A stretch of DNA of 41,963 nt, from the NCBI GenBank assembly GCA_014763665.1, contig JACXUY010000011.1, positions 1 to 41,963 of the forward strand, written 5' to 3'. How positions within the stretch are numbered: the stretch's first letter is position 1; every line of letters starts with the position of its first letter. A model generated the notes under the pieces. The model was not told the origin of the DNA, made no database searches, and saw only the letters and a program-made list of their open reading frames with translations. Source of the stretch: Gammaproteobacteria bacterium (lineage in GTDB: Bacteria > Pseudomonadota > Gammaproteobacteria > Thiomicrospirales > Thiomicrospiraceae). The position numbers and the translations under genes were made by a program. Of this stretch, positions 1-41,963 are shown piece by piece.

Positions 1-158
1 TACTGTCAACTGCTATTTTAAACTTGTTGACTTTTGATGCATTTCTGCGTCTCACTCGAAGCGATGCCTTGTTTCGAGAAGGTGAATTATGGGACTTACA
101 CGCCTTTTTGGCAAGCGTTTTTTTCACTATTTGTCATATTTTTGTCATCACAGCATAA
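1..158 (+). CDS. Possible 3' end of a hypothetical gene entering from the left
   Basis: Reading frame 3 (first full codon at base 3) is open from the window edge to a TAA at 156-158, giving about 51 residues. The last part is hydrophobic (ending FFTICHIFVITA) and is preceded by an acidic/basic stretch (RSDALFREGELWDLH). The stop lies two bases from the end of the convergent rimI gene, as expected for a gene filling the space. I do not recognise a family. The frame could be open by chance, because it is short and no start or ribosome-binding site is visible. Confidence 0.35.
   Translation, partial: LSTAILNLLTFDAFLRLTRSDALFREGELWDLHAFLASVFFTICHIFVITA
132..148 (+). promoter_or_regulatory. Pho-box-like tandem repeat with no obvious target
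   Basis: TGTCAT occurs at 132-137 and again at 143-148, exactly 11 bases apart with an AT-rich spacer, which is the PhoB half-site pattern seen in front of pstS, btaA and olsB in this window. A TAAAAT at 156-161 could be a -10. The site points rightward into the 3' end of the oppositely oriented rimI and lies inside the possible left-edge coding frame, so it may be chance. Confidence 0.3.
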
Positions 159-160
159 AA

Positions 161-592
161 TCAACAAGTTAACGACATCAACAATGCATCTTCACTGAAG
201 CCCTCTGCATTTCGATAGTAATTTTTGCGTACAGCGTCTTGCGTGAAACCCAATTTTTGATAAAGCGCGATGGCTTTAAGATTCGTTTCGCGCACTTCTA
301 ACACCACACGGTCACAACCCAAGGCTTTCGCTTTATAACAACAAGCAGCTATTAACTGAGTGGCTACCCCACGTCGCTGGTAAGCTGCAGCCACGGTAAT
401 TTGTAGCACTTCGAACATGTCACCCAAATGCATGGCTAATAGATATCCCGCCAATTGACTTTCTTGATAATAGACTTCACAGCTCGTCAGCGGATTATCC
501 AGGCTATCTTCAAATTGCTGTAACGTCCATAAACACCCCTTTTCCTGTTGCTCAAACGCATAGAGCTTTGCTGCTAAACTCGATTCAGCCAC
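161..592 (-). CDS. rimI: Ribosomal protein bS18 alanine N-acetyltransferase RimI
   Basis: GNAT-family acetyltransferase that acetylates the N-terminal alanine of ribosomal protein S18 in the cytoplasm. The acetyl-CoA-binding motif is seen as QRRGVATQLI in the middle of the protein, followed by the family-typical ALYQKLGF and a C-terminal RKNYYRNAEGFSEDALLM, close to the RimI signature. The start is placed at a GTG (590-592) because AAGGAG lies seven bases upstream; an ATG at 614-616 is in frame but has no ribosome-binding site. That gives 143 residues, usual for RimI. It is the last gene of a run with leuA, the HolD-like gene and the flavoprotein, and overlaps the flavoprotein by 19 bases. 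Confidence 0.85.
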   Translation of the reverse strand: MAESSLAAKLYAFEQQEKGCLWTLQQFEDSLDNPLTSCEVYYQESQLAGYLLAMHLGDMFEVLQITVAAAYQRRGVATQLIAACCYKAKALGCDRVVLEVRETNLKAIALYQKLGFTQDAVRKNYYRNAEGFSEDALLMSLTC

Positions 593-1800
593 GAAACCAC
601 TCCTTGCGCACCCCATCGCGCCGTCGCTAGGCTAGCCGTTAACAAATAACCACCCGTTGGCGCTTCCCAATCCAACATTTCTCCAACACAAAAAACACCG
701 GGTTTTACCTTTAGCATGAGCCGTTCGTCCAGTGCAGTCGCCTTAACGCCGCCTGCACTGCTGATCGCTTCCGCCAAAGGACCCGTTCCCATTAATTGAA
801 TGGGATAATGTTTTAATCTTTCAGCAACTATTTTTAGGGATGCCTTGCTTGCTTCACCCTTTAGACTTTCTTGTATTAACGCCACCTTAACAGCTGACAA
901 TTTGAGCGCTGTGGTTAATTTATTACTGAGCGATAAGCGTTGAGGGGCTTGCATTAATTTTTGCCTGACGTGATCGAGAGACAAACTGGGTAATAAATCT
1001 AAATGTATCGTTTGTGGTCCATTATCTGCAATGGCTTCTCTGAGCAGAGCTGAATAACCGTAAATTAAGCCACCTTCCAGTCCTGATAATGAGAGCATTA
1101 ACTCCCCTTGACGGCGATAAGATTGACCATGAGCATCTTCATAAACAAGCGCGACGGGTTTAATCGGAGAACCAGCATGCTGCTGTTGCATATACTCACT
1201 CCACACCACATTGAAGCTGCAATTAGCTGGTCTAAAAGGAGCAACCTCTATCCCCAAACGGGCAAACATATCCAACCAATCGCCTTTAGAGCCTAGCTGT
1301 GGCCAACTAGCGCCACCCAAGGCTAACACCATCGCATCCGATGCAATCGTTTTTTGTCCTGTAGGAGTATCTAATGATAAAGCTTGACCTTGCCATCCAA
1401 CAAAACGATGCTTCATATGAAACACCACACCCGATTGTTTGAGTCGGTGCAACCAAGCTCTCAACAAAGGTGCTGCTTTTTTCTCAGTAGGGAAAATGCG
1501 ACCTGAGGAACCGACAAAGCTGTCGATACCCAAGGAACGCATCCAAGATTGAATCGCCGAAGCGTCAAAGGCGCGAACCATCGGTGCCAACCATGTTGAG
1601 GCTTCATTATAATTATGCAGAAAATCGTCAATGTGAAGACTGTGACTGATATTCAGACCACCTCTACCCGCTTGCAAGAACTTTCTACCCGCTGAAGGCA
1701 TGGCATCATAAACGCTCACCGACAATCCATGCTCCACTAGGACTTCTGCCGCCATAAGGCCAGCTGGTCCTGCACCGATAACAGCAACCTGTTTAGGCAT
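574..1800 (-). CDS. HI0933/BaiN-type FAD-dependent flavoprotein (PP_4765-like)
   Basis: 408-residue predicted flavin enzyme of the HI0933 (YhiN/BaiN) superfamily, most like the TIGR03862 'PP_4765' subgroup; its substrate is not known. An N-terminal Rossmann dinucleotide motif GAGPAGLMAAEVL (about residues 9-21) binds the FAD ADP moiety, and GRGGLNISHS (about 46-55) is the family hallmark. A C-terminal GG-YLLTASLATARWGAQGV stretch closes the FAD site. The start overlaps the end of the HolD-like gene by 8 bases, indicating translational coupling. It separates holD-like and rimI, which are directly adjacent in enteric bacteria. Family is well supported; the reaction is not. Confidence 0.8.
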   Translation of the reverse strand: MPKQVAVIGAGPAGLMAAEVLVEHGLSVSVYDAMPSAGRKFLQAGRGGLNISHSLHIDDFLHNYNEASTWLAPMVRAFDASAIQSWMRSLGIDSFVGSSGRIFPTEKKAAPLLRAWLHRLKQSGVVFHMKHRFVGWQGQALSLDTPTGQKTIASDAMVLALGGASWPQLGSKGDWLDMFARLGIEVAPFRPANCSFNVVWSEYMQQQHAGSPIKPVALVYEDAHGQSYRRQGELMLSLSGLEGGLIYGYSALLREAIADNGPQTIHLDLLPSLSLDHVRQKLMQAPQRLSLSNKLTTALKLSAVKVALIQESLKGEASKASLKIVAERLKHYPIQLMGTGPLAEAISSAGGVKATALDERLMLKVKPGVFCVGEMLDWEAPTGGYLLTASLATARWGAQGVVSWLNRV

Positions 1801-2179
1801 GGGTCAAAAAATGCTGGCACAAAGTTAGCCACGCTTGCTTCTTAAGCTGTGGCTGCGTAAGCAAATCGTTCAAAGCGGGTAAGTTGACCATGTATGTCAT
1901 TGATTCGCCAAAAGCAATACCTGCAGAATCAGTCGGCTTATCTTCTAGTTGATCACAAGGAAACAGTTGCTCTGCTGACAAGCCGAGGGATTGAGCAATC
2001 GACAGTAATAAGCGCCAACGAGGGTCTTGCTCATCATCCCAAAAAGATTCTAAATCTAGCGACCAGCACCATAGTTCTTGTAGTGGCTGACTACTTATAA
2101 CTTCAGCAGTCTCGCTCTCTTGGCTAGCCAGCCGCTGATCTCGCCAAGTCACCACCCCTAAAGCCTCAGCTAAGTTCAC
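1793..2179 (-). CDS. Putative DNA polymerase III psi subunit (HolD-like)
   Basis: 128-residue soluble protein. It begins with a short [11 protein letters not shown] segment comparable to the psi N-terminus that contacts the chi subunit, followed by an acidic middle part containing a helix [18 protein letters not shown], and ends with [23 protein letters not shown], a layout I associate with HolD proteins. HolD joins chi to the clamp loader at the replication fork. Position supports this: holD-rimI is a conserved pair in enterics and here only the flavoprotein intervenes. It uses a GTG start whose GTGA overlaps the leuA stop by four bases. Psi is poorly conserved, so this remains a tentative call. 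Confidence 0.5.
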
Positions 2180-3723
2180 ACGCCACCTTGGTATTGTGGA
2201 TGCGAGCGTTTAGCATGAACCGCCAATTTGTTTAACGCATTAATATAGGCCTTTGCCGATGACATCATAATATCTGTATCCGTACCTTGGCCATTAACAA
2301 TGCGTCCACCCTTTTCCAAACGAACGGCTGTTTCGCCTTGGGAATCGGTACCATTAGTAACATTACTCACCGCATACAATGACAGATTGGCACCTGAATT
2401 AACCATGCTTTCAATCGCCTTAAAGGTTGCATCGACAGCACCCGCACCAGCCGATTCAGCGCGTTGCTCCTCGCCATTAATCCATAAAGTCACTTCAGCT
2501 TTAGGCAACTCTCCCGTTTCAGAAACCACTTTCAATGAAACCAGACGATATTGATCACTTTCTAATTCCACTGCATCATCCGCGACAAGCGCTAACAAAT
2601 CCTCATCATAAATATCATGTTTTAAGTCTGCTAGCTCTTTGAAACGCACAAAAATGCGATTCAACTCCTCTTCACTCGCTGGAGCAACACCGATAGACTC
2701 TAAACGTGAACGTAACGCATTACGACCTGAATGCTTTCCTAACACCATTTTATTTGCCGACCAACCCACATCTTCTGCCGACATGATTTCGTATGTTTCG
2801 CGATGTTTTAGCACGCCATCTTGATGAATGCCCGACTCATGCGCAAACGCATTGGCACCAACAATCGCTTTGTTTGGCTGTACCGCAAAACCCGTGATGG
2901 CCGATACCATGCGCGAAGCAGGCACAATTTCTTTAGTGTTAATACGTGTGTCAAACGAAAAATAATCTTGACGTGTACGAATGGCCATGACAATTTCTTC
3001 TAACGCCGTATTGCCCGCGCGCTCACCCAAGCCATTAATCGTACATTCGATTTGACGTGCGCCATTTTGCACCGCTGCCAATGAGTTAGCCACCGCCAAG
3101 CCTAAATCATTATGACAATGCGCTGAAAAAATGGCTTTATCAGAATTGGCTGTGTTAGCGATGACATACTTAAACAAAGCGCCAAACTGCTCCGGCAAAT
3201 TGTAACCTACGGTATCGGGGATATTAATCGTCGTTGCACCCGCTTTGATGACGGCATCAAATACTCGACACAAAAACTCAGGATCAGAACGTCCAGCGTC
3301 TTCTGCCGAGAACTCAACATCATCGGTATACTGACGAGCGCGCTTCACCGCATAAACAGCGCGCTCAACCACCTCATCGGGAGTCATGCGTAGTTTCTTT
3401 TCCATGTGAATCGGTGAGGTAGCAATAAAGGTATGAATACGCCCACGTACCGCAGGCTTAACCGCCTCTCCAGCCAAATCAATATCACGATCCACCGCAC
3501 GAGAAAGACCACACACAACCGATTCTTGAACCGCTTTAGCCACAGCTTGAACTGATTCAAAATCACCTTGACTCGCTGCTGGAAAACCAGCCTCAATCAC
3601 ATCAACACGCAACTTTTCTAACACTTTAGCGATTTTAACTTTTTCTTCACGCGTCATAGAAGCGCCAGGGCTTTGCTCACCGTCACGCAAGGTGGTATCA
3701 AAAATAATTAAGGTATCTTTCAT
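2176..3723 (-). CDS. leuA: 2-isopropylmalate synthase LeuA
   Basis: Condenses acetyl-CoA with 2-oxoisovalerate to 2-isopropylmalate, the first committed step of leucine synthesis. The 515 residues fit the LeuA type 1 family. The TIM barrel starts with [18 protein letters not shown], includes the metal-binding [13 protein letters not shown] and the NGLGERAGN signature, and is followed by a C-terminal allosteric domain from about residue 370, where leucine feedback normally acts. GGAGC precedes the ATG. It lies 11 bases behind pssA and overlaps the HolD-like gene by four bases. Proximity to ilvBHC collects branched-chain amino-acid synthesis in one region. Confidence 0.97.
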
Positions 3724-3734
3724 GAAATAGCTCC

Positions 3735-4538
3735 TTACTGCAGTTCAGTAAATTGTACAGATTTATCCTGAGCCAACTGACTCTTATTATTTTGAGAAAA
3801 GTCCGCAGTTTGTTTTGTTTTCTGTCTCAGACTACGACGCTCTTTTAGTCCCCAAATAGTCACAATCAAACCCGATACTGCATAGACAAAGAGAATTAAA
3901 AACAATAGCGTTGCCGGATCGATCAAAATGATAATGGCCACTCCAACCAGCAGCAACATGGTGATAAATGGCACACGATCCTTTAGCTTAAACTCTTTGA
4001 AACTGTGATAGCGGAAGTTACTAACCATCAACAGACCAGCCGCGATGGTTAACAGGCTAACGAAAACGACTGTAATTTGACTAAAGCTCGCATCACCCAT
4101 AATCCAGACGAATGACGCCAACACCCCAGCCGCGGCTGGGCTGGGCAAGCCCTGAAAGTAGCGTTTATCAGCAATACCTACTTGGGTGTTAAATCTTGCT
4201 AAACGCAGTGCCGCAGCAGCAACATAAATAAAAGCAGCGACCCAACCGAACTTACCCAACTCGTTCAAACCCCAGCTGTAAACCAACATCGCAGGGGCAA
4301 TACCAAAAGAAACCATATCGGACAGACTATCGTACTCTGCACCAAACTCACTGGTGGCATTGGCCATACGAGCTACGCGACCATCCAATGCATCGAATAC
4401 CATGGCAATAAAGATAGCAATGGCTCCTTGCTCAAATTGCTGATTAACACCCGCAATAATGGCGTAAAAACCACAAAATAAGGCTGCTGTTGTTAGCATA
4501 TTGGGCAACCAATAAATCCCCTGTTTTGGTGTCTGCAC
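3735..4538 (-). CDS. pssA: CDP-diacylglycerol-serine O-phosphatidyltransferase PssA
   Basis: Makes phosphatidylserine from CDP-diacylglycerol and serine at the inner membrane, leading to phosphatidylethanolamine. The CDP-alcohol phosphotransferase motif D-G-x2-A-R-x8-G-x3-D-x3-D is visible as DGRVAR...[10 protein letters not shown] near residues 51-73. The rest is hydrophobic with several membrane spans, and the C-terminus is a polar Gln/Lys-rich tail. Length (267) is usual for the membrane-bound type II enzyme. The start is GTG with GAGGAG upstream. It sits between the ilvC terminator and leuA, the order ilvC-pssA-leuA known from many Betaproteobacteria. Confidence 0.95.
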
Positions 4539-4631
4539 AAGACGCTCCTCCTATTCATGTTTAGTGTGCTAATGCTAACACAATCGATGGGGTTTACCAC
4601 ACCTATTACGAATGGGCTTGATAGGATAAAA

Positions 4632-4659
4632 CAAAAAAGCCAGCATTAAGCTGGCGTTT
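4632..4659 (-). terminator. Intrinsic terminator after ilvBHC
   Basis: On the minus strand GCCAGC, a five-base loop and GCTGGC are followed by a T-run. It lies directly behind the ilvC stop and separates the ilv operon from pssA-leuA. Confidence 0.85.
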
Positions 4660-4680
4660 TCAATCGAAGTAGGATCGAAA

Positions 4681-5712
<1,032 letters not shown>

Positions 5713-5739
5713 CTAATGAATGTGTTAAAAAATGAATGG

Positions 5740-6231
5740 CTAAATTTGTAACCGTTTTTCGCCACGCATGATGCCAAGCGCACCTGAGCGAACGGTTTCC
5801 AGAATTAAACTCGCATCCAATGCATTGATGAATGCATCGCTTTTACTTTTATTGCCCACCAATTGAATGGTGTAAGTGGTGGCACTGACATCAACGATTT
5901 GCGCACGGAAAATATCTGCCAAACGCTTAAGCTCTTCACGATGTGCGCCTGTCGCCATCAACTTAATAAGCAACAGCTCACGCTCAATGTGCTCGCCATT
6001 AGTTAAATCAACCACTTTCACCACGTCAACCAAACGGTTAAGATGCTTAACGATCTGCTCAATTTGCTGCTCATTACCTTCCGTAACCAACGTCAAGCGC
6101 GATACCGTTTCATCTTCCGTCGGCGCAACGGTTAACTCTTGAATATTGTAGCCACGTGCTGAAAACAAGCCTGCAACACGTGACAAGGCTCCTGACTCGT
6201 TTTCCATCAGCATGGAAATGATATGACGCAT
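5740..6231 (-). CDS. ilvH: Acetolactate synthase small (regulatory) subunit IlvH
   Basis: Regulatory subunit of acetohydroxyacid synthase; it activates the catalytic subunit and mediates valine feedback. The N-terminal ACT domain begins RHIISMLMENESGALSRVAGLFSARGYNI, in which the GALSRVAGLF stretch is the effector-binding turn of the family. A second ACT-like C-terminal domain follows from about residue 80. The 163-residue length is typical. It lies 12 bases behind ilvB and before ilvC in the same operon. Confidence 0.97.
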   Translation of the reverse strand: MRHIISMLMENESGALSRVAGLFSARGYNIQELTVAPTEDETVSRLTLVTEGNEQQIEQIVKHLNRLVDVVKVVDLTNGEHIERELLLIKLMATGAHREELKRLADIFRAQIVDVSATTYTIQLVGNKSKSDAFINALDASLILETVRSGALGIMRGEKRLQI

Positions 6232-6243
6232 CTCCTAGCCCCC

Positions 6244-7941
6244 TTATACCAAAATCATTTCGTTTTGACCCGCACCAGCCGGAATCATCGGGTAAACGTT
6301 TTCTGTGTGATCGGTTTGAATATCCATGAACACCAAACGATCCTTCATGGCAAAGGCTTCACGCATCTTCGTTTCCAGCTCAGCTGGATCAGTGACTTTC
6401 ATACCAACATGTCCATAAGCCTCAACCAGCTTTACAAAGTCTGGTAGTGAGTCCATATAAGACATAGAGTAACGGCGATCATAGAAAAACTCTTGCCACT
6501 GACGAACCATACCCAAGAAGCGGTTATTCAAGCAAATAATTTTCACTGGCAAACCATACTGCAAACAGGTAGACAGCTCCTGGATATTCATCTGAATACT
6601 ACCCTCACCGGTCACACAAGCGACTTCAGCATCGGGAAAGGCCATTTTGACGCCCATGGCATAAGGCAAACCGACACCCATCGTACCCAATCCGCCTGAA
6701 TTAATCCAACGACGCGGTTTATCGAACGGATAATACTGAGCTGCCCACATTTGATGCTGCCCAACGTCCGAGGTGATATAAGCATCACCCTTGGTGATTT
6801 CATGCAATAGCTCAATGACAGATTGAGGCTTAATCACCTTAGTTGATGGTTGGTAGGTCAAACACTTGATGCTACGCCACTCATCGATTTGTTTCCACCA
6901 AGCGGCAATGGCCTCACTGTTCGGCTTACGCTTTTCATGACGCAGCATATCTAGCATATCTTCTAATACTTGTGCGACAGGACCGACAATCGGTACATCT
7001 ACCTTCACATTTTTAGAAATCGAAGCTGGGTCAATATCGACGTGAATGATTTTAGCAGTCGGACAAAACTTCTCGATCTTACCCGTTACCCGGTCATCGA
7101 AACGTGCGCCAATGGCAATCAAGACATCACAGTGATGCATGGCCAAATTGGCTTCGTAGGTGCCATGCATACCCAGCATACCAATCGACTGAGCATCACT
7201 GGCTGGGAAAGCCCCTAACCCCATCAAAGTTTGTGTGATGGGATAGCCCATAGTACGCACCAGCTCGGTTAGTTGCGCTGAAGCATCGCCCAACACCACA
7301 CCACCGCCCGTATAAAACACTGGGCGTTCTGCATTCATCATTAAATCGATGGCTTTACGGATTTGACCTGAGTGACCTTTAGTCACGACATTGTACGAAC
7401 GAATATTAACTGATTCAGGATAAGTGTATTCGGTCTTGGCATTCTGAACATCCTTGGGAATATCAATTAACACTGGTCCTGGACGCCCCGTTAGCGCAAT
7501 GTGAAAGGCTTTTTTCAGTGTCTCAGCCAAGTCGGCAACATCACGTACTAAAAAATTATGTTTCACAATCGGACGACTGATGCCGACGGTATCCACCTCT
7601 TGGAAGGCATCTAGCCCAATCATATTAGTGGGTACTTGACCCGTGATAACAATTAACGGAATAGAATCCATGTAGGCGGTCGCTAAGCCGGTAATGGCAT
7701 TAGTCGCACCTGGCCCAGACGTGACCAATACGAGTCCTGGTTTACCCGTGGCACGCGAATAGGCATCGGCAGCATGGGTGGCAGCCTGCTCATGTCGAAC
7801 CAAAATATGTTGTAACTTGGTCGCAGTTGTGTCTAAAGCATCATAAATAGGTAATACAGCACCACCTGGGTAACCCCAGAGATGTTCAACCCCTTCGTCT
7901 TCTAAAAATTTTACGACGATCTGAGCACCAGTCAACTCCAC
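6244..7941 (-). CDS. ilvB: Acetolactate synthase large (catalytic) subunit
   Basis: Thiamine-diphosphate enzyme condensing two pyruvates, or pyruvate with 2-oxobutyrate, to start valine and isoleucine synthesis. The N-terminal GYPGGAVLPIYDAL carries the region before the catalytic glutamate loop; GEGSIQMNIQELSTC and the following ICLNN form the ThDP/Mg motif (GEGS where many homologues have GDGS). The start is set at GTG 7939-7941, giving MELTGAQIV, the usual N-terminus of the family, with AAGGAG six bases upstream. A TTG at 7960-7962 would extend the frame but places that ribosome-binding site inside the gene. ilvI is an equally fair symbol. The 565 residues match the family. Confidence 0.95.
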   Translation of the reverse strand: MELTGAQIVVKFLEDEGVEHLWGYPGGAVLPIYDALDTTATKLQHILVRHEQAATHAADAYSRATGKPGLVLVTSGPGATNAITGLATAYMDSIPLIVITGQVPTNMIGLDAFQEVDTVGISRPIVKHNFLVRDVADLAETLKKAFHIALTGRPGPVLIDIPKDVQNAKTEYTYPESVNIRSYNVVTKGHSGQIRKAIDLMMNAERPVFYTGGGVVLGDASAQLTELVRTMGYPITQTLMGLGAFPASDAQSIGMLGMHGTYEANLAMHHCDVLIAIGARFDDRVTGKIEKFCPTAKIIHVDIDPASISKNVKVDVPIVGPVAQVLEDMLDMLRHEKRKPNSEAIAAWWKQIDEWRSIKCLTYQPSTKVIKPQSVIELLHEITKGDAYITSDVGQHQMWAAQYYPFDKPRRWINSGGLGTMGVGLPYAMGVKMAFPDAEVACVTGEGSIQMNIQELSTCLQYGLPVKIICLNNRFLGMVRQWQEFFYDRRYSMSYMDSLPDFVKLVEAYGHVGMKVTDPAELETKMREAFAMKDRLVFMDIQTDHTENVYPMIPAGAGQNEMILV

Positions 7942-7986
7942 GCCACTCTCCTTCAATCCCAATTATAATTAGGGGTAAAACAACAT

Positions 7987-7999
7987 ATTGTAATACAAT
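7987..7999. other. Perfect 13-base palindrome before ilvB
   Basis: ATTGTAATACAAT is a perfect inverted repeat about 45 bases upstream of the ilvB start, in the AT-rich gap between orn and ilvB. It could be a regulator site in the ilv promoter region, but it matches no operator I can name. No leader peptide or attenuator hairpin was seen. Confidence 0.3.
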
Positions 8000-8067
8000 T
8001 TTAGGACTACAAACGAAGTTTTATAAAAAATAATACCCGATCATTTTGGTCAACTATTAGATTAGAG

Positions 8068-8613
8068 TCAAGCGCCAATGAGAAAATTGTGACGATAATG
8101 GCGCATCTCAGCGATAGATTCATGAATATCCGATAAGGCCGTATGCGTACCCTTTTTCTGAACCGCATCAAAAACGGGTTTATTCCAACGGCGCGCAACC
8201 TCTTTAAAGCTACTGACATCGAGCAATCGATAGTGTAAATAGTTATCTAGCGCCGGCATATATTTTTCGATAAATTTACGGTCTTGGCAAATACTGTTAC
8301 CGCACAAAGGCGATGACTTGGCAGGCACATATTGTTGCACAAAAGCCAAGGTCATCTCTGTTGCTTGCTCAATACTAATGGTGCTTTGACGACAACGTTC
8401 AATGAGTCCGGAAGCGCCATGCGTTTTCAAACACCACTCATCCATGCCCGCTAACACCTTATCAGATAGATGTATGGCGATTTCTGGTCCTTCGGCAATC
8501 ACATTTAATTGACTGTCCGTAATGACAGTCGCCACTTCCATGATGGCTTCGGTTGCCACGGACAAGCCGGTCATTTCCAAATCCATCCACACTAAATTAT
8601 CTGCACTCTGCAT
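8068..8613 (-). CDS. orn: Oligoribonuclease Orn
   Basis: 3'-5' exoribonuclease of the DEDDh family that degrades very short RNAs, including pGpG from cyclic-di-GMP turnover, in the cytoplasm. The first active-site motif DLEMTGL (D11, E13) is clear, a middle Asp occurs in the SSPLCGNSICQDRKF block that is typical of Orn, and the last motif HTALSDIHESIAEMRHY provides the catalytic His and Asp. The 181 residues are the standard length. The gene is divergent from phhB and upstream of ilvB on the same strand. pGpG degradation links it functionally to the EAL protein at the other end of the window. Confidence 0.97.
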   Translation of the reverse strand: MQSADNLVWMDLEMTGLSVATEAIMEVATVITDSQLNVIAEGPEIAIHLSDKVLAGMDEWCLKTHGASGLIERCRQSTISIEQATEMTLAFVQQYVPAKSSPLCGNSICQDRKFIEKYMPALDNYLHYRLLDVSSFKEVARRWNKPVFDAVQKKGTHTALSDIHESIAEMRHYRHNFLIGA

Positions 8614-8699
8614 AACGACTCCTTAACCAAATACCTTGAACATCTTCTATAATGATGCGACTACTAAGGACATAACCGATCATATCAGGAATTTTTGCT

Positions 8700-9044
8700 A
8701 TGCTAGATATTAACACGTTACAGAACCAATCATGCCAACCCATTACGCCAAATAGTCATCGTATGGTGATCCCCACCGTAGAAAGCTACTTAAGCGTATT
8801 ACCTGGCTGGCAAGCTGGATTTGACTACAATAGTATCGAGCGAAGCATTCAGTTCAAAAATCACTATCAGGTAATGGCGTTTCTGAATGCGCTTGCTTTT
8901 ATCTGTCATGAACAAGATCACCACCCTGAAATTTGCTACGGCTACAACAAGGTAACGATCAAACTAACAACCCATACGATTAAAGGTGTTAGTTTGAACG
9001 ACATGATTATGGCAGCCAAAATTAATCAGTTGCGCCCCGTATGA
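8700..9044 (+). CDS. phhB: Pterin-4a-carbinolamine dehydratase
   Basis: Dehydrates 4a-hydroxytetrahydropterin, recycling the pterin cofactor of aromatic amino-acid hydroxylases; many bacteria keep it without a known hydroxylase. The family motif appears as HEQDHHPE with H70, H74, H75 and P76, and THT around residue 92 supplies the third active-site histidine. At 114 residues it is the usual single-domain size. Its ATGA overlaps the rsgA start by four bases, so the two are translationally coupled. The location next to orn and rsgA is a recurrent neighbourhood in Beta- and Gammaproteobacteria. Confidence 0.9.
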   Translation: MLDINTLQNQSCQPITPNSHRMVIPTVESYLSVLPGWQAGFDYNSIERSIQFKNHYQVMAFLNALAFICHEQDHHPEICYGYNKVTIKLTTHTIKGVSLNDMIMAAKINQLRPV

Positions 9045-9997
9045 GTAAACGCCGGCTGTCAGAACAGCAGCAGCAACGCATCGAACAACGCCGTTCTGGC
9101 AGCAAACACCATAGTCAAGGCTTTGAAGGTCTGGTGGTGATGAACTCTGGTAAAAAAGCGACGGTGCAACTTAATGATGGTCGCCTACTTACCTGCCACC
9201 AACGCGCCAATTTAGCCAATGTGGTTGCTGGTGATAAGGTCATTATTTCGCTAGATGAGCAACATCCTCCTGTTATTGAAAGCCTACTACCCCGCCGCAG
9301 CTTGTTGTCTCGACCTGGTTTTAGAGGGGTTATTAAACCCGTTGCGGCTAATGTAGACCAGTTACTGGTCGTGATTGCGCCAGCTCCTGGTATTGATTTA
9401 GATCTACTTGATCGCAGTCTGTGCTACTGTGAATGGCAAGGATTAGATGCCGTCATTATTCTGAACAAGGTCGATTTGCTGGCCGATGATTATCGAGCAG
9501 GCTGTGATCAGTTAGCCACCGTTTATACGGCTATGGGCTATACATGGATAGAAACCAGCACAGAAGCCGATATCGGTCTAGAAGCACTCAAGCAAATCTG
9601 CAACAACAAAACCAGTGTATTTTTAGGCAATTCGGGCGTGGGCAAATCATCGCTCACACAAGCGTTGATTCCAGACGTTGCCATTCGCACGCAACAACTT
9701 TCAAGCTCAACAGGTTTGGGTCAACACACCACCAACAACGCCACCTTATACGAGCTTGATATTGGCGGGCGGCTTATTGATGCCGCCGGCATTCGCAGCT
9801 TAGAACTGAGCGAGTTCGCTATCGAACAGCCCGACCGCTACTGGCGCGATTTTCGCCCTTACCTAGGACAGTGCCGCTTTAGTAACTGCACACATGACCA
9901 CGAACCAGGTTGCTCAGTAAAAAATGCCGTTGAATCTGAAACGATCGCAATGCATCGCTATCAACACTACCTAAGGTTATTGCACAGCAACACCTAA
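9041..9997 (+). CDS. rsgA: Small ribosomal subunit biogenesis GTPase RsgA
   Basis: Circularly permuted GTPase that acts in late maturation of the 30S subunit. The motif order is G4 NKVD (residues 142-145), then G1 GNSGVGKS (196-203), then G3 DAAGIRSLEL, the permuted order that defines the family. An N-terminal OB fold covers about residues 30-80, and a C-terminal zinc site is seen in CRFSNCTHDHEPGC. The Lys/Arg/Gln-rich first 25 residues fit rRNA binding. It is coupled to phhB by a four-base overlap; no terminator is evident after it. Confidence 0.97.
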   Translation: MSKRRLSEQQQQRIEQRRSGSKHHSQGFEGLVVMNSGKKATVQLNDGRLLTCHQRANLANVVAGDKVIISLDEQHPPVIESLLPRRSLLSRPGFRGVIKPVAANVDQLLVVIAPAPGIDLDLLDRSLCYCEWQGLDAVIILNKVDLLADDYRAGCDQLATVYTAMGYTWIETSTEADIGLEALKQICNNKTSVFLGNSGVGKSSLTQALIPDVAIRTQQLSSSTGLGQHTTNNATLYELDIGGRLIDAAGIRSLELSEFAIEQPDRYWRDFRPYLGQCRFSNCTHDHEPGCSVKNAVESETIAMHRYQHYLRLLHSNT

Positions 9998-10033
9998 TAA
10001 CACGCAAAACATATCATTTTTTGCTAATACCGC

Positions 10034-10062
10034 TTGACAGCATCGCAACACTTGTGTGTAAT
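10034..10062 (+). promoter_or_regulatory. Near-consensus sigma-70 promoter for cytochrome c
   Basis: A perfect -35 TTGACA (10034-10039) is followed after 17 bases by TGTAAT (10057-10062), five of six with the -10 consensus. It lies 60 bases before the first cytochrome c start and would make that gene strongly expressed. Confidence 0.75.
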
Positions 10063-10122
10063 TAACAACAATCGGTGAGAAACCGGGCTATTATTCTAGA
10101 CATCCTTAATGGAGCTTACACC

Positions 10123-10419
10123 ATGAAAAAATTAATCGTTGCAGCAGCATTATCTGTGTTAGCAATGGGCGCTCAAGCTGCAGACGAAGCTGCAGGTAAA
10201 GCGAAATATGCTTCTTGCGCGGGTTGCCACGGTCCTAACGGTAAAAGTGCCTCTCCTGCTTTCCCAACCTTAGCAGGTAAAGACGCAGCATACATAACAG
10301 CTGCATTGAATGACTACAGATCGGGTAAGAAAAAAAACCCAATGATGTCTCCACAAGCTAAAGGCTTGACTGATGCTGACATCGCTAATCTGTCTGCTTT
10401 CTTAGCTGCTCAAAAATAA
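10123..10419 (+). CDS. Small periplasmic class I cytochrome c
   Basis: 98-residue mono-haem cytochrome. A Sec signal peptide (KKLIVAAALSVLAMGAQA) precedes the mature start near ADEAAG. Haem is bound by CAGCH and the axial Met is probably the one in NPMMSP. Related to c553/c5 and to half of cytochrome c4; it probably carries electrons from the bc1 complex to a terminal oxidase. The start was chosen at 10123 because GGAG precedes it and the signal peptide begins there, although the frame is open further upstream. It is followed by a terminator and then by a paralogue of the same length. Confidence 0.92.
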   Translation: MKKLIVAAALSVLAMGAQAADEAAGKAKYASCAGCHGPNGKSASPAFPTLAGKDAAYITAALNDYRSGKKKNPMMSPQAKGLTDADIANLSAFLAAQK

Positions 10420-10444
10420 TTGAGACTTGCTGGTAAGGCAATGA

Positions 10445-10466
10445 GGGGGGCTTCGGCTCCCCTTTT
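10445..10466 (+). terminator. Intrinsic terminator between the two cytochrome c genes
   Basis: GGGGGGC, a TTCG tetraloop and GCTCCCC are followed by TTTT. It ends the first cytochrome transcript, so the second gene needs its own promoter or readthrough. Confidence 0.85.
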
Positions 10467-10545
10467 GCTTTATAGCATACACTTGACGCATGAAGCCAAA
10501 AACGGTTTAATGAAATCATAATTAAATCCAATTTGGAGCACTCAC

Positions 10546-10842
10546 ATGAAACGCCTTTCGGTACCTCTTGTTGCCATGACATTAGTACTACCTGTTTTCG
10601 CAGGTGATAAAGCAGCTGGTGAAGCGAAAACCCAAGCCTGTGTTGGCTGTCACGGTGCTCAGGGTAAAAGCTTAGTGCCAACCTTTCCAAGGTTAGCAGG
10701 TCAACATGCTATTTATTTGGAAAGCACGCTAAAAGAATTCCGAAGCGGCGCTCGAAAAAATGACCTAATGTCTCCTTTTGCTGCTGGCTTGTCTGATGCC
10801 GACATTGCTGATATTGCCGCCTACTACGAAGCACAAAAATAA
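10546..10842 (+). CDS. Second small periplasmic class I cytochrome c
   Basis: 98-residue paralogue of the preceding cytochrome, from a tandem duplication. It has a signal peptide (RLSVPLVAMTLVLPVFA), haem motif CVGCH and a probable axial Met in NDLMSP, plus the shared FPRLAGQ and GLSDADIADIAAY blocks that align with FPTLAGK and GLTDADIANLSAF in its neighbour. GGAG lies upstream of the ATG. Sequence divergence between the copies is well beyond recent duplication, so they may serve different partners. A tRNA gene follows 57 bases downstream. Confidence 0.92.
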   Translation: MKRLSVPLVAMTLVLPVFAGDKAAGEAKTQACVGCHGAQGKSLVPTFPRLAGQHAIYLESTLKEFRSGARKNDLMSPFAAGLSDADIADIAAYYEAQK

Positions 10843-10899
10843 TCCTTTCTCTGCAGTCTGCGCCTTGCCAACTTGTCTTGGCGCTCTGCACCTAGATTA

Positions 10900-10975
10900 C
10901 TGCTCATAGTTTAACAGGATAAAACAGAAACCTCCTAAGTTTCGGATCTGCGTTCGAGTCGCGGTGAGCAGACCA
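10900..10975 (+). tRNA. tRNA-Arg (anticodon CCT)
   Basis: A full cloverleaf can be folded over 76 bases: acceptor CTGCTCA/TGAGCAG (seven Watson-Crick pairs), D stem GTTT/AAAC, anticodon stem GAAAC/GTTTC with loop CTCCTAA (CCT at 10934-10936), T stem CTGCG/CGCGG with loop TTCGAGT, discriminator A and an encoded CCA. A20 in the D loop and C35 are arginine identity elements. It reads AGG codons. The first pair is C1-G72 rather than the more common G1-C72. No separate strong promoter was seen, so it may be cotranscribed with the cytochrome gene. Confidence 0.9.
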
Positions 10976-11013
10976 AACAATCACTTCAGAATTACATTAC
11001 TACATCAGCCGAA

Positions 11014-11379
11014 TCAAGTCACTACCAATTCAACACCATTACCATCAGGATCGCGACAAAACAAAGCATTTCGTCCAGATTGACTCAAAGTAAACGAAAT
11101 ATTGGCATCGACTAAGCGCTGTTTAATGACTTCTGTCGTTGTGACTCTGAGCGCCAAATGACGGTCACGGCCAACATGTGCTGGTGCAATGCGCTGCGCA
11201 TCTGGATTAGTCAAACAAAGTAAATGAATCGACTGATTTTGCCCTACTGCCAACCAAGCCCCATCGAACCCCAAGTTAGGTCTGGCTTGCACCGACAACC
11301 CGAGTATCTCTTGATAAAAATGCAAAGCCTTGGCCAGATCGCTGACCAAAACGCTCACATGATCTAAACCCACGACCAT
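11014..11379 (-). CDS. VOC-family (glyoxalase/bleomycin-resistance-like) protein
   Basis: 121-residue protein of the vicinal oxygen chelate fold: two beta-alpha-beta-beta-beta modules. The first starts LDHVSVLVSDLAKALHFYQEILGL with a likely metal-ligand His at residue 7; the second has RHLALRV (His) and ends FCRDPDGNGVELV, where the Glu is the third typical ligand. The metal site therefore looks intact, but the substrate cannot be told from sequence. It stands alone, divergent from dapD and behind tRNA-Arg on the opposite strand. Confidence 0.8.
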   Translation of the reverse strand: MVVGLDHVSVLVSDLAKALHFYQEILGLSVQARPNLGFDGAWLAVGQNQSIHLLCLTNPDAQRIAPAHVGRDRHLALRVTTTEVIKQRLVDANISFTLSQSGRNALFCRDPDGNGVELVVT

Positions 11380-11462
11380 CTCAAACCTCCGTTACGCTCT
11401 ATTATTCGGTATAATAAGCCAATTATCACCACTATTCGTTTTTAAAAACAAGGAAAGTTTCC

Positions 11463-12293
11463 ATGAGCGAACAACTCAAGTCCATTATTGAAGCCGCATT
11501 TGAACGTCGTGCCGACATCAACCCAAAAAACGTTGACGCTGAAAGCAAACGCGCCGTTGAAGAAGCGCTACACCTACTAGACACAGGCGCCATGCGTGTT
11601 GCCGAGCGTCAAGCAGTAGGCAAATGGACAGTAAACGAATGGTTAAAAAAAGCAGTGCTACTGTCATTCCGCATGGAAGACAACAAAGTCATGCCAGCAG
11701 GCGGCAGTATGCAGTTTTACGACAAAGTTCCCACCAAATTCGCCAACTATTCAGAAGCCGACTTTCAAGCGGCTGGTGTGCGTGTCGTACCACCAGCGGT
11801 TGCACGTCGTGGCAGCTACATTGCATCGGGTGCGATCTTAATGCCTTCATACGTTAACATTGGTGCTTATGTCGATAGTGGTACTATGGTGGATACTTGG
11901 GCAACCGTTGGTTCTTGTGCTCAAATCGGTAAAAACGTCCATCTGTCGGGAGGCGTTGGCATTGGTGGTGTTTTAGAACCGCTACAAGCGTCGCCGACCA
12001 TTATTGAAGACAATTGCTTTATCGGAGCCCGTTCAGAAATCGTTGAAGGCGTCATCGTAGAAGAAGGCTCCGTTATTTCAATGGGCGTTTACATTGGTCA
12101 ATCAACACGCATTTATGATCGTGAAACCGGGGAAATTCATTACGGTCGCGTACCTGCTGGCTCTGTCGTTGTTTCAGGCAATCTACCGTCTAAAGATGGT
12201 AGCTATAGTCTTTACTGCGCAGTCATTGTCAAAAAAGTTGATGCTAAAACTCTTTCAAAAGTAGGCATTAATGAGCTATTACGCGATCTATAA
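11463..12293 (+). CDS. dapD: Tetrahydrodipicolinate N-succinyltransferase DapD
   Basis: Transfers succinyl from succinyl-CoA to tetrahydrodipicolinate in the lysine/diaminopimelate pathway that supplies peptidoglycan. A helical N-terminal domain (to about residue 100) is followed by a left-handed beta-helix with hexapeptide repeats, seen from [34 protein letters not shown] onward in successive six-residue turns. The 276 residues match the family. An AAGGAAAG ribosome-binding site precedes the ATG, and TATAAT at 11410-11415 is a likely -10, with a poor -35. A terminator follows, so it is a single-gene unit. Confidence 0.97.
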
Positions 12294-12324
12294 GTGAACA
12301 TCCGCGTTTGACGACGCTTTGTCT

Positions 12325-12351
12325 AAAGCCGACCTTTGTGTCGGCTTTTTT
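12325..12351 (+). terminator. Intrinsic terminator after dapD
   Basis: AAAGCCGAC, a six-base loop and GTCGGCTTTTTT form a stem and T-run 32 bases behind the dapD stop. Confidence 0.9.
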
Positions 12352-12439
12352 ATTGCGCATTGAACATTGCATTAGTAAATGTCTTTAAGCATAATGACAG
12401 CTATGTAAGTAGCTGGCAATTACACACGAGAGGAGCGCA

Positions 12440-13909
12440 ATGGACAAAACCTTGTCGCATGAACAGGTTTCCGCCTATCTGGCTCAATTGGGTCATGAAA
12501 TGCGCTCGCCCCTGCACAGCATTTTAGGCTTTACGCACATGCTCAGCGAGTCGTGCAAACAACCAAGTCACCTCGAATGGTTAAGTCATATTCGTTCTTC
12601 AAGCCAGCACTTGTTGGAATTAATCAATGACATCATTGATCTAGAACTGCTTAATTATCATAAAGTAAGCATCGCCGATGAAGTTGTTGATGTTTTTGAA
12701 CTGGTCAAACTAATCCAACAAGGCTTACAACCACAAGCCTTAATCGGACAACTGCAACTAGATTGCCAAATAGAGGTCAATTGCCCTCGCATCTGGCGCG
12801 GTGATAAACGCAAATTGAGACAAGTGCTCATTAATCTCATTTCTAATGCCATTAAATTCACACCGCCCCAAGGTCAAGTGACGGTTTCTCTCAGTCAAGT
12901 GACGGAGGGGTTACGTATTAGCGTAAAAGATACGGGTATTGGTATCAATACCGATGCACTTTCACAATTATTTACGCCTTACTATCACAATACTAGCGCA
13001 CTAAATCAACAGGGCGTTGGCATTGGCTTAGCCATTACACGGCGTTTAATTGAGCTTATGAAAGGCGATATTTTAGTGAACAGCCAACCGGACGATGGTT
13101 GCGAGTTTATTATCATCCTGCCACTTAAGGTGAGTGACGAGGCTTCTTTATATGCTCAAATCAACCATGATCAACTTCCAGAGCTGCTTAAAACAACCTC
13201 GGTATTGTTGGTAGACGATGATCAATTACACCACGAAGTTTTTCATGGCATGGTTCAAAAGCTACCTTTTATCGTCCATAGTGCAGTCAATGCCGAACAA
13301 GCGTTAACACTGTATAAACAAAAACAACCACAACTGTTACTGATCGATTACCGCTTGCCGGACAGCGATGGGCTGACGCTCGCTAAAAAATTACGTCACC
13401 TGATTAATCACTATGACCGCCGACAACAGACGCGAGTGGTCATGCTGAGCGCTCAATCGAACGAGTATTTTGAAAGCGCCCTATTAGACGGAACGCTAGA
13501 CGCTTGGTTAAGCAAGCCACTGCAACTCAAAGAACTTATCCTGCTGGCCAATGACTGTGAATTAAATTCACATAAACCAGCTTATTTGCCGCCAAACAAA
13601 CAAATCAGCAACAGCGACAAGGTGGAAATTTTACTGGCCATTGATATGTTGCCCAATTATTTACGCAATTTGTGGCCTGAGTTTGTCAGCGAGCTTCATA
13701 ATGGCATTCGTTATTGCCAACAAATGTTGGATGCCAACAAAATGACCGAACTGATGACTAAGGCGCACCAACTCAAAGGGCAATCGATGGTATTCCAGCA
13801 ACGCCCCCTCATTCACCTTCTTGAACAACTAGAGCAACACGCTCAAAACCGAAATAAAACTGCTTGCCAAGATTTGCTGACGCAAGCAAGTCATATTAAA
13901 AGCATTTAG
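12440..13909 (+). CDS. Soluble hybrid histidine kinase with receiver and HPt domains, no sensor domain
   Basis: 489-residue phosphorelay protein. Order: HisKA with phospho-acceptor H19 (GHEMRSPLHS) at the very N-terminus; HATPase with N136 (LISNAIKF), DTGIG (164-168) and GVGIGLA (192-198); receiver domain (about 254-370) with D260/D261, phospho-acceptor D303 and K359; and a C-terminal HPt domain with H443 (AHQLKGQ). No transmembrane segment or PAS/GAF domain precedes HisKA, so the signal must come from a partner protein. GAGAGGAG precedes the ATG, confirming the short N-terminus. It lies nine bases ahead of a LuxR-type regulator, its probable output. The overall plan resembles BarA/TorS without the sensor half. 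Confidence 0.9.
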   Translation: MDKTLSHEQVSAYLAQLGHEMRSPLHSILGFTHMLSESCKQPSHLEWLSHIRSSSQHLLELINDIIDLELLNYHKVSIADEVVDVFELVKLIQQGLQPQALIGQLQLDCQIEVNCPRIWRGDKRKLRQVLINLISNAIKFTPPQGQVTVSLSQVTEGLRISVKDTGIGINTDALSQLFTPYYHNTSALNQQGVGIGLAITRRLIELMKGDILVNSQPDDGCEFIIILPLKVSDEASLYAQINHDQLPELLKTTSVLLVDDDQLHHEVFHGMVQKLPFIVHSAVNAEQALTLYKQKQPQLLLIDYRLPDSDGLTLAKKLRHLINHYDRRQQTRVVMLSAQSNEYFESALLDGTLDAWLSKPLQLKELILLANDCELNSHKPAYLPPNKQISNSDKVEILLAIDMLPNYLRNLWPEFVSELHNGIRYCQQMLDANKMTELMTKAHQLKGQSMVFQQRPLIHLLEQLEQHAQNRNKTACQDLLTQASHIKSI

Positions 13910-13918
13910 GAGCCGACT

Positions 13919-14560
13919 ATGAAATTAACGCGCATTGCCATCATTGACGACCACCGCATCGTTACTCAAGCTATTTCTGGACTTTTGGCTCAATTCAAAG
14001 ACTTTCGTGTCGTAGGCGTTGGTTACGATGGTAAGAGCGCACTAGAGCTGGTTGTCAGCCAAAAACCTGATTTACTGATACTCGATTTACAACTACCCGG
14101 ATTATCGGGTAGCGAATTATTACCCATTGTTAAAAAAGCTTATCCCCATTTACGCGTCATTATCTTAACCGCTTCACAAATCAAGCAAACCTGGCAGAAA
14201 GTCTTAGCCTTGGGTGCCGATGGTATTGCCTTGAAAAGTGTCGCTTCCGATGTACTGGTCGAAGGCATCCGCCAAGTAATTCAAGGACAAATGTTTATTG
14301 ATCCCGATATTCAGCAAGAGCTGTCACGTAATGATTCTGGCGTTTATTTGTCATTACCAGAAGCCTTGGCAGAACAGTTGACGCGGCGTGAAAAAGAAAT
14401 ATTACTATTAGTGCTGAACGATTTAACCAGTAAACAGATTGCTGAAAAACTCAACATTTCAGATAGAACCGTCTCTAAACATCGAGAAAACATCTACCAT
14501 AAGCTAGGCGTCAACTCATCGGACGAGATACTGCCCATTTTGCAACAAATGACAAACTAA
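13919..14560 (+). CDS. NarL/FixJ-type response regulator (LuxR HTH)
   Basis: 213-residue regulator. The receiver domain (about 1-120) has the acidic pair D10/D11, phospho-acceptor D56 (LLILDLQLPG), a Thr/Ser in ILTAS and the conserved Lys in GIALKSV. The C-terminal LuxR-type helix-turn-helix spans about 147-207, with LTRREKEILLLV and KQIAEKLNISDRTVSKHRENIYHKLG as recognition region. GGAG precedes the ATG, nine bases behind the hybrid kinase, so the two form a two-gene phosphorelay. Targets are unknown. No terminator for this strand was found behind the stop; the hairpin at 14580-14604 has its T-run on the opposite strand. Confidence 0.92.
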   Translation: MKLTRIAIIDDHRIVTQAISGLLAQFKDFRVVGVGYDGKSALELVVSQKPDLLILDLQLPGLSGSELLPIVKKAYPHLRVIILTASQIKQTWQKVLALGADGIALKSVASDVLVEGIRQVIQGQMFIDPDIQQELSRNDSGVYLSLPEALAEQLTRREKEILLLVLNDLTSKQIAEKLNISDRTVSKHRENIYHKLGVNSSDEILPILQQMTN

Positions 14561-14579
14561 TACAGTTAATTGAAAGACA

Positions 14580-14604
14580 TAAAAAAGCCCAACTAGGTTG
14601 GGCT
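14580..14604 (-). terminator. Intrinsic terminator for leftward transcription
   Basis: On the minus strand AGCCCAAC, a three-base loop and GTTGGGCT are followed by TTTTTT. It can end the fnr transcript, whose stop is 160 bases upstream, and would also end the short transcript proposed from the FNR box at 14680. Confidence 0.85.
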
Positions 14605-14645
14605 AAGCGGGCTACATTATAGAAAGAAGCAATCGCTCCTAACAC
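14580..14645 (-). ncRNA. Candidate FNR-activated small RNA
   Basis: A perfect FNR box is centred at 14686.5. A leftward class II promoter, with the box at -41.5, would start near 14645, and TCAAAT falls exactly at -12 to -7 (14651-14656), four of six with the -10 consensus. The resulting RNA would be about 65 nt and end at the terminator at 14580-14604. It has no coding frame and contains an unpaired pyrimidine-rich stretch (GCTTCTTTC) before the terminator stem. This is inference from geometry alone; there is no homology to E. coli FnrS that I can see. Confidence 0.35.
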
Positions 14646-14679
14646 ACCCTTATTTGACCATAGATTTTAGTTAGACAAG

Positions 14680-14693
14680 TTGATTGTGATCAA
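14680..14693. promoter_or_regulatory. Perfect FNR box between convergent genes
   Basis: TTGATTGTGATCAA matches TTGAT-N4-ATCAA in all ten fixed positions. It lies 73 bases behind the fnr stop and 119 bases behind the response regulator stop, where no annotated gene starts. See the candidate small RNA at 14580-14645. Confidence 0.65.
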
Positions 14694-14765
14694 GTTTTGC
14701 CGCTAATTTTTTAAATTATCCGATAAATCTTTTACTTGCACCGATCAATGCGAACAGTCAGAGAA

Positions 14766-15512
14766 TTATCCGGCAATACGACCACACACCCCCTCTTCCT
14801 GATGATTGGCTAACGCATCTAAACGAGCTCTGTGGTGAATCGTCAAGTGCTTTTGTCGCCACTCAACCAAGCCCTCTTCCGAAAACTTAGCCAACACCCG
14901 CGACACCGTTTCGGGGGTTAAGCCTAAATACAAAGCAACGTCTCGATGCAATAATCCTATGCGAAAAGACTCATCATTGAATCCTCTTCGTGCTTGACGC
15001 TGTGATAGCCACAAAATGAACAATGCCAAGCGCTCTTCTGCACTTTTACGTGCTAAAAACTCGGCATGCATCCGCTCATCGCTCAGCTCTTTGCTCATAA
15101 TCGACAATAACTGTCGATTGAGGGTTGGTAGTTGCAAAGATAATTGCTCCAAATCCTTAAAGGGGATTTCGCACACGGTTGACGTGTCCATAGCCACAGC
15201 AGTTGAAACATGCTCATCCGTTGATAACGCATCAACACCTAAAATATCTCCTGGCAAATAGAAGCCAATCAACTTATCTTCACCACTAGCATGTTGTGTG
15301 AATACCTTAAAACCGCCTGCCTTTACAGCATAAACAGCCTGAAAAGGTTGCCCCGAACGAAACAGGATATCTCCCTTTTGCAGCGCTGGTTTTCGTTTAA
15401 CCAAGGCGTCTAAGCGTAACACTTCACTTTTTTCTAAACCCAGTGGGAAGCAGAGTTTTTTTAAGCCACATTCATTGCAGTTGGCATTAAATAGCGGAAT
15501 CGGTTGTGTCAT
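14766..15512 (-). CDS. fnr: FNR/ANR-type oxygen-sensing transcription regulator
   Basis: Crp/Fnr-family regulator that carries a [4Fe-4S] cluster in the absence of oxygen and then dimerises and binds FNR boxes. Cysteines C12, C15, C21 and C114 have exactly the spacing of the four cluster ligands of E. coli FNR (20, 23, 29, 122). A cyclic-nucleotide-like beta-roll occupies about 25-145, then a dimer helix, then the helix-turn-helix with recognition helix ETVSRVL, whose E-x2-S-R is FNR-specific. 248 residues is the normal length. A perfect FNR box lies 36 bases upstream of the start, suggesting autoregulation. It stands apart from the kinase pair, which converges on it. Confidence 0.95.
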   Translation of the reverse strand: MTQPIPLFNANCNECGLKKLCFPLGLEKSEVLRLDALVKRKPALQKGDILFRSGQPFQAVYAVKAGGFKVFTQHASGEDKLIGFYLPGDILGVDALSTDEHVSTAVAMDTSTVCEIPFKDLEQLSLQLPTLNRQLLSIMSKELSDERMHAEFLARKSAEERLALFILWLSQRQARRGFNDESFRIGLLHRDVALYLGLTPETVSRVLAKFSEEGLVEWRQKHLTIHHRARLDALANHQEEGVCGRIAG

Positions 15513-15547
15513 GGTTAGCCCAGCATGCGCATTATTCAGTATTTTTA

Positions 15548-15561
15548 TTGATTGTAATCAA
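15548..15561. promoter_or_regulatory. FNR box in the fnr promoter
   Basis: TTGATTGTAATCAA is a perfect TTGAT-N4-ATCAA. On the fnr strand the first half-site also reads as a -35 (TTGATT) with AT-rich -10 candidates about 17-19 bases on, so bound FNR would probably repress its own gene. Confidence 0.75.
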
Positions 15562-15622
15562 GAAGCGCTCACAAGTCGAGTGAGAAACAACTGAAGGTTC
15601 ACTATCTCAATACTAAAACGAT

Positions 15623-16363
15623 TCAGACCTGACTTAACGCCGTCTCAATACGAACAATATCTTCGGGCAAATCCACTTCTAATGAATCATGAGCTGTGAC
15701 CACTACCCGAATGCGCTGACCATTTTCAAGAACTCTTAATTGCTCCAGCTTTTCAACTTCTTCTAACAAACCCGGCTTGAGCTGATTGAAGTTATCAACA
15801 AAGGCTTTGGTGTAGGCATAAATGCCCAAATGCTTGTAGACAGGATGTTGCCAATGATCGCGCCCAAAGGGAATGGCAGCCCGTGAAAAATATAACGCAT
15901 TGCCATAGGCGTCAAAAGTCATTTTGACATCCTTAGGGTCATGAATTTCACGCGCATCGGTAATGGCATAAGCTAAGGTAGTCATGGCAAAACTGCCATC
16001 GTAATCATCTAAAAACGGACGCATTACATCTTCAACGCTATTGGGATGCACCAATGGCTGATCGCCCTGCACATTGATAATGAGATCATTGTCAGACAAG
16101 CCAACCTGCGCCGCCGCTTCTGCTAAACGATCTGTACCCGTATGCGCGGGCAGCTTAGTCAAAATCGCAGGCGCTCCCAAATGGGCCACGGCATCGGCAA
16201 TGCGTTCATCGTCGGTAGCAACGTAAACTCCATTTAAGCCCTTGGCGGCTGCTACGCGCTCATAAACATGCACAATGAGCGGTTTGCCCGCAATCAGCGC
16301 TAATGGCTTAGCAGGAAAACGAGTAGAGCCATAACGAGCGGGGATAAAAGCGATTTTTTTCAT
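15623..16363 (-). CDS. kdsB: 3-deoxy-manno-octulosonate (or Kdo8N) cytidylyltransferase KdsB
   Basis: Activates Kdo, or its 8-amino form, as the CMP sugar for the LPS inner core. The nucleotide-binding start IPARYGSTRFPAKPLA, the VATDDERI and INVQGDQPL motifs and VYKHLGIYAYTKAF are those of KdsB. The start is at ATG 16361-16363 (KKIAFIPARY), one base behind the kdnB stop; the longer frame adds 22 residues not seen in the family. 246 residues is normal. As the last gene of kdnA-kdnB-kdsB it is likely the paralogue type described in Shewanella that prefers Kdo8N, but this cannot be decided from sequence alone. Confidence 0.93.
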   Translation of the reverse strand: MKKIAFIPARYGSTRFPAKPLALIAGKPLIVHVYERVAAAKGLNGVYVATDDERIADAVAHLGAPAILTKLPAHTGTDRLAEAAAQVGLSDNDLIINVQGDQPLVHPNSVEDVMRPFLDDYDGSFAMTTLAYAITDAREIHDPKDVKMTFDAYGNALYFSRAAIPFGRDHWQHPVYKHLGIYAYTKAFVDNFNQLKPGLLEEVEKLEQLRVLENGQRIRVVVTAHDSLEVDLPEDIVRIETALSQV

Positions 16364-16364
16364 A

Positions 16365-18760
<2,396 letters not shown>

Positions 18761-18780
18761 CTAGATGAAAAACGGAAACA

Positions 18781-18810
18781 AAAAAGGTTAGTATTGCTAC
18801 TAACCTTTTT
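18781..18810. terminator. Terminator behind tRNA-Phe, strong in both directions
   Basis: A perfect 13-base stem, AAAAAGGTTAGTA with TACTAACCTTTTT, closes on a four-base TTGC loop. It ends the tRNA-Phe transcript on the minus strand nine bases behind the CCA end and isolates it from kdnA. Confidence 0.9.
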
Positions 18811-18818
18811 AATAATCA

Positions 18819-18894
18819 TGGTGGCCGGGGGCGGAATCGAACCGCCGACACACGGATTTTCAATCCGTTGCTCTACCGACTGAGCTACCCGGCC
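18819..18894 (-). tRNA. tRNA-Phe (anticodon GAA)
   Basis: A 76-base cloverleaf on the minus strand: acceptor GGCCGGG/CCCGGCC, D stem GCTC/GAGC, anticodon stem ACGGA/TCCGT with loop TTGAAAA (anticodon GAA), T stem GGCGG/CCGCC with loop TTCGATT, discriminator A and encoded CCA. It has its own -10 and a strong terminator. Confidence 0.97.
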
Positions 18895-18907
18895 AAACTA
18901 TCCAGTC

Positions 18908-18913
18908 ATTATA
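18908..18913 (-). promoter_or_regulatory. -10 element of the tRNA-Phe promoter
   Basis: A perfect TATAAT on the minus strand, 13 bases before the mature tRNA-Phe 5' end. The -35 is weak. CCAGT/ACTGG flank it as a short inverted repeat. Confidence 0.55.
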
Positions 18914-18955
18914 CTGGCAACCGCCACAAAATACCAGTACTTTTATCGGTAGTCG

Positions 18956-19597
18956 TCAAAGTCCCGCTAAAATACGCGTTTTAACACGCTCAATATTGTC
19001 GGTACCATCTACACGAATGTATTTTACCGACCCCTTAGCTGCTTCCGCTTTATAGAAATCGACAAGTGGTTGCGTTTGCGCGGCATAAACATCCAAGCGT
19101 TTTTTCACCGTATCAGCTTTGTCATCATCACGTTGAATTAATGCTTCACCTGTCTCGTCATCTTGACCATCTACCCTAGGCGGGTTGTAAACCACATGGT
19201 AAGTGCGTCCCGAAGCCGGGTGAACACGACGACCCGCCATACGCTCAATAATGACATCGAAAGGAACATCAATTTCTACCACCGCATCTAATGCAACACC
19301 TGCAGAAGCCAAGGCCTCAGCTTGAGCCAAGGTGCGCGGGAAACCATCCAACAAAAAACCATTTTTACAATCAGGCTCACTAATGCGTACTTTAACCATA
19401 CGAATAATCAAATCATCGGGAACCAGCTGACCGGCATCCATATAACCCTTAGCTTCCAAGCCTAAAGCCGCACCCGCACGAATGGATGCTCGTAACATAT
19501 CGCCGGTGGAAATTTGTGGAATATTGAAATGACTGGTTAAAAAAGTAGCTTGTGTGCCTTTGCCTGCACCGGGAGCACCCAACATCATGATACGCAT
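18956..19597 (-). CDS. adk: Adenylate kinase Adk
   Basis: Interconverts ATP+AMP and 2 ADP. The P-loop [10 protein letters not shown] (7-16), the AMP-binding STGDMLR and DGFPRTLAQ motifs and a long LID domain from [19 protein letters not shown] to IQRDDDK are visible. The LID carries His/Ser/Asp-type residues in place of the four zinc cysteines of Gram-positive enzymes, as normal for proteobacteria. 213 residues is standard. tRNA-Phe follows on the same strand. The terminator at 19651-19673 isolates it from pstS upstream. Confidence 0.98.
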
Positions 19598-19650
19598 TAA
19601 TTCGTCCCCTTTAAAGAATAGACGATAATTCTACCTGATTAGCCTATAAC

Positions 19651-19673
19651 AAAAAACCGCCCGAAGGCGGTTT
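19651..19673 (-). terminator. Intrinsic terminator after pstS
   Basis: On the minus strand AAACCGCC, a TTCG loop and GGCGGTTTTTT form a stem and T-run 35 bases behind the pstS stop. Confidence 0.9.
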
Positions 19674-19708
19674 CTCGTTGATTCTAGCAAAACTCAGTAA
19701 GTAAGTAA

Positions 19709-20671
19709 TTACTGTAATTTAGCCAATTGTTTAGCGGCAACTGCAGCAGGCAATGGCACATAACCATCTTTCTCAACCACTTGCTGACCTTCTTTAGACA
19801 ATACCAATGTCATGAATTCTTTAACCATTGGGTCCAAAGGCTTACCTGGTGCTTTGTTAACATAAATGTATAACGAACGAGCTAATGGGTACTTACCAGA
19901 GAGTGCGTTAGCTTCGTTCGCTTCAACAAACGGTTCGCCCTCTTTCTTAACTAAAGGCACCGCACGAACACCAGAGGTCTTATAACCAATACCTGAGTAA
20001 CCAATCGCATTGATAGAGGTAGCAACTGACTGAACCACAGAAGCCGAACCTGGTTGTTCATTCACGTTACTTTTGAAGTCACCTTTACAAAGTGCTTTCT
20101 TTTTGAAGTAACCGTAGGTACCCGATACAGAGTTACGACCATAAATTTGAATCTCTTTGCCAGCCAAAGCGCCAGTACCACCTAACTGATCCCAGTTAGA
20201 GATGTCAGCAGGACCGCCACACTTACGTGTCGCAGAGAAGATCGCATCTACTTGCGACATAGTCAACCCTTTAATGGGATTATCCTTGTGCACATAAACA
20301 GCCAAAGCGTCAATGGCAACAGCAATACCAGTTGGTTTATAACCATACTTAGCTTCGAAGGCTTCAATTTCTTTTGACTTCATTTGGCGGCTCATCGGAC
20401 CAACGTTCGCAGTGCCTTCGGTCAGCGCGGGTGGCGCAGTTGAAGAACCCGCAGCTTGAATTTGGATATTAACGTTAGGGTAAACGCGTTTGAATTCTTC
20501 AGCCCATAGCGTGGCTAGGTTTGCTAAGGTGTCTGAACCAACACTTGATAGGTTACCAGAAACGCCCGAAACTTTTTGGTAGCCTGGCAAAGCGGGATCA
20601 ACTGCAGCGAAAGAAGGGGCGACTAGCGCTGTTGCCGCCACGCCCATTAAGGCTGCCATAATAGTCTTCAT
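19709..20671 (-). CDS. pstS: Periplasmic phosphate-binding protein PstS
   Basis: High-affinity phosphate receptor that delivers phosphate to PstCA. A Sec signal peptide ([21 protein letters not shown]) is followed by the phosphate-binding motifs [22 protein letters not shown] and [11 protein letters not shown] and by [19 protein letters not shown] in the second lobe. No lipobox cysteine is present, so it should be soluble. The start is ATG 20669-20671, with GGAG upstream; a TTG four codons earlier overlaps that site. 320 residues. It lies downstream of phoR but has its own Pho boxes and terminator, allowing much higher expression than the permease genes. Confidence 0.95.
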
Positions 20672-20709
20672 AATAAACTCCAAGTAAGGATTAACGTGTT
20701 AACGAGGCA

Positions 20710-20764
20710 ATTATGAAGCGCAAATATGACAATCAGATGACAAAAAGACGTCAATTATATGACA
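20710..20764 (-). promoter_or_regulatory. Pho-box promoter of pstS
   Basis: On the minus strand TGTCAT half-sites lie at 20759-20764, 20737-20742 and 20726-20731, steps of 22 and 11 bases, with a degenerate one at 20748. Ten bases after the last is CATAAT (20710-20715), five of six with the -10 consensus. This is the classical PhoB-activated layout without a -35. The rest of the 276-base gap (20765-20947) shows nothing further. Confidence 0.9.
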
Positions 20765-20947
20765 AACCCAAAGTGATTAATCGACCATCATGCTGCTAAC
20801 GGTATCGTGATTCAACGCATTGCTTGAGTTTTGTGAACAAGACAGAATGGGGCAATTTTGACAAACACAAGCACCTATGCTCCCTAGCGACATCACGAAC
20901 AACAAAGCTAGAATAACTTATGCCTCAGAAGAGAACTGAAGGCAAGG

Positions 20948-22246
20948 CTACTCTATCGGTGCTACCGCTCCTGCAGAAAAATGACAACTAAAACAACTTC
21001 CCTTGCCTAGCTGACTTTCTACCGTCAATTTAGCATCGTGCTTGTCTAACACATGACGGGTGATCGCCAAGCCCAACCCTGTGCCACCCGTCGCACGAGA
21101 ACGGGCCGAATCGACACGATAAAACCGCTCAGTAATGCGTGGAATATGCTCTGGAGCAATGCCAATACCAGTATCGCATACTGAAAAATGCACACCGATT
21201 TCATCCAACCACCAACGAATACGCACTTCACCCCCTTCGGGTGTATAACGAATGGCATTGGTGACCAAGTTGGTAAAAGCACTGCGCAAATAGTTCTCAT
21301 AGCCCCATAAACCCACATCAGTTTCTAACGATAGAGAAATATGATGACCTGCCTCTCCCGAAAACTGCTCAGCCTCTTCTTGAATTTGCAACAGCATATC
21401 GACAATGTCAATGGCCTCTTTCTCCATACGATCATCATCGGCTTCCAATCGGGACAAAGTCAGCATATCTTCGATGATTTTACGCATCCGCTCCGTTTGC
21501 TGGTGCATTTGCTGCAAGGGTTTTAACCATTGTTGCTGATGACTCCCAGGCGTATCCAGCATGGTTTCAACATAACCATGCATAACCGTTAATGGCGTAC
21601 GCAGCTCGTGCGAAGCATTAGCAACGAAATCACGACGAATACGATCAATGGTTTTGAAGGCGGTAATATCGCGCACAATCAACAATTCGTGACCCAGCAT
21701 AAATGGACGCAACTCGACGGATAAGGTCCGATTCGGATTCACTGGCGATGTCAATTCTGCCATCTGATAACCAGTATTTCTGAACAATGCCAAAACTTCC
21801 GGCGTTCGAATCACACTGAGTATAGATCGCTTACGGTCGCTACGGCTTAATCCCAACAAATCAACCGCCGCTTGATTGAACCAAGCCACCTGAAACGACT
21901 TATCGAGTGCAATCACCCCTTCTGGCAAAGCTTTGGCTGCATATTTGAAATAACGGGCGCGGCTAAGCAATTTCTGTGATTGACGGCGTTCTTTCTCCAA
22001 CAATCTCATCGTGGCTAATAAAAAATAGGAAAAAGGACCGGCTACCCAATAATGCCAGCTACGTCCACCCGACGTAAGCCAGGACTGAGCCGTCCACAAG
22101 GCCAACCACCAGCGCACTAAAATAATAACCGCAAACAACCAGCCCGCCAGTAACCAAGCATCCCACCACCATGCAACCAGCAAGGCAACAATCAGCAGCC
22201 AGGATACCGTTGCGAATTCGCCATACCAAAAGCGAAAGTTATTCAT
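20948..22246 (-). CDS. phoR: Phosphate-regulon sensor histidine kinase PhoR
   Basis: Membrane kinase that phosphorylates PhoB at low phosphate. Two adjacent N-terminal membrane segments, rich in Trp (about 12-29 and 31-50), are followed by a linker, a PAS domain (about 100-190), HisKA with phospho-acceptor H213 (ASHELRTPLTV), then HATPase motifs NLVTNAIRYTP, DTGIGI and GTGLGLA. It lacks a large periplasmic domain, as expected for PhoR, which receives its signal from PstSCAB through PhoU. 432 residues. It overlaps the phoB end by eight bases. Confidence 0.96.
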   Translation of the reverse strand: MNNFRFWYGEFATVSWLLIVALLVAWWWDAWLLAGWLFAVIILVRWWLALWTAQSWLTSGGRSWHYWVAGPFSYFLLATMRLLEKERRQSQKLLSRARYFKYAAKALPEGVIALDKSFQVAWFNQAAVDLLGLSRSDRKRSILSVIRTPEVLALFRNTGYQMAELTSPVNPNRTLSVELRPFMLGHELLIVRDITAFKTIDRIRRDFVANASHELRTPLTVMHGYVETMLDTPGSHQQQWLKPLQQMHQQTERMRKIIEDMLTLSRLEADDDRMEKEAIDIVDMLLQIQEEAEQFSGEAGHHISLSLETDVGLWGYENYLRSAFTNLVTNAIRYTPEGGEVRIRWWLDEIGVHFSVCDTGIGIAPEHIPRITERFYRVDSARSRATGGTGLGLAITRHVLDKHDAKLTVESQLGKGSCFSCHFSAGAVAPIE

Positions 22247-22940
22247 TCGGCTCCGTCACCGAAAACCGATAGCCAGAACCCCGTACTGTCTGAATATAAG
22301 ATTCACAACCATGCTCCTCTAAAGCACGGCGTAAACGGCGAATATGCACATCGATAGTACGATCTTCCACCACAACACGATCACCCCAAACTTCATCAAG
22401 CAATTGATGGCGCGTGAAGACACGATTGTGATGTGCCATGAAGAACGCCAGCAAGCGATACTCTTTTGGCCCTAGCTTAACTTCATTACCATCAATGGAA
22501 ACGCGATGACTCTGACTGTCTAATAACATTCTGCCTGCGTGCAGACTATCTGTGCTTTGACCATCATCTAATCGACGCAGCAATGCTTTAATACGCGCTA
22601 ACAGCGCTCTGGGTGAAAAAGGCTTGGTGACATAATCATCCGCGCCTGTTTCAAATCCCTGAACCTGATCTGACTCTTCTGCTCTGGCAGTCAACATAAT
22701 GACTGGGATGTGACGGAGTTTGTCGTTGGCTTTTAACCTTGCCAATAAACTCACACCGGGTACACCTGGTAGCATCCAGTCAAGAAGGATAATATTCGGC
22801 TGATGAGTTAATGCCAACTGCCAACCCTGCTCCGCATTCGGTGCTTCTAACACCTGCATTCCAGCCGTTTGCAAGGTAAACCCCAGCATTTCCCGAATGG
22901 AAGATTCGTCTTCGACCACCAGTACTTTAATCTCAGCCAT
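22239..22940 (-). CDS. phoB: Phosphate-regulon response regulator PhoB
   Basis: OmpR-family activator that binds 11-bp direct repeats (Pho boxes), several of which occur in this window. The receiver has acidic E10/D11, phospho-acceptor D54 (LLDWMLPG) and a Lys in DDYVTKPFSP; the C-terminal winged helix shows FTRHQLLDEVWG and VVEDRTIDVHIRRLRRAL. The start is at ATG 22938-22940, with GAGGTGAT upstream; a longer frame overlaps the end of phoU and puts this site inside the gene. 233 residues. Located between phoU and phoR in one operon. Confidence 0.96.
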   Translation of the reverse strand: MAEIKVLVVEDESSIREMLGFTLQTAGMQVLEAPNAEQGWQLALTHQPNIILLDWMLPGVPGVSLLARLKANDKLRHIPVIMLTARAEESDQVQGFETGADDYVTKPFSPRALLARIKALLRRLDDGQSTDSLHAGRMLLDSQSHRVSIDGNEVKLGPKEYRLLAFFMAHHNRVFTRHQLLDEVWGDRVVVEDRTIDVHIRRLRRALEEHGCESYIQTVRGSGYRFSVTEPNE

Positions 22941-22956
22941 TATCACCTCTTGCATA

Positions 22957-23691
22957 TCATGCGTATTTACTCGTCACTTCTGCCAAGCGCTCAGGGCTAA
23001 TTTGGCGCATGTCAGAGCCTTCGACAATATAAAACACATGCTCAGCAATGTTCAGGCTATGGTCGGTTACACGCTCCATCGCACGCAGGCTATTCAGCAA
23101 CTCTAACATGGCAGGAATTTGTTCAGAGTGTTGCATCATATGTTCGCGCATCAATTTTTGTGCGGCACGATATTCTTGATCAGCTTTTGCTTCTTTAGGG
23201 AGCAAAGTAAGCGCTTTTTTAGCATCTAAATGAGCGAAGGTATCCAATGCAATTTTAATCATGTCCTGCGCACAAATGGTCATTTCAATTAAATGATTGT
23301 AACCTGCGACACTCTGACAATCACAAGGCGAATCGCCTTCACACAAGTTGATGACCATACGTGCCATTTTGGTAATTTCATCGCCCATGCGCTCTAAATC
23401 AGTAACGATGTGAATGGCCGACATAATCAAACGCAAATCAACTGCTGTCGGTTGTTGCACAGCCAAGATACGAATGCACAGATCGTCAATACTTGACTCT
23501 TGACGATTAATAAATCGGTCATAAGCAATGACTTCTTTCGCTAAGCCACTGTTGCTATGGCGCAAAGCATCGAAAGCACGTTGCATTTGTGATTCAATTT
23601 GACCGCCCATCGCCAAAATGCGATTGAAAAGCTCTTCCAACTTCTGGTCATAACGACGAGAAATATGGGGGGTAATAACATTAGTATCCAT
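22957..23691 (-). CDS. phoU: Phosphate signalling protein PhoU
   Basis: Cytoplasmic negative modulator linking PstSCAB transport state to PhoR. The 244-residue all-helical protein has two PhoU three-helix bundles; the repeated pattern appears as ERMGDEITKMARM in the first half and MERVTDHSLNIAEHVFYI in the second, each carrying the E/D-x3-D metal-cluster residues. Placed between pstB and phoB as in many proteobacteria. Its loss normally derepresses the Pho regulon. Confidence 0.97.
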   Translation of the reverse strand: MDTNVITPHISRRYDQKLEELFNRILAMGGQIESQMQRAFDALRHSNSGLAKEVIAYDRFINRQESSIDDLCIRILAVQQPTAVDLRLIMSAIHIVTDLERMGDEITKMARMVINLCEGDSPCDCQSVAGYNHLIEMTICAQDMIKIALDTFAHLDAKKALTLLPKEAKADQEYRAAQKLMREHMMQHSEQIPAMLELLNSLRAMERVTDHSLNIAEHVFYIVEGSDMRQISPERLAEVTSKYA

Positions 23692-23710
23692 GATGTACTT
23701 TCCTCGTCAA

Positions 23711-24523
23711 TTAACCAAAACGGCCAGTAATATAATCTTCAGTTTGTTTTTGTGATGGGTTAGTGAATAGCGTATCCGTATCGGTATATTCGATTAGGTC
23801 GCCCATATACATAAAAGCAGTGTAATCTGAAACACGTGCTGCTTGTTGCATATTATGCGTCACAATCAGAATGGTGAACTTTTCTCTCAGTTCAAAAATC
23901 AGCTCTTCAATAGCCAAGGTCGAAATAGGATCTAATGCTGAAGTTGGCTCATCGAGCAATAGCACTTCTGGTTCAATAGCAATGGCACGTGCAATGACCA
24001 AACGCTGTTGCTGACCACCCGACATACCCATAGCATTTTCATGCAAGCGATCCTTCACCTCATTCCACAAACCAGCACCTTTTAATGCCCATTCGATTTT
24101 ATCTTCCAACACGTTACGATTGTTCTCACCTGCTAGGCGCAAACCATAAGCAACGTTTTCAAAAATCGATTTTGGGAAAGGATTGGGTTTTTGGAACACC
24201 ATACCAACCTTGCGACGCAGAAGAGATACATTCTGACGCTTGTCCATAATATCGTTGCCATGCAAACGAATACTGCCTTCGGTACGCACACTGTCCACTA
24301 AGTCGTTCATGCGGTTAAAGCAACGTAACAGCGTTGACTTACCACAACCTGAAGGACCAATGAAAGCGGTAACGCGTTTTTCGGGCAACAACATATTAAT
24401 GTTATTTAACGCTTTCTTTTGACCGTAATACAGATTCCAATCTTTAACCTCAATCGCTACAGGTTCACTGGCAAGATCCAGTTGACGACTTTTGTGATCT
24501 AAAACAACATTCACTGAACTCAT
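23711..24523 (-). CDS. pstB: Phosphate ABC transporter ATP-binding protein PstB
   Basis: ATPase of the phosphate importer. Walker [10 protein letters not shown] (about 56-64), Q-loop VFQKPNPFP, signature MSGGQQQRL, Walker [13 protein letters not shown] and the switch His in IVTHNMQQA are intact. The 270 residues include an N-terminal extension of about 25 residues. It follows pstA by 20 bases. Confidence 0.97.
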
Positions 24524-24543
24524 TTTGACTAATCCTTCGTTTA

Positions 24544-26181
24544 TTAGTTATCAACTGATTTGAAACGTTCGCGCAGACGGTTACGAATCGTAATCGCGGT
24601 AATATTCAGCGCAATAATAATCAGCACCAGCAAAAATGCGGTTGCATAAACTAATGGCTGTGCTGCTTCAACATTCGGGCTTTGGAAGCCAACATCATGA
24701 ATATGGAAACCCAAGTGCATGATTTTACGATCTAAATGGATATAAGGAGCAATTGCATCGACTGGCAAGCTCGGCGCTAGTTTAACCACGCCCACTAACA
24801 TCAGCGGAGCCACTTCACCAGCGGCACGGGCAATGGCCAGAATCAAGCCAGTCATAATTGCTGGAGAAGCAATTGGCAACACCGTGTTCCAGAGGGTTTC
24901 AATTTTCGTGGCACCTAAAGCCAATGAACCTTCACGCATAGTACGTGGAACACGCGCCAAACCTTCTTCAGTAGAAACGATCACTACTGGCAAGGTTAAC
25001 AAGGCCAAGGTAAGCGCTGCCCACAACAAACCTGGCGTACCAAATGTCGGCGCTGGTAGTGCTTCTTGGTAAAATAATTGGTCAATGTTGTGACCCAACA
25101 CATAGACAAAGAAACCTAAACCGAATACACCATAAACGATAGAAGGAACACCTGCCAAGTTATTGACGGAAATACGCACGGCACGCGTAATCCATCCGTC
25201 TTTAGCATACTCGCGCAAGTAAACAGCAGCGATCACACCGAAAGGCATCACCAATACCGTCATGATAAAGACCATGGTCACGGTACCAAAAATGGCTGGG
25301 AAAATACCGCCTTCCGTATTAGCTTCACGAGGTTCATCCGATAAGAATAGCCAAATACGATGAAAGTAATGACCTAGTTTTTCTGTCATCGTCATGGCAT
25401 TCGGCATAATCGATTCAATGATTTTGTCGATTGGCAAGGAAACAACATCACCGGTCATGATCTCAATTTGCGCCTTACCCAGTGCACTGGCAGTTTGCTC
25501 TAATTGACGCATTTGCGCTAACAGCGTCTGGTACTCGTTGTCTAACTGACGACGTTTTTCATCCAGTTTCGCATTCGCTTGTTCGGTGAGTTTATTATCT
25601 AGCTCCAAACGACGACGATCTAAACGTAATTGTTCGACACCCGCGTTAACCGCACCAATATCATGCTTTTGAATGCGGACAATTTGCTTGTGCAACTCGG
25701 TGTGACGTGCGATTAACTGCTGGAAGGCATCCCATGCTTGATTTCCCGTAACCGTCATTCCATCACCTAAGGTGACCGACCTCAGTCGACCGTAGAAATT
25801 ACCCCACTCGTAACGCTCAACCATAATCAAATCTTTCGGCGTGACGTCTTGGGTAATCGCCTGTTCGTCTACCCATTTAAAGTCGGCACCAAAAATGTCA
25901 CGGTTACCCACTTTAACCAGCAGCTGAGGAACCTGCGTAACGCCTTCTTTAATATTGCCTTCAACACGGTCACTACGGCGGTGCAATTCACCGATCAATT
26001 GCACCGTGCCGCCTTGACCATCTTGTACCGTATAAGCATGAATGTCTTTCGGCCAAAAATGCCCCATGCCTTTAAACACGATAAAACTCACTAACCCCAT
26101 CACTGCCAACAAACTGATGGCAACGGCCATGGCATTAAACCAGACCCAGTGATTCCCTTCTCGCATCCACGTACGTAACAT
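24544..26181 (-). CDS. pstA: Phosphate ABC transporter permease PstA (long form)
   Basis: Inner-membrane permease of the phosphate importer, 545 residues against about 300 in E. coli. One membrane segment near residues 14-38 is followed by a roughly 240-residue soluble insert containing a Gln/Leu/Lys/Arg-rich coiled coil (about 160-230), then the usual five-span permease domain with [19 protein letters not shown] and the EAA loop [25 protein letters not shown] that contacts PstB. Long PstA of this kind is known in Pseudomonas and Vibrio. The role of the insert is not known; it may be a signalling surface in the periplasm. Confidence 0.94.
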
Positions 26182-26195
26182 TGTCCTAGACTCCC

Positions 26196-28457
26196 TTATA
26201 GTGCGCCATAGCGTTTAAGCATGCGCTGACGCACCGTCTCAGCGATGGTATTGAAGAAAAAGGTGAACATAAACAGCACCAAAGCCGCTAAGAACAGCAC
26301 TCGGTAATGGGTACTACCCACTTCTGACTCAGGCATCTCAACCGCAATGTTAGCCGAGAGTGTGCGCAAGCCATTGAAGATGTCAATATCCATCACAGCA
26401 GTGTTACCTGTTGCCATGAGTACAATCATTGTCTCACCTACAGCGCGCCCCAAACCAATCATTGTGGCAGAGAACAGAGCCGGCGAAGCAGTCGGCAACA
26501 CCACACCAACCATAGTCTGCCAAGGGGTTGCACCCAAGGCTAGAGAACCGTTAACTTGGTGACGTGGTACGTTATAGATGGCATCTTCTGCAATCGAGAA
26601 GATAATCGGAATAATTGCCAAGCCCATTGCAATACCGACTACCAAGGCATTACGTTGGTCGTAGTCGATACCCGCCACGTTGGTTAACCACATTGGCATG
26701 TCGCCTGCAAAAAGCAGCTGCTCAACGGGATCATCCAACCAATGCGCAAGCAAAACAGCGAATAAAATTACCGGTATAAGCAACGCTGCTTGCCAACCAT
26801 CCGGCACGCGATTTCGGATCATCTCTGGAGCACGACTCCACAAATAACCGAATAAAAACACCATCAACGGCATAATCAGCAAAACCAAGAAAAATGATGG
26901 CATATGTTTTTCTAAGTAAGGCGCTAACCACAAACCTGCTAAGAAACCTAAAATAACGGTTGGCAGCGCCTCTAGCAATTCAATGGTTGGCTTAACCGCT
27001 TGACGCATTTTGGGCGCCATAAAAAAGCCAGCGAACATCGCTGCCATAATAGCAATCGGCACAGCAAACAGCATGGCATAGAATGCCGCTTTGAGTGTAC
27101 CGAAGGCCAAAGGCGCTAAGGAATACTTCGGCTCAAAATCACTTGCTGACGAAGATGACTGCCAAATGTAATCCGGCTTTTCGTAACCTTCATACCAAAC
27201 TTTTTGCCATAGCACTTCGAATGACACTTCAGGATGCTCGTTTTCCAAGTTCCACAAATGCATCTTACCTTGCTGATCTTCAGCCAAGAAACCATCTGCA
27301 CGAGGCGTCATTGCAATATTGGTAATCGCTGTGGGTGAAACCTGATCTAAACCTACCACTCGGTGAGCCGTAGCATGATAAACACCTACATGACCCGACG
27401 CATCTGCTAGCACAAAACCCTTACGACGTTGTTCTACCGCCATGTCGGTAATAGCCGCAGACTGCTCATCAAATCCCCTGATTGCTTGGAAGGTGTACTG
27501 GTTATTTGCATCGCGAGTCGGAAACCACTGGGTTAATTTACCCGACTCTTCACCTAATAATAATGAGATACCACCCAGCAAGAAACTTACCGATGTTAGC
27601 TTGCGTTTCTCTTTACCTTCAGCAGGCAAAGTATTTATGCGAGCATAGTCCTTAGGTGCTTCAACATCACGAATGGAGAAAACCTGCATGTCACCCGTTG
27701 AATCAATGGCGTAGAGCCAATCGTTCATGCCATCCACTTTAACCCATTCTGGCACGAACGCCAGTTGTAGTTGACTTGCCGATGTTTGCTCCAAACTTAC
27801 TTCGTCTGAAAACATAGCTTTTTTCAACTCGAATGCTCTAAATTCAACCACAGGTACATTTTTGGCTGCTCCAACTAACACCATAGTTTCACCAGATGCA
27901 CGACCAGATACTTGAGCCAAAGCCCTGCCTTGCGCATCCATAACCAGAGGTTCTTCGCCCAATGGATAGCTAAAATGAGGCTTGATTTGGCGAACACCAT
28001 CTAGATAATTAACAGCGAAACCATACTCAGCCAGGAGTAGTTGACCATTAGAAAGACCTAGCGCAACTTGTCCATCTGCATCATCAAGCACATGATAAGC
28101 AGTAACGCTGACACCTTCTGGAACTGGCAGTTTAATGCTTTCAACTAATTCGCCTGTTTTGGCTTTAAAGAACACAACGTTAGCATCTTCAGTAATTCGC
28201 AAAGCCGTATCTTTATACTCGTCCACCGCAAGCAACAGCGTTTTAGACGCTCCGGGACGATCGTAACTAGCCACTTTATCCATCGTTGCCGATGAAAAGA
28301 GAGGAGCTACTTGAATGAAGAAGAAAAACATCATCAGCAGCACAGCACCGATAACGGCCAAACCACCAACACCAATCGCATACTTGGCTATAGAATCTTT
28401 ATAGCCTCGCATGCGCTCACGTCGAGCCGATTGCATTTGTAAAACAGTTGAAGACAT
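26196..28457 (-). CDS. pstC: Phosphate ABC transporter permease PstC (long form)
   Basis: Partner permease of PstA, 753 residues against about 320 in E. coli. One membrane span (about 26-50) is followed by a roughly 390-residue soluble domain with repeated beta-strand patterns (GLSNGQLLLAEYG, LASDASGHVGVYHA-like, MHLWNLENE) reminiscent of a beta-propeller, then the permease core from about 450 with its EAA loop [17 protein letters not shown]. The propeller-like reading is my inference. First gene of pstC-pstA-pstB-phoU-phoB-phoR; a weak Pho box lies upstream. Confidence 0.94.
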   Translation of the reverse strand: MSSTVLQMQSARRERMRGYKDSIAKYAIGVGGLAVIGAVLLMMFFFFIQVAPLFSSATMDKVASYDRPGASKTLLLAVDEYKDTALRITEDANVVFFKAKTGELVESIKLPVPEGVSVTAYHVLDDADGQVALGLSNGQLLLAEYGFAVNYLDGVRQIKPHFSYPLGEEPLVMDAQGRALAQVSGRASGETMVLVGAAKNVPVVEFRAFELKKAMFSDEVSLEQTSASQLQLAFVPEWVKVDGMNDWLYAIDSTGDMQVFSIRDVEAPKDYARINTLPAEGKEKRKLTSVSFLLGGISLLLGEESGKLTQWFPTRDANNQYTFQAIRGFDEQSAAITDMAVEQRRKGFVLADASGHVGVYHATAHRVVGLDQVSPTAITNIAMTPRADGFLAEDQQGKMHLWNLENEHPEVSFEVLWQKVWYEGYEKPDYIWQSSSSASDFEPKYSLAPLAFGTLKAAFYAMLFAVPIAIMAAMFAGFFMAPKMRQAVKPTIELLEALPTVILGFLAGLWLAPYLEKHMPSFFLVLLIMPLMVFLFGYLWSRAPEMIRNRVPDGWQAALLIPVILFAVLLAHWLDDPVEQLLFAGDMPMWLTNVAGIDYDQRNALVVGIAMGLAIIPIIFSIAEDAIYNVPRHQVNGSLALGATPWQTMVGVVLPTASPALFSATMIGLGRAVGETMIVLMATGNTAVMDIDIFNGLRTLSANIAVEMPESEVGSTHYRVLFLAALVLFMFTFFFNTIAETVRQRMLKRYGAL

Positions 28458-28487
28458 GTTAACTAGACCTTTTTATTGAATTTGCAT

Positions 28488-28520
28488 ATCTTAACCAGTG
28501 AATATTAAGCTTTCGTGACA
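28488..28520 (-). promoter_or_regulatory. Weak Pho-box promoter of pstC
   Basis: On the minus strand TGTCAC (28515-28520) is followed 11 bases on by a degenerate CTTAAT (28504-28509) and, ten bases after that, by TAAGAT (28488-28493) as a -10. The geometry equals that of pstS, but only one half-site is good. Another TGTCAT at 28523-28528 is out of phase by three bases. Confidence 0.4.
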
Positions 28521-28549
28521 CTATGACACTATTCACAACCCGTTTTGAC

Positions 28550-28564
28550 GCACTAATCTGGTGC
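28550..28564. promoter_or_regulatory. NtrC-type enhancer site
   Basis: GCACTAATCTGGTGC matches GCACY-N5-RGTGC in every fixed position. It lies about 140 bases upstream of the inferred glnA sigma-54 start, a usual enhancer distance. A GGTGC-N4-GCACC palindrome overlaps it and extends to 28573. It is in the 331-base gap between pstC and glnA, otherwise empty apart from the Pho and sigma-54 elements listed. Confidence 0.7.
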
Positions 28565-28673
28565 CATTGCACCAAAAAATTAGCATTTTCAAATCGACAG
28601 CATTGCAAGCCAACTGGCCAGAGTTTCAGGTAAGCATTACAGATAATTATTTTTATTAATTGTTCTGGTTTTT

Positions 28674-28688
28674 TGGCACACTTCGGGC
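28674..28688 (+). promoter_or_regulatory. Sigma-54 promoter of glnA
   Basis: TGGCACACTTCGGGC has the obligatory GG and GC separated by ten bases (-24/-12). It is about 100 bases before the glnA start codon and downstream of an NtrC site. Confidence 0.75.
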
Positions 28689-28788
28689 TAATATTAAATT
28701 TGGAATTAACTGCTGAGCAGATCCATGTTCAATCTATGTTTGAGCGTGAAACACGCACTTGCTTACATTTTTGATAAAGGACCTTCAA

Positions 28789-30195
28789 ATGGTAACAGAA
28801 CTTATCGCACGTCTTAAAGAAGAAAACATCAAATGGGTGGATCTTCGTTTTTGTGACACACATGGTAAAGAACAACACGTAACCATTCCTTCACGTAAAG
28901 TTGACGAAGCTTTCTTTGAAGTGGGTCAACCATTCGATGGTTCTTCCGTTGCTGGTTGGTTGGGTATCCAAGCTTCTGACATGGTTTTACTGCCGCACGC
29001 TGATACCGCAATCATGGATCCATTCGCCAATGATCCCACCATGATTATTCGTTGCACCATCCACTACCCTATTTCAATGGAAGGTTATGATCGCGATCCG
29101 CGTTCAATCGCCATGCGTGCTGAAGCTTATCTAAAATCAACGGGTATCGCTGATAGCTGTTTCGTTGGACCAGAACCAGAATTCTTTGTCTTCGACGATG
29201 TTCGTTGGGGTTCAGACATGTCGGGCTGCTTTGTTAAGGTTGATTCTAGCGAAGCCTCTTGGAATACCGAAAAAGTTTACGCCGACGGCAACATGGGTCA
29301 CCGCCCAGCAACCAAAGGCGGCTATTTCCCAGTACCTCCTGTCGATCAATTACATGAAATTCGTGTTTCTATGTGTGACTATGCTGAAGCAATGGGCTTA
29401 GGCATAGAAACACATCACCACGAAGTGGCAAACGCAGGTCAATGTGAATTAGGCATCGCTGGCAACACTTTGGTGAAAAAAGCTGACGAAGTATTGATAT
29501 TGAAATATGCCGTTCACAATACCGCACACCTTTATGGCAAAACCGCAACTTTCATGGCTAAGCCGATCGTAGGTGATAACGGCTCTGGTATGCACGTAAA
29601 CATGTCATTGTCAAAAGATGGCAAAAACCTGTTCGTTGGTGATGGTTATGGTGCTCTGTCTGACACAGCACTCTACTTCATTGGTGGTATTATTAAACAC
29701 GCTAAGGCGTTAAATGCGTTTACGAACTCTGGTACTAACTCTTACAAGCGGTTGGTTCCTGGCTTCGAAGCACCAATCATGCTCGCTTACTCAGCACGTA
29801 ATCGTTCAGCGTCAATCCGTATTCCTTACGCGCCTAACCCACGTACACGTCGTATCGAATGCCGCTTCCCCGATCCAATGTCTAACCCATATTTAGCTTT
29901 CGCTTCAATCTTGATGGCTGGATTAGATGGCATCATGAACAAAATTCACCCAGGTGAGCCAGCAGATAAAGACTTGTACCACTTGCCAGCAGAAGAAGCG
30001 AAAGCCATTCCTCAGGTTTGCCACTCGTTAGATATGGCTTTGGAAGAGCTAGACAAAGATCGCGACTTCTTAACAGCGGGCGGCGTTTTCACCAATGACA
30101 TGATCGATGCCTACATCGAATTGAAGATGAAAGAAGTCACGCGTATGCGTATGACCACTCATCCAATTGAATTCGACATGTACTACAGCCGTTAA
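28789..30195 (+). CDS. glnA: Glutamine synthetase type I GlnA
   Basis: Makes glutamine from glutamate, ammonia and ATP. Motifs: DGSSVAGW (about 50-57), metal-ligand [29 protein letters not shown] and NRSASIRIP. The tyrosine of [12 protein letters not shown] corresponds to the adenylylation site near residue 397, so GlnE control is likely. The start is ATG at 28789, with AAAGGA seven bases before it; ten more codons are open upstream but unsupported. 468 residues, dodecameric GSI-beta type. Divergent from pstC; expressed from a sigma-54 promoter and followed by a terminator. Confidence 0.98.
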
Positions 30196-30221
30196 TTCAC
30201 TTTCGGTGATAAACGACTCAT

Positions 30222-30248
30222 AAAAAGCACCCTGCGGGGTGCTTTTTT
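30222..30248. terminator. Bidirectional terminator between glnA and the methyltransferase
   Basis: AAAAAGCACCC, a short TGCG loop and GGGTGCTTTTTT serve both glnA and the convergent methyltransferase gene. Confidence 0.9.
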
Positions 30249-30253
30249 ATTCG

Positions 30254-31039
30254 CTAAGGTATTTGATAAATTAACAATTGCGTTTGACGTCCATCTGATA
30301 ACTCCCATACCTCCAGAGGCTCGACACCCTCAATAGCAAAAGAGTTAGACACTAACAACGCACCCGACTTCATTTCAGCACACCCCTTTTGCCACAAACG
30401 CGTCATCGGCACGGGTGATAAAAACACATACACCATATCAACCTGACTTAAATCGGTTTGCCACATATCACCACGCGACACCTGACCTAGACCCGACCAT
30501 CGACACACCATCTGAGAAAACCATGCCAGCACTGGTGAATACTCAACACCCTTCGCTTCGATGCCCGCCTTTGCCAAAGCACGCACCACCCCACCTAAAC
30601 CAGAACCCAAGTCCAACACAGATTTCACTTGATAGGTCTGCGCTAGCTCCACCAAAGCTTGATGCGTTGACTTGTTCGTTAAATACAAAGGCACCCTGTC
30701 TTTCAAAGCCGCCGAAAACACCAACATGAGCAATAAAGCCAAACCAGCGAACCAAAGGGGGTCAACCAGAGTTTGCGTCGCCCCCCAATACAAACCCAGC
30801 GGTAACACAGCTTGCACCCACAACCACCAGCGAGGCAGCCCCATGAGCCAACTCAACAGCACCGACAAGCCCACTTGCAACAACAAGAAACTCTGTACAT
30901 AGGACAAGCCAATTAACCAATCGACCCAAATCCTGGCACTAAATTTAACCAGCAATAGCGCAACAAACTGCACCAACAACACCCACCACAGTGGATGAAG
31001 GTATTCAGAAATGGATTTTTTTGTTTTATTTTGGTGCAT
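30254..31039 (-). CDS. Membrane-anchored class I SAM methyltransferase (FAM173-like)
   Basis: 261 residues. The N-terminal 115 residues hold four hydrophobic helices rich in Trp and Leu. They are followed by a short segment DRVPLYLTNKSTHQALVELA and a Rossmann methyltransferase whose SAM motif I is VLDLGSGLGGVVRALAKAG (about 141-159), with a later acidic motif VEYSP and a YVFLSPVPM strand in the motif IV position. The layout, membrane anchor then small methyltransferase, resembles the FAM173/ATPSCKMT group of protein-lysine methyltransferases, but that is a suggestion. No good ribosome-binding site precedes the ATG. A GGTGC NtrC half-site (31033-31037) overlaps its start codon. Confidence 0.7.
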   Translation of the reverse strand: MHQNKTKKSISEYLHPLWWVLLVQFVALLLVKFSARIWVDWLIGLSYVQSFLLLQVGLSVLLSWLMGLPRWWLWVQAVLPLGLYWGATQTLVDPLWFAGLALLLMLVFSAALKDRVPLYLTNKSTHQALVELAQTYQVKSVLDLGSGLGGVVRALAKAGIEAKGVEYSPVLAWFSQMVCRWSGLGQVSRGDMWQTDLSQVDMVYVFLSPVPMTRLWQKGCAEMKSGALLVSNSFAIEGVEPLEVWELSDGRQTQLLIYQIP

Positions 31040-31115
31040 ATATTAGTAAAAACTCAACTAAAATTTCAATAAAATTTAACATAACCATTTGTTTTTAATT
31101 GATTAATAATAATAG

Positions 31116-31130
31116 TGGCACATTTAACGC
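31116..31130 (+). promoter_or_regulatory. Sigma-54 promoter of the TorF-like porin gene
   Basis: TGGCACATTTAACGC has GG-N10-GC with a perfect TGGCAC -24 block. It lies 70 bases before the torF-like start. An NtrC half-site TTTTGGTGCA occurs about 80 bases further upstream (31029-31038). Confidence 0.75.
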
Positions 31131-31200
31131 TTTTAGATTAGCACCACAAGATTCCAACAACCACATTTTTATTGAAACGTTAAACACATTGGAGTGTAAC

Positions 31201-31953
31201 ATGAAAAAACTATTATCAACCGCGATTGCTACTGCTTTAACTGCCACTGGTTTATTAGCCACTTCAGCTACACTCAATACTGCAGCGGCCGAAGTTTCTT
31301 TTAATGCCGGCGTCATGAGTCAATACATTTTCCGTGGCGTAACTCAACGCGATAGCGCTTCAATCAACGGCGGCATTGATTATGAGCACAAATCCGGCCT
31401 TTACGCCGGCCTGTGGGCAGCTCAAGTTGGCACCGAAGTAAACCCAACAGGCCACTTTGGCGGACCAAGCTCTTCATCAATGGGCTGGGAGTATGACATC
31501 TATGGTGGTTACAACACTTCTTTTGGCGACCTTGGGTTAGGCGCAGGCTTTACCAGCTACCAATACACTAACAAAATCACCTCAAGCAAAGCGGGCTTTG
31601 ATACACAGTACAACGAACTTAACTTCGAAGCCTCTTATGGTCCCTTCACAGCAACCGTCAATCCCGGATATCGCGAAGCAAATCCAGGCAGCGGTAGCAA
31701 AGACGCTAAATATCTATTCACCTCAGTTAAAGCTGAACTAGCGGGATTTTACGGACTTTACGGCTACTGGGACTGGGACAACAATGGCCCTAAAGACGGC
31801 TCTTATCTGCAAGCAGGCTACACAACAACACTAGGCGGCATTGACTTAGATGCAGCTATTGTTCGCTCTAGCAAAGAACTGAACGTAGTCGGCGCAAAAG
31901 CAGGCATTGATGAAGATACACGCATGACTATCTCAGCCAGCAAATCTTTCTAA
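31201..31953 (+). CDS. TorF-family putative outer-membrane porin
   Basis: 250-residue beta-rich protein (TIGR02001, gcw_chp family). A signal peptide (residues 1-30, cleavage after the AAA before EVSF) precedes VSFNAGVMSQYIFRGVTQRD, the family hallmark, followed by alternating aromatic strands (GLYAGLWAAQV, YGLYGYWDWDN) and a C-terminal SASKSF ending in Phe, as in outer-membrane barrels. The start is ATG 31201, with TTGGAG upstream. In many Betaproteobacteria this gene precedes glnK-amtB, and here it has a sigma-54 promoter, so it probably aids nitrogen-compound passage across the outer membrane; the substrate is unknown. Confidence 0.85.
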   Translation: MKKLLSTAIATALTATGLLATSATLNTAAAEVSFNAGVMSQYIFRGVTQRDSASINGGIDYEHKSGLYAGLWAAQVGTEVNPTGHFGGPSSSSMGWEYDIYGGYNTSFGDLGLGAGFTSYQYTNKITSSKAGFDTQYNELNFEASYGPFTATVNPGYREANPGSGSKDAKYLFTSVKAELAGFYGLYGYWDWDNNGPKDGSYLQAGYTTTLGGIDLDAAIVRSSKELNVVGAKAGIDEDTRMTISASKSF

Positions 31954-31984
31954 CCTAACCTGATTGATCCTCATGTTAACCCTT

Positions 31985-32008
31985 AGCGGCCCTCGGGCCG
32001 CTTTTTTT
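31985..32008 (+). terminator. Intrinsic terminator after the TorF-like gene
   Basis: AGCGGCCC, a two-base TC loop and GGGCCGCT precede a T-run. It separates the porin transcript from glnK-amtB, which has its own promoter. Confidence 0.9.
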
Positions 32009-32145
32009 ACTCCACGCAACCTATACCCCTCTTAATTTCATTTTGGTGCAAAAAATACCATTAAAAAACCAAATAACCTCAACAGCACCATCATAACAAT
32101 AAAAAAATAAGAACAACTTATTGATATTAATATATTTATACGATA

Positions 32146-32160
32146 TGGCACAATATAAGC
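32146..32160 (+). promoter_or_regulatory. Sigma-54 promoter of glnK-amtB
   Basis: TGGCACAATATAAGC has GG-N10-GC with a perfect TGGCAC block, 46 bases before glnK. TTTTGGTGCA at 32041-32050, an NtrC half-site, lies about 100 bases upstream. The rest of the 252-base gap is AT-rich and shows nothing else. Confidence 0.8.
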
Positions 32161-32163
32161 TAA

Positions 32164-32544
<381 letters not shown>

Positions 32545-32572
32545 GTCATTTTACTCATAAGGAGAAAACATT

Positions 32573-33931
32573 ATGCAAGCACTTGCTCAAAAAGCCTTGC
32601 TTACCCTTGCTGGGGTCGGCAGTTTAATGGCGCCCATGCTCAGTTGGGCAGAAGAAGCCGCTGAAGCCGCAACCGAAGTGGCAGCAGAAGCCGCTGCTGA
32701 AGTGGCAACCATTAGCGCCGGCGATACGGCTTGGATGCTCATTTCTAGCGCACTCGTTCTACTCATGATTATCCCAGGCTTGGCACTTTACTATGCGGGC
32801 ATGGTTCGTCAAAAAAATGCCCTTTCAACCATGATGCAAGTCTTCGCTGTTGTTGGTGTGGGAACGCTGGTATGGTTTGCCTACGGTTATAGCCTAGCTT
32901 TTGGTGATGGTGGTGACTACAATGCTTATATTGGTGACTTGTCTAAAGCTTTTTTAGCGGGCATCACGCCTGATGACATCAAAGGCACCATTCCCGAAGT
33001 CTTATTCATTATGTTCCAAATGACCTTCGCTATTATTACGCCAGCTATTATCGTCGGCGGTTATGCTGAACGTATGAAATTTTCTGCCGTGTTATTATTC
33101 ACTGCGCTATGGATCACCTTTATTTATGTGCCTATTGCCCATTGGGTATGGGGCGGTGGTTTCTTGTCAACCGATGGCGTATTAGATTTCGCTGGTGGTA
33201 CGGTAGTACACATCAATGCGGGTATTGCAGGGCTAGTGGCTGCCATCATGATTGGCAAACGTAAAGGTTTCGGTGCTCAGGCTATGCCTCCACACAGCAT
33301 GATGCTAACCATGGTCGGTGGTGCATTACTGTGGGTAGGTTGGTTCGGTTTCAACGCAGGTTCTGAGTTAGCAGCTGATGGCGTTGCTTCTATGGCAATG
33401 TTGGTAACACAAATTGCAACAGCAGCAGCTGCAATCGGTTGGATGATGGCTGAATGGATTGTGCGCGGTAAACCAACGGGTTTTGGCTTAATCTCGGGTG
33501 CAGTTACTGGCTTGGTTGCTATTACCCCAGCAGCGGGTTTTGTTGGCCCAACAGGTGCTTTATTACTTGGTATTTTAGCCGGTGTGATTAGTTTCGTTGC
33601 CGCTACCAGCATCAAACGTGCCTTTGGTTACGATGATGCTTTGGATGCCTTTGGCGTGCATGCGGTTGCCGGTATCGTTGGCGCCTTGTTAACTGGCATC
33701 TTTGTTGACACTATGTTCGGTGGTAAAGGATTGGCAGAAGGCGTAAGCATGATGTCGCAATTCATCATCCAAGCAGAGGGTGTGATTGTTACCATCATCT
33801 ATGGTGTCATTGTTACGGCAATCATCTTAAAAGTCATCGACATGATGGTTGGCTTACGCATTAGCGAAGAAGAAGAAGTGGAAGGTATGGACATTGCGTT
33901 GCATAACGAACGCGCTTACATCCATCACTAA
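32573..33931 (+). CDS. amtB: Ammonium transporter AmtB
   Basis: Trimeric inner-membrane ammonium channel. A cleavable signal peptide (about 1-26) is followed by an unusual Ala/Glu-rich linker (AEEAAEAATEVAAEAAAEVA, about 26-45) and eleven membrane segments starting WMLISSALVLLMIIPGLALYYAGMV. The pore twin histidines are seen in VVHINAGIAGL and FGVHAVAGIVGALL; HWVWGGG follows the Amt pattern. 452 residues. The last part (MVGLRISEEEEVEGMDIALHNERAY) is the cytoplasmic tail that meets GlnK. Preceded by AAGGAG and followed by a terminator. Confidence 0.97.
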   Translation: MQALAQKALLTLAGVGSLMAPMLSWAEEAAEAATEVAAEAAAEVATISAGDTAWMLISSALVLLMIIPGLALYYAGMVRQKNALSTMMQVFAVVGVGTLVWFAYGYSLAFGDGGDYNAYIGDLSKAFLAGITPDDIKGTIPEVLFIMFQMTFAIITPAIIVGGYAERMKFSAVLLFTALWITFIYVPIAHWVWGGGFLSTDGVLDFAGGTVVHINAGIAGLVAAIMIGKRKGFGAQAMPPHSMMLTMVGGALLWVGWFGFNAGSELAADGVASMAMLVTQIATAAAAIGWMMAEWIVRGKPTGFGLISGAVTGLVAITPAAGFVGPTGALLLGILAGVISFVAATSIKRAFGYDDALDAFGVHAVAGIVGALLTGIFVDTMFGGKGLAEGVSMMSQFIIQAEGVIVTIIYGVIVTAIILKVIDMMVGLRISEEEEVEGMDIALHNERAYIHH

Positions 33932-33957
33932 TTCATCTAACTGGGATCAAGTTCCTA

Positions 33958-33989
33958 TAAAAAACCCGCAAGCAGTTGCGGGTTTTTTA
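33958..33989. terminator. Bidirectional terminator between amtB and plcP
   Basis: AAAACCCGCAA, GCAG loop and TTGCGGGTTTTTT. It ends amtB transcripts and, on the other strand, the btaA-GNAT-plcP operon. Confidence 0.9.
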
Positions 33990-34838
33990 TTAGGACGATG
34001 AAGACTCGGTGCTAACAGTAGCGTGATAACGAAGCAAATCCATGCGTCCATCTTCATGCTCAACCAACGCAGTACAGGACTCGACCCAATCACCACAATT
34101 CCCATACCAGCCCTGATCGGTTTGACGTATTTCAGCATGGTGAATATGGCCACAGACAACACCATCAAAGCCCGCTTTATGCGCATCTCGCATGAGCAAA
34201 TGTTCATACTCGTGCATGTACATCACCGCTCGCTTCACGCGATGCTTGAGATAAGCCGATAAAGACCAATAACCAAAACCCCAGTATTGACGTAATTTGT
34301 TGTACCAGCGGTTGACATGTAACATGCTCTCGTAAGCCCAATCTCCTAATAAAGCCAGCCATTTATGACATGTTACGACACCATCATAAGCATCACCATG
34401 CAATACCCGCAGCTTTTGCCCGCTTAGCGTTTCATGCACTACTTCATCGCACAACTCAATGTTGCCAAAGTGAATGCCCGAATAGCGTCGTAAAAAATCA
34501 TCATGATTACCTGTAACATAGACAATGCGACTGCCCCGCTTGGCTTTGGTAAATAGCCGACGAATAACATCGGTATGACTTTGTGGCCAAAAATGGCGCT
34601 TTTTCAAGCGCCAGCCATCCACAATGTCACCAACTAAATAAATAACAGGGGCATGGTGAAATTTCAAAAATTCAGCCAAGGCTTCAGCTTGGCAACCTTT
34701 AGAGCCTAAATGCACGTCAGAAATAAACAAGGCACGATAATATTTATGCACACCATCGGCTTGTTCATCGGTTGGCATCCATGCTGGCTCTGTCGCAACT
34801 TCATCAGCCATCATCTTCATCCACTGTTGATCCGTCAT
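33990..34838 (-). CDS. plcP: PlcP-type metallophosphoesterase (phospholipase C for lipid remodelling)
   Basis: 282-residue calcineurin-like phosphoesterase of the UDP-diacylglucosamine-hydrolase-related group (COG2908). Metal motifs: ISDVHLGSKGCQAE (about 39-52), GDIVDGW, GNHDDF, LHGDAYD and GHIHHAEI. The HLGSKGCQAE variant and the absence of a companion LPS gene point to PlcP, which in Sinorhizobium and marine bacteria removes phosphate head groups from phospholipids to leave diacylglycerol during phosphate starvation. The operon partner BtaA uses diacylglycerol, and a Pho box controls the operon. Alternative: an LpxH-like enzyme, judged less likely in this context. Three bases separate it from the GNAT gene. 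Confidence 0.8.
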   Translation of the reverse strand: MTDQQWMKMMADEVATEPAWMPTDEQADGVHKYYRALFISDVHLGSKGCQAEALAEFLKFHHAPVIYLVGDIVDGWRLKKRHFWPQSHTDVIRRLFTKAKRGSRIVYVTGNHDDFLRRYSGIHFGNIELCDEVVHETLSGQKLRVLHGDAYDGVVTCHKWLALLGDWAYESMLHVNRWYNKLRQYWGFGYWSLSAYLKHRVKRAVMYMHEYEHLLMRDAHKAGFDGVVCGHIHHAEIRQTDQGWYGNCGDWVESCTALVEHEDGRMDLLRYHATVSTESSSS

Positions 34839-34841
34839 CGC

Positions 34842-35924
34842 TTATACCGCCTGCTGCGCTAGAAAAGCAGGAACATAGCGCCGCATCAATTTGGCTGTTA
34901 TCTGCATCGCTACATTCTGCCACTTAGGTAAATGATGGGCATAAAATGCATGCCATTCCATATGTGCAACCCCGCCACGCATACGTTTGAAATTGGCCGA
35001 ACCAGCCCCCAAATTGAGGTAATACTCTTGCTCGATGCTTTCACGCAACACCCTTGCCATCAACAAGCGATATAGAGCCAATTCAGTCGGCAAACTGGTG
35101 TCATAACCAAGCATCGGTGTGGTCATCACTCCGTTTTGTGCAAAAACACCAATAAAAGCAATGAGCTGATCTTGCTCATCGGCAAAACCATAAAAAGACA
35201 ACCACTGATGCTCAATGGCGTGTTGAAAATAAGCCGGTGTATAGTGTGCATTCCAGCGTGAATGCTTATCGACGTATAGCTGTTTATAGAGCTGAGCCAT
35301 TGCTGGTGCATGAGAAGCATTAAAATCTTGTGGAAACAAAGGGGTGAGCGTCGTTTTTTGTAACAACTTTTGATCAATTTGGTTATTGCGCTGTTTCATC
35401 CATCGGCTCGATGTTTTCCAATCAAAACCATAGACAACGCGACTTGGCCATAATTGCCAACCTTGCTTTTGCAGTGCTTCGATTAAAGGTGCATCGTAGC
35501 TCTCATGCAAGGTGCGCAACCACAAGGCGCGCTTTGGATGTTCCACAACCAATCTATCCCTTAGCTTAGTCAATATGCTATCTGACCAGTTTGGATACAA
35601 ATGAGTAGAAACACCCCAAGCATTAATGCTAACCGACTCATCCAAGCGCAAAGCCCTAAACCAAGGCTCTGCTATCGAGAGCCCAAACTTAGCCCAGCGT
35701 TGTGCCGATGCGTCACTGAGTTGATCACACTCATCACGAGCATAATCAATAAACCCATGCTGTGGTGACGCTAAATAAGTTTGACCTGCTTTGACACAAC
35801 CAATAGCCACGGGCAAGGTAGCATCGTTAATCATCATAGCCTTTAACTCAGCATGCCAATTGCTAATTAAGGCTTGTTGTTGCATGGCACTGATCCAGGT
35901 AGCGACCGCCCTACCGTCCTTCAT
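34842..35924 (-). CDS. Uncharacterised GNAT-fold acyltransferase in the btaA operon
   Basis: About 360 residues with no membrane span or signal peptide. The C-terminal half has the PF13480-type GNAT pattern: FYGFADEQDQLIAFIGVFAQ, MTTPMLGYDTSLPTE, LMARVLRESIEQEYYLNLGAGSANFKRMRGG and MEWHAFYAHHLP, where G-x-G-x2-NFKR-x-RG is a hallmark. The N-terminal half is poorly conserved. It stands where a btaB methyltransferase would be expected, 15 bases behind btaA and 3 before plcP, so it probably acts on the BtaA product or a related head group. The start is placed at ATG 35922-35924 rather than an upstream TTG; an ATG at 35883-35885 is also possible. Confidence 0.7.
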   Translation of the reverse strand: MKDGRAVATWISAMQQQALISNWHAELKAMMINDATLPVAIGCVKAGQTYLASPQHGFIDYARDECDQLSDASAQRWAKFGLSIAEPWFRALRLDESVSINAWGVSTHLYPNWSDSILTKLRDRLVVEHPKRALWLRTLHESYDAPLIEALQKQGWQLWPSRVVYGFDWKTSSRWMKQRNNQIDQKLLQKTTLTPLFPQDFNASHAPAMAQLYKQLYVDKHSRWNAHYTPAYFQHAIEHQWLSFYGFADEQDQLIAFIGVFAQNGVMTTPMLGYDTSLPTELALYRLLMARVLRESIEQEYYLNLGAGSANFKRMRGGVAHMEWHAFYAHHLPKWQNVAMQITAKLMRRYVPAFLAQQAV

Positions 35925-35939
35925 CAACAAAGCAGCACC

Positions 35940-37151
35940 CTAACAAATACGTGTATAAACGAAACATCCGCCATAGATTGCTGATCGATCTGCTTGCCAA
36001 AAAGCATGATTCGCTTCCTCATCGGTTGACCAACAACTCAGTAGTGCCACAGGCAACATACCTTCTAAAGGTGACTCTTTACCTGCAGTACGGAACACCA
36101 CTCTCGCACCCATGCGAGCCGTGCGGTTAATCTCGACCCACAACTCGGTTAACTGACTTTCCGACATCCAATCTTGTGCATCTAGCAACACATAAACATC
36201 AACACTCATCGCTGGACGAACCGCCAAATAATCGGTCACAGATTGATGATGAATGCTCACTTTTTCAGCGGCTTCTTTCGTACTTTTATAATGCGTTTGC
36301 TGCAAATACAGAGGCAAAGCTGATTGCTCACTGGCATTAAAACGACGTGCAAAAGCTTGCCAAGCAAAATAGTTATCAGCTAAGGGAAAATCACAGGCAA
36401 GGTGACGCAAGCGTTCCCTCAATACATCGGCCATGTGTGCTTGGTCGCCTTTTAACACTTCATATTGACGCGGTGGAATACCCAATCCATAAAGCACCCA
36501 CACTTGAGACGATAACCAACGCACCAAGCGACTATCGAATAGCGGTGCGATTTGTGCATCAAAAATCACTTGCGCTTCTTCTTGGGTTTTAGCTTGCATT
36601 ACCGCCGATAAATCATAACCCAAACGTTTGGCCAACCAATGACCGAAACCGATAAAGTTACCCAGCAATCCTTGATGATAAAAGTCTTGACTAAACCACT
36701 TTGCGCGACCGGTTAAATCGACCTGACCCCAATAGGTCTGTGCAAATTCGGGCAAATGGGGAATTAAATCGCGCATTAAAGCGTCATTTTGCGGCACATT
36801 ACCCAATGCAAAGAGTTGATGAAACTCATCATAAGACAGGTGTTCCGCTGCCGTGCGTTTAAGCGCCAACAATGCCAAATGGGCTTCATTTAAGTCCACC
36901 GCAGCAATACTCGCTGGCTGAGCCGACAAATAGGATAAGATGTTGCAACCGCCCGAGGTGAGACAAACCATGTTTTGTCCACTTATATCACCCATCGCCA
37001 TTAAATCGGCAACAGGATCCTCCCAAATCAGCGGATAGACCAAGCGATCAAACCAACGCACAAACAAGCGGTCCATCAAACTGCGACCTTCATGATGTGA
37101 AATCTGAGATGACAATCCTACTGCATCGGACAACAGCGCTTTACTTGACAT
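35940..37151 (-). CDS. btaA: BtaA-type SAM:diacylglycerol 3-amino-3-carboxypropyltransferase
   Basis: DUF3419 protein. BtaA moves the 3-amino-3-carboxypropyl group of SAM to diacylglycerol, giving diacylglyceryl-homoserine, the precursor of betaine lipid DGTS. Hallmarks: YPLIWEDPVADLMAM, the SAM loop CLTSGGCNILSYL, AAVDLNEAHLALLALK, and a second-half VYVLLDAQDWM. The start is ATG 37149-37151 with GGGAG upstream, giving 403 residues. A longer frame to 37301 would add 50 residues that mimic a signal peptide, but that DNA contains the Pho boxes and -10. First gene of btaA-GNAT-plcP. No btaB is nearby. Confidence 0.85.
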   Translation of the reverse strand: MSSKALLSDAVGLSSQISHHEGRSLMDRLFVRWFDRLVYPLIWEDPVADLMAMGDISGQNMVCLTSGGCNILSYLSAQPASIAAVDLNEAHLALLALKRTAAEHLSYDEFHQLFALGNVPQNDALMRDLIPHLPEFAQTYWGQVDLTGRAKWFSQDFYHQGLLGNFIGFGHWLAKRLGYDLSAVMQAKTQEEAQVIFDAQIAPLFDSRLVRWLSSQVWVLYGLGIPPRQYEVLKGDQAHMADVLRERLRHLACDFPLADNYFAWQAFARRFNASEQSALPLYLQQTHYKSTKEAAEKVSIHHQSVTDYLAVRPAMSVDVYVLLDAQDWMSESQLTELWVEINRTARMGARVVFRTAGKESPLEGMLPVALLSCWSTDEEANHAFWQADRSAIYGGCFVYTRIC

Positions 37152-37190
37152 AATTTTTGGCTCCCAACCAAGCATACTAATTGAATGCTG

Positions 37191-37245
37191 AGTGTAAATG
37201 GCCTGTGTCGCAGTTTCATGACAAGCTTGTGACAAACAGATGACA
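37191..37245 (-). promoter_or_regulatory. Pho-box promoter of btaA-GNAT-plcP
   Basis: On the minus strand TGTCAT (37240-37245), TGTCAC (37229-37234) and TGTCAT (37218-37223) are spaced exactly 11 bases, with a degenerate TGCGAC at 37207-37212. Ten bases later comes TACACT (37191-37196) as -10. The spacing equals that in front of pstS. The rest of the gap to 37393 holds a TetR-type operator. Confidence 0.88.
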
Positions 37246-37358
37246 ATGGACATTAATAAGACAACCATTGATAAAACTAATCGCAACATATAAAAATTCA
37301 ATGATTAAAACAAGCATTAAATTAGGTTTTACTGATATGATAAAAGCACATTAATAAA

Positions 37359-37374
37359 TAGACCAACCAGTCTA
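37359..37374. promoter_or_regulatory. TetR-family operator before the DUF4395 gene
   Basis: TAGACCAACCAGTCTA is an inverted repeat (TAGAC-N6-GTCTA) of the kind bound by NemR/AcrR-like TetR regulators. It lies 19 bases before the start codon, where a bound repressor would block transcription. No tetR gene is in the window. Confidence 0.55.
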
Positions 37375-37393
37375 AAAAATAAGGAAAAGTACC

Positions 37394-38146
37394 ATGTCCT
37401 CAACCCCTTTCCTAAACCAATGGTTTCGAGATCCTAAGGAAGAAACCACCTACATTAACGAAACAGCAGTCAGAATTCGTGCCGGATTTTTAATCGCCAT
37501 CCCCCTGTATATGCTATATACCCTAATCGATGTGGTGTTTGGCCCTCACTGGGTCGTACCCGAAACAGCGATGATTACCGATACTGGTGATATTGATTTT
37601 GATGGCCGCATCATCTACACCGTTGAAGCCTTACGTCGAACTTACGACTACACCACTCAAACATGGGTATTGTTCTACGCGCTATTTGAAATGCTGGCCG
37701 GCATGTTTGTTGCCACATCGCGCTTATCGCCTACCATTTGGATAGCCAGCTTTTTAGCACGTAACAAACCCGTTTCATACAAACCACTTAACCCCAAACG
37801 CATGGCATGGAGCATTGGTGCTTTGATGATTGTGGCATGCTTGGTGTTCTTTAATCCAGATAGCTTTGCACGACTCATGAATAGTCTATTTGGATTAGCA
37901 ATCGTTACAGATGAACAGGTTATGCCACTTTGGATTCCGCTACTGGTATTTTTATGCCTAGGGTTTATGTGGATGGAAGCCATTTTGGGATTTTGCGTTG
38001 GTTGTAAGCTGCATGCTTTGCTCGTTAAGGTTGGTATTTTTAAAGAAGAATGTGAAGCCTGCAATAATATAGACTGGGAAGCAATTGCCGCACGCCAGAA
38101 AGCAAAACAAGCAGCGGAACAAGCCAATCAGCCCCAAACTGAATAG
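37394..38146 (+). CDS. DUF4395-like membrane protein
   Basis: 250 residues. After a short N-terminus with INETAVRIRAGFLIAIPLYMLYTLIDVVF (first membrane span), there are further spans around WVLFYALFEMLAGMFV, WSIGALMIVACLVFF and IPLLVFLCLGFMWMEAILGFC. The FCVGCKLHALLVKVG motif fits the DUF4395 hallmark of a Cys pair at the end of the last span, and ECEAC adds another Cys pair in the cytoplasmic tail; the C-terminus is Ala/Gln/Lys-rich. Four cysteines suggest a thiol, sulfur or metal role, but no function is known. AAGGAA precedes the ATG. Regulated probably by a TetR-type repressor; divergent from btaA. Confidence 0.65.
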   Translation: MSSTPFLNQWFRDPKEETTYINETAVRIRAGFLIAIPLYMLYTLIDVVFGPHWVVPETAMITDTGDIDFDGRIIYTVEALRRTYDYTTQTWVLFYALFEMLAGMFVATSRLSPTIWIASFLARNKPVSYKPLNPKRMAWSIGALMIVACLVFFNPDSFARLMNSLFGLAIVTDEQVMPLWIPLLVFLCLGFMWMEAILGFCVGCKLHALLVKVGIFKEECEACNNIDWEAIAARQKAKQAAEQANQPQTE

Positions 38147-38162
38147 GAAAGTTGCTTCTTGA

Positions 38163-38202
38163 CCCATTAAAAACCCCAGCAGCTCGTGGGGTTTTTAATG
38201 GG
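38163..38202. terminator. Bidirectional terminator between DUF4395 and plsC-like genes
   Basis: A perfect 15-base stem CCCATTAAAAACCCC with its complement and a ten-base loop. It overlaps the last eight bases, stop included, of the oppositely oriented acyltransferase gene. Confidence 0.9.
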
Positions 38203-38938
38203 CTAACTTCAGCCATTCCTGCTCAACCGCCGTATGTGTTTGCTGAGCTAATACGTTACGGCTGGTGTCTGCCGTTACTGTTAGGGCCGACAAAAAATGG
38301 ATATGCGCTTGTAAGCAATCTTGCTGTAGCAAATACCATAGGTTAGCAATAAAACTCTGTTCACCGACATAAGCAATATCCGTTCGGCGATCCTGAGCAT
38401 CATGGTAGCTTAAACATAGCGGCTGAACGCTTACACCCAACTCAATGGGCAAAGCAAACAACCGAGCATGAAAAGACTTAGGCGCATGATCCGTCGTGGT
38501 ACCTTCGGGAAAGAAGAGCACACTGTCACCCGCTCGTACCAGGTTGGCCATGTGTTGCATCGCTTGGCTGGTTTCCCCTTGCCCTCGTTTGAGGAACACA
38601 GTTCCAGCACGTTGCGCTAACCAACCAATGACTGGCCAGTGTGCCACTTCGTGTTTCGACAGAAAACGTGCCGGCGACACGGCCATAACAACGAGAATAT
38701 CTAACCAAGAATGATGATTGGCCACCCATACACTTCCCGGAATAGGTTGCCCCTGATGACACAACTGAACACCGATTACCGACAGCAATTGGCGCGACCA
38801 CCAAACGACAAGACGTTGCTGCGCATTCGTGTAGGCACTATTCGGATGCACTCGCAAGCGGAATAGCGCCAAAATCACACCAACAGTTAACCACACCCCC
38901 AGCCACGTCAAACGCCATAGCGCTCGCCATGACTTCAT
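38195..38938 (-). CDS. olsA: 1-acylglycerol-3-phosphate-type O-acyltransferase (OlsA-like)
   Basis: 247-residue PlsC-family acyltransferase at the inner membrane. One N-terminal membrane span (about 9-26), then NHHSWLDI (HX4D catalytic motif, about 73-80), FLSKHEVAHWPVIGWLAQRAGTVFLKRG, and FPEGTTTD with acceptor-binding residues. In context it should add the second, O-linked fatty acid to lyso-ornithine lipid (OlsA), because OlsB lies directly upstream, three bases away, under Pho control. A general PlsC acting on lysophosphatidate is the alternative. Confidence 0.8.
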   Translation of the reverse strand: MKSWRALWRLTWLGVWLTVGVILALFRLRVHPNSAYTNAQQRLVVWWSRQLLSVIGVQLCHQGQPIPGSVWVANHHSWLDILVVMAVSPARFLSKHEVAHWPVIGWLAQRAGTVFLKRGQGETSQAMQHMANLVRAGDSVLFFPEGTTTDHAPKSFHARLFALPIELGVSVQPLCLSYHDAQDRRTDIAYVGEQSFIANLWYLLQQDCLQAHIHFLSALTVTADTSRNVLAQQTHTAVEQEWLKLAH

Positions 38939-38941
38939 GCG

Positions 38942-39742
38942 TTAGGCTGCCATTGCAACAGCATGAGGGGCATGTAAAGGAGGCACAACCATACTGATGG
39001 GTGTGGCACGCTGTAAGAAATGACGCGCATATCGAGGGTTCAAATCCTTCACATCTAACAAAATAAAGAAATCAGCGACACCAAAAGCAGCATCTAAACA
39101 AGGGTCACCACAAACTTTCGCGCCTAAACGCAAATAGGCTTTCAGTAATGGTGGCCAGTTAATGCTAATCGCTTCAGGCATATTTGGCAATTGTGGAATG
39201 GCGACGCGAGGTGCGACACAACGTTCGCCATCGGCCAACAGGTTGTTGTCGGCCAAATATCGACGGATGGCTTGCACCTGAACACCGCCATCAGAGAAAT
39301 CAACACTGGCACAGCCCATTAAGAAGTCAAAGCCCTCTTCCAACATAAAGCTAGCCAAACCCGACCACAAGACACCAATAGTAGCACCGTTGCGAAAATC
39401 GGCGCGCACACAGGTACGTCCAATTTCCATAACACGACCTGACATTTGGCGAATTGTGGTTAAATCGAACTCATGATCAGAATAATAATAACCGCCAACT
39501 TCTTGCGCTACTTTATCCGTCAAGATACGCGTACAAGCAACAATATCGCCTGTTGCCATGTCTTCAACCAGCAAATGCGCACAAACATCATCAAAACCAT
39601 CCTTATCCAGCCCCAAGTGCCCTGTCGGCAGCTGAGCACCCATTTCCAAGGCAAAGACTTCGTAACGCAAACGCTGGCAATTCATCACATCTTGCACAGA
39701 TGAGGCCATGCGAACAGTTAATCCTTTTTCAGTCGCAACCAT
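38942..39742 (-). CDS. olsB: L-ornithine N-alpha-acyltransferase OlsB
   Basis: 266-residue GNAT-superfamily protein (hemolysin-like acyltransferase group). It attaches a 3-hydroxyacyl chain from acyl carrier protein to ornithine, forming lyso-ornithine lipid, a phosphorus-free membrane lipid. Motifs: RYEVFALEMGAQ near the start, CTRILTD, EIGRTCVRADFRNGATIGVLWSGL (acyl-donor binding) and FDFLMGCASVDF. It is followed by the OlsA-like gene. The ribosome-binding site is weak (GAGAGA). A long array of Pho half-sites lies upstream, so the pair should be induced at low phosphate. Confidence 0.87.
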   Translation of the reverse strand: MVATEKGLTVRMASSVQDVMNCQRLRYEVFALEMGAQLPTGHLGLDKDGFDDVCAHLLVEDMATGDIVACTRILTDKVAQEVGGYYYSDHEFDLTTIRQMSGRVMEIGRTCVRADFRNGATIGVLWSGLASFMLEEGFDFLMGCASVDFSDGGVQVQAIRRYLADNNLLADGERCVAPRVAIPQLPNMPEAISINWPPLLKAYLRLGAKVCGDPCLDAAFGVADFFILLDVKDLNPRYARHFLQRATPISMVVPPLHAPHAVAMAA

Positions 39743-39775
39743 GATCGTCTCTCTCAGTAATCTTTAACGACGCCC

Positions 39776-39852
39776 ATGATAAAGACGAACTGTGAACAGG
39801 TCGTGACAGCAAGATGATGTTTTGGTAACAGCTCGGTGACAATTTGATGACA
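39776..39852 (-). promoter_or_regulatory. Six-fold Pho half-site array and -10 of olsB
   Basis: Read on the minus strand, half-sites start at 39847 (TGTCAT), 39836 (TGTCAC), 39825 (TGTTAC), 39814 (degenerate), 39803 (TGTCAC) and 39792 (partial), all in exact 11-base steps. Ten bases after the last is TATCAT (39776-39781), five of six with the -10 consensus. That is longer than the two to four half-sites usual for PhoB. Confidence 0.85.
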
Positions 39853-39861
39853 AAAGCGTTT

Positions 39862-39878
39862 TTTCATCTATTCGTCAT
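39862..39878 (+). promoter_or_regulatory. Weak forward Pho-box-like repeat before the EAL gene
   Basis: TTTCAT (39862-39867) and CGTCAT (39873-39878) are 11 bases apart and point to the c-di-GMP gene at 39980. A GATACT follows nine bases on as a weak -10. Each half-site has one or two mismatches, so this is tentative. Confidence 0.35.
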
Positions 39879-39979
39879 ATTCACTTGATACTCTAAAATG
39901 CCCTAAAGCAGGATTTGGGCATACCTTGAAAATTCACTTGGGTGTTTAAGAATGCCGATTTGTTTGAGGAAGTTAAAAG

Positions 39980-41758
39980 ATGCTATCGGAACTGGATAAT
40001 TGTCACCCATTACAAGAACTGGATCACCGGCTGTCTGATGAGAACCAAACGCTAGTGCATCGCATTATAGATCAGGAAACTGTTTACAGCGTTTTTCAAC
40101 CCATTATTCATTTAGACAATGGCAGTATTTTGGGCTACGAAGCGCTTTTACGTGGTCCTGAAGCAACCTCTTTCCATGCACCCATTCCTTTATTTCAGGC
40201 AGCAGAAGCGGTTGGTCGATTATTCGAGTTGGAATGTATTGCACGTAAAAAAGCCGTTCAAAGCTTCATTGAGCTAGATTTACCTGGCAAGCTATTCCTC
40301 AACATGAGTCCGATGAGTCTACAAGACCCGAACTTTCAGTCAGGACAAACCTTAGCGTTAATTGACAGCTTGGGCTTTTCGCCACAGCGCATCGTTATTG
40401 AGATTACCGAGCATCATCCCATTAAAGACTATCAGCTACTGATTAAAGCCGTTGAACACTATCGTGGCATGGGCTTCACCATTGCACTCGATGACTTGGG
40501 AGAGGGACACAGCAGTTTGCGCCTTTGGTCAGAGTTGCGTCCTGATTATGTCAAGCTGGACAAACACTTTATTACCCATTTAGAAACCGAAAGTAAGCAT
40601 AAATTACAATTTGTCAAAATCATCACAGAATTGGCGCAATCTGTGGAAACACGAGTGATTGCTGAAGGCGTTGAAACGCTTGGCTGTTTAGAGCTCCTGC
40701 AAGGCATTAATGTCCACTTAGGTCAGGGCTATTATTTTGCCAAACCCAGTAGAACGCCTATCACTAAACCCCAGTGGCAAATGCCCAACAATGTCGATAC
40801 CAGCCAAACAGTGCTTAGTCGTTACGCGCGCGATATCGTACAAGAAGCGCCCAGCATCCAAGACAGCATGCTCGTATCAGAAGCGGTCGACTTTTTTCTT
40901 CAACACCCCGAACATCAAGCCGTTGCCGTAGTCAATGAACACACGGTATTAGGGCTGCTAGAACGCAAACAAATGACCGACCTCTTTTCAAGTCGCTATG
41001 GTCGTGAACTCAATGCGCGTAAACGAATAAATCAATTTCTTGACAAACGCAGCCTGATTGTCAGTGCAAACACACCACTGGAAATCATCTCGAAAATGAT
41101 CACTCAACGCGATCACAACAATGCGCAAGGGGTCTTTGTTGTTACCGACGAGGGGCGTTACGTTGGGTTGGGCTATTTTAATGATCTGTTACGTGCGATT
41201 ACTGAAACCAAAATCGCCCTAGCTAAATCCGCCAATCCACTCACTGGCTTACCTGGTAACCAAGCCATTGAAAACGCTATTCAAAAACGGCTCAACAATC
41301 GTAAAAATTTTATGGTGCTTTATATCGATTTAGATCACTTTAAGGCGTTTAATGATTATTTCGGCTATGAACTAGGTGACAAAGCTCTGATAACCCTTGC
41401 ACGCATACTTGAAAACCATACACACCACTCCGAATTTATAGGTCATATTGGCGGTGATGATTTTATTCTGCTATGGAACAATGAGAAGGATTGGCAAAAA
41501 CGACTTGAAGGTATTTTTGCCGACTTTAGCAGCCACTATCCCGACTGGTATAGCCCAGAACAAATTCAGCAAAAGGGTTTTACTGGCAAAGACCGCAACA
41601 ATCAAACGCAATTTTTTTCACTCATGAGCTTATCGGTTGGCGTTATTCCCATCGAGGCTGGTCAATTCGAATTTCACCATCAACTGGCGCGTTTTTCCAG
41701 TGAAGCCAAGAAAAAAGCAAAAGTCATTGCTGGTAACTCTTGGCATTTATTTATTTAG
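39980..41758 (+). CDS. EAL-CBS-GGDEF cyclic-di-GMP turnover protein
   Basis: 592 residues, soluble. The N-terminal EAL domain (about 30-265) has EALLRG (54-59), FLNMSP, ITEHH, the ALDDLGEGHSS loop, YVKLDK, AEGVET and GQGYYF, so the metal and catalytic residues of a phosphodiesterase are present. Two CBS repeats (about 285-410) could bind adenine nucleotides. The C-terminal GGDEF domain carries GGDDF (491-495) in the active-site position, lacks an RxxD inhibitory site upstream, and may be a weak cyclase or a GTP sensor. GAGGAAG precedes the ATG. Divergent from olsB across a shared 237-base region rich in Pho sites. Confidence 0.9.
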   Translation: MLSELDNCHPLQELDHRLSDENQTLVHRIIDQETVYSVFQPIIHLDNGSILGYEALLRGPEATSFHAPIPLFQAAEAVGRLFELECIARKKAVQSFIELDLPGKLFLNMSPMSLQDPNFQSGQTLALIDSLGFSPQRIVIEITEHHPIKDYQLLIKAVEHYRGMGFTIALDDLGEGHSSLRLWSELRPDYVKLDKHFITHLETESKHKLQFVKIITELAQSVETRVIAEGVETLGCLELLQGINVHLGQGYYFAKPSRTPITKPQWQMPNNVDTSQTVLSRYARDIVQEAPSIQDSMLVSEAVDFFLQHPEHQAVAVVNEHTVLGLLERKQMTDLFSSRYGRELNARKRINQFLDKRSLIVSANTPLEIISKMITQRDHNNAQGVFVVTDEGRYVGLGYFNDLLRAITETKIALAKSANPLTGLPGNQAIENAIQKRLNNRKNFMVLYIDLDHFKAFNDYFGYELGDKALITLARILENHTHHSEFIGHIGGDDFILLWNNEKDWQKRLEGIFADFSSHYPDWYSPEQIQQKGFTGKDRNNQTQFFSLMSLSVGVIPIEAGQFEFHHQLARFSSEAKKKAKVIAGNSWHLFI

Positions 41759-41771
41759 TAACAAATCTTAA

Positions 41772-41963
41772 GGAAGGTCTGAATAATGGCTTCTGCTTCG
41801 CAGCACTAAAGCGTCGCTTCTCATTCAGACTTCCCATTCTCATTTTTGGGTTGGTGGAAGGACATTAAATCACGTGGTTAGCTGTTACTAAAATGCAGTC
41901 CTTCCCCCACACTTTATGGCACCGCAAGGTGACACCCCCATCCCTTTTGTATTTTTCAGACCT
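41772..41963. mobile_element. Probable MITE (IS5-like ends), cut by the window edge
   Basis: The left end GGAAGGTCTGAATAAT (41772-41787) is matched by ATTTTTCAGACCT at the very right edge (41951-41963); over the 13 overlapping bases 12 are inverted-complementary. Internal hairpins occur: GGAAGGTCTGAAT with ATTCAGACTTCC (41823-41834) and GGAAGGAC (41856-41863) with GTCCTTCC (41898-41905). There is no reading frame for a transposase, so this is a short non-autonomous element of about 195 bp. Ends beginning GGAAGG recall the IS5 family, from memory only. CTTAA precedes the left end; the other flank is outside the window. Confidence 0.5.

Follow-up and report, generated by a model that had tools for sequence, protein, structure and literature searches.

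A tandem-GNAT protein occupies the btaB slot of a phosphate-starvation lipid operon and may aminoacylate diacylglyceryl-homoserine

Results

The window, which is the whole stretch of 41,963 nucleotides that was analysed, carries btaA followed by a GNAT gene and a plcP-like gene on the minus strand, in the order described by the first-pass annotation. The features of the locus are listed below (DGHS, diacylglyceryl-homoserine).

35940-37151, minus strand: btaA, predicted SAM:diacylglycerol 3-amino-3-carboxypropyl transferase, DUF3419 (PF11899, 335.5 bits against a cut-off of 28.2)
34842-35930, minus strand: tandem-GNAT transferase gene in the slot of btaB, proposed to encode a DGHS N-(amino)acyltransferase (PF13480, Acetyltransf_6, 32.1 bits against a gathering cut-off of 22)
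33990-34838, minus strand: plcP-like calcineurin metallophosphoesterase, putative phospholipase C releasing diacylglycerol (PF00149, 40.3 bits)
37218-37246, minus strand: predicted Pho box array upstream of btaA, TTGTCATCTGTTTGTCACAAGCTTGTCAT (three TGTCA half-sites, 11-bp spacing)
39836-39853, minus strand: predicted Pho box upstream of olsB, TTGTCATCAAATTGTCAC (11 of 14 consensus matches)
38942-39742, minus strand: olsB, ornithine N-acyltransferase of ornithine-lipid synthesis (PF13444, 104 bits)
38195-38938, minus strand: olsA, lyso-ornithine-lipid O-acyltransferase (PF01553, 73.9 bits)

Only 9 bp separate btaA from the GNAT gene, for which the ATG at 35924 is a likely start, and 3 bp separate the GNAT gene from plcP. 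A longer btaA reading frame reaches 37301 with a TTG start but has no support. The half-sites before btaA lie 67-95 bp 5' of its ATG and form two overlapping 18-nt sites, each with 11 of 14 consensus matches. A Pho box is also predicted upstream of pstS (20743), and similar boxes are found 5' of btaA in most of the loci in which BtaA is paired with the GNAT protein (L110-L174). With predicted boxes before btaA, olsB and pstS, and the btaA box kept in relatives, the Pho control that had been proposed for the btaA-GNAT-plcP operon is well supported at the level of sequence. The olsBA genes adjoin this operon and have their own Pho box, which places olsB in the same predicted Pho response; their products score below the cut-offs of the corresponding NCBIfam models (OlsB, NF052554, 149 bits with an equivalog cut-off of 350; OlsA, NF052552, 126 bits).

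The match of BtaA to its family model spans residues 5-385 of 385, the gene is single-copy in the genome, and the protein shares about 46% identity with the DUF3419 neighbour of BtaB in Sinorhizobium and Shinella. In the BtaA tree it clusters with those BtaAs of Shinella, Rhizobium and gammaproteobacteria that are linked to BtaB. It is a member of the BtaAB-type DUF3419 proteins, and its transfer activity is predicted from this membership. The phosphoesterase shares 41-50% identity with the protein encoded directly behind btaAB in other gammaproteobacteria and falls far below the cut-offs of the LpxH models; it is of the PlcP type, distinct from LpxH and tied to lipid-remodelling genes, with a predicted activity to match. 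The operon reads as a set of phosphate-starvation genes for a phosphorus-free lipid.

The gene that follows btaA is not a btaB, as it encodes a GNAT protein and not a class I SAM methyltransferase fold. No SAM-methyltransferase model matches this protein, in agreement with the first-pass view that it has no SAM motif, and the supposition that btaB is absent genome-wide was borne out by a whole-genome search. We searched with three BtaB queries, a single protein, a 3-row profile and a 13-row profile, and found no BtaB-like protein in the 2.17-Mb genome (rated 100% complete, in 238 contigs); its best methyltransferase reached 49.6 bits, whereas real BtaBs score at least 178. Across the order, none of 63 genomes has a BtaB, with no score above about 68 bits against the BtaB profiles compared with 178-276 for true BtaBs, and the best matches in these genomes read as ordinary UbiE-, UbiG- or BioC-type methyltransferases. 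PmtA, considered as an alternative methylator, has no match in the genome under study. Because BtaB is absent from the genome, trimethylation of DGHS by BtaB does not take place.

We also surveyed the co-occurrence of the two proteins. BtaA is present in 33 of the 63 genomes of the order, and the same 33 carry the GNAT protein side by side with it, while the GNAT protein occurs in none of the 30 genomes that have no BtaA; given this distribution, the pattern is not due to chance. In a class-wide sample of 369 genomes, all 18 gammaproteobacterial genomes with a canonical BtaA and no GNAT protein have BtaB in the slot, always adjacent to BtaA and often in the order btaA-btaB-plcP. In 37 named loci, BtaA is followed by the GNAT gene on the same strand, with no BtaB-like methyltransferase nearby. 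The GNAT protein is a stable partner of BtaA, and its gene takes the very position that btaB has in other lineages, as the first-pass annotation had noted for this one locus; comparison of genomes shows a systematic replacement of BtaB in its slot. Pairs are also found in Undibacterium, Vogesella and Verrucomicrobia; the BtaA and GNAT trees both set the Verrucomicrobia pair apart from a clade of Thiomicrospiraceae and beta-proteobacteria, and it was apparently recruited separately. One GNAT protein of the BtaA-linked clade, on a low-coverage MAG contig (L122), has no BtaA nearby.

These data bear on whether DGTS could still be made, with an unrecognised methyltransferase elsewhere trimethylating DGHS and the GNAT protein serving phosphate starvation in some other role. 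There are many class I methyltransferases, positions 30254-31039 encode an uncharacterised one whose N-terminal region is hydrophobic, and a non-orthologous replacement of BtaB is conceivable from sequence. However, the genome has neither a BtaB-like nor a PmtA-like protein, the 37 loci have no BtaB-like methyltransferase near BtaA although BtaB is adjacent in all 18 of the others, and the GNAT protein is missing wherever BtaA is missing in the order, so that we regard continued DGTS synthesis as very improbable. Since btaB is absent and the GNAT protein is a stable partner of BtaA in the btaB slot, the comparative data give good support to the view that it takes over from BtaB in modifying DGHS, which we hold to be likely.

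The pairing shows a linkage in pathway and not which atom is modified. In half of the GNAT family the setting is a different one, the neighbour being an ATP-grasp gene. Family membership therefore does not fix the substrate, and the substrate shared by these enzymes could be any amphiphilic amino-acid lipid. The GNAT protein might then work with BtaA in some other way, on the carboxylate, the glycerol part or diacylglycerol, with DGHS or another derivative as the end product. We consider this unlikely, as the free amine is both the target of BtaB and the usual nucleophile of GNAT enzymes, and the expected supplier of diacylglycerol is PlcP and not the GNAT protein.

In sequence searches, the GNAT family is poorly covered by existing models. 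PF13480 is matched by only 8 of 24 diverse members at E 0.01, none of the 24 matches the FemAB or LPG_synthase_C Pfam models at the same threshold, no NCBIfam family exists for it, and phmmer and profile searches of PDB sequences gave chance matches only. The protein has no match to PF13444, and its AlphaFold2 model (pLDDT 93.7) is a tandem GNAT, unlike the single-domain OlsB/FeeM type. The best 22 structural matches (VIA) are all aminoacyl-tRNA-dependent transferases, namely FemX, FemA, MprF and Sbb17, with Z scores of 12.9-15.9 over 237-274 aligned residues; Sbb17 aligns at Z 15.9 (3.5 Å over 248 residues), FemX at 15.7 (4.4 Å over 272 residues) and MprF at 14.5 (3.6 Å over 248 residues). 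Tandem GNATs that use CoA, N-myristoyltransferase and mycothiol synthase follow at Z of about 12. As a control, OlsB from the same window first matched FeeM, N-acyl amino acid synthases and AHL synthases, which is the correct donor class. The modelled fold is thus closest to the FemABX/MprF group of aminoacyl-tRNA transferases, although the donor cannot be read from the fold, as N-myristoyltransferase and mycothiol synthase are also tandem GNATs.

The motif G-x-G-x2-NFKR-x-RG, picked out in the first-pass annotation, is present as G308-A-G-S-A-NFKR-M-RG, and all of 24 diverse members have F314-K315. A Phe-Lys motif is found in DhpH-C (Phe328-Lys329), and the lysine in FemX is Lys305 (PMC12945691); K315 lies in the right region and is likened to the latter by the motif and similar alignment ends only, and Asn325 of DhpH-C has no counterpart at that position. 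By eye, we saw no CoA loop of the form R/Q-x-x-G-x-G/A between the strand that ends near G275-Y-D-T and helix 286-300. The C-terminal helix 336-360, considered as a membrane anchor, is weakly amphipathic with a net charge of +3 to +4, and net charge does not separate members with BtaA from those without (+7.7 vs +9.4). Residue 223 is His (KHS) in BtaA-linked members and Tyr (KYS) in 87% of the others; His is also found in the separate Verrucomicrobia pair. As a BtaA-linked signature His223 is suggestive only, since it emerged from a scan of many columns, with two origins involved, and His also occurs in some members without BtaA.

The fold data also bear on the possibility that DGHS is N-acylated from acyl-ACP or acyl-CoA, with a chain that is either fatty or short, yielding an anionic N-acyl-DGHS, either three-chain or N-acetyl, that could stand in for phosphatidylglycerol. 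This has the same evidence from slot and partner as transfer from aminoacyl-tRNA, the GNAT superfamily depends mostly on CoA or ACP, and N-myristoyltransferase, a tandem GNAT that uses long-chain acyl-CoA, matches at Z 11.7. However, the aminoacyl-tRNA enzymes are the nearest folds by 3-4 Z units, the OlsB control places a lipid N-acyltransferase of known type with FeeM and the AHL synthases, and the CoA loop is not seen by eye; we find an acyl donor rather unlikely.

Discussion

We propose that PlcP would cleave phospholipid to release diacylglycerol, as expected from its family, and that BtaA, by orthology, would transfer the 3-amino-3-carboxypropyl group of SAM to diacylglycerol to form DGHS. 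The tandem GNAT would then modify DGHS instead of BtaB, as suggested by the fixed pairing and the replacement in the slot, and the fold together with the Phe-Lys motif points to an amino acid, transferred from aminoacyl-tRNA to the homoserine amine, as the most likely modification. The product would be aminoacyl-DGHS, whose head group would resemble a dipeptide, and the reaction would parallel those of FemX on peptidoglycan precursors and of MprF on phosphatidylglycerol. We put forward this aminoacyl-tRNA-dependent N-aminoacylation, based on a modelled structure, as a tentative assignment with a little less than an even chance of being right and, slightly more cautiously, aminoacyl-DGHS as a possible new class of phosphorus-free lipid made by BtaA and a tandem GNAT that replaces BtaB. 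The first-pass annotation had proposed that the GNAT protein may acylate or otherwise modify the amine: modification of DGHS in the stead of BtaB gains comparative support, and the chemistry, which had been left open, is now weighted by the fold towards the Fem/MprF type over fatty-acyl transfer of the OlsB type.

A genome with a btaA gene is usually credited with the capacity to make DGTS. This sulfur-oxidiser family, beta-proteobacteria and some Verrucomicrobia lack a btaB next to their btaA (and anywhere in the genome, where this was tested), and the usual conclusion probably does not hold for them. Having lost the usual methylating enzyme and with the GNAT protein in its place, the pathway of these sulfur bacteria, and of some unrelated bacteria, probably yields a membrane lipid not yet described; a literature search found no paper that mentions the BtaA-GNAT pair. 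An aminoacyl-DGHS product would add a new class of lipids and give tRNA a new part in membrane remodelling: the charged tRNAs of translation would be linked to the lipid remodelling of phosphate-starved Thiomicrospiraceae, beta-proteobacteria and Verrucomicrobia. N-acetyl-DGHS, if that is the product, would have the same nominal mass as DGTS (being 0.036 Da lighter) and may already have been reported as DGTS by mistake.

Among the closest known systems, the clusters of ATP-grasp and GNAT genes in Ralstonia, Lysobacter, Rhizobium, Paenibacillus and Deinococcus, for which we found no characterisation, encode the same GNAT family (about 30% identical), but there the GNAT is paired with an ATP-grasp ligase, often accompanied by a Rieske oxygenase, KAS III and an OleD-like reductase, and not with BtaA. 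Ornithine lipids made by OlsB/OlsA and the GluB/GlsB aminolipids are likewise phosphorus-free amino-acid lipids made via a GNAT; OlsB, however, is a single-domain PF13444 protein acting on a free amino acid, whereas the GNAT described here is a tandem PF13480 protein that would act after a diacylglycerol head-group enzyme. With FemX/FemA, MprF and Sbb17 it shares the tandem fold (Z 13-16), and its invariant Phe-Lys, which lies towards the C-terminus of domain 2, resembles by motif that of DhpH-C and FemX. LysX, which makes lysyl-diacylglycerol, demonstrates that an enzyme of the aminoacyl-tRNA type can act on a diacylglycerol lipid (PMC10580965). Unlike the Fem/MprF/LysX group, our protein has only about 10% identity to these enzymes, no FemAB or LPG_synthase_C match and a fixed partnership with BtaA, its use of tRNA being predicted; unlike MprF, it has no membrane domain. 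Also close is the BtaA-BtaB pathway to DGTS of Rhodobacter sphaeroides, Sinorhizobium meliloti and, with PlcP, Phaeobacter. BtaB is missing from the present genome and its slot holds a tandem-GNAT transferase instead of a SAM methyltransferase, but the two systems share an orthologous BtaA, the PlcP partner, the Pho box and the same order, with one gene after btaA (PMC4796936).

Organization and predicted Pho control of the btaA operon

The three genes, all on the minus strand, lie in the order btaA, GNAT and plcP-like that the first-pass annotation had described, and their families were identified as follows.

35940-37151, minus strand: btaA (PF11899, full-length match, 335.5 bits)
34842-35930, minus strand: GNAT gene (PF13480, 32.1 bits, C-terminal half only)
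33990-34838, minus strand: plcP-like gene (calcineurin phosphoesterase, far under the LpxH cut-offs)

The intergenic gaps are 9 bp (btaA/GNAT) and 3 bp (GNAT/plcP-like), and relatives of the operon carry the NCBI names Thiomicrospira, Thiomicrorhabdus and Hydrogenovibrio. The Pho box upstream of btaA consists of three TGTCA half-sites with 11-bp spacing, pstS and olsB elsewhere in the window likewise have good Pho sites upstream, and most related loci show comparable boxes ahead of btaA; the Pho control predicted earlier is thus supported by more than one site. A strong Pho-box-like site, TTGTCATATTTTTGTCAT, is also found close to the window edge (131-148, plus strand). A DUF4395 membrane protein (37394-38146) is divergent from btaA, an adjacency retained in locus L112, and 30254-31039 encodes a protein that resembles methyltransferases, has only weak Pfam matches and is hydrophobic in its N-terminal region.

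The adjoining olsBA genes (38195-39742) have their own Pho box. In the order Thiomicrospirales olsB occurs in just 3 of 63 genomes, all of the window's genus, versus 33 for the BtaA-GNAT pair, so ornithine lipid is not a general companion of the pair.

GNAT accompanies BtaA in genomes where BtaB is not found

BtaA was found in 33 of the 63 genomes of the order and GNAT in exactly those 33, with adjacent coordinates in every one. Among 369 genomes sampled across Gammaproteobacteria, canonical BtaA (E < 1e-90) is present in 21; in 18 of these BtaB is present, straight after btaA and in several followed by plcP, and GNAT is absent, whereas the remaining three (the window's own genome, G043 and G119) have GNAT and no BtaB. 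A scan of ~85,000 species gave 118 GNAT relatives, 80 of which were retained. BtaA lies immediately upstream on the same strand in 37 of the 80, from Thiomicrospiraceae, Undibacterium and other Burkholderiales, Vogesella and Neisseriaceae, and two verrucomicrobial MAGs, and no BtaB is near any of them, the region covered beyond the order and class sample being ~6 kb around the pair. As the genomes are related, these counts are not independent events.

The reading of the operon had depended on btaB being missing from the genome, a draft of 2.17 Mb in 238 contigs with completeness rated 100%. Whole-genome search with the protein adjoining btaA in Sinorhizobium, a 3-row and a 13-row profile did not find it; with a wide profile the best methyltransferase scored 49.6 bits, versus 232-271 bits for btaA-adjacent BtaBs. 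Neither profile found BtaB in the 63 genomes of the order (best methyltransferase, 68 bits with the wide profile), and a PmtA-type methyltransferase was likewise not found. The 13-row profile retrieved 19 BtaBs from the 369 class genomes at 178-276 bits, although most of these are, or are similar to, the sequences from which it was built. The 3-row profile, built from rhizobial BtaBs alone, already scores gammaproteobacterial BtaBs at 81-229 bits, and the search is therefore sensitive enough for absence to carry meaning.

In seven class genomes (L066-L072, L094) the DUF3419 protein is more divergent (E 1e-59 to 1e-73), and neither BtaB nor this GNAT was found genome-wide in them. In L122, a contig assigned to a Synechococcaceae MAG, a GNAT belonging to the Thiomicrorhabdus/Hydrogenovibrio clade occurs with no BtaA, probably through a binning or assembly error.

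Origin of the pair and other settings of the GNAT family

The verrucomicrobial pair is separate from the rest in both trees; its BtaA clusters with a different BtaB-linked clade, and its GNAT sits on a long branch amid non-BtaA members. This suggests that GNATs of this family have entered the BtaA slot at least twice.

Half of the family sits beside an ATP-grasp ligase gene (PRK06849-like), which shows that it is not specific to BtaA products. Frequent further partners there are a Rieske oxygenase, KAS III, an OleD-like reductase (SDR), an AHL-lactonase-like MBL and an F390-synthetase-like enzyme. These loci (L134, L135, L162, L187, L196-L200) include Ralstonia, Lysobacter, Rhizobium, Paenibacillus, Runella and Deinococcus, and in Shewanella surugensis (L162:5917-9307) two family members flank a Rieske gene in one cluster. 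The setting looks like a lipid or amino-acid product cluster, uncharacterised as far as we found, and amphiphilic amino acid derivatives as a class may be substrates of the family.

Fold of GNAT and its putative donor

The AlphaFold2 model of GNAT (31 rows; pLDDT 93.7, pTM 0.90) has two GNAT-like halves, and its top Foldseek matches include L-PGS, MprF/A-PGS, Sbb17 and FemX. On realignment the first 22 rows are all aminoacyl-tRNA-dependent enzymes (Z of 15.9 for Sbb17, 15.7 for FemX, 14.5 for MprF and 13.4 for FemA), and an aminoacyl-tRNA may be the donor, a reading we hold tentatively. CoA-dependent tandem GNATs and N-myristoyltransferase come next (Z 11-12.4); the alternatives are a fatty or short acyl thioester donor, which is rather unlikely, and a donor of some other kind. 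OlsB of the same window, modelled as a control at pLDDT 76 from only 4 rows, best matched FeeM (Z 14.6) and AHL synthases (≤ 13.6), the correct donor class, and so the comparison separates donor classes at least for OlsB.

Eighteen positions, including F314-K315, R318-G319 and G275-YDT, are the same in all 24 diverse GNAT members compared. The key lysine of the aminoacyl-tRNA-dependent group is Lys305 in FemX and Lys329, preceded by Phe328, in DhpH-C (recent review, PMC12945691), and from motif and structural-alignment ends it is plausible that the FK of GNAT is equivalent. In an exploratory observation, position 223 is His in BtaA-linked members and Tyr in most others.

Proposed pathway and comparison with known systems

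We propose that under phosphate starvation PhoB would induce the operon, PlcP would free diacylglycerol from phospholipid, BtaA would attach homoserine to it, and GNAT, instead of BtaB, would modify the homoserine amine. The comparative evidence supports this place for GNAT well, making it probable; its substrate, like its donor and product, we infer.

The known arrangement is plcP-btaA-btaB, with DGTS as its established product (PMC4796936), and PF13444 enzymes appear in a review of bacterial aminolipids (PMC11631085). No published description of btaA with GNAT was found, in a search that reached little of the subscription literature. LysX, an MprF-type enzyme, makes lysyl-diacylglycerol, and this aminoacylation of a diacylglycerol lipid is a precedent for the reaction proposed for GNAT (PMC10580965).
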